The notes beneath the pieces were generated by a model that ran no database searches, was not told the DNA's origin, and saw only the letters and a list, made by a program, of their open reading frames with translations. Shown piece by piece: positions 1-51,293 of a stretch of DNA of 51,293 nt. Every line of letters starts with the position of its first letter. Position 1 is the first letter of the stretch. The stretch is from Lysobacterales bacterium (GTDB taxonomy: Bacteria > Pseudomonadota > Gammaproteobacteria > Xanthomonadales > SZUA-36). The stretch is taken from contig JABDPF010000014.1 in the NCBI GenBank assembly GCA_013042915.1, positions 1 through 51,293 of the forward strand, written 5' to 3'. Position numbers and translations under genes: made by a program.

Positions 1-89
1 ACATCATGACCGTCCCCCCCGAGGAAATCGCCACGACCGTCGTCCTCGAAACCTGGGTGGGCGGAAAGAGAGTGTTCAAACGGAATTGA
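1..89 (+). CDS. C-terminal end of an amidohydrolase (partial)
   Basis: Only the last 28 codons are inside the window, read in the frame that ends at the TGA at 87-89. The tail contains the stretch VPPEEIATT followed by VLETWVGGKRVFK, the usual C-terminal strand pair of YtcJ-like metal-dependent amidohydrolases, where the chain returns to the small beta domain after the TIM barrel. The metal-binding residues lie outside the window, so substrate and activity cannot be judged. It reads in the same direction as guaB but is separated from it by a 347-base non-coding stretch with its own promoter, so it is probably a separate transcription unit. Confidence 0.6.
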   Translation, partial: IMTVPPEEIATTVVLETWVGGKRVFKRN

Positions 90-144
90 ATGGATGCAGG
101 AGCTTTTGCGCCGACCATAGCCCCGCCTTCCATCAACCATCAGC

Positions 145-284
145 AGCCCGACCGGAGTGCCCTTTACCCCCTTCCTGGGATGTCGGACTGTCGGGAACAG
201 CCGACAAGCGCCCAGGGACGGCTTGAGCGTTCGCTGGAAGGAGGTATACGCCACTCCGGTCGGGTTCAGGCGTTCGGCTTTTTT
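145..284 (+). ncRNA. Strongly structured non-coding element ending in a T-run (candidate sRNA or attenuator)
   Basis: Seen directly: bases 145-159 pair with 252-266 (15 bp, one G-U). Inside, 166-175 pairs with 236-245 (one mismatch). Apical hairpins are 182-186/201-205 plus 188-191/197-200, enclosed by 176-179/211-214, and a small one at 226-235. The T-run TTTTTT is at 279-284. Bases 199-204 and 209-212 can instead pair with 274-279 and 269-272, making a terminator-like stem directly before the T-run; this is mutually exclusive with, or pseudoknotted to, the long closing stem. A perfect AAGGAGGT (238-245) is buried in the inner stem with no start codon behind it. I do not recognise it as 4.5S, 6S, RNase P or a common riboswitch. 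It lies upstream of the likely guaB promoter, so it could be a 3' element of the amidohydrolase mRNA or an independent small RNA. Confidence 0.45.
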
Positions 285-286
285 AA

Positions 287-1897
<1,611 letters not shown>

Positions 1898-1915
1898 GTT
1901 CAAAAAGGCGCTGAC

Positions 1916-3493
1916 ATGGTAAGAGACATCCATGAACATCGAGTCCTGATCCTGGATTTCGGTTCGCAGTACACCCAGTTGATCGCGCGCCGGATCCGCG
2001 AGATCGGCGTTTACTGCGAGATCTGGCCCTGGGACTCGAAGACCAGTGACATCACCGCCTTTGCGCCCCGCGGTATCGTGCTTTCCGGCGGGCCGGAGTC
2101 GGTACATGCCGACGACGGGCCCCAGGCCCCCGCGGTGGTGTTCGAGCTGAACGTGCCGGTGCTGGGCATCTGTTACGGCCTGCACACCATGGCCCAGCAA
2201 CTGGGCGGCACCGTCGAGCCCTCCGATTTCAAGGAATTCGGCTACGCGCGTGTCACGATCGCGCAGCCCTCCCGCCTGCTGGACAATATCGAGGACCACG
2301 TCGATACCGAGGGCAGACCGCAACTCGACGTCTGGATGAGTCACGGCGACAAGGTGGTGGAACTGCCACCCGGGTTCGAACTTGTGGGGGGTACCTCCTC
2401 GGCGCCGGCCTGTGTCATCGCCGACGATGGCCGCGGATTTTACGGGGTGCAATTCCATCCCGAGGTCACGCACACCGCGCAGGGTGCGCGCATCCTCGAG
2501 CGTTTCGTGCATGACATTTGCGGCTGCGAGGAAAACTGGACCGCTCTGAACATCATCAACGACAGCGTCGCCCGGGTGCGCGAACAGGTGGGTACCGACC
2601 ACGTGATCCTGGGGCTGTCCGGCGGCGTGGATTCCAGCGTGGTTGCGGCCCTGCTGCACCAGGCCATCGGCGACCAGTTGACCTGCATCTTCGTCGACAC
2701 CGGCATGCTGCGCTACCGGGAGGGCGACCAGGTGATGGCCACGTTTGCCCGCCACATGGGCGTTCACGTGATACGGGTGGACGCCAAGGATCGCTTCCTG
2801 GGTGCGCTCAAGGGCGTCTCCGATCCCGAGGAAAAACGCAAGATCATCGGCAACCAGTTTATCGACGTGTTCGAGGAAGAGGCCGCCAGGATCGACGACG
2901 CCAAGTGGCTGGCCCAGGGCACCATCTACCCCGACGTGATCGAATCGGCCGGCGCCAAGACCGGCAAGGCGCACGTGATCAAGTCGCACCACAACGTGGG
3001 CGGGCTGCCCGATTACATGAAACTCGAGCTGGTCGAGCCCCTGCGGGAATTGTTCAAGGACGAAGTCCGCCGTATCGGGGTCGAGCTGGGCCTGCCGCGC
3101 GAAATGGTCCATCGCCATCCATTCCCGGGTCCCGGCCTGGGGGTTCGCGTGCTGGGCGAGGTGAAAGAAGAGTACGTGGACCTGCTGCAGCGGGCCGACC
3201 ACATTTTTATCGAAGAACTCGAATCCTCGGGGCTCTACGACAAGACCAGCCAGGCGTTCGCGGTGTTCCTGCCGGTGAAGTCGGTCGGTGTAACGGGTGA
3301 CCAGCGCCGCTACGAATACGTGGTCGCGCTACGCGCGGTGGAGACGATTGATTTCATGACGGCGCGCTGGGCACACTTACCGTATGATTTTCTCGAAAAA
3401 ATATCGCTACGTATTATCAATGAAATCAATGGAATATCACGCGTAGTTTATGATATTTCCGGGAAACCGCCAGCGACCATCGAGTGGGAGTAG
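1916..3493 (+). CDS. guaA: GMP synthase (glutamine-hydrolysing)
   Basis: Converts XMP to GMP using glutamine and ATP, completing the branch begun by guaB. The N-terminal class I glutamine amidotransferase domain (about 1-200) has the nucleophile Cys86 in [11 protein letters not shown] and the downstream His/Glu in QFHPEVTHT. The ATP-pyrophosphatase domain has the P-loop [13 protein letters not shown], and the C-terminal dimerisation domain ends in the canonical PPATIEWE. Length (525) is normal. Oddly, the last 30 or so codons (about 3381-3460) are about 69% A+T and use rare codons such as ATA, CTA, TCA and GTA, although the protein sequence there is conserved. Confidence 0.97.
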
Positions 3494-3499
3494 TCCACG

Positions 3500-4504
3500 G
3501 TGAACGGCACTACCCGAAAATCAGCGAAGGGCACGGGCCTGATTGACCCCCGCGTGCTGGACGGCTGGCAAGCCCTCGCCGAGACGTTTCGATCCGCGCG
3601 TCCGTTCCGGCACGTGGTTATCGACGACTTTTTCGAACCGGCCTTCTGCCGTGAAATCTGTGCGCAGTTCCCGGCGTTCAAAGACAAGGCCGCCATCAAT
3701 GAAAACAAGGAGGTCGGGGGCAAGGCGACCCAGGAGCGTGTCAGGTCGCTTGGCCCGGCTTACAAGAGCCTGGACGACCTGGTGAAGTCGGCGTCCTTCC
3801 GTGATTTGATTTCGCGCATCAGCGGGATTCCGGACCTGCAATACGACCCCTACTACTTCGGCGGGGGCACGCATGAAAACCGCCAGGGCCAGGAACTCGA
3901 CCCGCACGTGGACTTCAATTACCACCCCATCAGCCGGCAGCACCGGCGGCTCAACCTGATCGTTTACCTGAACGAAGAATGGCAGGACGAATGGGGCGGA
4001 TCGATTCAGCTGCACCGAGATCCCTACCGCCAGCCCGGGGAGGACGAGATCGTGACGGTCACCCCGCTGATGAACCGCTGCGTGATGTTTGAAACCACCG
4101 AGCATTCCTGGCACGGCTTTCAGCGCATCGACCTGCCCGAGGAGATGCGGCACCACTCGCGCCGGTCGTTTGCGCTGTACTTCTACACTACGGAACGACC
4201 GGTCGAAGAGGTTGCCGGCGAACATTCGACGATTTACGTGGAGCGCCACCTGCCCGGGCATATCCGGGCCGGCGAGGTGCTGGGCGAGAATGATCTCGAG
4301 GAAATCAAGCGCCTGATCGCACGTCGTGATCAGCATCTGAAACGACTGTACGGAAGGATAAACTCCTTGACCGGCGAACTGGCAGAACGCCGCGAGGATT
4401 CGATGGCGGAGGCGCTCAAACGCAGGATTTACGAGTTTGAGCACTCGACTTCATGGCGGGTCACGGCGCCGCTGCGCGCCGTCAGGTCCTGGTTCAAGCG
4501 ATGA
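3500..4504 (+). CDS. 2-oxoglutarate/Fe(II)-dependent oxygenase with coiled-coil tail
   Basis: Predicted non-haem iron dioxygenase of the prolyl-hydroxylase-like superfamily. The iron ligands are visible as His136-x-Asp138 (in DPHVDFNYHP) and a distal His in EHSWHGF (His205, possibly His202), followed by an Arg in RRSFALYFYT suited to bind 2-oxoglutarate. Residues about 255-315 are charged and helical, and the protein ends with the motif STSWRVTAPLR, which I know mainly as a C-terminal tail in enzymes of surface polysaccharide assembly. It starts with GTG six bases after the guaA stop and overlaps tadA by four bases (ATGA), so it is translated within the gua operon. The substrate is unknown; a sugar, lipid or protein of the cell surface is a reasonable guess from the tail and from the genes after tadA. 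Confidence 0.8.
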   Translation: MNGTTRKSAKGTGLIDPRVLDGWQALAETFRSARPFRHVVIDDFFEPAFCREICAQFPAFKDKAAINENKEVGGKATQERVRSLGPAYKSLDDLVKSASFRDLISRISGIPDLQYDPYYFGGGTHENRQGQELDPHVDFNYHPISRQHRRLNLIVYLNEEWQDEWGGSIQLHRDPYRQPGEDEIVTVTPLMNRCVMFETTEHSWHGFQRIDLPEEMRHHSRRSFALYFYTTERPVEEVAGEHSTIYVERHLPGHIRAGEVLGENDLEEIKRLIARRDQHLKRLYGRINSLTGELAERREDSMAEALKRRIYEFEHSTSWRVTAPLRAVRSWFKR

Positions 4505-4977
4505 CAAACCACGCAGCGGACCCATTTTGCTCGACGGACAGGGCGTTCATGGAGGCGGCCCTTGCGCTCGCCGAACGCGCCGAGCAGGCCGGAGAAGTGC
4601 CGGTCGGCGCGGTCGTCGTCAAGGATGGCGACATCATCGGTCACGGCTTCAACCGCGTCATTTCTCAACACGATGCCAGTGCCCACGCCGAGATCGAGGC
4701 CCTGCGCGAAGCGGGGCAGGCCTGTGGCAACTACCGTTTGCCCGGAACCGTGCTGTACGTGACGCTCGAGCCTTGCGCCATGTGCCTGGGCGCGATGCTA
4801 CACGCCCGTATCGAACGCCTGGTTTTTGCCGCCACGGACCCCAAGACCGGGGCTCTGGGCGGCGCCTTCAGCCTGCCGGACCTGCACGCGCACAACCACG
4901 TCATCACGGTGCAGGGCGGTCTGTTGGCCGATCAGGCCGGGGCGATGCTGCGGTCTTTTTTCCGGCAGAGACGTTAA
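4501..4977 (+). CDS. tadA: tRNA adenosine(34) deaminase
   Basis: Deaminates the wobble adenosine of tRNA-Arg(ACG) to inosine. The zinc-dependent deaminase signature is complete: HAE with His62 and catalytic Glu64, and PCAMC with Cys92 and Cys95. The length of 158 residues is typical when translation starts at ATG 4501, which overlaps the previous stop by four bases; an in-frame ATG at 4453 would add 16 residues inside the preceding gene and is less likely. The stretch GALGGAFSL and the C-terminal helix with LRSFFRQRR match the family. Its placement behind guaB-guaA is metabolically loose but compatible with a shared transcript. Confidence 0.95.
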   Translation: MTNHAADPFCSTDRAFMEAALALAERAEQAGEVPVGAVVVKDGDIIGHGFNRVISQHDASAHAEIEALREAGQACGNYRLPGTVLYVTLEPCAMCLGAMLHARIERLVFAATDPKTGALGGAFSLPDLHAHNHVITVQGGLLADQAGAMLRSFFRQRR

Positions 4978-4982
4978 ACGTT

Positions 4983-5001
4983 GCCGATGGCCGCCATCGG
5001 C
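4983..5001 (+). terminator. Hairpin after tadA (weak terminator candidate)
   Basis: GCCGATGG (4983-4990) pairs perfectly with CCATCGGC (4994-5001) around a 3-base loop, six bases after the tadA stop. There is no T-run. A TATAAT sequence follows at 5016-5021, without a convincing -35, and could start transcription of the next two genes; the hairpin would then mark the end of the gua operon transcript. Confidence 0.3.
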
Positions 5002-5047
5002 CGTGCCGAAACGGATATAATCACCCCCTTTTACGGGGACGGACCTC

Positions 5048-5263
5048 ATGAAATTCCTGTTGACCCTGGCGTTACTGATGCTGTCGACACCGGCCTGGGC
5101 CTATCTTGACCCCGGCACCGGCAGCATGCTCCTGCAGGTGATCCTGGGCGGTATCGCGGCTGTCGGTGTCGCGATTAAGCTGGGTTGGCACAAAATTCGT
5201 GCCGCCCTGGGTTTCGGCAAGAAAGCCGAACCGGAAGAAGAGCATAAACACAACGTTTCCTGA
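5048..5263 (+). CDS. Small secreted/membrane protein with YLDPGTGS motif
   Basis: Encodes 71 residues: a signal peptide ending at about AWA (residue 18), then AYLDPGTGSMLLQ at the mature N-terminus, a single hydrophobic helix of about 20 residues (VILGGIAAVGVAI), a short basic segment with KLGWHKIRAALGFGKK, and an acidic/His tail. I know the YLDPGTGS motif from many uncharacterised small bacterial proteins lying near surface-polysaccharide or sulfatase-type genes, but no function. It has a good start (GGACGGACCTC before ATG) and is followed 15 bases later by the kinase-like/methyltransferase gene, so the two are probably one operon. A role as a membrane subunit or anchor for the neighbouring enzymes is inference. 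Confidence 0.75.
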   Translation: MKFLLTLALLMLSTPAWAYLDPGTGSMLLQVILGGIAAVGVAIKLGWHKIRAALGFGKKAEPEEEHKHNVS

Positions 5264-5278
5264 AGTGGGTTTCCTGAG

Positions 5279-6694
5279 ATGGGCGACGACATGAAGCACG
5301 CCATCGACGCCGGTTCGTTTCGTGACCGCGACGGTCGCATCTACATCGTTGGAAATCGTATTGTCCGCGGGCTCAGCGAGGCTGCGCTGGCCGACTATCG
5401 CAAACTGGCGGCAACGAAGTTCTTCGAGCGTTTCTCCAAGGAAAGCAAACTGGTTGCAACCCGCGAGTTGCCTGCCGGGGAGGTGCCGCTTCCCGCACAC
5501 GAACAATCGCTGTGGGCCGGCTTCCTGGAGCACGACCGTGTGCCGGTGATTTCCTACGCGTACGAGTGGACCTTCGGCATGCTGCGGGACGCGGCGGTGT
5601 TGACCCTGGACCTGCTGGAAGCCGCCATCCAGGCCGACATGACATTGAAGGACGCGACGCCTTACAACGTTCAGTTCGTGGCCGGCAAGCCCGTGTTCAT
5701 CGACATACCCTCGTTTGAAACACTGCAGCCCGGATCGACCTGGGCCGGCTATCGGCAGTTTTGCGAAATGTTCTTGTTTCCCCTGTTGCTGCAAGCTTAC
5801 AAGGGCGTCGATATCCAACCGATGATGCGTTCACGCATCGACGGTGTGGGCGTGCAAACCGCCGCGCGCCTGTTCGGTGCCCGCGATCGTTTTCGCAAGG
5901 GCGTCTTCGCGCACGTGTGGTTGCAGTCCAAGCTGGATAGCCGCTACGGCGCGACCCGCAAGGACGTGAAATCCGAGCTGAAATCGGCCGGTTTCGGCAA
6001 GGAATTGATCCTGGCCAACGTGCGAAAAACCCGCAAGCTGGTGGCGGGACTGTCGTGGGGAGGCGAGGGCTCGGAGTGGGGTGGGTACGAGGAGTTTCAC
6101 AATTATTCCGAGAGCGATCACGCTTTGAAGGAGCAGTTCGTCGAGGAAAGCGTGCGAGACAGCGGAGCGCAAACGGTGTGGGACATCGGCGCCAACACCG
6201 GTCAGTTCTCACGCATCGCGGCGCGCCACGCCGACCAGGTGCTGGCGATGGACATTGACCATTTCGCCGTCGAGCGCATGTACCGGAAGAACAAGGAGGC
6301 GGGCCTCGAAAATATTCTGCCGCTGGTCCAGAACGTCTGCGATCCCTCTCCCAACTGGGGCTGGCGCAACCGCGAGCGCAGTGACCTGGCGACGCGCGCA
6401 AAACCGGACCTGGTGCTGTGCCTGGCGCTGATCCACCACGTGGTAATCACGGCCAACGTGCCGTTAGACGAGTTTGTCGCCTGGCTGGCCAGCGTGACCG
6501 ACCAGCTGGTCATCGAGTTTGTTTCCCGGGATGACGACAAGGTGAAAACCCTGCTGCGCAACAAGGAAGACAAGTACGACGACTATCACCGGGATCGCCT
6601 GGAATCAGCATTGGCGGAGCACTACGACATCCGTAAAACACGCGCCCTCGAATCGGGTAACCGCTTCATCTACTGGTGCGTGGCCTCCGGCTGA
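5279..6694 (+). CDS. Fusion of a kinase-like domain and a SAM-dependent methyltransferase (NoeA-like)
   Basis: The 471-residue protein has two parts. Residues about 1-215 resemble an atypical kinase fold: LKDATPYNVQF carries Asp125 and Asn130 in the spacing of a catalytic loop, and FIDIPSF carries Asp142 where a metal-binding Asp would sit. Residues about 285-470 form a class I methyltransferase: motif I VWDIGANTGQF (from 300), an acidic residue after strand 2 (MDID, 324-327), and LCLALIHH (380-387). Proteins with this order are usually labelled SAM-dependent methyltransferase or nodulation protein NoeA-like; the substrate is not established. It follows the YLDPGTGS gene by 15 bases, and its 3' end overlaps the convergent sulfatase-family gene by 25 bases. 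Glycan or glycolipid modification is the likely area, as inference. An in-frame ATG at 5291 is an alternative start. Confidence 0.75.
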   Translation: MGDDMKHAIDAGSFRDRDGRIYIVGNRIVRGLSEAALADYRKLAATKFFERFSKESKLVATRELPAGEVPLPAHEQSLWAGFLEHDRVPVISYAYEWTFGMLRDAAVLTLDLLEAAIQADMTLKDATPYNVQFVAGKPVFIDIPSFETLQPGSTWAGYRQFCEMFLFPLLLQAYKGVDIQPMMRSRIDGVGVQTAARLFGARDRFRKGVFAHVWLQSKLDSRYGATRKDVKSELKSAGFGKELILANVRKTRKLVAGLSWGGEGSEWGGYEEFHNYSESDHALKEQFVEESVRDSGAQTVWDIGANTGQFSRIAARHADQVLAMDIDHFAVERMYRKNKEAGLENILPLVQNVCDPSPNWGWRNRERSDLATRAKPDLVLCLALIHHVVITANVPLDEFVAWLASVTDQLVIEFVSRDDDKVKTLLRNKEDKYDDYHRDRLESALAEHYDIRKTRALESGNRFIYWCVASG

Positions 6695-8838
6695 TCGCCA
6701 TTCGCTTTTTCCACGGTCCTGATGGACTGAACCAGCGCTGCCGCTTTCCAGTTGTCCACGTCCGGTGGCTGAAGCAGCTTGTCGAATACCATTGAAACGA
6801 AATGGTAACCCGGCCTGCGGGATTCCCCGGGCAGGGGGACGCGGACTGCCTGCCAGAAGTCCTCTCCAAATTCCAGGGGGCCGCTCCGCCATGGCCTCGC
6901 GCCGTCAATGCTTACTGCCACATGCTGCTTGCCCATCCATTCGGGCACATGGAGTGAAATTTCCAGCGCCTGATGGGCCGGCTCCGGAACGGCGATCACG
7001 AAGGCAATCTGCCTTCCGGTGACCCAGGAGGACTGGTTGTTGCCCATCGATTTACGCAACCGCGCCCCGTGCACGAACCCTTTTCCGTTCGGACGGTTCA
7101 GCGGGTCGTACTGTGCCGGGACGGGCTCGGTCATGAAGATATCCGATATCGACCATACGGAGCGGTCGTTGGCCGGTTGGCCCACCGAGTACTCGGTATA
7201 AGGCACGGGGTTACCCGAATAAAAAACCGCCGTGGAATAGACGCGGAACAAGCGTTCTCGAGGAGCCTCATCATCGAAGTCGAAAACGGGCGGGGAGGAA
7301 GCGGCCTGGTCGCTCAGCGCAAGCGCCGTGGCCTTGATGTCCATAATGCTGGTGGGTTGGTCGCTGAATGCCAGGGGGTGCCGCAGGTTCTTACGCTTGA
7401 CGAGCAGGGCCGGCCGCCCGGTACCGTGGAGTCCGGGGGTGAGCGCGGTATTGAACCAATCGCCGATGGCATCGTCCGATGCCGAGTTGTGACCATGGTC
7501 CCCGGACAGGATCATCGCCGTCTGGTCATAAATACCGTTGCTTTCCAGGGCGTCCAGGAGACCGGCGATGCCCCGCAGAATGCAATGGGCCTGTTCGACA
7601 TACGCGGGCCGGTCCTTGGCGGCCTCGTCGAGTAATTGACATTGAGCATTCCACTTGGCGGGTACGTGCGTACCGATGAAGTGGTGCCACTTGTACACCG
7701 GCCGGTCATCGACCACCTGCATCTGTTGGGACCATTCCCGAATGACCGGGTCCGGGTAGGGCGATGAGCCGTCCAGGGTCGTATCGGCGAAAAACCATTC
7801 GCCGTCGTTGTGTATTTTCTCCTTGAAAAACATCGGCACGACCCGAAACAGGCTGAGGTCGGCGATCAGCCTGATCGAATACTGGGTATCCTCCCCACGG
7901 TGCCGATAGAAGCCCCGCGACTTCATGTCGTTGAACGGACGCACGACGCAGGAATCGGCCGCTTTCAGACAGATGAACCCCGATATCGGAACATAGTCGA
8001 TGCGGTATCCGGCCTTGGCCAGTTCGGCCTGGTAGCTGTTTTTCTCGATGTCGGGGATGACGGTCCGGTAATCAAAACCGGTTTTCAGGTCGAAGGATTT
8101 GCCGGTCAGCATCGTGTACATGGCCGGCGCGGTGCCCTGGTTGGTTCCCACGTTGTCGGTGTACAGGGTGAATCCCTCAAAATGCCCGGCCAGGTCCGGG
8201 TTTTCCTCGAAAACCTGCCGCACGACGTCCGCCTGCAGGCCGTCGGCAAGCAGATGGACCAGGTTGCCGACACTGGAAAAATCAAAAACGGACGCGTCGA
8301 TATTGTCTTCAGCGACGACGTTTCCGGCGGTGTCGGAGCGGCTGATAACGGGTGCCAGCAAAAGCAGGAACGAGGCGATGGGCAGGACGGCCAGCCAGCC
8401 GGGAAGCTTCGACAACCGCGCGAGCAGCCAGATGCCGAGAGGAAACGCGGCCAACCATGCAATTGCCTCGAGCCAGAATGCCCATCCGTAGGCCCGGTAG
8501 TCCACCCGTTCGCCGTTGAAAGCGCCGTAGTCGAACAGTCCATGGACCATGTTGCCCTGGATCGCGATGACAATCGCCGCGGCCAGCAGGATTCGGGCAA
8601 GCCACCATGCGGCGGGTGCGCGCAGTAGGTCGGCCATTTTCCAGGTGCTCAGGCTGATGACGAGAGTGGCCAGGGCAGCCCACAGGGCGAATGCGCCGAC
8701 TCCGAAGACCAGGTCCTCTCGATTGTGAGCCGCCACGAACACGGGCGTCGCAAAGACCAGGCCAAACCAGAACGCAAAGTGGCACGAAAAGGCGACCAAG
8801 AGCGGTTCGTGGTTCTTGTCAGGCTTGGGTTGACTCAA
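6670..8838 (-). CDS. Membrane-anchored sulfatase / alkaline-phosphatase-superfamily enzyme
   Basis: A 722-residue protein with about five N-terminal transmembrane helices (residues ~12-165) followed by a periplasmic catalytic domain of the alkaline phosphatase superfamily. Visible landmarks are Asp199 in LVHLLADGLQ (first metal ligand), Thr236 in NQGTAPAMYTML as the presumed nucleophile, His391 in HHFIGTHVP and the pair Asp447-His448 in LSGDHGHNSASD. A Thr nucleophile and a membrane anchor point to a phosphoglycol- or phosphoethanolamine-type transferase or a hydrolase rather than a classical formylglycine sulfatase, which would need C/S-x-P-x-R. A beta-rich C-terminal domain (about 590-715) could bind carbohydrate. 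It faces the methyltransferase gene tail to tail with a 25-base overlap. The exact reaction is unknown. Confidence 0.75.
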   Translation of the reverse strand: MSQPKPDKNHEPLLVAFSCHFAFWFGLVFATPVFVAAHNREDLVFGVGAFALWAALATLVISLSTWKMADLLRAPAAWWLARILLAAAIVIAIQGNMVHGLFDYGAFNGERVDYRAYGWAFWLEAIAWLAAFPLGIWLLARLSKLPGWLAVLPIASFLLLLAPVISRSDTAGNVVAEDNIDASVFDFSSVGNLVHLLADGLQADVVRQVFEENPDLAGHFEGFTLYTDNVGTNQGTAPAMYTMLTGKSFDLKTGFDYRTVIPDIEKNSYQAELAKAGYRIDYVPISGFICLKAADSCVVRPFNDMKSRGFYRHRGEDTQYSIRLIADLSLFRVVPMFFKEKIHNDGEWFFADTTLDGSSPYPDPVIREWSQQMQVVDDRPVYKWHHFIGTHVPAKWNAQCQLLDEAAKDRPAYVEQAHCILRGIAGLLDALESNGIYDQTAMILSGDHGHNSASDDAIGDWFNTALTPGLHGTGRPALLVKRKNLRHPLAFSDQPTSIMDIKATALALSDQAASSPPVFDFDDEAPRERLFRVYSTAVFYSGNPVPYTEYSVGQPANDRSVWSISDIFMTEPVPAQYDPLNRPNGKGFVHGARLRKSMGNNQSSWVTGRQIAFVIAVPEPAHQALEISLHVPEWMGKQHVAVSIDGARPWRSGPLEFGEDFWQAVRVPLPGESRRPGYHFVSMVFDKLLQPPDVDNWKAAALVQSIRTVEKANGDQPEATHQ

Positions 8839-8934
8839 GACATCCGTCCTGCCGTGCAGCTGAATCGTCTGTTTTCAGGCGACATCGTAGCTCAATCACT
8901 CGAATCAGGCATGGACCATGGCAACAAACCGGCT

Positions 8935-11034
8935 TTAAAAGCCGATCTCCAGCCAGAGCCCCAGGTTTCTGCCGGCGGCATCGATACCCGAGCCGTGCTC
9001 GCGGTAACGCTTGTCGCCCAGGTTCTGCAATCGCAGTCCGGTGGAGATCGCGTCCGAGGCCTGCCAGCTCAAAAGGGCGTTCAGGGTGCCGAATCCGGCA
9101 GTTCCCCGCGGGTCGATGCGCGGATCGCGCAGGTCACGCGGGCTCAAGCGGTCTTGCGAGGACGCGAAATCCAGGTAGGGCTCGAAACGCCAGCCGTTGA
9201 TGAATTCCCAAATGAGGCCTAGCCGGCCGTTCAAGGGGGGCACGCGGTCGGCGGGAACGGTTGGGCCCTCGACGCCGCGTTCTTCTCCGCGCGTGTAGTT
9301 GAGCACGGCGTACACTTCAAAGGATTCGTTAGGGATGTAGCGCACGCCGCTCTCCAGGCCGTACAGCGTGGCTTCGTTGAGGTTGTCGCTGCGCACGACG
9401 AGGCGGCCTTCGGGTGTCACCTCACCCGTGAACCGGCTGCTGATCTTGTCACGGTAATCGGCGTACCAGGCGAACGCTTCCAGTTCCCAGCGCACACTCG
9501 ACCACTTCAGGCCGGCGTCGTAGCTCCAGACCGTTTCGGGCTCGAGGTTCGGATTGGGTACGTTGAAGCGGTTGCCGGGCCGTGATCCCAGAGTGCCCAG
9601 GTCGAAGATGTTCGGTGGGCGGAAGCCGCGGCCGACGTTCGCCATCAGTCGCAGGCCGGGGGAGAGTTCGAAGCCGAGATGCACGTCTCCGGTCAGGTCG
9701 GAGGGCGCTAGCTTCACGGCGTTCACCTCGGCAGAGGCCGGCAGGCGGATGTCGAAGGTGCTGTAGCGCAGGCCGGCGTCCAGGCTCAGGCGGTTCCACT
9801 GCCAGCGGTTGGAGGCGTAGGCAGCCAGGCTGTCCATGCTCGAGCCGTCGGGAAAGCGCCCGCGGGCTGCGCGGCTTTCCCCGGTAGTGCCATCGGTGCG
9901 TTGGCGGGAACTGCGTACCTCGTCGGTGTAATATTCGAACCCCCAGACCAGTTCGTTGCCGACATCACCCCAGGGAGTATTGAACTGCACCGTCAGGCCG
10001 TCGAGTGTGCTGTCGGCTGCCTCGTCGGTGATGACGGGCTCGCCAAAGTCCTGGGTCCTCCGGTCGTCGGTGATGACCTGCCGGGCCAGGTGTGCTTCGA
10101 AGCGGCTGAACCAGCGGGTGTTGCCGTCCAGGCGGTAGCGGGCATGCAGGAACTCGCGGCGGTTGGGCTCGAACCAGTATTGCTCGGAGCTCGGTTGTTC
10201 CTGCCCGAAACCGGGCACCAGTTCGTCGACCCTGGGGCTTTTGGGCTGTTCCAGGAACTGCACCGACAGCATCAGCTCGGCGCGTTCACCGAAGGCTTGC
10301 CGCCATTTCAAATCGGCCGCTCGAACGTCGTATCCACTGGGCCGCACGGTGTTGCCGCCACCGGTTGACCTGTTGCCGTGGTCCTGCCAGGTGACGCCCC
10401 CTGAAATCGTAGTGTCCTCGTGTCCGGCGGCGCCCTCTGCGCGAGCCACCAGGCTGGAGTCGACGCTGTTGTAGCTGCCGTACAGTCGGCCCTGACCCCG
10501 CCATGAGTCACCACTTAGCTGCGGCTCCCGGCTCAAAATCTGAACGACGCCGCCCATCGCGTCCGCGCCGTACAGCGAGGGCGCCGAGCCCCGCACGACC
10601 TCCACGCGACCCGTGGCGTAGGCATCGACCAGGCCCAGGTACTGGTTGGGTGCATTGCGGAAGAAGGCGTTGTTGAGCCGCATGCCGTCCACCAGGTGCA
10701 GGACCTGCGACCCCTTAAGGCCGCGAATGATCGGGATGCCCTGTCCGGGCGTCGTCTGCTGGAAGAACGCGCCGGGCACCCCGCGCATCATCTCCGCCAG
10801 CATCTCCGGCGCCAGCCGTTTGATGTCGTCCGAGCCGATCACGGCTACGGCTTCGGCCACCTCCAGAAGGGTCTCTTCCTTGCGCGTGGCGGTGACGATC
10901 ACCGATTCCATGGGTCGTTCCAGTTCCTCCCCGTCTTCCCCGCTCGCCTGGCTGGAGGCGAGCGAAACCGGGGCTGCGAACAAGAGGAGGAGCGGGGCGA
11001 GCAATCGCCCCACCCTGGTAAAACCCATGGCCAT
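8935..11034 (-). CDS. TonB-dependent outer-membrane receptor
   Basis: 699 residues: a signal peptide (to about residue 27), a TonB box-like segment MESVIVTATRKEE, a plug domain (about 45-165, with PIIRGLKGSQVLHLVDG and VEVVRGSAPSLYGADAMGG) and a 22-stranded barrel finishing with GLWLEIGF, whose terminal aromatic is required for barrel assembly. The plug and barrel are complete. The family transports siderophores, haem, vitamin B12 or oligosaccharides; no ligand-specific feature is visible, though the shape resembles haemoglobin/catecholate-type receptors. It begins only three bases after the stop of the upstream VPS10-repeat gene, so the two are translationally coupled and probably work on the same external substrate. 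Confidence 0.9.
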   Translation of the reverse strand: MAMGFTRVGRLLAPLLLLFAAPVSLASSQASGEDGEELERPMESVIVTATRKEETLLEVAEAVAVIGSDDIKRLAPEMLAEMMRGVPGAFFQQTTPGQGIPIIRGLKGSQVLHLVDGMRLNNAFFRNAPNQYLGLVDAYATGRVEVVRGSAPSLYGADAMGGVVQILSREPQLSGDSWRGQGRLYGSYNSVDSSLVARAEGAAGHEDTTISGGVTWQDHGNRSTGGGNTVRPSGYDVRAADLKWRQAFGERAELMLSVQFLEQPKSPRVDELVPGFGQEQPSSEQYWFEPNRREFLHARYRLDGNTRWFSRFEAHLARQVITDDRRTQDFGEPVITDEAADSTLDGLTVQFNTPWGDVGNELVWGFEYYTDEVRSSRQRTDGTTGESRAARGRFPDGSSMDSLAAYASNRWQWNRLSLDAGLRYSTFDIRLPASAEVNAVKLAPSDLTGDVHLGFELSPGLRLMANVGRGFRPPNIFDLGTLGSRPGNRFNVPNPNLEPETVWSYDAGLKWSSVRWELEAFAWYADYRDKISSRFTGEVTPEGRLVVRSDNLNEATLYGLESGVRYIPNESFEVYAVLNYTRGEERGVEGPTVPADRVPPLNGRLGLIWEFINGWRFEPYLDFASSQDRLSPRDLRDPRIDPRGTAGFGTLNALLSWQASDAISTGLRLQNLGDKRYREHGSGIDAAGRNLGLWLEIGF

Positions 11035-11037
11035 GCC

Positions 11038-14000
11038 TCAGTTCCCTGCGGGCACGCCCCGTCCGGGCGTCCACGGAACCTCGTGGGTGTCCAACTGGTC
11101 TCGAAGCGCCGGCAGGTCATTGTCGATGACTTTATCCAGGCGCGATGCGACGTCTGCGAACTGCGCCTCGGCGATTCTCAGGGATTCGAGGTGCATGGAT
11201 GTCGGACCGTAAGTCGAGCGGTAGGTGCCCCGCAGTGCTGCCGAGATGCGGTTGTCGATCGAGACCGGGCCCGGATCGCTGTAGAGGTTACGACGCTCGT
11301 TGCCGGACACCAGGTCTTTCAGCGTCTTGAGTTCGCGCTCCAGCCGATGGGCCTCGGTGCGTATCGGCAGCGGGGCCGCAGACCGAAGCAGCGCTGACTT
11401 GATGGCAGCGACTTCCGTCAACGAGGCTCCAATGGCCGCCGTGGCGCCCCGTACCCGGCGCCTGACGTCGTCGAGCCGCATGTTGAAGTCAACGACCTGT
11501 TGCGGCGACGCGCCCTGCAGGCCGCGCTCGAAGACCGGTTCTACATCGAACGGACGAGGCTCGCCGAGCGGCGTCACCACGCCGTCGATGCGCTTGGCCA
11601 TCGTCACCGTGTACTTGCCGGGCTCAGCCAGGGGGCCGGGGAAATTGATGTATCCGGGCTCGTCCTTGACGGGTTTCCACGGACCGGTTTCGGGATAGCG
11701 CAGGTCCCAGGAAACGCGGTGCATGCCGGCATGGGCCGGACCCTCGATGCGCCGCACGACGTCTCCTTCGCCATTCCGTACGGTCAGTAGGATGGCCGGC
11801 GCTTCTTCCAGCTCCTCGGCACGCAGCTTGTCCCACCCCGGATAGGGGGTGTCTTCGCCGTCGGCCGCTTGTTCTTTTTCGGCCGCCTGGCGCTGCGCCT
11901 CGATGGACTTGAAACCGTCTTTCAGGAAATAGGTGAAGACGGCGCCGAAGGGCGGGTTGGGTGCGGTGAAGAAGGCATCGCCCTGGCTGGCCTTGCCATT
12001 TTCTTTCCAATCGCCCATCGGCTGGCGCGGCACGTACCAGGGGGCCTTGCGAACCGCGAACAGGTGACTGTCGCGCTGCAGCGCCTCGGCGCTGACCTCG
12101 CGCAGCGGGCTGTAGTCGTCCAGTATCCAGAAACTGCGGCCGAAGGTAGCGCCCACCAGGTCGTTTTCGCGCTGCTGGATTTCGAGATCACGAAACGCGA
12201 TGGTTGGCGCGTTGCCCTCCAGCTTGATCCATTTCTCTCCACCGTCGATCGCGAAAAACACGCCGAACTCGGTGCCGGCGAACAGCAGTTCGGGCTTGAC
12301 GTGGTCCTGCACGAGGCGCCAAACGATGTGGCGCTCGGGCAGGCCGTTCGAGATGCGCACCCAGGTACCGCCGCGGTTGGTGCTCTTGTAGATGTACGGT
12401 GAGAAATCACCGGACTTGTGGTCGTCCACCACCACAAACACCGTGTCGGCATCGTGCAGGTCGGCCTTGATGTCGTTCACGAAGTAGTCGTCGGCCACGC
12501 CGGGCAGGCGTTCGATCGCCCGCCAGTTTTCTCCGCCGTTGCTGCTGACGTGGATACGGCCATCGTCGGTGCCGGCGTACAGCAGGCCCTCCACGACGGG
12601 TGACTCGGCAATGGAGGTGATGGTGCCGTACTCGGACATCGCCATCAGGTCCCAGGCGGAATCAATGCTCCACACCCGGCCCATCATGTCCATTTCCAGC
12701 CGGTCGCGAGCGTGGGACAGATCGCCGCTGACCGGAGTCCAGCTGTCGCCGCGGTCATCGGATCGCCACAGGCGCTGGCTGGCAAAGTACAGTCTTTTCG
12801 GATCGTGCGGGCTGATCAGGATGGGTGAGTCCCAGTTCCAGCGGTCGCTTTGTTCGCCCTCGGCCGGTTGCGGCTTGATGTAGAGATACTCGCCGGTCTT
12901 TCGGTCGTACCGCACCAGGTTTCCTTTCTGCCACTCGGAATAGACGATGTCCGGATTGGTCGGGTCCACCGCCTGGTCGTGGCCGTCGCCGGACAGCGTG
13001 ACGAACCAGTCGCTGTTTCGGATGCCGTTGGTGTTGCGCGTGCGGGACGGCCCACCCTGGCTGTTGTTGTCCTGGGTCCCGCCGTACAGGTTGTAGAACG
13101 GCTCGTCGTAATCCACCGCGACCTTGTAGAACTGGGTGACCGGCAGGTTGGCAACAAATCGATAGGATTCTCCCTCGTCGAACGACTCGTACAGTCCGCC
13201 GTCGGTTCCGAACAGCAGGTAGTCCGGGTCGTCCGGGTCAAAGATCAGCGCGTGGTGATCGCCGTGCTTGTTACCGTGTGCCTGGGGCTCGAAGGTTTTG
13301 CCGCCGTCGTCGGTGATATGCAGGGTGGCGTCCATCTGGTAGACGAGGTCGACGTCGTGCGGGCTGGCGAAAATCTCCTGGTAGTAGTGCGGACCGGTGC
13401 CGCCAGACAGGTAATCGCTGCGCTTCTCCCAGCTGCGCCCGCCGTCCAGGGAACGCCAGAAACCACCTGTCCGGGCCCCCAGCTCGATCGTGGCGTAAAC
13501 CACATCCGGGTTGACCGGGGAGATCGCGAGCCCGATTTTGCCCTTGTCTTCATCCGGAATCCCGTTGGTCAGCTCGACCCAGCTCAGGCCGCCGTCGATC
13601 GATTTGAAAATGCCCGACTCGGGCCCGCCGTTCATCAGCGCTGCGACGGTGCGAAGCCGCTGGTGTTTGACCGCGAACACGACGTCCGGATTTCGCGGAT
13701 CGAGGTGCACCTCGTTAACGCCGGTGTACTCGCCGCCCGAGAGGATGTTGGTCCAGGACCGGCCGCCGTCCGTGCTCTTGAACAGGCCGCGCTCTCCGCC
13801 GCCGGCCCACAGAGGTCCCTGGGCCGCCACGTAGATCACGTTGGAATCGCGGGGGTCAATGCGGATCATGCCGATGTGCTCGGAGTTTTCCAGGCCCATG
13901 TTTTGCCAGGTTTGGCCGCCGTCCAGGCTGCGATACACGCCGTCGCCGTAGCCGACGTGTCGGCCGCTGACGTTCTCACCCGTGCCGATCCAGACCACGT

Positions 14001-14328
14001 CGGAATCGTTCGGGTCCAGCGTGACGCAACCGATGGAGTACGAGCCCTGGCCGTCGAAAAGCGACGTCCAGGTCGTGCCGCGGTTGACGGTCTTCCAGAC
14101 GCCGCCGCTGCCGACCGCAACGTACCAGGTGCTGCGACGATCGGGATTCACCGCAATGTCGGCGATGCGCCCGGACATCAGCGCGGGGCCGATTCCTCGC
14201 CACTGCAGCCCCGCGAAGGTTTCTGCGTTCATCCCGGTCGTGATGTCTTCATCGGCCCGGCTATTCACCGGTGCCATGACGAGGAAGAGGATGCATCCCA
14301 GAGCGAAAAGCCGCGGGCATGTTTTCAT
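11038..14328 (-). CDS. Secreted VPS10/BNR-repeat beta-propeller protein
   Basis: With the start at 14328 the product has 1096 residues, a clear signal peptide (ending near NSRA) and a GGAG ribosome-binding site; a longer reading from 14529 would add 67 residues lacking any signal and overlap deoC. Residues about 30-780 hold repeated Asp-box/BNR motifs such as YRSLDGGQTW, FKSTDGGRSW, FKSIDGGLSW and WRSLDGGRSW, the pattern of sortilin/VPS10-type ten-bladed propellers. A C-terminal region (about 800-1090) has a beta-sandwich part and a helical part. Such proteins are common in marine proteobacteria and Bacteroidetes and are variously called glycosyl hydrolase or VPS10 proteins; enzymatic activity is unproven. 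Coupling to the TonB receptor suggests a ligand-binding or degrading partner outside the cell. Confidence 0.8.
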   Translation of the reverse strand: MKTCPRLFALGCILFLVMAPVNSRADEDITTGMNAETFAGLQWRGIGPALMSGRIADIAVNPDRRSTWYVAVGSGGVWKTVNRGTTWTSLFDGQGSYSIGCVTLDPNDSDVVWIGTGENVSGRHVGYGDGVYRSLDGGQTWQNMGLENSEHIGMIRIDPRDSNVIYVAAQGPLWAGGGERGLFKSTDGGRSWTNILSGGEYTGVNEVHLDPRNPDVVFAVKHQRLRTVAALMNGGPESGIFKSIDGGLSWVELTNGIPDEDKGKIGLAISPVNPDVVYATIELGARTGGFWRSLDGGRSWEKRSDYLSGGTGPHYYQEIFASPHDVDLVYQMDATLHITDDGGKTFEPQAHGNKHGDHHALIFDPDDPDYLLFGTDGGLYESFDEGESYRFVANLPVTQFYKVAVDYDEPFYNLYGGTQDNNSQGGPSRTRNTNGIRNSDWFVTLSGDGHDQAVDPTNPDIVYSEWQKGNLVRYDRKTGEYLYIKPQPAEGEQSDRWNWDSPILISPHDPKRLYFASQRLWRSDDRGDSWTPVSGDLSHARDRLEMDMMGRVWSIDSAWDLMAMSEYGTITSIAESPVVEGLLYAGTDDGRIHVSSNGGENWRAIERLPGVADDYFVNDIKADLHDADTVFVVVDDHKSGDFSPYIYKSTNRGGTWVRISNGLPERHIVWRLVQDHVKPELLFAGTEFGVFFAIDGGEKWIKLEGNAPTIAFRDLEIQQRENDLVGATFGRSFWILDDYSPLREVSAEALQRDSHLFAVRKAPWYVPRQPMGDWKENGKASQGDAFFTAPNPPFGAVFTYFLKDGFKSIEAQRQAAEKEQAADGEDTPYPGWDKLRAEELEEAPAILLTVRNGEGDVVRRIEGPAHAGMHRVSWDLRYPETGPWKPVKDEPGYINFPGPLAEPGKYTVTMAKRIDGVVTPLGEPRPFDVEPVFERGLQGASPQQVVDFNMRLDDVRRRVRGATAAIGASLTEVAAIKSALLRSAAPLPIRTEAHRLERELKTLKDLVSGNERRNLYSDPGPVSIDNRISAALRGTYRSTYGPTSMHLESLRIAEAQFADVASRLDKVIDNDLPALRDQLDTHEVPWTPGRGVPAGN

Positions 14329-14510
14329 GAGTGTCTCCGGTGTTTGATTGGCCGAGCATTGCATGAAATCCGCCGTTAACTGCGGAATTTCGACGCGCGG
14401 ATTATGCCACACATTGCATTGCGCTTTCCTTATCGCCCCGGAAGCCTGCAATGCCCCGGCAAAGCGTTTTATACTGACGGCCGGCTTTGTGAAGCAGGAA
14501 TCCCCTGGAC

Positions 14511-15512
14511 ATGGCGGGCAAACCTTCATCGAACGTCACCGAACTGAACTCCGGCCACGGACACGCCGGGCGCAATCCTGGCCTGCCTTTCGAAGCAGAG
14601 CTTTTCGGCAGCCTGCGCATCAACCGCAGCGCCGTGGAGCGGCGTGCCGCGACCCTGGGCACGCGCCGGTCGGTCAAGAAAAACCACCAGGCGGCCTGGT
14701 TGCTGCGAGCCATCAGCCTGATCGATCTGACGACCCTGGCCGGGGACGACACGCCCGGAAAGGTTCGACGGCTGTGCCAGAAGGCCCGGCGCCCGGTTCG
14801 CCCGGATGTCCTGGCTGCGCTGGGAATGAGCCACGCGGGCCTGACCACGGCGGCGGTGTGCGTCTATCACAACCAGATCCAGGTGGCGGTCAAGGCCCTG
14901 GAGGGTAGCGGCATTCCGGTGGCCGCGGTATCCACGGGGTTCCCCGCCGGGCAGATACCGTTGGAGCTGAAGCTTGCCCAGGTGCGCGCGTCGGTTGCGG
15001 CGGGCGCCTCGGAAATCGATATCGTCATCAGCCGCGCGCACGTGCTGACCGGCAACTGGCGGGCGCTCTACGACGAAATCGCGGCTTACCGAGAGGCCTG
15101 CGGCGATGCGCACTTGAAAACCATCCTCGCCACGGGTGAGTTGGGAACCCTCACCCAGGTCGCGAAGGCCAGCTGGGTGTGCATGATGGGAGGGGCGGAT
15201 TTCATCAAAACCAGTACCGGCAAGGAATCGGTCAATGCGACCTTGCCGGTTTCCCTGGTGATGGTGCGAGCCATCCGTGACTACCTGGAACTGACCGGGC
15301 ACGCGGTGGGGTACAAGCCGGCGGGAGGTATCTCGAAGGCGAAGGAAGCCCTTACTTACCTGTCCTTGATGAAGGAAGAACTCGATTCACGCTGGCTGCG
15401 GCCGCAGCTGTTCCGCTTCGGCGCCAGCAGCCTGCTGGGCGATATCGAGCGCCAGTTGGAACACCACGTCAGCGGAAGCTATTCCGCCAGTCACCGACAC
15501 CCGATGGGCTGA
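14511..15512 (+). CDS. deoC: Deoxyribose-phosphate aldolase
   Basis: Cleaves 2-deoxy-D-ribose 5-phosphate into glyceraldehyde 3-phosphate and acetaldehyde in the cytoplasm. The class I aldolase residues are present: Asp170 in SEIDIVISRAH, the Schiff-base Lys233 in FIKTSTGKESVNAT and the assisting Lys269 in YKPAGGISKA. At 333 residues it is the long form, with an N-terminal extension of about 65 residues relative to the E. coli enzyme. The ALDH16-type gene starts 16 bases downstream, consistent with immediate oxidation of the acetaldehyde. It is divergent from the VPS10 gene; a TATACT at 14470-14475 may be its -10 element, but no good -35 is visible. No other deo genes are nearby. Confidence 0.93.
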   Translation: MAGKPSSNVTELNSGHGHAGRNPGLPFEAELFGSLRINRSAVERRAATLGTRRSVKKNHQAAWLLRAISLIDLTTLAGDDTPGKVRRLCQKARRPVRPDVLAALGMSHAGLTTAAVCVYHNQIQVAVKALEGSGIPVAAVSTGFPAGQIPLELKLAQVRASVAAGASEIDIVISRAHVLTGNWRALYDEIAAYREACGDAHLKTILATGELGTLTQVAKASWVCMMGGADFIKTSTGKESVNATLPVSLVMVRAIRDYLELTGHAVGYKPAGGISKAKEALTYLSLMKEELDSRWLRPQLFRFGASSLLGDIERQLEHHVSGSYSASHRHPMG

Positions 15513-15528
15513 AAGGAAAGGAAACCAG

Positions 15529-17919
15529 ATGGAAGTCAGAGACCTGTTCGAATCAATGGACTATGGATCGGCCCCCGAATCCCCGGACCGCGCCCGCCAA
15601 TGGCTGGACAAGCGCAAGGGCATACTGGATCACTTCATCGGCGGTCGGTGGGTGACGCCGGCGGGCGGCGAGTACTTCCCCACGCATAACCCGGCCAGCG
15701 GCGAACTGCTGGCCACGGTGGCCGACGGCAACGAGGCCGACGTGAACCGCGCGGTGGCCGCCGCAGCCGACGCGCTGGAAGGCTGGGTGGCGATCGGGGG
15801 ACACGGCCGCGCCCGCTACCTCTACGCCTTGGCGCGGCACATCCAGAAGCATGCCCGCCTGTTTTCCGTGCTCGAAAGCCTCGATAACGGCAAACCGATC
15901 CGCGAGTCCAGGGATGTCGATATCCCGCTGGTGGCCCGTCATTTCTATCACCACGCAGGCTGGGCGCAGGTTATGCGCGAAAGGCTGTCCTCGTATCGGC
16001 CGATCGGTGTTGTCGGGCAGATCATTCCCTGGAATTTCCCGCTGCTGATGCTGGCCTGGAAGGTAGCGCCTGCGCTGGCGATGGGTAACACCGTGGTGCT
16101 GAAACCAGCGGAGTACACGCCGACCACCGCCGTGCTGTTCGCGGAATTGTGCGAGGAAATCGGCCTGCCGCGCGGCGTGTTCAACGTGGTCCTGGGCGAC
16201 CACAAGGCGGGAGAGGCGCTGGTTCAACACCAGGAAGTGGGCAAGGTGGCGTTCACCGGGTCGACCGAGGTGGGCCGAATACTGCGGCGCGCCACGGCGG
16301 GCACCGGCAAGAAACTGACGCTGGAACTGGGCGGTAAATCGCCGTTTGTCGTATTTGACGACACCGATATCGACAGTGCGGTCGAAGGCCTGGTGGACGC
16401 TATCTGGTTCAACCAGGGGCAGGTCTGTTGTGCGGGATCGCGCCTGCTGGTCCAGGAATCGGTGGCCGAACGGTTGCACGAGAAAATCCGGAGAAGAATG
16501 GAACGGCTGGTGCTGGGTGATCCGCTGGACAAGAGCATCGACATCGGTTCGCTGGTAGACCCAACCCAACTGGAGCGCGTCAGGTCGCTGGTGGAAACCG
16601 GGGTCGAAGAGGGCGGCGAACTATGGCAACCGGACTGCAAGGTGCCGCGGGGCGGCAGTTATTATCCACCCACCCTGATCACGGAGGTCGCTCCCTCGGC
16701 GACGCTTGCCCAGGAAGAGATTTTCGGCCCGGTATTGGTCTCCTCGACATTCCGAACCCCGGCGGAGGCGGTCGCCTTGGCCAACAACAGCCGATACGGG
16801 CTGGCGGCCAGCGTGTGGACGGAAAACATCAACCTGGCCCTGGACGTGGCCCCAAAGCTGAAGGCCGGCACGGTTTGGATCAACTGCACCAACCAGTTCG
16901 ACGCCGCGTCCGGTTTTGGTGGATATCGCGAATCCGGTTTCGGCCGCGAGGGCGGTATCGAAGGAATCTACGAGTACGTCAAGCCGTTCTGGGAATCCCG
17001 CCTGAGCAAGGAGCCGGTGCAGCAATTGCCGCGCTTCGTGCCGGCCGAGGACAATTCCGATCCCGGCGGGCCGTCGATCGACCGCACCCCCAAGCTGTAC
17101 ATCGGCGGCAAGCAGTGCCGGCCCGACGGGGGCTACAGCAACGCGGCCTACGACGCGCACGGCGAGGTGATCGCCGAAGTGCCTGCCGGCAATCGCAAGG
17201 ACATCCGCAACGCGGTCGAGGCCGCGCGCAAGGCCGAGGGCTGGAGCAGTATGACGGCGCACGGTCGGGCCCAGATTCTGTACTTCCTGGCAGAGAACCT
17301 GAGTGCCCGCACCGACGAGTTCGTGGGCCGTATCGTGTCGCTCAGCGGCAAGGCCGATGACGCCGCACGGACCGAGTTCGAGCTGTGCATTCAGCGCATC
17401 TGGCACTACGCGGCCATGGCGGACAAATACGACTCCTACGTGCACGCAACACCGTTCCGCAACGTCACCCTGGCGATGAAGGAACCCCTCGGTGTGATCG
17501 GCATCGTGGCCCCCGAAGAAGCCGGGTTGCTCGGCTTCGTATCCACCGCGATGCCGGCGTTGGCTATGGGTAACCGCGTCGTGGTGGTGCCGTCGCAGCA
17601 CTACGCCCTGCTGGCCACCGATTTCTACCAGGTGCTGGACACCTCGGACGTGCCGGGCGGCGTGATCAACATTGTCACCGGTGACCAGGACGTGCTGGCC
17701 GACACCTTGGCCCGTCACCTGGACATCGAGGGTTTATGGTACTGGGGTAGCCGTTCGGGCAGCAGGATGATCGAGGAGGCAGCGGCCGAGTCGATGAAAC
17801 GCACCTGGGTAAATTACGGCCTGCACCATGACTGGTTCGACGCCGAGCAGGGACAGGGAGAGTCGTTCTTGCGGCGCGCCGTGGAAATCAAGAATATCTG
17901 GATTCCCTACGGCGAGTGA
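15529..17919 (+). CDS. Two-domain aldehyde dehydrogenase, ALDH16-type
   Basis: 796 residues made of two ALDH units. The first (about 30-505) is complete and should be active: IIPWNF with Asn169, Lys192 in VLKPAE, FTGSTEVG for NAD binding, Glu266 in LELGGK and catalytic Cys300 in NQGQVCCAGSR. The second (about 525-796) has recognisable Rossmann and ALDH landmarks (LYIGGKQ, EPLGVIGIVAPEEAG, ALAMGNRVVVVPSQ) but lacks a catalytic Cys and Glu and is shortened at the end. An active N-terminal and degenerate C-terminal ALDH domain in one chain of this size is the ALDH16 architecture known from bacteria and animals. Being 16 bases behind deoC, it most likely oxidises acetaldehyde to acetate, though ALDH16 enzymes accept several aldehydes. 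Confidence 0.88.
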   Translation: MEVRDLFESMDYGSAPESPDRARQWLDKRKGILDHFIGGRWVTPAGGEYFPTHNPASGELLATVADGNEADVNRAVAAAADALEGWVAIGGHGRARYLYALARHIQKHARLFSVLESLDNGKPIRESRDVDIPLVARHFYHHAGWAQVMRERLSSYRPIGVVGQIIPWNFPLLMLAWKVAPALAMGNTVVLKPAEYTPTTAVLFAELCEEIGLPRGVFNVVLGDHKAGEALVQHQEVGKVAFTGSTEVGRILRRATAGTGKKLTLELGGKSPFVVFDDTDIDSAVEGLVDAIWFNQGQVCCAGSRLLVQESVAERLHEKIRRRMERLVLGDPLDKSIDIGSLVDPTQLERVRSLVETGVEEGGELWQPDCKVPRGGSYYPPTLITEVAPSATLAQEEIFGPVLVSSTFRTPAEAVALANNSRYGLAASVWTENINLALDVAPKLKAGTVWINCTNQFDAASGFGGYRESGFGREGGIEGIYEYVKPFWESRLSKEPVQQLPRFVPAEDNSDPGGPSIDRTPKLYIGGKQCRPDGGYSNAAYDAHGEVIAEVPAGNRKDIRNAVEAARKAEGWSSMTAHGRAQILYFLAENLSARTDEFVGRIVSLSGKADDAARTEFELCIQRIWHYAAMADKYDSYVHATPFRNVTLAMKEPLGVIGIVAPEEAGLLGFVSTAMPALAMGNRVVVVPSQHYALLATDFYQVLDTSDVPGGVINIVTGDQDVLADTLARHLDIEGLWYWGSRSGSRMIEEAAAESMKRTWVNYGLHHDWFDAEQGQGESFLRRAVEIKNIWIPYGE

Positions 17920-17942
17920 GGTTAGGAGTCTCGCTTCCCTTC

Positions 17943-18030
17943 TTTCGCCGCGCGGCGGCGAAAACCGGCTGCGCTCGACGGCGTTGTCTGAGCGGATTAT
18001 CTGACCCCGTTTAGCCCGGCTTCCGGCTTT
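17943..18030 (+). terminator. Intergenic hairpins between ALDH and DUF748 genes (candidate terminator)
   Basis: TTTCGCCGC (17943-17951) pairs with GCGGCGAAA (17955-17963) around a 3-base loop, 23 bases after the ALDH stop. A second smaller stem, AGCC(C)GG/CCGGCT, lies at about 18013-18027 and is followed by TTTTA on the plus strand. Together they could stop transcription of the deoC operon; the second is the better intrinsic-terminator match, but its stem is short and bulged. Confidence 0.35.
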
Positions 18031-21014
18031 TACGGCGCGTCAGCCACGCCCAGTTCCATCACGACCCATTCGCCGTCCTCGGACTTGGTTTCCTCGGGGT
18101 CCGACAAGCGGATTCGGGCCGGGTCCAGGGATCCGTTGGCCAAGAAGGCGTCGTAAACGGCCTGGGCGCGCTGGCGGGCTAATTCCTGCAACTGCCCCGG
18201 GTCAACCGACTGTGCGTCGACCAGGCGGTCGCGCAGCTCGCCGGCATAGGCGAGTTCGTCGAGGACCTCGTCGCCCTCCGGATCGTCGAGAGGCGGAGCG
18301 CTGAAACCGCTTCGGATTTGCTCCAGCGATATTTCGGGAAACTGCTCGACAAACAGGGATTCGAGAACATTCCTGATCTCGTCGCTCAACAACTCATCTT
18401 TCTCCGCCTCCACGGTGGGGTCGCGTCCCATTCGTTCAAACACGAGGGATCGCAGCTTTCCGTATTGCAGCACCGGGGTGTCTACGACCGGATCGTATAC
18501 CCCGGAGACATCCACGGCGAGATTCGGCCGCTGCACCAGTGCTTTCAGTAATTGACTGATTTTTTCCATTTCCGGAGGTGTCAGGTCGTGACGGCCGGCC
18601 AGGAACTGGAACTGTCCGAAATCCTCTGAGTCGACACCGATCAGGTTGCCCAGCAGCTTGAAAGGGGCGGTGACGATCTTGGTGATCAGGGTCGAGAACG
18701 CTTTCCAGACCACGCCGCCGATTCGGAATTCAGGGTCGTTGACGTCGCCTTCAACGGGCAGCTCGATATCGATGACCCCGTCAGAGTTCTTCAGCAGGGC
18801 GACGGCCAGGTCCAGCGGCAAGCTGACGGCATCGGGACTATCGACTTTGCCACCCAGTTTGAAATCGCTCAGCACGATATCGTTCTGGCCTGCCAATTGC
18901 CCATCTTTAATCCGGTACAGCAAATCCAGGTCGAGCTTGCCCTCGTCTATTTCACGCCCGGCAAACGCGGCGGAGTAGGGCGACAGGTTCGTCATCAACA
19001 GGTTGCGGAATTCAACCGACACATCGGTATGCCTTATGGGGTCGAGCAGATCCATGCTGCCCTCGATTCGGGCCAGTCCGAACTCGTCCACCTGGCCTTC
19101 GAGCTGGATGTTGGCCGGCTCCACGCTCTGGCTGTCGATTGTCGAAACGGTGCCTTCCATCGAAGAGACCTGTGTTTCGAAGGGCAATGGCAGGGAAAGA
19201 TCGGAAAAATCCATCGCGCCCTCGCTGACGGTGATTCCGCCGACAAGCAGGGACAATTCGGCCTCCTCGCCGTTTTTCGAAGTGGGGTCCGGCGCCGCTT
19301 CCGGCTCCAGCACCAGGCCGTCAAGATTGCTGCTCAGGTCCTTGTTAATCCGAATGCGACCATACGGCTGTTCAAAACGAACGGCCGATAAGCGAACCGT
19401 AGCGTTGGCGCTGTCGACTTCGTATCGGTCGATCTTCATCTGCTGCCAGGCCAGCAGAGACTCGTCTTCCTGTGTATTGCGCAATTCCAGTGCGGTGATC
19501 TCCAGTTCGCCCACGGCGGAGGCTGCGCCGTCCGCCTGCACTTGGAGGTCCAGGCCGGTAGTCAGCGCTCCGTCCTCGATGGCCACGGTCAGCCGCTGCT
19601 GCAGATAGGGTTGCCCGAGCGAGAGGGGCAATTCGGCCAGCTCCAGTCTTCCTTGCAGGCTGAAGCCCGGCAAGGCAATCAGTTCGCCCTCGAAACCTGC
19701 GCGGCCCCCGCCCTCGAAGGCCAAGCTGGATCGAACGGAAATTTGCTCATTGTCCTGGTTGCTCACGTCATTCAGTGACAGTTCGAGGTCGCCCAGCGCC
19801 ACCGCCCCGACGGGTTCGGTGCTGCGGTCCTCCCATCCCATCGCGCCGTTCTTGACCCTCACTTCCCGGATGCGAATGTCCCAGGCGGCGCTGTTTTCGT
19901 TGCCCGTGGTCGCCTTCGACTCGATCACGGTATCTGCTGTGGCCAATTGCTCGAAGCTGAACTGCCCCTCCTTGTCCCGCCAAGCGGTGAGCTCGGGACT
20001 GCCCACCTCGATCGAACCGATTTCGATCCGGTGCTCCGGATAGCTCAGCGAGCCATCGTTGAGTTCGATGCGATCGACAGCGAGAAAATCGGTCGTCGGC
20101 TCCAGTCCTGTCAGGGAAAACCCGGAGAGCTTGCCCTGCAGGTTCTCCAGCCGCGCCGACAGCTGGCCGTTCTCGTCCAAGCTCAGCCGGTAGGCGGTTT
20201 CCAAATCGGCCATGCCAGCGACCTTGCTGAGCGGCAGCATGGCCTCCAGGTAGGCGCTCGCCAGGTTCATCCGCCCGCCGGACAACGAGATGTTTCCCGC
20301 GGAATGAAATGGCTGCAGGACAAGCGTGCCGTCCCAGTCAAGCCGGGCGCCTCCTGGCAGGCCGACACTGACATGTTGCCGGCCGTCGCGGCCGGGCAGG
20401 GTGTTCAGCTCGTGAACCGTGACATTCACAGGGCCGGCCTCGATGTCTACGGTGCGGGCCGGAACATGGTCCAGCCAGCGTGCGGCGCCATCGGTAATCG
20501 CGATCGTGCCGACAAGCAGTCTCGGCAGATCGCTCTCCTTCTTCTCTTCGGAGTTTAAAGGTCGGCGGCTGGCCATCTCTGCCTGCAGTCTCGCCAATCG
20601 CGAATCGCCGTCTGGATCACGTTCCTCGAACAGGTAAGGCGAATCGATGAGGATCTCCCGGAAGGTCCAGGCCCATCGGAACAGGCTGGACGCCTGGAAA
20701 TTGACGAACAGCCGATCAAAGCCCACCAGGCGCTCACCATCGCGATCGCTCAGTTCGAATCCCGATACATCGATGCTGAGGACATAAGGGTTGAACCGCA
20801 CATCGGCGATCTGCGCGTCGCGACCGGTTGTCTCCTCAATGGCCTTTTCGGCGTAATGGGAAATCAGCACCGGCACGAGGAAAAAGCCCAGCAGGGTATA
20901 CGCCACCACGGTCAGAGCAAGCCAGAACCGTTTACGGCGGATATTCAACCAGTGCGAACGGAAAGTCGATGGCTGTTTTTGCGGCGACGGGGCCAAGGCC
21001 GGATCTTGGCTCAT
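18030..21014 (-). CDS. DUF748 / AsmA-like inner-membrane-anchored periplasmic protein
   Basis: 994 residues from the ATG at 21014, which has GGAGACACC upstream; an ATG at 21050 would add 12 residues without a better site. One transmembrane helix near residues 30-50 anchors a very long periplasmic part of repeated beta-strand segments, typical of the DUF748/AsmA-like group related to eukaryotic bridge-like lipid-transfer proteins. Recognisable pieces include RDAQIADVRFNPY near the N-terminus and the acidic C-terminal helical region with LAYAGELRDRL. Members are thought to help carry phospholipids between the inner and outer membranes, but this branch has no assigned role. The gene stands alone, with divergent and convergent neighbours. 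Confidence 0.78.
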   Translation of the reverse strand: MSQDPALAPSPQKQPSTFRSHWLNIRRKRFWLALTVVAYTLLGFFLVPVLISHYAEKAIEETTGRDAQIADVRFNPYVLSIDVSGFELSDRDGERLVGFDRLFVNFQASSLFRWAWTFREILIDSPYLFEERDPDGDSRLARLQAEMASRRPLNSEEKKESDLPRLLVGTIAITDGAARWLDHVPARTVDIEAGPVNVTVHELNTLPGRDGRQHVSVGLPGGARLDWDGTLVLQPFHSAGNISLSGGRMNLASAYLEAMLPLSKVAGMADLETAYRLSLDENGQLSARLENLQGKLSGFSLTGLEPTTDFLAVDRIELNDGSLSYPEHRIEIGSIEVGSPELTAWRDKEGQFSFEQLATADTVIESKATTGNENSAAWDIRIREVRVKNGAMGWEDRSTEPVGAVALGDLELSLNDVSNQDNEQISVRSSLAFEGGGRAGFEGELIALPGFSLQGRLELAELPLSLGQPYLQQRLTVAIEDGALTTGLDLQVQADGAASAVGELEITALELRNTQEDESLLAWQQMKIDRYEVDSANATVRLSAVRFEQPYGRIRINKDLSSNLDGLVLEPEAAPDPTSKNGEEAELSLLVGGITVSEGAMDFSDLSLPLPFETQVSSMEGTVSTIDSQSVEPANIQLEGQVDEFGLARIEGSMDLLDPIRHTDVSVEFRNLLMTNLSPYSAAFAGREIDEGKLDLDLLYRIKDGQLAGQNDIVLSDFKLGGKVDSPDAVSLPLDLAVALLKNSDGVIDIELPVEGDVNDPEFRIGGVVWKAFSTLITKIVTAPFKLLGNLIGVDSEDFGQFQFLAGRHDLTPPEMEKISQLLKALVQRPNLAVDVSGVYDPVVDTPVLQYGKLRSLVFERMGRDPTVEAEKDELLSDEIRNVLESLFVEQFPEISLEQIRSGFSAPPLDDPEGDEVLDELAYAGELRDRLVDAQSVDPGQLQELARQRAQAVYDAFLANGSLDPARIRLSDPEETKSEDGEWVVMELGVADAP

Positions 21015-21073
21015 GGTGTCTCCATGGGATGCGTTATCGCGGTGCCTCACACTAACATTTTAGACAAACCCGC

Positions 21074-21079
21074 TATACT
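21074..21079 (+). promoter_or_regulatory. -10 element of the TRAP transporter operon
   Basis: TATACT matches the sigma-70 -10 consensus in five of six positions; no clear -35 is seen at the right distance. The expected start is about 21086, which coincides with an in-frame GTG and leaves a 30-base leader if translation begins at TTG 21116. Confidence 0.35.
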
Positions 21080-21115
21080 AGGATCGTGGTCTTCAACCGT
21101 CCGGGGAAGCGATTT

Positions 21116-21976
21116 TTGATCAATCGAAAGGTTATTTTGCTGCTGCTGTTTCTGCTGGCGCCGCTGATCGCGGGCTGCGCCACCATGGTCGCGACGGCGG
21201 GTGGCGGCATGGCCGAAAACCTCAATTCCGCCATCCTGAACCAGGACGACCCCGAACTGGTGCGCGATGGTGCCCCGGCCTATCTGCTGATGCTGGACAG
21301 TTTCGTCGAGGGGGCGCCCGAGAACGTCGCGGCCCTCAGCGCGGCTGCCGAGCTCTATTCGGCGTACGGCGTGGTTTTCGTAAACGACCCCGTCCGGGCC
21401 CAAAAGCTGACGTCCCGCGGTCAAGCCTACGGTCGCCGGGCGCTGTGTTCCGCCAAGCAGAGCATCTGCGGCATGTGGAACGAGAGTTACGAAGGCTTCC
21501 TGATTCGCTTGCAGGAGGTCGGTCCGGAGGAAATCGAGGCGCTTTACACGTTCGCGCTGAGCTGGATCGCCTACATCCAGGCGCACGCCGACGATTTCGC
21601 GGCGCTCGCCAAGCTGCCTCATGCCCAGTTGGCTTTGACGCGGGTTCAGGACATCGACCCGTCCTACGAGCGCGGTAATGTTGAGCACTACCTGGGTGTT
21701 CTCGATACGATCCGTCCCCCGGCACTGGGCGGAGACTTCGAGTCGGGAAAAGCGCATTTTGAAAGCGCCATCTCGGCCTCCGGCGGTCGCGACCTGTCGA
21801 TAAAGGTAAACTATGCACGCTATTACGCCCGCACACTGTATGACCGCGAGCTGCACGACCGGCTGCTCGAGGAGGTGCTCGCAGCAGATGCATCCCAACC
21901 CGGCTATACCCTCTTCAACACGTTGGCCCAGGCGGACGCCGAGCTACTACTGGAAAGCGCCGACGAATATTTCTGA
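21116..21976 (+). CDS. TatT-family lipoprotein (TRAP-associated TPR protein)
   Basis: I place the start at TTG 21116, which has GGGGAAG about eight bases upstream and gives a compact lipoprotein signal MINRKVILLLL..LAPLIAGC with the lipid-modified Cys at residue 21. GTG 21086 is also in frame, adds ten residues and would be nearly leaderless. The mature part is all-helical with TPR-like repeats and matches the TRAP transporter TatT component family described from Treponema pallidum, a trimeric periplasmic partner that contacts the substrate-binding subunit. It lies 12 bases before the substrate-binding protein gene and heads a complete TRAP operon. The presence of TatT suggests a hydrophobic rather than a small dicarboxylate ligand, by analogy. 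Confidence 0.8.
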   Translation: MINRKVILLLLFLLAPLIAGCATMVATAGGGMAENLNSAILNQDDPELVRDGAPAYLLMLDSFVEGAPENVAALSAAAELYSAYGVVFVNDPVRAQKLTSRGQAYGRRALCSAKQSICGMWNESYEGFLIRLQEVGPEEIEALYTFALSWIAYIQAHADDFAALAKLPHAQLALTRVQDIDPSYERGNVEHYLGVLDTIRPPALGGDFESGKAHFESAISASGGRDLSIKVNYARYYARTLYDRELHDRLLEEVLAADASQPGYTLFNTLAQADAELLLESADEYF

Positions 21977-21988
21977 CGGAAGATCACG

Positions 21989-22993
21989 ATGATCCATAAC
22001 AAGAATTGGTTACTACTGGCGCCCCTGTGCCTGCTTTTTCTCAACGCACCGCTGATGGCCCAAACCATCAAGATCGCCACGATCGCTCCCGAAAGCTCTT
22101 CCTGGATGAGGGACATGAAGGCGGGCGCCGCAGCGATCCAGGAGAATACGGAGGGCCGCGTCAAGTTCAAGTTCTATGGCGGTGGGGTGCAGGGAAACGA
22201 CAAGCAGGTGCAGCGCAAGATGCGAACGGGGCAGTTGCACGGCGGCGCTTTCACGTCGGGCGGGCTCAATCGGTTTCACAAGGACGCCGATATTTTTGCC
22301 TTGCCGATGCTGTTCGACAGTATCGAGGAGGCGCGGTTCGTGCGGGATCGACTCGAGCCGATGGTTCGGGAGCGCCTGGAAGAAGCGGGTTACGTGAATT
22401 TCGGCCTGGCAGCCGCGGGCTTTGCCTACATGATGTCCAATCGCCCGGCACGGACACTCGATGACCTCAAGGGCAGCAAGGTTTGGATTCCCGAGGGCGA
22501 CCCGGTGGGGTTTGCCGCACTGCGCGCGCTCGGCGTCGCGCCGGTCGTGATGCCGGTTACCGACGTGATGACCGGTTTGCAGACCGACCTTCTCGACAGC
22601 ATCACCGCGCCGCCGGTGGCCGCCGTGGTGTTCCAGTGGCACACGCAGCTCAAGTACCTGACCGACGTACCGATCGCGTACGTGTACGCAGCGCTGCTGA
22701 TCGACAAGCGTGTTTTTGCACGCGTCTCGGCCGAGGACCAGGTAGTTGTTCGGGAGGTGATGGAAGGCATCTACCGAAAGTTCGACAAGTACGGGGTGTC
22801 CGACAACGAAGAAGCAATGGAGGCGTTGCTGAACGAGGGCATGCAGGGAATTTCGCCCAACCCCGATGAAATCATGGAATGGCGGCAAGTCGTGCAGAAT
22901 TCCCATCAGAAGATGGCCGACGACGGTGTTTTCGACCCCCGGCTGTACGAGCGAATGCAGTCCTTGCTCGAACAAGTTCGCGCCGGCGAGTAG
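21989..22993 (+). CDS. TRAP transporter substrate-binding protein (DctP family)
   Basis: 334 residues with a signal peptide cleaved after about residue 24 (LMAQT). The mature chain shows the DctP pattern: IKIATIAPESSSW near the N-terminus, the long hinge-spanning helices, GSKVWIPEGDPVGFAALRALG with the family's ligand-site region, and DLLDSITAPP. The conserved carboxylate-binding Arg of sialic acid or C4-dicarboxylate binders (usually in a MR.P motif) is not obvious: the equivalent segment reads LKGSKVWIP. This agrees with a TatT-associated binder having a non-standard ligand. It delivers substrate to the two membrane subunits encoded immediately downstream. Confidence 0.88.
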   Translation: MIHNKNWLLLAPLCLLFLNAPLMAQTIKIATIAPESSSWMRDMKAGAAAIQENTEGRVKFKFYGGGVQGNDKQVQRKMRTGQLHGGAFTSGGLNRFHKDADIFALPMLFDSIEEARFVRDRLEPMVRERLEEAGYVNFGLAAAGFAYMMSNRPARTLDDLKGSKVWIPEGDPVGFAALRALGVAPVVMPVTDVMTGLQTDLLDSITAPPVAAVVFQWHTQLKYLTDVPIAYVYAALLIDKRVFARVSAEDQVVVREVMEGIYRKFDKYGVSDNEEAMEALLNEGMQGISPNPDEIMEWRQVVQNSHQKMADDGVFDPRLYERMQSLLEQVRAGE

Positions 22994-23005
22994 CTTTCCA
23001 TCCGC

Positions 23006-23515
23006 ATGTCGCGTCTCTCGCTTTGGTTGAACGGCCTTGAACGCGCCGGCAAATGGGGCGAGGACGCCGTTCTGGTGCTGATGCTCGTGACGATGATCGC
23101 CCTGGCCGCCGGCCAGATCCTCTTGCGCAATTTCATGGACGTGGGGTTCATCTGGGGCGACGAGATGCTGCGGATGCTGGTTTTGTGGCTTGCCGTGGCC
23201 GGCGCCCTGGCGGCCAGCCGGGAAGACAAGCACATCAGCATCGATGTCCTGACGCGCTACCTGCCGGGAATGATGAAGACGACCGCGAAGCTCGTCATCC
23301 ACGCGTTCACGGCCGTTGTTTGCGCGGTAGTGGCCTGGCACAGCTTCCAGTTTGTGCAGACCTCGCACGAATTCGGTGATGTCCTGCTCGGAAATGTCCC
23401 AGCCTGGGCTCTCCAGTCCGTACTTCCGGTCGGGTTCGGCCTGATCGCCTGGCGATACGCGCTGTTTACTCTCAAGGACATCGCGAGTCTGTTTCGGTCT
23501 GGTGACCCGGCATGA
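23006..23515 (+). CDS. TRAP transporter small permease (DctQ family)
   Basis: 169 residues with four predicted transmembrane helices (about 22-42, 55-72, 92-115 and 128-152), the DctQ layout. The motif GDEMLRMLVLWLAVAGALAA near residues 52-71 and the following EDKHISIDVL match the family's conserved core, where the acidic/Arg pair sits at the interface with the large subunit. It begins 12 bases after the binding protein and overlaps the large subunit gene by four bases (ATGA), which favours coupled synthesis of a 1:1 membrane complex. Confidence 0.9.
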   Translation: MSRLSLWLNGLERAGKWGEDAVLVLMLVTMIALAAGQILLRNFMDVGFIWGDEMLRMLVLWLAVAGALAASREDKHISIDVLTRYLPGMMKTTAKLVIHAFTAVVCAVVAWHSFQFVQTSHEFGDVLLGNVPAWALQSVLPVGFGLIAWRYALFTLKDIASLFRSGDPA

Positions 23516-24768
23516 TCGCCATCGGGCTCCTGCTGTTATTGCTTGCGTTGCTCGGCGCGCCGCTGTTCGCGGTGATCGCGGCCAGCGCTATGTCGGGGTT
23601 CGGTCGAGAGGGTATTGACCTGCAGGCGATCGCCATCGAGTTTTACGGTATCGCGGAGATGCCGATCCTGCTCGCAATACCGTTGTTTACCTTTGCCGGG
23701 TACCTGCTCAGCGAGAGCGGTGCGCCGCGCCGCCTGGTGCGCCTGACCACCGCTTTGCTGGGCTGGATGCCGGCGGGCCTGGCCATCGTGTCGCTGGCGG
23801 CCTGCGCCTTTTTCACGGCTTTTACGGGGGCATCAGGCGTGACGATCATTGCGTTGGGCGCCCTGCTTTTTCCGGCGCTGCAGCAGGCAGGCTACCCGGA
23901 AAAGTTCAACCTGGGCCTGGTGACGTCGGCCGGAAGCCTGGGGCTGCTGTTCGCGCCCTCGCTGCCTCTGATTCTGTATGGCATCGTTGCCGAAATCCCG
24001 ATCGAGGACCTGTTCCTGGCGGGGATTCTTCCGGGGTTCCTGATGATCGTGCTGTTGTCTGGTTACAGCGTTTGGAAGAATCGCGCCGTTCGTGTGCCCT
24101 TGTCCGATTTCTCCTGGAAAGAGGTCGGCGCGGCAGTTCGCGAGGCCGCCTGGGAAATCCCGTTGCCCATCGTGGTGCTCGGCGGTATCTACAGCGGCTA
24201 CTTTGCGATTTCCGAGGCCGCGGCCGTCACCGCTCTGTACGTGCTGATCGTGGACGTCGTCATTTTGCGTGAAATCCCGCTGCGGAAGCTGCCAGCCGTC
24301 ATGCGCGAGTCGATGGTGCTGGTCGGCGGCATCCTGGTGATCCTCGGTATGTCGTTGGCCTCCACCAACTACATGATTGACACCGGCGTGCCGCAGAAAC
24401 TGCTCGGCTGGGTCAGCGCGCTGGTTTCCAGCGAGCTCAGCTTCCTGCTGTTGCTGTTGCTGTTTTTGCTCGTTCTGGGTGCGATATTGGACATCTTTTC
24501 GGCCATCGTGCTGGTGGTTCCGCTGATCCTGCCTGTCGCCATGCAGTTCGGCGTCGACCCGGTGCATCTCGGCATCGTCTTCCTGGCCACCATGCAACTC
24601 GGGTACATCACGCCACCGGTGGGTCTGAACCTCTTTATCGCGAGTTACCGTTTCGACCGCCCGGTGGTCGACCTCTACCTCTCGACCCTGCCGTTTTTTC
24701 TGTTTCTGCTCCTGGCGGTCCTGGTCATCGCGTTTTGGCCGGGGTTGTCGCTGGCGTTTCTCGGCTAG
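23512..24768 (+). CDS. TRAP transporter large permease (DctM family)
   Basis: 418 residues, almost entirely hydrophobic, with about 12 transmembrane segments. DctM landmarks include PLFTFAGYLLSESG, TAFTGASGVTIIALGALLFPAL, GLLFAPSLPLILYG and the near C-terminal MQLGYITPPVGLNLF. These belong to the ion-transporter superfamily fold with two re-entrant hairpins that bind sodium and substrate. The subunit drives import with the sodium gradient using ligand delivered by the upstream binding protein. It is the last gene of the unit; no terminator is visible in the 121 bases before the copper gene set. Confidence 0.93.
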   Translation: MIAIGLLLLLLALLGAPLFAVIAASAMSGFGREGIDLQAIAIEFYGIAEMPILLAIPLFTFAGYLLSESGAPRRLVRLTTALLGWMPAGLAIVSLAACAFFTAFTGASGVTIIALGALLFPALQQAGYPEKFNLGLVTSAGSLGLLFAPSLPLILYGIVAEIPIEDLFLAGILPGFLMIVLLSGYSVWKNRAVRVPLSDFSWKEVGAAVREAAWEIPLPIVVLGGIYSGYFAISEAAAVTALYVLIVDVVILREIPLRKLPAVMRESMVLVGGILVILGMSLASTNYMIDTGVPQKLLGWVSALVSSELSFLLLLLLFLLVLGAILDIFSAIVLVVPLILPVAMQFGVDPVHLGIVFLATMQLGYITPPVGLNLFIASYRFDRPVVDLYLSTLPFFLFLLLAVLVIAFWPGLSLAFLG

Positions 24769-24889
24769 TCCGCCGTGGCCTGGATTTGATTTGCGGAGTG
24801 CGAATGCGTATCTTGTTGAACTTCCTGGCCTTAACGGATTCAGTGGCTTACAGCAACTGAACTTTTACGGACCCGACCGGTCCCTGGAA

Positions 24890-25243
24890 ATGATGCGACA
24901 ACTGGTTTTGACATTGATCCTGGCACTGACCCTCCAGCCCCTGCAGGCCGGCGGTTGCGCCATGGATGCAGCGATAGACCAGTCGCAGACGGCCGTAAAA
25001 AGCGCCATGCCCGTGGACGACACGGAAGCCGGGGCGCACGATTGCTGTGACACCGCTGACCAGGAACAGGACAGCGGCTGCGGATCGGATGCCTTCTGCT
25101 GCCCGTGCATGGCTAGCGTTTCCCTGCTTCCGGTCGAGGCATTGGTTACCCAAGCAGCGCCCAACCACCACGGCCCCGTCGTGGCCGCAGACCAGGTCAC
25201 GCCGAGCCATTCCGTTCCACCTTTCAGACCCCCCATCTCCTGA
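24890..25243 (+). CDS. Small exported Cys-rich protein leading the Cus operon (CopL-like)
   Basis: 117 residues from ATG 24890 (a longer reading from 24791 lacks a signal peptide). After an N-terminal export signal of about 20 residues it has seven cysteines (23, 52, 53, 64, 70, 71, 73), with the metal-binding-like run CCPC and nearby CC, and two adjacent His (93-94), then a Pro-rich end PPFRPPIS. Short exported Cys-rich proteins with this type of tail are common just ahead of heavy-metal RND operons; the closest named group I know is CopL, needed for copper-dependent expression of cop genes in Xanthomonas. It is 96 bases before the TolC-like gene. Copper binding, sensing or leader-peptide regulation are all possible. 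Confidence 0.6.
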   Translation: MMRQLVLTLILALTLQPLQAGGCAMDAAIDQSQTAVKSAMPVDDTEAGAHDCCDTADQEQDSGCGSDAFCCPCMASVSLLPVEALVTQAAPNHHGPVVAADQVTPSHSVPPFRPPIS

Positions 25244-25301
25244 TCCCGACACGATTCGCCTCGGCCCGGCAAGACCGGCGCCGTTGATTTTGCGGTAATT
25301 T

Positions 25302-25326
25302 CCGGACGCGATCCGTCGCGTTCCGG
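25302..25326 (+). promoter_or_regulatory. Hairpin directly before the cusC ribosome-binding site
   Basis: CCGGACGCGA (25302-25311) pairs with TCGCGTTCCGG (25316-25326) with a single bulged base and a 4-base loop. It ends two or three bases before AGGAG (about 25329-25333) and ATG 25340. With no T-run it is not a terminator. It may set differential expression between the small Cys-rich gene and the efflux genes, or protect the downstream mRNA after processing. Confidence 0.4.
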
Positions 25327-25339
25327 ACAGGAGATCGAC

Positions 25340-26620
25340 ATGTTCAAGATGCATGAACGCATCATCCCTAGGCTATGGTGGGTATTTTCCTTCGCCGTGG
25401 GCCTTGCACTGTGCAGCACCAGCGGGTTCTCCGATGGCCTGACGCTCGAGGGCGCGGAACAACTGGCCCTGGGTGACGATCCGGGCATCCTGCAGGTCCG
25501 CGCCAGGCAGCGCGCGCTGGATGAGCTGTCCGTGGCGGCAGGACAACTTCCCGACCCGCAGGTGAAACTGGGCCTGGTGGCCTTGCCGACCGACACCTTC
25601 CATCTCGGCCAGGAGCCGATGACGCAGGTGCAGGTAGGTGTGATGCAGAAATTTCCTCGCGGCGAGTCGCGCGAACTGGCTTCGCAGCAACTCGGCTTGA
25701 AGTCGGAGGGGCTCGATGCGCGGGCCCGGGACCAGGCGCTGCAGATTCGCCTCGCGGTGCGTGAGCACTTCATCGAGGTGCTCAAGCAGCAGCGGTTGGG
25801 CCGGATCAACGCCGACGCGATCGGTGCGTTCACCGAAGTGGCCGACATCACCCGGGACTATTACAGCACCGGGCGAGGCCAACAGCAGGACGTTCTGCAA
25901 GCGGCGGTCGAAGTGGCCAAGGCCGAAGACCGCGCGTCGCGCATCGCTCAGCAGGAAGAACAGGCCCGCGCGCGGCTGGCGGCCTGGGTGGGGGATATCG
26001 CTTTTTCCGAACTCGCCGACGAATGGCCGGAACTCGCGGTCCAGACTAACGCACCGGTACTCAAACAGGGCCTGGTGAACCACCCCCGAGTTCGCAGCTT
26101 GCAAAAAAACGTGGACGCCGCGGAGACCGGTGTGGCGCTTGCCCGCCAGCGCTACAAGCCGGAATTCGGCGTGGACCTGACCTACGGCGGCCGCGGGGGG
26201 CGGAACCCCGACGGGCGGCCGCGCACTGACCTGCTGACCTTCATGGTGGTCATGGACGTGCCTTTGTTTACCGAGAACCGGCAAGACCGCGTGGTGGCCG
26301 CGCGGGTTGCCGAGTCTTCCGCGGCCCTGTACGAGCGAGACGACCTGTTGCGCAGCCTGCGCAGCGAGGTCGACGTGCACCTGGCGGCGCTAAATCGTCA
26401 GCATCAGCGGCTGGAACGTTTCGAACACATTCTGTTGCCCGAAGCCGAGTTCAGTTCCGAGGCCTCGATGAATGCGTTCCGCTCGTCCGTCTCTGACCTG
26501 ACGACCCTTCTGCGCACGCGACTCACCGAATTCAACCTGGCGCTGGATTACGCTCGACTGCGCGCCGAGCACCTCAAAACGCGCGCCCGGCTGCGCTACC
26601 TGGAAGGAAACCGCTCATGA
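25340..26620 (+). CDS. cusC: Outer-membrane efflux channel, TolC family (CusC role)
   Basis: 426 residues with an N-terminal signal peptide (to about residue 32) and the repeated alpha-barrel helices of TolC-type channels, for example the coiled-coil segment ELASQQLGLKSEGLDARA and the second repeat ending in RLRAEHLKTRARLRYLEG. It is shorter than CusC of E. coli and lacks an obvious lipobox, as in many heavy-metal RND outer channels of environmental bacteria. It overlaps the adaptor gene by four bases. It forms the outer-membrane exit of the tripartite copper/silver pump. Confidence 0.85.
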   Translation: MFKMHERIIPRLWWVFSFAVGLALCSTSGFSDGLTLEGAEQLALGDDPGILQVRARQRALDELSVAAGQLPDPQVKLGLVALPTDTFHLGQEPMTQVQVGVMQKFPRGESRELASQQLGLKSEGLDARARDQALQIRLAVREHFIEVLKQQRLGRINADAIGAFTEVADITRDYYSTGRGQQQDVLQAAVEVAKAEDRASRIAQQEEQARARLAAWVGDIAFSELADEWPELAVQTNAPVLKQGLVNHPRVRSLQKNVDAAETGVALARQRYKPEFGVDLTYGGRGGRNPDGRPRTDLLTFMVVMDVPLFTENRQDRVVAARVAESSAALYERDDLLRSLRSEVDVHLAALNRQHQRLERFEHILLPEAEFSSEASMNAFRSSVSDLTTLLRTRLTEFNLALDYARLRAEHLKTRARLRYLEGNRS

Positions 26621-28413
26621 AGAAAACACTGGTTGGAATGGTTTTAATCGTCGTGGCGTTTGCCGCGGGACTCCTGGTTGCGCCCATGGTCACGAGCTCT
26701 AAAGGTACCCTTGAACAGCCCGAGCAGGCGACCGACGGCGAGCCCGAGATCCTCTATTGGGTTGCGCCGATGGATCCGAACTTCAAGCGCGACCAGCCCG
26801 GCAAATCACCCATGGGGATGGACCTGGTGCCGGTGTACGCGAACGCGTCTGGCGGCGATGGCGTGACGATCAATCCCCAGGTGGAGAACAACCTGGGCGT
26901 GCGGACCGCAAGGGCCGAGGTCCGTCCGCTGTGGCGGCGTATCGAGGCCACCGGTTACGTCGATTTCGATGAAACTCGCATCAGCCATATCAATACCCGC
27001 GTAACGGGCTGGATCGTCAACCTGGGCGTCGAAGCGGAGGGCGAGAAGGTCGCTCGGGGCGACCTGCTGTTCGAATTCTATTCACCAGAGCTGGTTAACG
27101 CACAAAAAGAATACCTTTCGGCGTTGCGGCGCAACCGCGATCTGCTGCTGGACGGCGCGGAGGATAAGCTGCGTGCCCTGGGCATGAGGCAGGAGCAGGT
27201 CCGGGCCCTGGCGAAAAACGGTGTGGCCTCCGAGAACGTGAGCATCACGGCTCCGCAGGACGGGATCGTGACGTCGTTGAGCGTGCGCGAGGGAATGTAC
27301 GTTCAACCCAATACGCCGATCATGAGCCTGGCGGACCTGTCCAGTGTCTGGCTGCAGGCTGAAGTGTTCGAATCCCAGGCCGGCTGGGTGGCGGAAGGAC
27401 AGGACGCCACGGCCACGCTGGATTACATGCCCGGCGTCGAATTCACCGGCCAGGTGGACTACGTGTACCCGGTGCTTGACGCGGCGACGCGAACCCTCCG
27501 CGTGCGTCTGCAATTCGACAACCCCGATCGCCGCCTCAAACCCAACATGTACGCGCAGGTCACCCTTTATGGCCGGCTCAAGCCCAACGCGCTGACCATC
27601 CCCCGCGAGGCGCTGATACCGGCGCCAGGCCACGATCGGGTCGTGCGGGTGCAGGGTGATGGCGAGTTCGAGGTCAGCGAGGTGATGACCGGCCTGGAAA
27701 GCGGCGAGCATGTCGAAATCCTAGCCGGCCTGTCGGAGGGAGACCGGGTGGTGACCTCGGCGCAGTTCCTGATCGACTCGGAGGCGAGCATCAGTGGATC
27801 CATCCGGCGACTCGATGCCGACCCGGACCCCGTCGACCGGCGCAGCCTGGAGCGGGTGTTTGCCAGCGGGCGGGTCGAGGAGGTCGATCGGGAAAGTCTG
27901 CGCGTCAGGATCAGCCACGGCCCGATCGACGCGCTGGGTTGGCCCGCCATGAACATGATGTTCGACTCGGTGGCCGGCCTCGACCTCACCGATGTCGCGC
28001 GGGGGCAAAACGTACGGTTCGGCCTGCTGCAACAACGGAGCGGGGAATACGTTCTCGAGCATATCCACCTTGGTGCCGGCGCCGGTCTGGAAACGGAGGG
28101 GGATTCCGCCGGGCACCACTCGCACGCGGCGCCCGAACCCGAACCGGGCCGCGAAATCACCGCGATGGCGGTCGTTCACGGGGTGATGGCCGACGATCGC
28201 GTGCTGAAACTCGAGCACGAGCCCATTCCCGAGCTGGGCTGGCCCGCCATGACGATGAATTTCGACGTCGCGGCGGACGTTCCGTTAAACGCCCTGGGAG
28301 AGGGTGCGGAAATCCACTTTACAATGCGCGAGTCCGCTCAGGGTGGTTGGGTCATCCACCACATTCACGTCATGACGCCGGCATCGGCCCCCGGAGGACA
28401 CGACCATGATTGA
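26617..28413 (+). CDS. cusB: RND periplasmic adaptor CusB with two C-terminal CusF domains
   Basis: 598 residues, about 190 longer than E. coli CusB. Order: N-terminal membrane helix; a heavy-metal-binding segment (about 44-70) with YWVAPMDPNF and SPMGMDLVPVY; barrel-sandwich hybrid, alpha-hairpin and beta-barrel of an HlyD-type adaptor (about 80-400); then two CusF-like domains. In CusF, Cu(I)/Ag(I) is bound by His, two Met and a Trp. The first copy has His434, Trp442, Met445 and Met447 (SHGPIDALGWPAMNMMF), the second His534, Trp542, Met545 and Met547 (EHEPIPELGWPAMTMNF), with identical spacing. The chaperone function that is a separate protein in E. coli is thus built in, twice. It overlaps cusC by four and cusA by eight bases. 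Confidence 0.92.
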   Translation: MKKTLVGMVLIVVAFAAGLLVAPMVTSSKGTLEQPEQATDGEPEILYWVAPMDPNFKRDQPGKSPMGMDLVPVYANASGGDGVTINPQVENNLGVRTARAEVRPLWRRIEATGYVDFDETRISHINTRVTGWIVNLGVEAEGEKVARGDLLFEFYSPELVNAQKEYLSALRRNRDLLLDGAEDKLRALGMRQEQVRALAKNGVASENVSITAPQDGIVTSLSVREGMYVQPNTPIMSLADLSSVWLQAEVFESQAGWVAEGQDATATLDYMPGVEFTGQVDYVYPVLDAATRTLRVRLQFDNPDRRLKPNMYAQVTLYGRLKPNALTIPREALIPAPGHDRVVRVQGDGEFEVSEVMTGLESGEHVEILAGLSEGDRVVTSAQFLIDSEASISGSIRRLDADPDPVDRRSLERVFASGRVEEVDRESLRVRISHGPIDALGWPAMNMMFDSVAGLDLTDVARGQNVRFGLLQQRSGEYVLEHIHLGAGAGLETEGDSAGHHSHAAPEPEPGREITAMAVVHGVMADDRVLKLEHEPIPELGWPAMTMNFDVAADVPLNALGEGAEIHFTMRESAQGGWVIHHIHVMTPASAPGGHDHD

Positions 28414-31400
28414 AGCCATCATCCGCTGGTCGGTTGCGAATCGCTTTATCGTGGTCCTGCTGAGCCTGGTGCTCGGGGCGGGTGGAGCTTACGTGACGCT
28501 CAATACGCCGGTCGATGCGCTGCCGGACCTCTCCGACGTGCAGGTTATCGTCAAGACGTCCTATCCGGGGCAGGCGCCCCAGGTGGTCGAGGACCAGGTG
28601 ACCTATCCGCTGACCACCGCCCTGCTGTCGGTGCCCGGCGCGACGACGGTTCGGGGCTTTTCCTTCTTTGGCGATTCCTACGTGTACGTGATCTTCGAGG
28701 ACGGCACCGACCTGTACTGGGCCCGTTCGCGCGTGCTCGAATACCTCAACCAGGTGGCCGGGCAGTTACCGCCTACGGCGGAGCCGGGGCTGGGGCCGGA
28801 CGCCACGGGTGTTGGCTGGATCTACCAGTACGCGCTGGTGGACCGCAGCGGAGAACACGACCTGGCCCAGTTGCGATCCATCCAGGACTGGTTCCTCAAG
28901 TTCGAACTGCAGACCGTTCCCGGGGTGGCCGAGGTCGCAACCGTGGGGGGCATGGTGCGGCAGTACCAGGTGGTGCTCAATCCTGACGCGCTGCGGGCGC
29001 ATGGCATGCCGCTGGCCCACGTGCGGACGGCCATTCAGCGCGGCAACCAGGAAGTGGGCGGCTCGGTCATCGAGATGGGCGAAGCGGAGTACATGGTGCG
29101 CGCCACCGGCTATCTGCAATCGGTGGAAGACCTCGAACAGATTCCCCTGGGCGTCAATGTGCGCGGCACGCCGCTGCGCCTGGCAGACGTCGCCAATATC
29201 CAGATAGGTCCGCAGATGCGGCGCGGTATCGCGGAGCTCGATGGTGAAGGGGAAGTTGTCGGCGGTATCGTGGTGATGCGCTTCGGGGAAAATGCGCGCT
29301 CCACGATCGACGGAGTGAAGGCACGGCTCCGAGAATTGAAATCCGGGCTGCCCGACGGTGTCGAAATCGTCGAGACCTACGATCGATCGGCCCTGATCTC
29401 GCGCGCGGTGGATACCCTGCAGCAGAAGCTGATCGAGGAGTTCATCGTAGTTGCCCTGGTCTGCCTGCTGTTCCTGTTCCACCTCCGTTCGTCCCTGGTC
29501 GTGATCGTCAGCCTGCCGTTGGGGATCATGGCGGCTTTCCTGGTGATGAACGCCCAGGGTCTGAACGCGAACATCATGTCGCTGGGGGGCATCGCCATCG
29601 CCATTGGCGCCATGGTGGACGCGGCCATCGTGATGGTCGAAACGGTGCACAAGAAGATGGAGGAGCCCTCCTACGACCCGCGCCAACACTGGTCGACGAT
29701 CACCGAGTCCGCCGTCGAGGTCGGACCGCCGTTGTTTTTCTCGCTGCTGATCATCACGCTGAGTTTTTTCCCGGTGTTCTCCCTGCAGGCGCAGGAGGGG
29801 CGGATGTTCGCACCGCTGGCATACACCAAGACCTATGCGATGGCCGCGTCCGCGGGGCTGTCGATTACCCTGGTGCCAGTACTGATGGGGTATTTCATCC
29901 GGGGGCGGATCGTGAGCGAGCATCGCAATCCCCTGAACCGGCTGTTGGTCTGGCTGTACCGCCCGCTGATCCGCGTCGTCACCCGCCATCCCTGGCCGGT
30001 AGTGGGGGTCACGCTGGTGCTGGTGATTGCAGGTTTCTGGCCGGCAAACAGGCTCGGCTCGGAATTCATGCCCGACCTGAACGAGGGCGACCTGATGTAC
30101 ATGCCGACGACCTTTCCCGGTATCTCCATCGGCAAGGCGCAGGAGTTGCTTCAGCAGACCAACAAGTTGATTCGCACGGTGCCCGAGGTCGAGCAGGTGT
30201 TCGGCAAGATCGGCCGGGCGGAAACCGCCACCGACCCGGCGCCGCTGACGATGATCGAAACGGTTATCCGACTCAAGCCGGAAGTGGAGTGGCGCGAGGG
30301 TATCGACATCCACGGGATCAAGGAAGAACTCGACCGCCGCGTTCAGATTCCAGGCCTGACCAACGCGTGGGTCTGGCCGATCAAGACCCGCATCGACATG
30401 CTTGCCACGGGCATCAAAACCCCGGTCGGAATCAAGATTGCCGGTCAGGATTTAGAAGTAATACAATCAATTGGAAGCGAAATCGAACGTGTTTTGAAAG
30501 CTGTCCCGGGAACGACCTCGGCCTTTTCGGAGCGGGTCGCCGGTGGGCGTTACGTCACCGTGGACATTCTCCGCGAGCGCGCCTCTCGCTATGGGCTGAA
30601 CATCGACGACGTGCAGGACGTCGTCCGCACCGCCGTCGGCGGCATGAACGTCACCGAGACAGTCGAGGGGCTGGAACGCTACCCGGTGAATGTGCGCTAT
30701 CCCCAGGGTGTTCGTGACTCGGTCGATAAACTGCGTGAATTGCCCGTGGTGACGGCCACGGGCCAGCAAATTCCGCTATCCGCCGTGGCCGACATCCGGG
30801 TCGAAGACGGCCCGCCGGGCATCAAGAGCGAAAACGCACGGCTCAACGGCTGGATTTTCGTCGATATCGAGGGGGTGGACCTGGGCAGCTATGTCGAGGC
30901 CGCCCGCAAGGCCGTGGCGGAAAACGTCGAGCTGCCGCCCGGTTATTCACTGAGATGGTCCGGCCAGTACGAGTACATGGAGCGGGCCAAACAACGGTTG
31001 TTGGTCGTCGTGCCGCTCACGCTGGTCACGATCATTCTCCTGCTGTTCATCAATTTCCGCAGCATGGCGGAAGTTCTGATCATCATGGGCACGCTGCCGA
31101 CCGCCCTCATCGGCGGTATCTGGTTGCTGTACCTGCTCGACTACCACGTGTCGGTGGCCGTCGGCGTCGGCTTTATCGCGCTGGCCGGCGTGGCGATCGA
31201 GATCGGCGTGATCATGCTCGTGTACCTGAAGCAGGCGCTGGCCGCGGAGAGGGCCCGGGCAGAAAACGACCGGCGCCGCATGACGGTGGACGACCTCGCC
31301 GCCGCCGTGACCGAAGGCGCCCTGATGCGTGTGCGGCCCATCATGATGACCGTCGCCACCATCGTTGTGGGCCTGTTGCCGATCATGCTCGGCAGCGGTA

Positions 31401-31534
31401 CCGGATCCGAGGTCATGCGGCGCATCGCCGCTCCGATGGTCGGTGGAATGATCAGCGCCACGATCCTGACGCTGGCGCTGATACCGGCCGTCTTCCTGCT
31501 GTGGCAAAAGCGCCGCCTGGCGAACCACCAGTGA
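28406..31534 (+). CDS. cusA: Cu(I)/Ag(I) efflux RND pump
   Basis: 1042 residues, the normal length of a heavy-metal-efflux RND protein with 12 transmembrane helices and two large periplasmic loops. The HME-type proton relay helix reads GAMVDAAIVMVET. Candidate Met residues for the periplasmic copper path lie in EGDLMYMPTTFPGI and in PIKTRIDMLATGIKTP, segments matching the CusA Met positions and supporting monovalent over divalent metals. It exports copper or silver from cytoplasm and periplasm through the CusB adaptor and TolC-like channel. A tract at about 30451-30500 (residues ~683-698) is 68% A+T and uses TTA, GTA, ATA and TCA codons, unlike the rest of the gene. Confidence 0.93.
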   Translation: MIEAIIRWSVANRFIVVLLSLVLGAGGAYVTLNTPVDALPDLSDVQVIVKTSYPGQAPQVVEDQVTYPLTTALLSVPGATTVRGFSFFGDSYVYVIFEDGTDLYWARSRVLEYLNQVAGQLPPTAEPGLGPDATGVGWIYQYALVDRSGEHDLAQLRSIQDWFLKFELQTVPGVAEVATVGGMVRQYQVVLNPDALRAHGMPLAHVRTAIQRGNQEVGGSVIEMGEAEYMVRATGYLQSVEDLEQIPLGVNVRGTPLRLADVANIQIGPQMRRGIAELDGEGEVVGGIVVMRFGENARSTIDGVKARLRELKSGLPDGVEIVETYDRSALISRAVDTLQQKLIEEFIVVALVCLLFLFHLRSSLVVIVSLPLGIMAAFLVMNAQGLNANIMSLGGIAIAIGAMVDAAIVMVETVHKKMEEPSYDPRQHWSTITESAVEVGPPLFFSLLIITLSFFPVFSLQAQEGRMFAPLAYTKTYAMAASAGLSITLVPVLMGYFIRGRIVSEHRNPLNRLLVWLYRPLIRVVTRHPWPVVGVTLVLVIAGFWPANRLGSEFMPDLNEGDLMYMPTTFPGISIGKAQELLQQTNKLIRTVPEVEQVFGKIGRAETATDPAPLTMIETVIRLKPEVEWREGIDIHGIKEELDRRVQIPGLTNAWVWPIKTRIDMLATGIKTPVGIKIAGQDLEVIQSIGSEIERVLKAVPGTTSAFSERVAGGRYVTVDILRERASRYGLNIDDVQDVVRTAVGGMNVTETVEGLERYPVNVRYPQGVRDSVDKLRELPVVTATGQQIPLSAVADIRVEDGPPGIKSENARLNGWIFVDIEGVDLGSYVEAARKAVAENVELPPGYSLRWSGQYEYMERAKQRLLVVVPLTLVTIILLLFINFRSMAEVLIIMGTLPTALIGGIWLLYLLDYHVSVAVGVGFIALAGVAIEIGVIMLVYLKQALAAERARAENDRRRMTVDDLAAAVTEGALMRVRPIMMTVATIVVGLLPIMLGSGTGSEVMRRIAAPMVGGMISATILTLALIPAVFLLWQKRRLANHQ

Positions 31535-31553
31535 TCGCGCTGCGGGCGCGATC
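31533..31553. terminator. Hairpin between convergent cusA and copA
   Basis: GATCGCGC (31533-31540) pairs perfectly with GCGCGATC (31546-31553) around a 5-base loop, beginning inside the cusA stop codon. The two genes are only 27 bases apart tail to tail, so this stem is the likely shared transcription end point, although neither strand shows a long T-run. Confidence 0.4.
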
Positions 31554-31561
31554 TTGTCGGG

Positions 31562-33739
31562 TCAGAGCCGGGCGTTCCTCAGCCTGAGGGAATTGGCGAT
31601 GACCGATACTGAGCTGAAACTCATGGCCGCCGCGGCGATCATCGGGTTAAGGAGCAGGCCGATAAAGGGATAGAGTGCTCCCGCTGCGATCGGCACGCCC
31701 ACGCCGTTGTAGACGAACGCGAAAAACAGGTTTTGCCGTATGTTGTTCATCGCCAGGTGGCTGAGGCGGCGGGCGCGCGCCACCCCGCGCAGGTCGCCCT
31801 TGATAAGCGTGACATCAGCGCTTTCCATCGCGATATCGGTGCCGTCACCCATGGCGATGCCGACATCGGCCGCGGCCAGGGCGGGCGAGTCGTTGATGCC
31901 GTCGCCGGCCATCGCGACGCGGTGTCCCGAGGCCTGGAACTGCTGGACGACCTCCAGTTTCTGTTCGGGCAGCACGCCGGCGCGCACGTCGTCGATGCCC
32001 AGTTCCCGCGCCACGGCCCGCGCGGTTCGTTCGTTGTCGCCGGTGACCATGACCAGCCGAACACCTTCGCCATGCAGGGTCTCGATGGCGGCGGGGGTGC
32101 TGTCCTTGACCGGGTCGGAGATGGCCAGGATGCCGGCCAGGCGGCCGTCGACGGCGACCCAAACCGTGGTCGCCCCGGCGCCACGCTCGCGGTCGGCGGC
32201 CTCGCTGAGTGGCGCGGTATCGATACCCTCCGCGGTCAGGAAAGCATCGCTGCCGAGCAGCACGCTGTGGCCCGAGACGACCCCCCGCACGCCCCGGCCG
32301 GTGACGGCTTCAAAGCCCGTGCTGTCGGCAGGGATCACGCCCTGCTCGCGGGCGCCGGTCATGATGGCGTCCGCCAGGGGGTGTTCGCTGCGGCGCTCGA
32401 GTGCTGCGGCGTAAGACAGCAGGTCAGCCTCCTCGAACCCATCGGCCGTGTGCACCGCCCGGAGGACTGGCTTGCCCTCGGTCAGGGTGCCGGTCTTGTC
32501 CACCAGCAATACGTCCACGTCGCGCAACACCTCGATCGCTTCAGCGTTGCGGAACAGAATGCCGTGGCGTGCCGCCGTGCCGGTCGCTGTGACGATCGAC
32601 ATCGGCGTGGCCAGGCCCAGCGCGCAGGGGCAGGCAATGATCAAGACCGCCACTGAGTTGACCAGGGCGTAGGCCATGGCGGGCTGCGGGCCCAGCCAGG
32701 CCCAGAGGACGAACGTGATTACCGCAACGGCAACCACCGCGGGCACGAACCAGGCGGCTACCCGGTCCGCCAGTTTTTGTACGGGGGCCCGGCTGCGCTG
32801 GGCCTCGCCGACCATCTGAACGATGCGGGCGAGCAGGGTGTCGTTACCCACTTTCTGGGCTTCCATCAGCAGGGAGCCGTTACCGTTCACGGTTGCCCCG
32901 ACCAGCGCGTCGCCCGGCTTTTTTCGTACCGGCACGGGTTCGCCCGATATCATCGACTCGTCGACGGTGCTCTCGCCCTCCAGCACGACGCCGTCGACCG
33001 GAATTTTCTCCCCGGGCCGCACCAGCAGCTTGAAGCCGGGCTGAACCTGTCCCAGCGGAATCTCTTTTTCGTGGCCGCAATCCGTGCGGCGCAGCGCGCG
33101 GGTCGGCGCAAGGCTAAGCAGGCCCCTGATGGCGTCCCCCGTTTTGGCGCGGGCGCGCAACTCCAGTACCTGGCCGAACAGTACGAGCGTCACGATCACC
33201 GCGGCCGCTTCGAAGTACACGCCCACCCGTCCGTCCGCATCCCGGAACGAGGTGGGAAAGATGCCCGGTGCGGCGGTTGCCACGAGGCTGTAGGTATACG
33301 CCACGAAAACACCCAACCCGATCAGCGTGAACATGTTGAGGTTGCCGGTGCGGATCGACATCCAGGCCCGGCGGAAAAAAGGCAGCCCGGCCCAGAGACA
33401 GACGGGCGTTGCCAATGCCAACTGCACCCAGGGATGATGTTCGCCGGTGAACATGCCGCCCATGGCGATGGCCAGCAGTGGTAACGAAAAAATCGCAGCG
33501 ACCACCAGGCGTCTCTTCATGTCCCGGTACTCCGGGTCGTCTCCCGCGTCAGCCGAGGGCAGGGCGCCCGGCGCGAGCACCTGCTCCAGCGCCATGCCGC
33601 ATTTCGGGCAGGCGGCGGGCTCTTCGGAGACCACGGCCGGGCACATCGGGCAGATGAATTTACCCGCGAGGTCTTCGGCCGGGGTCTCGACCGACCCTGC
33701 AGCAGTTTCCTTGTGGCAGCAATGGCTTTCTTCAGGCAT
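31562..33739 (-). CDS. copA: Copper-translocating P1B-type ATPase
   Basis: 725 residues. Exports Cu(I) from the cytoplasm with ATP. Motifs: CPC in [13 protein letters not shown] (Cys370, Cys372), phosphorylated Asp414 in [18 protein letters not shown] in the actuator domain, SEHPLADAI (His-Pro pair) and [11 protein letters not shown]. The last helices contain YNGVGVP and MSFSSVSVI, the Asn/Tyr and Met/Ser signature of Cu(I)-specific P1B-1 pumps. Instead of the common CxxC ferredoxin-like domains, the N-terminus (about 28-55) has a zinc-ribbon-like heavy-metal-binding segment, [14 protein letters not shown], preceded by a Cys/His-rich start. It is convergent to cusA, so it is regulated from its own promoter in the 185 bases shared with the acyl-CoA synthetase gene. 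I see no clear CueR operator there. Confidence 0.92.
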
Positions 33740-33924
33740 TCGTCGTCCCTGTGCGCTCCGGCAAAGGGGTTCAGGTTAACAAATTACCGCCCTCTTTCAC
33801 GACCTTAATCAATGCAGCACGCGTCAATCAGCCTGATAATCCGGCCACGAACCGGTCCTCCGCGAATCAACCTTTTCGGGTCTCGTGCGAGGGCTCAATG
33901 CCAGCGGGCATGGAGACCACCTAG

Positions 33925-35610
33925 ATGAATACCCAACTCAGTCAATTCAGAGGCGCGAGCGCGCCGGCACTGGTCCACCAGACGATCGGCGAGCGCCTGG
34001 CGCAGACCGTGGCGGCCTTTCCGGATCACGACGCGCTGATTTCCCGTCACCAGGGCCTGCGCTGGACTTACGCCGAGTACGCCAAGGAAATCGAGCGTCT
34101 TGCAACCGGCCTGTTGAAACTCGGCATCCGGCCCGGCGACCGGGTTGGGATCTGGGCGCCGAACTGCGCTGAGTGGTGCCTGGCGCAATTCGCCACGGCA
34201 CGCATCGGCGCCATCCTGGTCAACGTCAACCCGGCCTACCGGGTATTCGAGCTGGAATACGCGCTGAACAAGTCCGGCTGCAAGGCGATCATCACGGCCG
34301 AGTCCTTCAAGAGCAGCCAGTACGTGGAAATGTTGCAGGAACTGGTGCCTGAACTGGCCGAGTGCGAGCCAGGGCGGCTCAAATCCGCAAAGCTCCCCGC
34401 GCTCGAGATCGTGATCCGGCTGGGAAGGTCCGTCACGCCGGGCATGTTCAATTTTGACGACGTATGCCGCATGGGCGGCGAGACGGAACACGACATGTTG
34501 AAGTCCGCGGAGAAAAGGCTCGATCCGCACGACGTCATCAATATCCAGTTCACCTCCGGCACGACGGGCAATCCGAAGGGCGCGGCGCTGACGCATCACA
34601 ACATCCTGAATAACGCCAACCAGGTGGCGCACGGCATGCGCTTCACCGAGAAAGACAGGCTGGTCATCCCGGTGCCTATGTACCATTGCTTCGGCATGGT
34701 GCTGGGCAAGCTGGCCTGCGTCAGTCGCGGTGCGGCTGCGATTTTCCCGTCCGATGCATTCGAGGCGGGTTCCGTGCTCGAAGCCGTGGAATCGGAAAAG
34801 GCCACGGCACTGCACGGGGTGCCCACCATGTTCATCGCCGAGCTCGAATACCCCGGGTTCGATGGCTTCGACCTGTCCACCCTGCGCACCGGGATCATGG
34901 CCGGGGCGCCTTGCCCGGTGGAAGTGATGAAAAAGGTCATCGAGCGCATGCACATGGCCGAGGTGCTGATCGCGTATGGCCAGACCGAATGCAGCCCGGT
35001 CAACCACATGACGCTTGCTGACGACCCGATAGAGAAGCGGGTGGAAACGGTGGGACGCGCCGGGCCGCACATCGAGGTGAAGATTCTCGACGAGAACGGC
35101 GACATCGTGCCTGTCGGTGAAACCGGTGATATCTGTTCACGGGGATATGCCGTGATGAAGGGGTACTGGGAGGACCCGGAGAAAACCGCCGAGACCGTGG
35201 ACGATGAGGGCTGGTTGCACAGCGGAGATCTGGGCGTGATGGACGAGGAAGGCTACGTCACGGTCGTTGGCCGCCTCAAGGACATGATCATCCGGGGCGG
35301 TGAGAACATTTACCCCCGTGAGATCGAGGAGTTCCTGTTTACCCATCCAAAAATCCAGGACGCCAAGGTCATCGGCGTCGCGGACGAGCGCTTCGGTGAA
35401 GAGGTTTGCGCCTGGGTGCAAATCAAGGAGGGAGAGACGGTCAGCGAGGACGAGATAAGAGCGTTCTGCAAGAAAAACATCGCCTATTTCAAAGTGCCCC
35501 GCTATATCCGCCTGGTCGAAGACTTTCCTATGACGGTCACCGGTAAAATTCAGAAATTCAAGATGCGGGAAATCATGGAGAAGGCCTTGCAAGCGGAGAA
35601 TGCCGCCTGA
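33925..35610 (+). CDS. Acyl-CoA synthetase (AMP-forming), ACSF2-like
   Basis: 561 residues of the ANL superfamily. The ATP-binding loop is [17 protein letters not shown], the adenylate-binding core includes MAYGQTE-like [10 protein letters not shown], and the hinge and C-terminal lid include [21 protein letters not shown] and [18 protein letters not shown], with the catalytic Lys in [10 protein letters not shown]. The pattern fits medium-chain fatty-acyl-CoA synthetases often annotated as AMP-binding protein or AtoE/ACSF2-like. It activates a fatty or branched carboxylate to its CoA ester using ATP. No beta-oxidation genes are adjacent, so its pathway is not evident. A GATAAT at 33835-33840 may be its -10 element but has no good -35. 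Confidence 0.87.
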
Positions 35611-35690
35611 CGCAGGAGCCCCAGGCGACCCACCGCACTTTTCAAGCGCGGAAGGCTGCAAAAGCTCAAAGAGCGTCGTAAACTCAGGGC

Positions 35691-37973
35691 ATGCTGAAGC
35701 TTCGCCATCCGCTGTCGCTGCTGGTCATCTGTCTCCTCATCATGGCGGGGGTGCTGCGCAGTTTCACGCCCCCCAAGCCCGTGGGCGCCGACGTTCCGGA
35801 CGTCGTCTTTTCAGCCATTCGCGCCGACGCCATCCTTCGAGACCTGTTGCAGGAAAACCGGGCACATCCGGCCGGGTCCGAAATGAACGCCCGAGTGCGC
35901 AACCGCATCGCCGATCATTTCGAGATGGCCGGATACGACGTCGAAATCCAATCCAGGTTTCAATGCAATCCACGGTTCGGCAGCTGCAGCCCGGTGGAGA
36001 ACATCGTTGCGGTCAAACCGGGCAGCGACGGCAAGCACGCCGTTTTGCTGACGGCTCACTACGACAGCGTATGGACCGGTCCGGGTGCTGCCGACGACGG
36101 AGCCGGTGTAGCCGCCATTCTGGAAATCGCGCGGATGGCCGCCGATTATCCTCCGTACACGAACGACGTCATGTTTTTGATCACCGACAGCGAGGAGAAC
36201 GGCTTGATCGGCGCACGCGCCTTTGCCGATCACCATCCGGCGTTCAGCCGCGTGCGGGCGGTGATCAATCTGGAGGCGCGCGGCGTGACCGGGCCCAGCG
36301 TGTTGTTCGAGACCGGCATGGGCAACCGCAGCGTGGTGCGTGTCTTTTCCAAGAGCGTCGAACGTCCGGTGGCCAACTCGCTGGTATACGAGTTTTACAA
36401 GCGCATGCCCAACGACACGGATTACTCCGTTTACAAGGGCGAAGGCGTGATGGGGCTCAATTTTGCGTTCGCGCAGGGCGTTGCGGTCTATCATTCGGTG
36501 CTCGACGATCCCGACCACCTCGATCTGGGCAGCCTGCAACACCACGGCGACAATGCGTGGGCCATGCTGAATGCACTGGGTGACCGCGACCTCGGAAACA
36601 TCAAATCGCGCGAAGACGCCGGCTACATCGACCTGTTCGCCGGCACGCTGATCCACTACCCCGTGTCGATTACCGGCGGGCTGGCCCTGTTCCTCGGCGT
36701 GTGGGTGATGATTGCCATCTCGGCGGCCTTCCGCAAGGAATTTCGTTATCGTCAGCTGCGCTGGGGGCTGGTGGCAATACCGTTCCTGCTGCTGGCGGTG
36801 CCGCTGGCGGGTTACCTGTTGTCCTGGCCGTTGGGGCACTGGGCGGACATGTCTCCGCTGGAACATCCGCATCCCTGGCCGGGCCGCGTGACCTTGATGT
36901 TGGCAGCCGGCCTGGTCGGCTACGTGGCACTGAAACTGTTTTCAGGGCGCGTTTCGCCCTGTGCCTGGATGATTCTGGCCTGGTTGCTACTGTTCGTTTT
37001 TGCGATCGTGCTCACCCGAAAGTTGCCCACCGCTTCTCACATTGCGCTGGTGCCGCTGGCGGCGTTCGCCCTGGGATCGGTCATTGACCTGTTTCGCCGT
37101 AAATCCCCCGCACCGTTGTTGTTCTCTTCCATGGCGGGGTTCGCGGCGGCCTCGTACATCGCCTGGTACCATTTTTTCCTGCTGGGTGCAGTCATGAACT
37201 TTGATCGCTCGGGTGTGATCATCGTGCCGCTGATGCTGATGCTGCTCCTGGCCATGCCGATGCTGCTCGCCTTCGTTTCCCGTCGCGAACTCGATTGGTG
37301 GCCCGCCAAGTGGCTGGGCGTTGCCTTGCTGGCTGGATGGGCCGTGCACTATTTCATCCCGGCGTTTACCGCCGAGCGCCCCCGCGACATGACACTGATG
37401 TACCGCGAGGTGGCCGGCGAAGCGCGTGGCCACCTGGTGGTCGAAAGCCTGCACGGCACACCCGATCGAGTCTATGCACGAAAACACCTGTTCGAAACCC
37501 GGGTATTGAACTCGAGTCGGCTGGGCACGGTCGAGCGCCCGGCCCGTGAGGTTGAACCCCTGGGTCTGCCGGGTGTTGGGTGGACCCAGTCCGATCCTAG
37601 CGCGGAGGTCGATGGATGGCGGCGCAGTATCGTGATTGAACTTCCCGAGGCGACCCCGTTGCTGCAGCTGGCTGTTGACAATGATGCCGGCCTGCTGACC
37701 GCCCGGGTCAATGGTGAACTGGCGCTCGATACGCGAGCGGGCCCGAAGCGAGGGGGCAGGGCCCGGGTGCTGCGCATCATCCACCCCGGAAGCGGTTCCG
37801 TCGAGATTGAACTGCTCACCGACCGACCCGGAGGGTTCACGGTCTCGGCCATGACCTGGCACGAATTGCCCGGCGTGCTGATTGCCCCGTTCCTGGGAAA
37901 CTGGCCCGGGGATGCGCAACCATTGAAGTACGGTCCGCGCGCCGAACACATTCAGGAAATTGAAATACGATGA
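35691..37973 (+). CDS. Membrane-bound M28-family metallopeptidase
   Basis: 760 residues: an N-terminal signal anchor, a zinc aminopeptidase-type domain (about 45-310), then about eight transmembrane helices (about 320-565) and a C-terminal soluble beta-rich domain. Likely co-catalytic zinc ligands and the general base are His123 and Asp125 (LTAHYDS), Asp135 or Asp136 (GAADDGAG) and the Glu168-Glu169 pair in DSEENGLIG, with a later HSVLDDPDHL supplying the last His. The arrangement resembles the Fxna/ERMP1-type M28 membrane peptidases. The active site should face the periplasm. Its substrate is unknown. The start has a weak ribosome-binding sequence (CAGGGC), and it seems to stand alone between differently acting genes. 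Confidence 0.83.
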   Translation: MLKLRHPLSLLVICLLIMAGVLRSFTPPKPVGADVPDVVFSAIRADAILRDLLQENRAHPAGSEMNARVRNRIADHFEMAGYDVEIQSRFQCNPRFGSCSPVENIVAVKPGSDGKHAVLLTAHYDSVWTGPGAADDGAGVAAILEIARMAADYPPYTNDVMFLITDSEENGLIGARAFADHHPAFSRVRAVINLEARGVTGPSVLFETGMGNRSVVRVFSKSVERPVANSLVYEFYKRMPNDTDYSVYKGEGVMGLNFAFAQGVAVYHSVLDDPDHLDLGSLQHHGDNAWAMLNALGDRDLGNIKSREDAGYIDLFAGTLIHYPVSITGGLALFLGVWVMIAISAAFRKEFRYRQLRWGLVAIPFLLLAVPLAGYLLSWPLGHWADMSPLEHPHPWPGRVTLMLAAGLVGYVALKLFSGRVSPCAWMILAWLLLFVFAIVLTRKLPTASHIALVPLAAFALGSVIDLFRRKSPAPLLFSSMAGFAAASYIAWYHFFLLGAVMNFDRSGVIIVPLMLMLLLAMPMLLAFVSRRELDWWPAKWLGVALLAGWAVHYFIPAFTAERPRDMTLMYREVAGEARGHLVVESLHGTPDRVYARKHLFETRVLNSSRLGTVERPAREVEPLGLPGVGWTQSDPSAEVDGWRRSIVIELPEATPLLQLAVDNDAGLLTARVNGELALDTRAGPKRGGRARVLRIIHPGSGSVEIELLTDRPGGFTVSAMTWHELPGVLIAPFLGNWPGDAQPLKYGPRAEHIQEIEIR

Positions 37974-38006
37974 CCTCCCGATGTTGATCCCTTGCAGGCG
38001 CGCAGC

Positions 38007-39167
38007 ATGAGCCCTTCCCCGGTTATTCCGGTTACCGCGGCCGACTACCGGCTGCTGGCAAAAAAGCGCCTGCCGCGCTTCCTGTTCGACTACATCGACG
38101 GCGGTGCCGGTGAAGAATGCTCACTGGCCCGCAACGTCGCTGCGTTCGGCTCGGTGGCTCTGAAGCAACGTGTGATGCGTGACGTCAGCCGTATCGATAC
38201 CGCGGCGATGCTCCTGGGACAGCGTGTTTCCATGCCCGTCGTCCTGGCGCCGGTTGCGCTTGCCGGCATGTACCGGCGGCGTGGCGAAGCCCAGGCGGCG
38301 CGGGGCGCGCGCAAGGCGGGCGTTCCTTTCACGACGTCCACGATGGGCATTTGCTCCGTGGCAGAGGTACAAGGGGCCGCTGGGGGCGGGTCCTGGTACC
38401 AGCTGTACATGTTGCGTGATCGCGGGGTGGTCGAAGCGATACTCGACCGCGTTCGGGACGCCGGGGTCGAGACCCTCGTATTCACGGTGGACCTGCCGAT
38501 GCTCGGCAAGCGTTACCGCGACGATCACAACGGCGTGATGGCCGGGGGCTTCAGGGGCGCGAGCGCCAAGGCCCTGCAATTGGTCAGCCGCCCGCGCTGG
38601 TTGTGGGACGTGGGCCTTCGCGGCAAACCGCACGATTTCGGCAACCTCGCCGGCGTCGTGCGTGGCGTGCGCGACCTGGACGGGTTCAAGGCGTTCATCG
38701 ACTCCCAGTTCGACCCCTCGGTCACCTGGGCAGACCTCGGCTGGTTGCGTGAGCGCTGGGCGGGGTCTCTCGTGATCAAGGGCGTGATGGGTACGCAGGA
38801 CGCGATTGCGGCGGCCGATGCGGGGGCTGATGCGGTCGTGGTTTCCAACCATGGTGGCCGCCAACTGGATGGCGTCGCATCGAGCCTGTCGAAGTTACCC
38901 GAAGTGGCGGACGCGGTGGGCGATCGGCTGGAGGTACTCATGGACGGCGGGGCGCGCAACGGCACCGACATCATCAAGGCGATCGCACGAGGCGCTCGCG
39001 GCGTCATGCTCGGACGCGCCTGGGCCTGGGCGCTGGCGGCACGGGGCGAGCGGGGCGTTGCCGACTTGCTCGAGGTGATTCAAATGGAAATCGCCAACTC
39101 GATGGCGCTGATGGGTGTCAACCGCATCGATGAGATCGATGCGGGCCGGGTCGAACCCAGCCCTTAA
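38007..39167 (+). CDS. FMN-dependent alpha-hydroxy-acid dehydrogenase (L-lactate dehydrogenase type)
   Basis: 386 residues from ATG 38007; a TTG at 37992 would add five residues. The TIM-barrel FMN enzyme family is clear from DYIDGGAGEE near the N-terminus, PVVLAPVALAGMYRRRGE, the FMN-phosphate region and VVSNHGGRQLDG with the catalytic His282 and the substrate-binding Arg two residues after the Gly pair, then MDGGARNGTDIIKA and GVMLGRAWAWAL. It resembles LldD more than glycolate or mandelate oxidase. The likely role is oxidation of L-lactate or a similar hydroxy acid to the 2-oxo acid, with electrons passed to quinones. The gene is 33 bases behind the peptidase and ends at a strong bidirectional hairpin. 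Confidence 0.88.
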   Translation: MSPSPVIPVTAADYRLLAKKRLPRFLFDYIDGGAGEECSLARNVAAFGSVALKQRVMRDVSRIDTAAMLLGQRVSMPVVLAPVALAGMYRRRGEAQAARGARKAGVPFTTSTMGICSVAEVQGAAGGGSWYQLYMLRDRGVVEAILDRVRDAGVETLVFTVDLPMLGKRYRDDHNGVMAGGFRGASAKALQLVSRPRWLWDVGLRGKPHDFGNLAGVVRGVRDLDGFKAFIDSQFDPSVTWADLGWLRERWAGSLVIKGVMGTQDAIAAADAGADAVVVSNHGGRQLDGVASSLSKLPEVADAVGDRLEVLMDGGARNGTDIIKAIARGARGVMLGRAWAWALAARGERGVADLLEVIQMEIANSMALMGVNRIDEIDAGRVEPSP

Positions 39168-39170
39168 GAA

Positions 39171-39194
39171 ACCGGGCCACTCGCGTGGCCCGGT
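39171..39194. terminator. Strong hairpin between convergent hydroxy-acid dehydrogenase and porin genes
   Basis: ACCGGGCCAC (39171-39180) and GTGGCCCGGT (39185-39194) form a perfect 10-bp stem with a TCGC loop, four bases after the plus-strand stop and 12 bases beyond the porin stop on the other strand. On the minus strand it is followed by TTCTT, so it probably terminates the porin transcript and may act for both. Confidence 0.65.
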
Positions 39195-39206
39195 CATCCG
39201 ATTGGA

Positions 39207-40553
39207 TCAGTAGGCGTACTTGGCGGAGAACTGGATGCGGTCCAGGTCGCCGTCGGTGCCGCTTTCGACTTCGCGGTTCGCGTGCATGTATTCCACGCCG
39301 AGGTCCAGCTTCGGCACCGGCGAGTAGATCAGGTTCACGTGAACGCTTGTGGCGTCGGTGGTCACGCCCATGCCGGTGAGTTCCGTTTCGTTATCCACGT
39401 CGAGGTAGCCCAGGGTCAGGTTGCTGCGCCATTTCTCGTTCCAGAAGTGGCGGTAGGAACCGAAGATGCCCATGGAGTCGATGGCTTCGAGGTTGCCGTC
39501 GGCATCGAGCACGGCGCCATTTGCCGTGTTCAGGCCGAGGTAGCGGCCCAGGCCGCTGCCGGCGCTGGCCATCCAGCGGAAATCGTCACGCTCGCCGATC
39601 ATGTGCTTGCCCGACACGCTGATGCCATAGCCGTAAGTGGAGTCGTCGATTCCGGCGGCCCGATTCTCGTACGCCAGTTCGCGCACGATGCCCGCCACGG
39701 TGACCGATCCGAAGTTGTAGCGCGCAACCAGGTCCGGGATCATGTTGTCGTCGGCAACGATCCGACCGCCTCCGCCGAACGGCGTGATGGTGGTTTCGGG
39801 GTTCTCGGCTGCAAACTGCCATTTGCCCGACGTATAACGGATCATCGCCTGCCGTCCGAAAATGGTGGATTCCGCCGGTCCGACGAAGTCCAGGTTCTCG
39901 GGCAGTGCCCCCACGTTGAAGAAGGTCATCCACGTTTGGCCGAACAGCCAGTTGTTGTACGTGAAGAAGGCATGGCGTAAGCGCGGGCTGAAGGAGTTCG
40001 AAACGCGTTCATTGCCCTGTCCGCTGAGAAGAAAATCCATCTCGATGAAGGTGCGCATCTTTGCGCCGTTATCCAGATTGTGGGTCGAACCGAAATTGAC
40101 CCGTGATTCCTTGGCGTGCATGTCCAGATAACTCTCACCGGCGTCACCGACCGGGATTGTGCCGGGGATGTAGAAGTCGCGACCCGCGCCGCTTGAGGGC
40201 CCGCCGCTGTAATCACTGTAGATCGTGTCCAGTTTCACGTAGCCGCCGAACTTGTAGCTGTGCTTGTGGACTTTCTCGGCCTCCACTGCCTCGTGGGCGG
40301 CGATCAGTTCCTCCACGCGCTGCTCGGCGATGGCCTCGGCTTTGGCCTCGGCGGCGGCTTCGATTTCAGCCGTGTTCGGTCCGCTGTCCGGCATCTTGTT
40401 GAGCAGCTGCGAGACCAGGGCCTCGAGTTCGGCAACGCGCGCCTCGAGTTCCTCTACGCGATCTCCATCAGCGAAAGCAGTGGTGGCGCCGCAGCCGAGA
40501 GCGGTCGCCACGGACAGACTGAGAAGTAACTTCCTGGTAGATTTCAGGGCCAT
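39207..40553 (-). CDS. DcaP-like trimeric outer-membrane porin
   Basis: 448 residues from the ATG at 40553, preceded by GGGAGAGG; a start at 40568 would add five residues. A signal peptide (to about residue 29, TTAFAD) is followed by a coiled-coil VEELEARVAELEALVSQLL that in DcaP proteins stabilises the trimer, an Ala/Glu-rich helix, and a 16-stranded barrel beginning near FGGYVKLDTIYSD and closing with IQFSAKYAY, with the required terminal aromatic. DcaP channels pass dicarboxylates and other small organic acids. It is divergent from the CrbR gene and carries, 68 bases before its start, the same TACGACYAAAG motif seen before the symporter operon, which suggests co-regulation with carboxylate uptake. 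Confidence 0.82.
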   Translation of the reverse strand: MALKSTRKLLLSLSVATALGCGATTAFADGDRVEELEARVAELEALVSQLLNKMPDSGPNTAEIEAAAEAKAEAIAEQRVEELIAAHEAVEAEKVHKHSYKFGGYVKLDTIYSDYSGGPSSGAGRDFYIPGTIPVGDAGESYLDMHAKESRVNFGSTHNLDNGAKMRTFIEMDFLLSGQGNERVSNSFSPRLRHAFFTYNNWLFGQTWMTFFNVGALPENLDFVGPAESTIFGRQAMIRYTSGKWQFAAENPETTITPFGGGGRIVADDNMIPDLVARYNFGSVTVAGIVRELAYENRAAGIDDSTYGYGISVSGKHMIGERDDFRWMASAGSGLGRYLGLNTANGAVLDADGNLEAIDSMGIFGSYRHFWNEKWRSNLTLGYLDVDNETELTGMGVTTDATSVHVNLIYSPVPKLDLGVEYMHANREVESGTDGDLDRIQFSAKYAY

Positions 40554-40620
40554 GTGAGCCTCTCCCAATTGGTAGTGTGCTCGTGCATGATCCTTCCTCG
40601 GGGCGCGACAGGGTATTAGC

Positions 40621-40631
40621 CTTTGGTCGTA
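40621..40631 (-). promoter_or_regulatory. Candidate CrbR site upstream of the porin gene
   Basis: Reads TACGACCAAAG on the minus strand. It matches TACGACTAAAG before the symporter operon at 10 of 11 positions, has the same orientation toward the gene, and nearly the same distance to the start codon (68 versus 69 bases). A -10-like GATCAT lies the same 39 bases downstream as TAACAT does at the other site, placing the motif at about -51 to -41. Confidence 0.45.
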
Positions 40632-40709
40632 AGGTGTGCGCGCTCAACCCTGTCACTATCGACGAAGGTCTATTGTTTTTTTGACGGTGAAGCTGGGAAA
40701 ATCGCGGTT

Positions 40710-41387
40710 ATGAGCCGACTCCTCGCAATCCAGGCGGAAACCGTTATCGTCGCGGACGATCACCCGCTGTTCCGCACAGCGATCAAAGAAGCGCTAGAAG
40801 CGGAGCAGGGTGAAACCCGGTTTCTCGAGGCGAGTTCCTTCGAGAGCCTGCAGGAACTCGTGGACCAAACCCGCGAGGTGGACCTCGTGTTGCTGGATCT
40901 GCACATGCCGGGCGTAAGCGGTTTTGCCGGGCTGGTTTACCTGTGCAAGCGCTACCCCAGTGTTCCGGTCGTCATTATCTCGGCCAACGAAGATCCGGTG
41001 GTGATTCGGCGAGCGCTGGAACACGGGGCGGCTGGTTTCATTCCCAAGTCGTCGAGCATCGATACCATTACCCAGGCCATATCGTCCATATTGCTCGGAG
41101 AGATCTGGGCGCCCGCGCCGGGCCGGTCCGAACTCGCGGGCCGGAGCGGATCCGAGTTGGAAATGGCTGAGCGGATGGCGCAATTGACACCGCAGCAGTT
41201 CAAGGTGCTGATGATGATGTCCCAGGGGCTGCTGAACAAACAGATTGCTTTTGATCTGGGAGTCTCCGAGGCCACGATCAAGGCACACGTCACGGCTATC
41301 ATGAACAAGCTCGGCGTCAGCAACCGCACCCAGGCCGTTCTGGCCGCCACCCAACTGGCCGTCGCCAACCCCAATTCAGCCAGGTAG
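40710..41387 (+). CDS. crbR: LuxR/NarL-family response regulator (CrbR-like)
   Basis: 225 residues from ATG 40710; an upstream in-frame start at 40623 would add 29 unlikely residues. The receiver domain (about 10-125) has Asp16-Asp17, phospho-acceptor Asp63 in LVLLDLHMPG, Ser91 and Lys113. The C-terminal LuxR helix-turn-helix (about 160-220) has LLNKQIAFDLGVSEATIKAHV. It ends nine bases from the convergent end of the CrbS-like kinase gene, and its neighbours match the known CrbS/CrbR acetate-switch locus, where CrbR activates acs and actP-type genes. Activation of the symporter operon, the synthetase and possibly the porin is the expected role; no binding data can be derived from the sequence. 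Confidence 0.82.
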   Translation: MSRLLAIQAETVIVADDHPLFRTAIKEALEAEQGETRFLEASSFESLQELVDQTREVDLVLLDLHMPGVSGFAGLVYLCKRYPSVPVVIISANEDPVVIRRALEHGAAGFIPKSSSIDTITQAISSILLGEIWAPAPGRSELAGRSGSELEMAERMAQLTPQQFKVLMMMSQGLLNKQIAFDLGVSEATIKAHVTAIMNKLGVSNRTQAVLAATQLAVANPNSAR

Positions 41388-41396
41388 TCAGCAGGC

Positions 41397-44300
41397 TTAA
41401 CGGTTTTTCAGGGTGTTCGTCATCAGTGCCCTAAGTGCGGCCGGCTTGATGGGCTTGCGCAGAAGGCCGTATTTCATGCGGCGGACTTCCTCTTCCAGTT
41501 CGGGTGAGCGGTCGGCGGTGATAACGATGGTCGGGAGACGCTTCCCGAGCAGTTCCTCGAGATACGCCATGACGTCCAGCCCGAACACCTGTTGCGACAG
41601 GTGATGATCGACCAGCACCATGTCGGGCGGGCCGTGTTCCTTGACGCGTTGAACGGCTTGCTCACGATCCTGGGCGAGCAGCACCGTGCAACCCCAGCGG
41701 TCGAGCAACAGGTTCATTCCCTCGAGAATATCCGCCTCGTTGTCGATGCAGAGCACAGCCAGTCCTTGCAGACGCGGATGGTCGCTGCGCGGTGCGTCTT
41801 TGGGTCGCTGGGCCTCGATGCGTTCCCTCGAGGCCAGTGGAACCGTCACCGAAAACGTGCTGCCGTGCCCCGGGCGGGAACGAACTTCCATCCGGTGCCC
41901 CAGCATGTGCGCGATGCGATCACAGATCGCCAGGCCCAGCCCCAGTCCCTTTTCCTCCAGCCGATGCGCGTAATCCAGGCGATGGAACTCCTGGAAAATG
42001 GCCCGGGAATCGTCCTCGGCGATGCCAACGCCCGTGTCGCTGACGCGGAAGCGCAGGTGGTCACCTCGGCGCTGGCAGGAGAGGAGGACGCCGCCGCTCT
42101 CGGTGTAGCGGATCGCGTTGGACAGGAAATTCTGCAGGATTCGATAGAGCAGGTTGCGATCGCTGAACACCTGATCCTTTCGACCGCGCACGCGCAGCTG
42201 CAAGTCCCGGTTGGCCGCCAGGGGCTGGAAGCGTCGTCGAAGCTGCTCGAATAACTCGCTGACCTCGATGACCTCCGGATCGGGTTCGTACATGCCCGAG
42301 TCGAGCTTCGAAATATCCAGTAGCGCGCCGAGCAGTTCTTCCGCCGCGGTCAGGCTACGGTCCACGCGTTTGACCAGCCGGGCTTCTTCGTCACCACCTT
42401 CGCCGGCCTGTTGCCGAAGGATGGAAACGAACAGGCGTGCGGCGTTGATGGGTTGCAACAGGTCGTGGCTCGCCGCGGCCAGGAAACGTGTCTTGCTTCT
42501 ATTTGCGCTTTCCGCGGTTTTGCGTGCTTCCTCGAGGTCAGCATTGGCCTCGCTGAGTTCTTGTGTGCGTTGCCTCACCCGCTGCTCCAGCGTTTCATTG
42601 ATGAGTTTCAACTCGCTGGCAATCGTCTTGAAATGGGTGATGTTGGAGAATGTCGTGACGTAGCCGCCACCGGGCAGCGGGTTACCCTGGATTTCGATCA
42701 CGCTCCCGTCAGGCCAGCTTCGTTCGAAGCGGTAGTGATCCCCCCCCCGTAGCAAATCGAGCCGCTTTCGAACGGCGGCTTCGGACGTGCCTCCCCGAAT
42801 CAGCCCGCGAGTCGCGTTGTGTCGAATCAATTCTTCAACAGGCTGTCCCAGGTAGACCATGCCGTCCGGATAATTCATTAGCTCGAGGTAGCTCTGGTTC
42901 CATCCCACCAGCCGAAGGTCCTTGTCGATCACGGCGACACCCTGGGACATGTTGTCCAGGGTAGCTTGCAGAAGCTCGCGGTTGAACTGGACCGCCTGGG
43001 AGGTTTGATTCAACAGCTCGAAAACGGCCTCGGGCCCCAGGCCGCGATGGTGCAAAGCGGTCGTCAGCACGCTGCGTGCCGAGGCCGAACCGATCGATCC
43101 GGCCAGCAGTCGTTCGCCAAATTGCACCGTGGCCGGCGTGGCCAACGCGTCCGCTTCCAGGTGGTTGCTGTGCAGGTGGGTCTCCAGCGCCCGACGCGTG
43201 GAATCGCGGCCCAGAAAACGGCCGAGGGTGTTCTCGAGTTCGCCAAGCGTGATGAGCCCTGCATCGGGTTCCTCGCGCTCGGCTTTGCGGCGCCTGACGG
43301 TGTCTTCGCTGAACATCAGCGAAACGACCACGACCGCCAGCGCGTTCAGTGCCAGGGACCATGCGGCGCCCTGGTTGAACGCGACGTCGGGCAGGCCGGT
43401 CGCTTCCGAGCCCGCCAGGGATGGCAGTAGCAGCAGCACAAACCAGCCACCGACGCCCACGGTCAGGCCGCTCAACGCACCCGCTCGGTTGGCGCCAGGC
43501 CAATAGAGGCCGATCAGCATCGCGGGAGCGAATTGCGCCGCCGCCGAAAACGAAAGCAGACCGATGGACGCCAGCGGCACGCCGGCTTCAATGGCTTGGT
43601 AGTAGGCATAAGCGAGCAACGAGATAGCCACGATCGAAATACGGCGCACACGCAGTAACGTGCGTGACAGGTCGGTTTCCCCGCGAACGCCGGCCATGCC
43701 GCTGCGCAGCAGAAGGGGCATCACGATGTCGTTGCTCACCATGATGGCCAGGGCAACGGTCGCCACGATGACCATTCCGCTGGCGGCCGAGAAGCCGCCC
43801 AAAAACGCCAGCACCGTGAGCGCCTCTTTGTCGAACGCGATGGGTAGCGCGAGTACGTAGCTGTCCGGATGAACGTCCTGGCCGCCGAATTGCACGAGAC
43901 CTGCCAATGCAATCGGCATCGCCAGGATGGCGAACACGGCCAGGTAAGAGGGAAACAGCCAGCGGGCCGTCTTCAGTTCCCGAATGTCCCTGAATTCAAC
44001 AATCGCCACGTGAAATTGCCGGGGCAGGCACAGGATGGCGGTCATGGCCAGCACCAGTTGGATACCGAATCCTTCGGGCAGTCGCCAGGGCGAAAAGAGC
44101 TCCTGGTAGTTCTGGTTCTCGCGAACGGTGGCGGCCACCTCGCCGAATCCACCAAAGATGCCGAATATGACGAACAAGCCGATGGCGAGAAAGGCCAGCA
44201 GCTTGACCAACGACTCGAAGGCGATGGCCCACATCAACCCGCGGTGATGCTCGCTGGCGTCCAGGGTGCGCGTACCGAACAGGGTGGCGAATAGCGCTAG

Positions 44301-44801
44301 CGTCAGCGCCACGTAAAGTGACAACTCTCCGGGAAGAGCCGCGTCGTTGGTGACCGAGCCTGCGACCACGTTGAATCCGTTCGTGATGCCTTTGAATTGA
44401 AGAGCGATATACGGGACCGAGCCGATTACCGCCGCCAGCGTCACCAGCACGGCAATGCTGTGGCTTCGGTCGTAGCGGTGGGCGATGAAGTCGGCGATCG
44501 ACGTGATTCGCTGATGGTGGCTGATGGTCGCGATCCGCCGGAGCAGGTCGAAGCCGAACAGCATCAGCAAGGCCGGGCCGAGGTAGATCGGCAAATAGCC
44601 CCAGCCCGTCGTGGCCGCGCTGCCGACCGCGCCGTAAAAGGTCCAAGACGTGCAGTAAACCGCCAGTGAAAGTGAATAAATGACGGCCTGGATGTTGCGA
44701 TGGTCGCGTGCAATGCGCTTGCGGTCACCAATCCAGGCGATGGCGAACAGCAGCCCCATGTAGGCCAGTGCGGTCGTGATCAGGGACCAGGTGCTGAGCA
44801 T
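41397..44801 (-). CDS. crbS: Hybrid sensor histidine kinase with sodium:solute symporter domain (CrbS-like)
   Basis: 1134 residues. Residues about 1-490 are a sodium:solute symporter-like domain of some 12-13 helices, beginning LITTALAYMGLLFAIAW. A linker leads to a PAS domain (about 610-740, with VAVIDKDLRLVGWNQSYLELM), a coiled coil, a HisKA domain with phospho-acceptor His779 (AASHDLLQPINAARL), an HATPase domain (NFLSNAIRYT, DTGVGIAEDDS, KGLGLGLAI) and a C-terminal receiver with Asp1065 (MVLVDHHLS). This is the CrbS/MxtR architecture, in which the transporter-like domain is thought to couple carboxylate or ion flux to signalling. Start: GGAG upstream of ATG 44801. It is divergent from the symporter operon across 92 bases and convergent to crbR. 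Confidence 0.88.
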   Translation of the reverse strand: MLSTWSLITTALAYMGLLFAIAWIGDRKRIARDHRNIQAVIYSLSLAVYCTSWTFYGAVGSAATTGWGYLPIYLGPALLMLFGFDLLRRIATISHHQRITSIADFIAHRYDRSHSIAVLVTLAAVIGSVPYIALQFKGITNGFNVVAGSVTNDAALPGELSLYVALTLALFATLFGTRTLDASEHHRGLMWAIAFESLVKLLAFLAIGLFVIFGIFGGFGEVAATVRENQNYQELFSPWRLPEGFGIQLVLAMTAILCLPRQFHVAIVEFRDIRELKTARWLFPSYLAVFAILAMPIALAGLVQFGGQDVHPDSYVLALPIAFDKEALTVLAFLGGFSAASGMVIVATVALAIMVSNDIVMPLLLRSGMAGVRGETDLSRTLLRVRRISIVAISLLAYAYYQAIEAGVPLASIGLLSFSAAAQFAPAMLIGLYWPGANRAGALSGLTVGVGGWFVLLLLPSLAGSEATGLPDVAFNQGAAWSLALNALAVVVVSLMFSEDTVRRRKAEREEPDAGLITLGELENTLGRFLGRDSTRRALETHLHSNHLEADALATPATVQFGERLLAGSIGSASARSVLTTALHHRGLGPEAVFELLNQTSQAVQFNRELLQATLDNMSQGVAVIDKDLRLVGWNQSYLELMNYPDGMVYLGQPVEELIRHNATRGLIRGGTSEAAVRKRLDLLRGGDHYRFERSWPDGSVIEIQGNPLPGGGYVTTFSNITHFKTIASELKLINETLEQRVRQRTQELSEANADLEEARKTAESANRSKTRFLAAASHDLLQPINAARLFVSILRQQAGEGGDEEARLVKRVDRSLTAAEELLGALLDISKLDSGMYEPDPEVIEVSELFEQLRRRFQPLAANRDLQLRVRGRKDQVFSDRNLLYRILQNFLSNAIRYTESGGVLLSCQRRGDHLRFRVSDTGVGIAEDDSRAIFQEFHRLDYAHRLEEKGLGLGLAICDRIAHMLGHRMEVRSRPGHGSTFSVTVPLASRERIEAQRPKDAPRSDHPRLQGLAVLCIDNEADILEGMNLLLDRWGCTVLLAQDREQAVQRVKEHGPPDMVLVDHHLSQQVFGLDVMAYLEELLGKRLPTIVITADRSPELEEEVRRMKYGLLRKPIKPAALRALMTNTLKNR

Positions 44802-44814
44802 GGAACTCCGGTTC

Positions 44815-44825
44815 TACGACTAAAG
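44815..44825 (+). promoter_or_regulatory. Candidate CrbR site upstream of the symporter operon
   Basis: TACGACTAAAG, embedded in the inverted repeat CTAC-N7-GTAG (44814-44828), 69 bases before the DUF4212 start codon and 14 bases upstream of the crbS start on the other strand. A TAACAT at 44854-44859 could be the -10 element. A near-identical element with matching geometry precedes the porin gene. Confidence 0.5.
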
Positions 44826-44893
44826 TAGGGGCGTTTAAGCGATGGCCGCAACGTAACATAGCGATCGGGAAACTACCATCGGAGAGACTGCTC

Positions 44894-45154
44894 ATGAGTG
44901 AACAAACCAGCGGACAGGCTTACTGGAAAGCGAACCTCAAATTGATCGCGGGCTGCCTCGCGGTTTGGTTCGTGGTGTCGTACCTGTTTGGAATTCTTCT
45001 CGTGGATCAGCTCAACGCTATCACCATTGGCGGGTATGAGCTTGGATTCTGGTTCGCCCAACAGGGTTCGATATACGTTTTTGTCATCCTGATCTTTTTT
45101 TACGCCTTCAGGATGAACAAGATTGATCGCGAATTCGGCGTCCACGAGGAGTGA
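44894..45154 (+). CDS. DUF4212 small subunit of a sodium:solute symporter
   Basis: 86 residues with two transmembrane helices (about 19-40 and 52-73) and short charged ends; it starts after GGAGAG. The sequence YWKANLKLIAGCLAVWFVVS and the end FRMNKIDREFGV match the DUF4212/sodium-substrate symporter small subunit family, functionally parallel to YjcH next to ActP. It lies ten bases before the large symporter gene with its own ribosome-binding site and is the first gene behind the candidate CrbR site. It probably forms a complex with the large subunit. Confidence 0.85.
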   Translation: MSEQTSGQAYWKANLKLIAGCLAVWFVVSYLFGILLVDQLNAITIGGYELGFWFAQQGSIYVFVILIFFYAFRMNKIDREFGVHEE

Positions 45155-45164
45155 GGGAGATACC

Positions 45165-46943
45165 ATGGAACTTCAAACACTGACTTACCTTGTCGTCGGC
45201 GCCACCTTCGCGCTGTACATCGGTATCGCCATTTGGGCCCGTGCGGGCACCACCGGCGAATTCTACGTGGCCGGCACCGGCGTGCACCCGGTGGCCAACG
45301 GCATGGCCACGGCGGCGGACTGGATGTCCGCGGCATCGTTTATCTCGATGGCCGGCCTGATCGCGTTCCTGGGCTACGACGCCTCGGTTTACCTGATGGG
45401 CTGGACCGGTGGCTACGTGTTGCTGGCATTGTTGCTGGCGCCCTACCTGCGCAAGTTCGGCAAGTTCACCGTGCCGGAATTCGTCGGCGACCGCTTTTAT
45501 TCCAAGGGGGCCCGGCTGGTGGCTGTCATCTGCCTGATCGTCGCGTCCATCACCTACGTCATCGGCCAGATGAAAGGTGTGGGCGTAGCATTCGGCCGCT
45601 TCCTCGAGGTGCCTTTTGAATGGGGCGTCATGATCGGTATGGCCATCGTGTTCGTTTACGCGGTGCTCGGCGGTATGAAAGGCATTACCTACACGCAGAT
45701 CGCCCAATATTGCGTATTGATTTTCGCCTATACCGTGCCGGCGATCTTCATCTCGCTCAACCTGACTGGTCAAGCGCTCCCCCAGATAGGACTGGGTAGT
45801 ACGATGGAAGGCTCGAACGTCTTTCTGCTGGATAAACTGGACCAGGTGGTGACTGACCTGGGATTTGCGGCCTACACGGCTCAGAAAGGCGGGACCCTGA
45901 ACATCTTCCTGCTTACCCTTTCGCTGATGATCGGAACGGCGGGCCTGCCGCACGTGATCGTGCGCTTCTTTACCGTTCCCAAAGTATCCGACGCGCGCAA
46001 GTCCGCCGGTTGGGCACTGGTGTTCATCGCCATCCTCTACACGACCGCACCGGCCGTCGGCGCCATGGCGCGCCTCAATTTGATCGAGACGATCCAGACC
46101 GGTGAGATCGGATCGCCAGCCGGTAACCTGGTCTACGAGGAACGGCCGCAGTGGTTCAAGAACTGGGAGACCACCGGGTTGCTGGCCTTTGAAGACAAGA
46201 ACGGCGACGGCCGCATCCAGTACTACAACGATGGCAACCCGGAGTTTGCGGCAAAAGCCGAAGCGTGGGGCTGGGAAGGCAACGAGATGGTCAAGGTCGA
46301 CCGCGATATCATGGTTCTGGCCAATCCTGAAATCGCCAGTCTGCCCAACTGGGTGATCGCCCTGGTGGCGGCCGGTGGCCTGGCAGCGGCGCTCTCGACC
46401 GCGGCCGGTCTGTTGCTCGCGATTTCTTCTGCCATCTCGCACGACCTGCTGAAAGGTATGATCGCGCCGAGTATCTCAGAGAAGAAAGAACTGATGGCAA
46501 GCCGCATCGCAATGGCGGGCGCCATCCTGGTGGCCGGTTACCTGGGCATGAACCCGCCGGGCTTTGCCGCCCAGGTGGTCGCGCTGGCCTTTGGCCTGGC
46601 CGCCTCATCGATATTCCCGGTCCTGATGATGGGCATCTTCAACAAGAAGATGAACCGCGAGGGCGCCATTGCCGGCATGCTGGCGGGCCTGCTTTCGACG
46701 CTGATCTACATTTTCTGGTTCAAGGGCTGGTTCTTCGTGCCCGGGACCGAGATGGCGCCCAACACGGCCGACCACTGGTTCATGGGTATATCACCGGAGG
46801 CCTTCGGTGCGGTGGGCGCCCTGCTGAACTTCGTCGTCGCCTGGGTCGTTTCAAAGGTGACCTCGGCTCCGCCGGAGCACATCCAGCACCTGGTGGAAGA
46901 CATCCGCGTGCCGAGAGGCGCGGGGGCTGCCGTGGATCATTGA
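45165..46943 (+). CDS. Sodium:solute symporter (VC_2705-type, carboxylate uptake)
   Basis: 592 residues from ATG 45165 with GAGGGAG upstream; an in-frame TTG at 45123 would add 14 residues. It has about 13 hydrophobic helices of the SSS fold with family landmarks ASFISMAGLIAFLGYDA, FTVPEFVGDRFY, GGMKGITYTQIAQY and GGLAAALSTAAGLLLAI. An extracytoplasmic insertion (about 320-380) contains an EF-hand-like loop starting at Asp344 (DKNGDGRIQYY). In the conserved acetate-switch neighbourhood this protein acts as an ActP-like importer of acetate or related short-chain acids. It ends 22 bases before a strong terminator. Confidence 0.87.
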   Translation: MELQTLTYLVVGATFALYIGIAIWARAGTTGEFYVAGTGVHPVANGMATAADWMSAASFISMAGLIAFLGYDASVYLMGWTGGYVLLALLLAPYLRKFGKFTVPEFVGDRFYSKGARLVAVICLIVASITYVIGQMKGVGVAFGRFLEVPFEWGVMIGMAIVFVYAVLGGMKGITYTQIAQYCVLIFAYTVPAIFISLNLTGQALPQIGLGSTMEGSNVFLLDKLDQVVTDLGFAAYTAQKGGTLNIFLLTLSLMIGTAGLPHVIVRFFTVPKVSDARKSAGWALVFIAILYTTAPAVGAMARLNLIETIQTGEIGSPAGNLVYEERPQWFKNWETTGLLAFEDKNGDGRIQYYNDGNPEFAAKAEAWGWEGNEMVKVDRDIMVLANPEIASLPNWVIALVAAGGLAAALSTAAGLLLAISSAISHDLLKGMIAPSISEKKELMASRIAMAGAILVAGYLGMNPPGFAAQVVALAFGLAASSIFPVLMMGIFNKKMNREGAIAGMLAGLLSTLIYIFWFKGWFFVPGTEMAPNTADHWFMGISPEAFGAVGALLNFVVAWVVSKVTSAPPEHIQHLVEDIRVPRGAGAAVDH

Positions 46944-46965
46944 TCGCCGGTAATTTTGCAACAAG

Positions 46966-46995
46966 AAGGGCCGGTCATTCGACTGGCCCTTTTTT
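46966..46995 (+). terminator. Rho-independent terminator of the symporter operon
   Basis: AAGGGCCGGTC (46966-46976) pairs with GACTGGCCCTT (46981-46991) with one G-U and an ATTC loop; the T-run TTTTTT occupies 46990-46995. It is the clearest intrinsic terminator in the window and separates DUF4212-symporter from the DUF294 gene. Confidence 0.88.
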
Positions 46996-47012
46996 CATCT
47001 TCGCGGGAAACA

Positions 47013-47018
47013 TAGAAT
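47013..47018 (+). promoter_or_regulatory. -10-like element just before the DUF294 gene
   Basis: TAGAAT matches the -10 consensus at five of six positions and ends six bases before the ATG at 47025. If used, transcription would begin at or next to the start codon, giving a leaderless message; no ribosome-binding sequence is visible at the normal distance. There is no good -35, so activator dependence is possible. Confidence 0.3.
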
Positions 47019-47024
47019 CTAACC

Positions 47025-48848
47025 ATGCATGACGTCACGCTGGCCACAGAGTTTCTGCACACGGTTCCGCCGTTCAACTCCCTGGCGACCAATGATCTGG
47101 AAAAGCTGTCTCGAAGGCTGGAAGCCGCCTACTACCCACAGGACCAGGAAATATTCAGATCGGGTTCTTCGCCGGGCCTCGCGGTCATCCGCAAGGGCGC
47201 GGTGCGCCTGGTCGACCCCGATCACAAGTTTCTGGACAAGCGTTCCGAAGGGGAATTGTTCGGTCACGGCATTTACTTTCACGGCGAGTTGAAAGAGTAC
47301 ATCGCCGAGGCGGAAGAGGACTGCCTGTTGTGGCATCTGAAGCCGGATGATTTTACGGAGCTCAGAGAGCAGCATCCCCTGCTCGAAGAATACTTCAGCA
47401 GCCACCTGGCGACCCGGCTAAGGGCTGCGGCCCACGTGCGTGACTCGGTGACACAGGTCAGGGACCTGCTCAAGCGCGAACCGGTCAGGACGGACGGCAA
47501 TACCTCGATCGTGGATGCCGCCCGCTTGATGAGCGAGCACAATGTCTCCAGCGTTCTGGTCATGAGGGACGGAGTCCTGGGGGGTATCGTCACCGACAAG
47601 GACCTGCGACAACGCGTTATCGCAGCGGGCGTCGATCCGCTGCAGCCGATCTGCGAGGTTATGACCGGCAGCCCCATGACGCTGGAGGCGGATTCGGATA
47701 TCGACGCCGCCTTGTTGCTGATGATGCGCGAAAACTACCATCACCTTCCCGTTATCGAGGATGGACGGCCGGTCGGGCTGGTCACGGCGGGCGATATTCT
47801 GCGGGCGCAGTCCGAACACCCCTTGAGGCTGGTGCGCGATATTCACAAGCGCCAGTCGGTCGACGAGCTCGTTCGCCTCAGCCGTCGGCTACCTTCGCTG
47901 TTCGAACGGATGGTGACTTTGGGCCGGGATGTTCAGCAAATCGGACGGATGGTCACGCACATCACGGACGCGTTCACGATCAGGCTGATTCAACTGGCCG
48001 AAGCACGGCTGGGCACACCGCCGATGCACTATGCCTGGGTCGTGTTCGGTTCGCAGGCTCGTGAGGAGCAAACGGCACGAACAGACCAGGACAACGGCCT
48101 GGTGCTTGAGCGGAAGGCGGACGAGGACGAAGTGGAGTACTTCAGCCATTTGTCAGAATTCGTTTGCGATGGGCTCGACAAGCTGGGTTACGTTTACTGC
48201 CCCGGCAACATCATGGCCATGAATCCGAAGTGGCGCGTCTCTCTGCCCAAGTGGAAACGGCATTTCGACGGCTGGATCGATGAACCCGAACCAAAATCCG
48301 TGATGCACAGCAGCATTTTTTTCGACATGCGCTGCGTGCACGGTCGTCGTGGCCTGGTCGAGGAACTGCTTAAGCACGCGACCAAGCGCGCTAAGACAAA
48401 TCGCATTTTCCGACGCTTCATGGCGGCCAACGTGTTGGCTCACCGCCCGCCGATCGGCTTCTTCCGGCGTTTCGTTCAGGAAGACGACGGTTCCCAAAGC
48501 GAGGGCTTGAACCTGAAACACCGGGGGATCGTGCCGATCATCGACCTGGTCAGAATCCGTGCGCTGGAAGCCGGCGTAAGCCACCCCAACACCTTCCGGC
48601 GTCTCGAGGAGGTGACCGCGCGCGGCATTGTCAACAAGGGCGATGCCCGCAGCCTGCGGGACGCACTGGTGCTGATCAGCCGAATCCGCCTCGCTCACCA
48701 GGCCGAACAAATGTCGATGGGGCAGGATCCGACGAATTTTGTGCCGCCCGATGAGCTTTCTCCGCTGATGCGACGCAACCTGAAGGCCGCTTTCATGCTG
48801 GTTGTCGAAGCGCAGAATGCGTTGGCTCATCGATACCAGGTGCACTGA
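47025..48848 (+). CDS. DUF294 nucleotidyltransferase-like protein with cyclic-nucleotide and CBS domains
   Basis: 607 residues: cNMP-binding-like domain (about 10-130, with IFRSGSSPGLAVIRKGAVRL), two CBS domains (about 145-265), and a DUF294 nucleotidyltransferase domain (about 300-440) with FGSQAREEQTARTDQDNGL, the G-S-x-x-R-x-E…D-x-D signature of the GlnD/Pol-beta superfamily, followed by a helical DUF294 C-terminal domain. The NTP-binding residues look intact, so enzymatic nucleotidylation of a partner is possible. Members of this family stand regularly beside symporter and acetyl/propionyl-CoA synthetase genes and are presumed to tune them in response to nucleotides. The stop overlaps the exonuclease start by one base. 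Confidence 0.85.
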   Translation: MHDVTLATEFLHTVPPFNSLATNDLEKLSRRLEAAYYPQDQEIFRSGSSPGLAVIRKGAVRLVDPDHKFLDKRSEGELFGHGIYFHGELKEYIAEAEEDCLLWHLKPDDFTELREQHPLLEEYFSSHLATRLRAAAHVRDSVTQVRDLLKREPVRTDGNTSIVDAARLMSEHNVSSVLVMRDGVLGGIVTDKDLRQRVIAAGVDPLQPICEVMTGSPMTLEADSDIDAALLLMMRENYHHLPVIEDGRPVGLVTAGDILRAQSEHPLRLVRDIHKRQSVDELVRLSRRLPSLFERMVTLGRDVQQIGRMVTHITDAFTIRLIQLAEARLGTPPMHYAWVVFGSQAREEQTARTDQDNGLVLERKADEDEVEYFSHLSEFVCDGLDKLGYVYCPGNIMAMNPKWRVSLPKWKRHFDGWIDEPEPKSVMHSSIFFDMRCVHGRRGLVEELLKHATKRAKTNRIFRRFMAANVLAHRPPIGFFRRFVQEDDGSQSEGLNLKHRGIVPIIDLVRIRALEAGVSHPNTFRRLEEVTARGIVNKGDARSLRDALVLISRIRLAHQAEQMSMGQDPTNFVPPDELSPLMRRNLKAAFMLVVEAQNALAHRYQVH

Positions 48849-49534
48849 TGCTTCGTCGCTGGCGTTATCGGCGAAAATGCGGGGCATTGGCCGCGCGGGC
48901 GGAACCCGGTGTACTGCAGCGCTATCTGCAGGCGGGCGGCGATATGCGGCCCGGAGATATCCAGGAGACGCCAATGATCGCGGCCGACCTGGAATTGACG
49001 GGTCTGAACGCCGCGGCCGACCAGATTATTTCGGTTGGCTGGACGCTGATCGATGACGGTCGTGTTCGCCTCGGCACGAATCGCCACGTGCTTGTTACCG
49101 CCAGCCGGACCGTGGGTTCGAGTGCCGCCATCCACGAACTGATGGACAACGAGGTAGCGGGGGGCGTTGAGCCCGGCGAGGCGCTGTCGCAGCTGTTCGA
49201 AGCGGCTGCGGGACGCGTCTGGGTTTTCCACCACGCCGCGCTGGATGTGGCCTTTCTGCAGCGTGCATGCCGGGAATGGGCGGGCATGGCGCCGCCCTTT
49301 GCGGTGCTCGACACGATGCAAATTGAACTCGGATGGCGCAAGCGTCGCGACCAGCCCGTGAAGCAGGGCGACCTGCAGCTCAGCAAATTGCGCTCGGATT
49401 ATCATCTGCCGCGTTACACGGCGCACAACGCCTTGGTCGATGCCCTGGCCACGGCCGAACTGCTGCTTGCCATCGCGGCCCGGCTGGATCGAAAGAAGCC
49501 ACTGGATATCGCGCCGTATCTTCGATACGCCTGA
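48848..49534 (+). CDS. DnaQ-like 3'-5' exonuclease
   Basis: 228 residues. The DEDDh nuclease signature is present: Exo I ADLELTGLN (Asp and Glu at about residues 45 and 47), Exo II HHAALDVAFLQ, and Exo III with YTAHNALVDALATAELLLA (His and Asp). An N-terminal extension of about 40 residues precedes the nuclease fold. The family resembles the DNA polymerase III epsilon subunit, but stand-alone members next to DUF294 genes are recurrent in the acetate-switch neighbourhood without a proven role. It is translationally coupled to DUF294 (TGATG) and ends 68 bases before the synthetase gene. Confidence 0.85.
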   Translation: MLRRWRYRRKCGALAARAEPGVLQRYLQAGGDMRPGDIQETPMIAADLELTGLNAAADQIISVGWTLIDDGRVRLGTNRHVLVTASRTVGSSAAIHELMDNEVAGGVEPGEALSQLFEAAAGRVWVFHHAALDVAFLQRACREWAGMAPPFAVLDTMQIELGWRKRRDQPVKQGDLQLSKLRSDYHLPRYTAHNALVDALATAELLLAIAARLDRKKPLDIAPYLRYA

Positions 49535-49602
49535 CGCCGATCAGGGGCATACATACAAATTCAGGGATCATCGGTACCACAACATTCGAGGGTTAACGGA
49601 TC

Positions 49603-51293
49603 ATGTCTTACAAAACCACCTACCAACAATCGATCGAGCAACCGGATACGTTCTGGGCCGAGGCAGCCCAAGCCCTGCACTGGGATTCTCCCTGGGACAA
49701 GGTGCTCGACGACTCGGACGCACCGTTTTACAAGTGGTTCAGCGGGGGCGAGATGAATACGTGCTACAACGCGCTGGATCGGCATTGCGAAAACGGCCGG
49801 GCAGGGCAGGCGGCACTGATCTACGACAGTGCCGTTACCGGACAGGCCAGGACGTACAGCTACCAGGAACTGCGGGACGAGGTGGCCCAGTTCGCCGGTG
49901 CGCTTCGCGAACGGGGTGTGACGAAAGGCGAGCGGGTGATCCTGTACATGCCGATGATTCCCGAAGCCGTGATCGCCATGCTGGCCTGCGCGCGAATCGG
50001 CGCCATCCATTCGGTAGTATTCGGTGGATTCGCCGCCCAGGAACTCGCCACGCGCGTGCTGGATGCCCGGCCCCGGCTGATCGTCAGCGCAACCTGCGGT
50101 ATCGAGGGCCAACGGGTCATTCCCTACATGCCGCTGCTGGAGAAGGCTCTGGAACTTGCCGATGCCGAGGACCTTCCGTGCATCGTGGTTTCCCGGCCTC
50201 AGCTGCCGATCGAAGACACACCACTGAAAGCCGATACCTGGGAAGACGCCATGAAGAGCGCCGAGCCGGCGGACTGCGTGCCGGTCGAGGCAACCGAGCC
50301 GCTCTATATCCTGTACACCTCCGGTACCACCGGCGCACCCAAGGGCGTGGTCCGTCCCAGCGGTGGGCACGCGGTGGCGCTGGATTGGACGATGAGTGCC
50401 ATCTACGACGTGCAGCCCGGGGAGGTTTACTGGGCCGCATCCGACATTGGCTGGGTCGTGGGACATTCCTACATCGTATACGCGCCACTGCTGCACGGCT
50501 GCACGACCATCCTGTTCGAGGGCAAGCCGGTCGGGACACCCGACGCCGGCGCTTTCTGGCGCGTGATCGAACAGCACGGCGTCAACTGCCTGTTCACGGC
50601 GCCTACCGCGTTTCGCGCGATCCGGCAACAGGACCCCGAGGGGGTTTTACTGGAAAATTACGACATTTCCAGTCTTCGAACCTTGTTCCTGGCCGGTGAA
50701 CGGTGCGATCCGGACACCTTGCAATGGGCTGAGAAAAAACTTGAAGTTCCTGTCATAGACCACTGGTGGCAAACGGAAAGTGGATGGGCCATGGCCGCCA
50801 ACCCGATGGGCATCGAGCCGCAGGAGGTCAAGGCAGGCTCGCCCACGGTCGCGGTACCGGGCTACGACATTCGCGTGCTGGACGATACGGGCCAGGAGGT
50901 CGCGCCCGGGCAATCGGGAAACATCGTCTGCAAGCTGCCCCTTCCTCCGGGAACGTTGCCCACGCTGTGGGGCAATCGGCAACGGTTTTACGACACCTAC
51001 CTTGCCCGTTTCAAAGGGTACTACCTCAGCGGCGACGCCGGCGTCGTGGACGAGGAGGGCTACGTCTGGGTGATGAGCCGAATCGACGACGTGATCAATG
51101 TGGCCGGACACCGCTTGTCCACGGGGGCACTGGAAGAGGCGCTCGCGACCCACCCGGTAGTGGCCGAGTGCGCGGTGATCGGGGTATCGGACACGTTGAA
51201 GGGCGAGATGCCGCTTGGATTCGTGGTGCTGAGCGCCGGTGCGGACGTGGACGAAGACACGCTGCGCAAGGAGTTGGTGCAGACCGTGCGCGC
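49603..51293 (+). CDS. prpE: PrpE/ACSS3-type acyl-CoA synthetase (partial, runs off the window)
   Basis: 563 codons are visible; E. coli PrpE has 628, so about the last 60 are missing. The N-terminus (SYKTTYQQSIEQPDTFW, FYKWFSGGEMNTCYNALDRH) and LYTSGTTGAPKGVV, VNCLFTAPTAFRAIRQQ and HWWQTESGWAM match propionyl-CoA synthetase more closely than AcsA. SRIDDVINVAGHRLSTG marks the C-terminal lid; the Pro-x4-Gly-Lys motif with the acetylatable catalytic Lys lies beyond the edge. It activates propionate and probably acetate to CoA esters with ATP. The usual partner of CrbS/R loci is acetyl-CoA synthetase, so the substrate range is of interest. The start has GAGGG about ten bases upstream; no CrbR-like motif is visible in the 68-base gap. 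Confidence 0.88.
   Translation, partial: MSYKTTYQQSIEQPDTFWAEAAQALHWDSPWDKVLDDSDAPFYKWFSGGEMNTCYNALDRHCENGRAGQAALIYDSAVTGQARTYSYQELRDEVAQFAGALRERGVTKGERVILYMPMIPEAVIAMLACARIGAIHSVVFGGFAAQELATRVLDARPRLIVSATCGIEGQRVIPYMPLLEKALELADAEDLPCIVVSRPQLPIEDTPLKADTWEDAMKSAEPADCVPVEATEPLYILYTSGTTGAPKGVVRPSGGHAVALDWTMSAIYDVQPGEVYWAASDIGWVVGHSYIVYAPLLHGCTTILFEGKPVGTPDAGAFWRVIEQHGVNCLFTAPTAFRAIRQQDPEGVLLENYDISSLRTLFLAGERCDPDTLQWAEKKLEVPVIDHWWQTESGWAMAANPMGIEPQEVKAGSPTVAVPGYDIRVLDDTGQEVAPGQSGNIVCKLPLPPGTLPTLWGNRQRFYDTYLARFKGYYLSGDAGVVDEEGYVWVMSRIDDVINVAGHRLSTGALEEALATHPVVAECAVIGVSDTLKGEMPLGFVVLSAGADVDEDTLRKELVQTVR

Follow-up and report, generated by a model that had tools for sequence, protein, structure and literature searches.

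ACTU-type sites beside crbR and crbS as probable operators for a porin gene, crbR and a symporter operon in a Lysobacterales bacterium

The stretch of DNA analyzed here, referred to as the window, comprises 51,293 nucleotides from the draft genome of a Lysobacterales bacterium (2.69 Mb in 105 contigs). It contains a cluster in which a porin gene (minus strand), crbR (plus) and crbS (minus) are followed on the plus strand by the genes for a DUF4212 small subunit and its symporter, and then by those for a cNMP/CBS/DUF294 protein, an RNase_T exonuclease and a PrpE/Acs-like synthetase (Table 1). The porin and crbR genes are separated by 156 bp and the crbS and DUF4212 genes by 92 bp, and since both pairs are divergent, each gap can hold outward promoters. 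The top NCBIfam model for the synthetase was propionate--CoA ligase (2.3e-210), a match below the cut-off for a protein that is truncated. An FMN-dependent L-lactate dehydrogenase-like gene (37992-39167) is convergent with the porin gene. Between the symporter and DUF294 genes lies a terminator-like hairpin with a T run (46973-46988), a class of feature found at chance level (13 matches versus 10.0 expected), so the genes downstream of the symporter may depend on read-through or on a promoter of their own. No Rfam RNA element reached gathering scores in 38500-51293.

The protein encoded by crbR contains a receiver and a LuxR-type helix-turn-helix domain, and its closest model is NCBIfam ErdR (8e-70), with a score that falls short of the curated cut-off (234.9 versus 390 bits). 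It is 84% identical to CrbR of a Lysobacterales metagenome-assembled genome and 79% identical to that of a gammaproteobacterial one, and 42-46 of the 59 positions of its DNA-binding domain are identical in CrbR-like proteins of Shewanella, Marinobacter, Stenotrophomonas and Xanthomonas. When CrbS was compared with the architecture SLC5-STAC-PAS-HisKA-HATPase-REC, the Pfam families SSF (weakly), PAS_7, HisKA, HATPase_c and REC were matched, and STAC was not among the matches listed.

Table 1. Genes and promoter features of the crb cluster, in positions of the window
Feature	Position	Strand	Basis or remark
DcaP-like outer-membrane porin gene	39207..40553	-	Pfam DcaP 6.3e-24
-10-like GATCAT of porin promoter	40587..40592	-	39 bases from site start
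ACTU-type site of porin promoter, TACGACCAAAGGCTAAT	40615..40631	-	matrix 18.7, conserved placement
Third ACTU-type site, before crbR, ATCGACGAAGGTCTATT	40658..40674	+	matrix 10.1
crbR (erdR), receiver + LuxR-type DNA-binding domain	40710..41387	+	Pfam Response_reg, GerE; NCBIfam ErdR
crbS, symporter-like membrane part + PAS + HisKA + HATPase + receiver	41397..44801	-	Pfam
ACTU-type site of DUF4212/symporter promoter, best as CCCTACTTTAGTCGTAG on minus strand	44814..44830		matrix 10.8
-35 position, GCGTTT, poor consensus	44831..44836	+	17 bases before -10
-10-like TAACAT of symporter promoter	44854..44859	+	conserved in aligned rows
DUF4212 symporter small subunit	44894..45154	+	TIGR03647 7.8e-35
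Sodium/solute symporter, VC_2705 family	45165..46943	+	TIGR03648 6.5e-261
cNMP/CBS/DUF294 protein	47025..48848	+	Pfam
RNase_T 3'-5' exonuclease	48848..49534	+	Pfam RNase_T
PrpE/Acs-like acyl-CoA synthetase, cut by window end	49600..51291	+	NCBIfam

A sequence-only reading of this DNA had described a shared motif, TACGACYAAAG, with identical geometry before the two genes that flank crbR and crbS, and had proposed it as a site of activation by CrbR. When the sequence was re-read, TACGACTAAAG was found at 44815-44825 (plus) and TACGACCAAAG at 40621-40631 (minus), with the orientation claimed and with their last bases 69 and 68 bases before the start codons of the DUF4212 (44894) and porin (40553) genes. 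The TAACAT and GATCAT hexamers (the latter read from 40592 to 40587) likewise both begin 39 bases after the start of the motif, and the CTAC-N7-GTAG dyad is present at 44814-44828. The motif is thus real as described, but its length is 17 bp rather than 11, and its third copy, before crbR, had been missed. A further proposal, that ACTACCA is a common leader element, held for the two leaders in the window but not beyond them: none of 14 aligned relatives keeps ACTACCA before the porin gene, for which it was ruled out, and the TACCA before DUF4212 is kept in 14 of 14 aligned rows.

A genome-wide scan with TACGACYAAAG gave two exact matches, both in the gaps beside crbR and crbS, and no unrelated match; the reversed control gave four. 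With up to two mismatches, the window contained 10 matches versus 9.8 expected from shuffled sequence. As these counts are not above the controls, the evidence lies in placement, not number. By hand arithmetic from the control rate, ~0.0004 matches are expected in the 248 bp of gap, a post hoc figure, since the motif was chosen after being seen; conservation is a stronger test than this expectation, and the sites are conserved, as described below.

The comparison with Pseudomonas that the sequence-only reading had suggested identifies TACGACYAAAG as the left part of the 17-bp ACTU motif, a known kind of site by which bacteria switch on genes for acetate uptake. CrbR-mediated activation depends on this motif, which in P. 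fluorescens occupies -52 to -36 relative to the acs start site (Sepulveda and Lupas, 2017; PMC5715377; here and below, statements on published work refer to the available portions of the papers cited). One of the sites in Table 4 of that paper, TACGACTAAAGTCTAAA (PFLU0447), has its first 12 bases in common with the symporter site, and the porin site differs at one position from an ACTU consensus that we wrote from the same table, making it the top match in the genome. With up to three mismatches this consensus found 25 genomic matches, 24 of them with three, and its reversed control found 47. A scoring matrix built only from the six P. fluorescens sites of that table ranked the porin site first in the window, a site at 16337 second (11.4), the symporter site third and the crbR site fourth, so three of the top four matches sit in the two crb gaps; the match at 16337 falls inside a 796-aa reading frame. 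For scale, the best score per random 350-bp stretch of the fetched loci had a median of 4.3 and a 95th percentile of 10.6, true sites included. The symporter and crbR sites and three of 15 porin sites in the relatives (9.8-10.4) lie near that percentile, so the case for them comes from conservation and position, not from score. The right arm is GGC in the porin site and GTA, for GTC, in the symporter site, whose forward reading scores only 7.4.

Counts of a relaxed 17-mer pattern, written after seeing the sites of relatives, do not exceed the control, though genomes with crb genes have more. In the host genome there were 8 matches with up to two mismatches (reversed control, 14), and the porin site alone had fewer than two; with up to one mismatch, 38 were found in 15 crb genomes (control, 44) and 8 in 16 genomes without a found CrbR (control, 29). 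Of the nine exact matches in these 31 relatives, eight fall within the crb cluster and the ninth precedes a hydrogenase gene of genome G020; the 16 genomes without a found CrbR have none.

If transcription is taken to start 12 bases downstream of the first base of the -10 hexamer, the 17-mers span -52 to -36 (symporter) and -51 to -35 (porin), so the inferred promoter geometry reproduces the published placement. Consensus σ70 -35/-10 pairs were absent from 39100-49600 (0 found versus 2.4 expected in shuffles), which suits activator-dependent promoters. The symporter operator also begins 13 bases before the crbS start codon (44802-44830), and binding there could affect crbS expression as well.

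For comparison with relatives, 61 genomes, 37 of them of the same family (host included), were searched with CrbR, and 36 loci around its homologs were fetched. A clear ortholog (at least 72% identity, E of at most 3.5e-99) was found in 16 of the 37, the rest having only distant family members. The symporter site was present in all 14 same-family crb genomes that have DUF4212 and in none of 13 that lack the crb system. In 13 genomes with CrbR the sites score 10.8-18.1 at -102 to -108 from the model start, and the fourteenth, G014 (no CrbR found, 77% complete), has a site of 10.8 at -107 and was counted as crb because crbS lies beside its DUF4212 gene on the same contig; where DUF4212 was present without any crb gene being found (13 genomes), the upstream maximum was 6.3. 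These counts omit three genomes with CrbR and no DUF4212 match (G023, G030, G035), a second DUF4212 fragment of G026 and a sub-cut-off remnant in G011. In the aligned promoters of the 14 crb genomes, GACTAAAGTAG occurs in all and GTAACATAG in 13, with variable flanks; GCGT at the -35 position is conserved in all 14, and the -10-like element is TAACAT in 13 and TACCAT in one. A tree containing 10 of the 14 crb genomes, all 13 others and one outgroup needs four changes of the crb label, three of them forced by well-supported branches, so the 14-to-0 split is not a set of independent events. The symporter operator is solid in this family and not universal outside it: two of four order-level loci with DUF4212 have the site, and among the 28 named loci that have DUF4212, each of which also carries crbR and crbS, 11 score at least 10 (L172 and L179 reach 23.6), eight score 7-8.8 and nine, many of them from Halomonas relatives, have nothing of 6 or more.

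The porin site is similarly placed across the family. It is found in forward orientation at -78 to -81 from the start codon in all 15 crb genomes with the porin on the contig (scores 9.8-18.8; G033, whose contig begins inside crbR, is omitted), and [CG]AT[CG]AT occurs at the same 39-base spacing in 13 of the 15, the window included. Among 19 order-level loci, all 10 with a porin homolog have a matrix match of at least 12.9 in the scanned upstream stretch, the top match being a second site in some of them (L045-L047). The porin is present in 13 of 80 named loci; three of these 13 (L167, L172 and L179) lack a porin-upstream match of 6 or more, and L116, L117 and L156 belong to genomes included in the counts above.

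The most telling test comes from natural losses, in which the putative operators vanish with the regulator. In G016, the porin gene (a contig-edge fragment) and the symporter have been kept and other genes fill the interval expected for crbR and crbS; its porin site has decayed (GTTGATCAAAGACAAAT, 3.1), with the promoter region downstream still recognizable, and its DUF4212 gene has a different upstream neighbor and no site. In G011, which has no CrbR ortholog, the porin retained beside a DUF4212 remnant is 67% identical, and no site before it exceeds 5.7. Both are ~90% complete drafts, so either may yet carry a CrbR elsewhere. None of 11 distant porins from these genomes has a site above 5.8.

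Counterparts of the third site are found 56-57 bp before crbR in L028-L031 (forward, 9.4-13.6), and sites occur at -169 (20.0) in L034 and -132 (17.6) in L037; L032, L033 and L038 have no separate crbR site within 250 bp, and an exact relaxed match lies farther upstream in the genome of L038 (G031:C19:127475). In five of 15 genomes with both genes on the contig, acs lies between the porin gene and crbR, and the site there precedes acs, scoring 18.5-20 in four of the five and 11.1 in the fifth. The simplest history we can infer is that acs moved out of the gap and its operator, shared with crbR, stayed behind, with the result that CrbR would now feed back on itself. The expectation that acs itself would be a target did not hold for the host, whose stand-alone acs has a weak best score of 8.6 and is not supported as a regulon member; stand-alone acs genes are without a clear site in nine of 10 such rows from crb genomes. 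Scores of 15.9 (G014) and 13.7 (G003) occur ~290 bp before stand-alone acs genes, and an acs site of 18.9 in G027 (60% complete), where no CrbR was detected, is unexplained or reflects incompleteness. A prpE-like gene and the CBS/DUF294 gene do lie downstream of the symporter.

A separate lead came from matches to the relaxed pattern. ACTU-like sites scoring 18.8-21.4 lie ~200-350 bp before the small-subunit gene of an uptake [NiFe]-hydrogenase in L244 (G017), L245 (G003) and L246 (G020), three of the 13 upstream regions that could be scored, a fourteenth being too short. Such a hydrogenase is present in 11 of the 37 genomes, all with crb genes, and it is possible that it is an additional CrbR target in these relatives. 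A hydrogenase region of the host draft (G000:C67, L250) and one in a genome of another genus (G005:C22, L251) are identical at 1135 of 1138 bases, suggesting a mis-binned contig or a very recent transfer.

From motif match, spacing, conservation and co-loss with the crb genes, the motifs are very probably ACTU-type operators of CrbS/CrbR that serve the porin, crbR and DUF4212/symporter promoters. The earlier proposal of activation by CrbR from about -45 is supported by the ACTU match, by the way the sites track the crb system in same-family relatives and by the lack of any unrelated exact 11-mer in the genome. A chance resemblance of two 11-mers, in keeping with a genome-wide count below that of the reversed control, is refuted by conservation in 14 and 15 genomes and by the association with crb presence, and hardly any weight is left for it. 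It is also quite improbable that the sites are real operators that answer to a different NarL/LuxR-type regulator, with its gene elsewhere in the genome. The CrbR query has 14 matches in the host genome in all, which shows that the family has further members there, and half-sites can be common to such proteins; yet genomes that have lost CrbR have lost the sites too while retaining other members of the family, and the sites match the motif that PMC5715377 ties to CrbR.

A role as silencers or autoregulatory brakes, in place of activation or in addition to it, is unlikely but deserves some weight, for example with CrbR repressing crbS. Binding at the symporter site, which begins at 44814, could hinder expression from the crbS start codon at 44801, but the gap to crbS is ~50 bp longer in six of 14 aligned crb relatives (139-142 versus 90-99), so this closeness is not conserved, and the conserved -10-like elements lie at a distance from the sites that suits activation of the symporter and porin genes.

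In the activation scheme favored here, of which binding, phosphorylation, signal and activation are the inferred parts, CrbS would be a membrane kinase with a symporter-like sensor domain that phosphorylates CrbR in response to a short-chain carboxylate, for example acetate. Bound to the 17-bp imperfect inverted repeat, which directly precedes a poor -35 element, CrbR would then recruit RNA polymerase, serving the porin promoter, the crbR promoter (a positive feedback) and the DUF4212/symporter promoter, perhaps together with the genes downstream. The comparative data suggest that this switch also governs an outer-membrane pore gene in this group, and it probably governs its own regulator gene too; the best reading of the set formed by the porin gene, crbR (acs-crbR in some relatives) and DUF4212/symporter is as new targets of a known motif. 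A DcaP-like porin would in this way join a regulon that, in the literature cited, comprises metabolic enzymes, a CBS protein and a symporter of the inner membrane, and the family supplies natural losses of candidate operator and regulator together. A bolder idea, which we hold tentatively and with some doubt, is that the crb switch has been rebuilt in this Lysobacterales family as a self-amplifying uptake module for short-chain carboxylates that runs from outer membrane to cytoplasm (porin, symporter, prpE-like enzyme and regulator), and that in the lineage of the window, where acs is gone from the gap and its operator would drive crbR, the module may be retuned from acetate, perhaps to propionate.

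Co-regulation of outer- and inner-membrane transport would be sensible, since growth of Acinetobacter on di- and tricarboxylic acids depends on DcaP3 (PMC12338516), a paper whose available text does not contain the word 'acetate'. No direct link between CrbR/ErdR and a porin was found in the literature searched, which lay mostly outside subscription journals, and the word 'porin' is absent from the available text of PMC8402216 and PMC9927547. The nearest link is the porin gene PP_2662 in the ped alcohol cluster, CrbRS being a proposed upstream activator of other ped-cluster genes in P. aeruginosa (PMC12997753). The 'CrbR' of PMC4364456 denotes carbenicillin resistance and is not this regulator.

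Compared with the P. fluorescens CrbS/R system (PMC5715377), the sites described here share a 17-bp imperfect inverted repeat with a GAC/TAC-N4-GTC core and a predicted placement at about -52 to -36, next to a putative σ70 promoter; the gene after the symporter encodes PP_0354/PFLU5625-like domains (a comparison by domain). The two differ in that DUF485/ActP there is replaced here by a DUF4212/VC_2705-type symporter, that the candidate targets here are the DcaP-like porin gene, crbR and the DUF4212/VC_2705-type symporter, that the right arms of the porin and symporter sites are changed, and that the stand-alone acs of the host is without a clear site. In P. putida KT2440, the MxtR/ErdR system has a regulator homologous to CrbR (PMC8402216; PMC9927547), with erdR (PP_1635) and mxtR (PP_1695) apart by locus tags (PMC12997753). 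ErdR gave gel shifts with the PP_0354, scpC and actP-I promoters and did not bind that of acsA-I (PMC8402216), which, like the stand-alone acs here, is without a recognizable motif (PMC8402216; PMC9927547). The target PP_0354 is a CBS-domain protein whose gene is co-transcribed with that of the RNase_T-like PP_0353 (PMC9927547), and the domains of this pair match those of the two genes that follow the symporter gene in the window.
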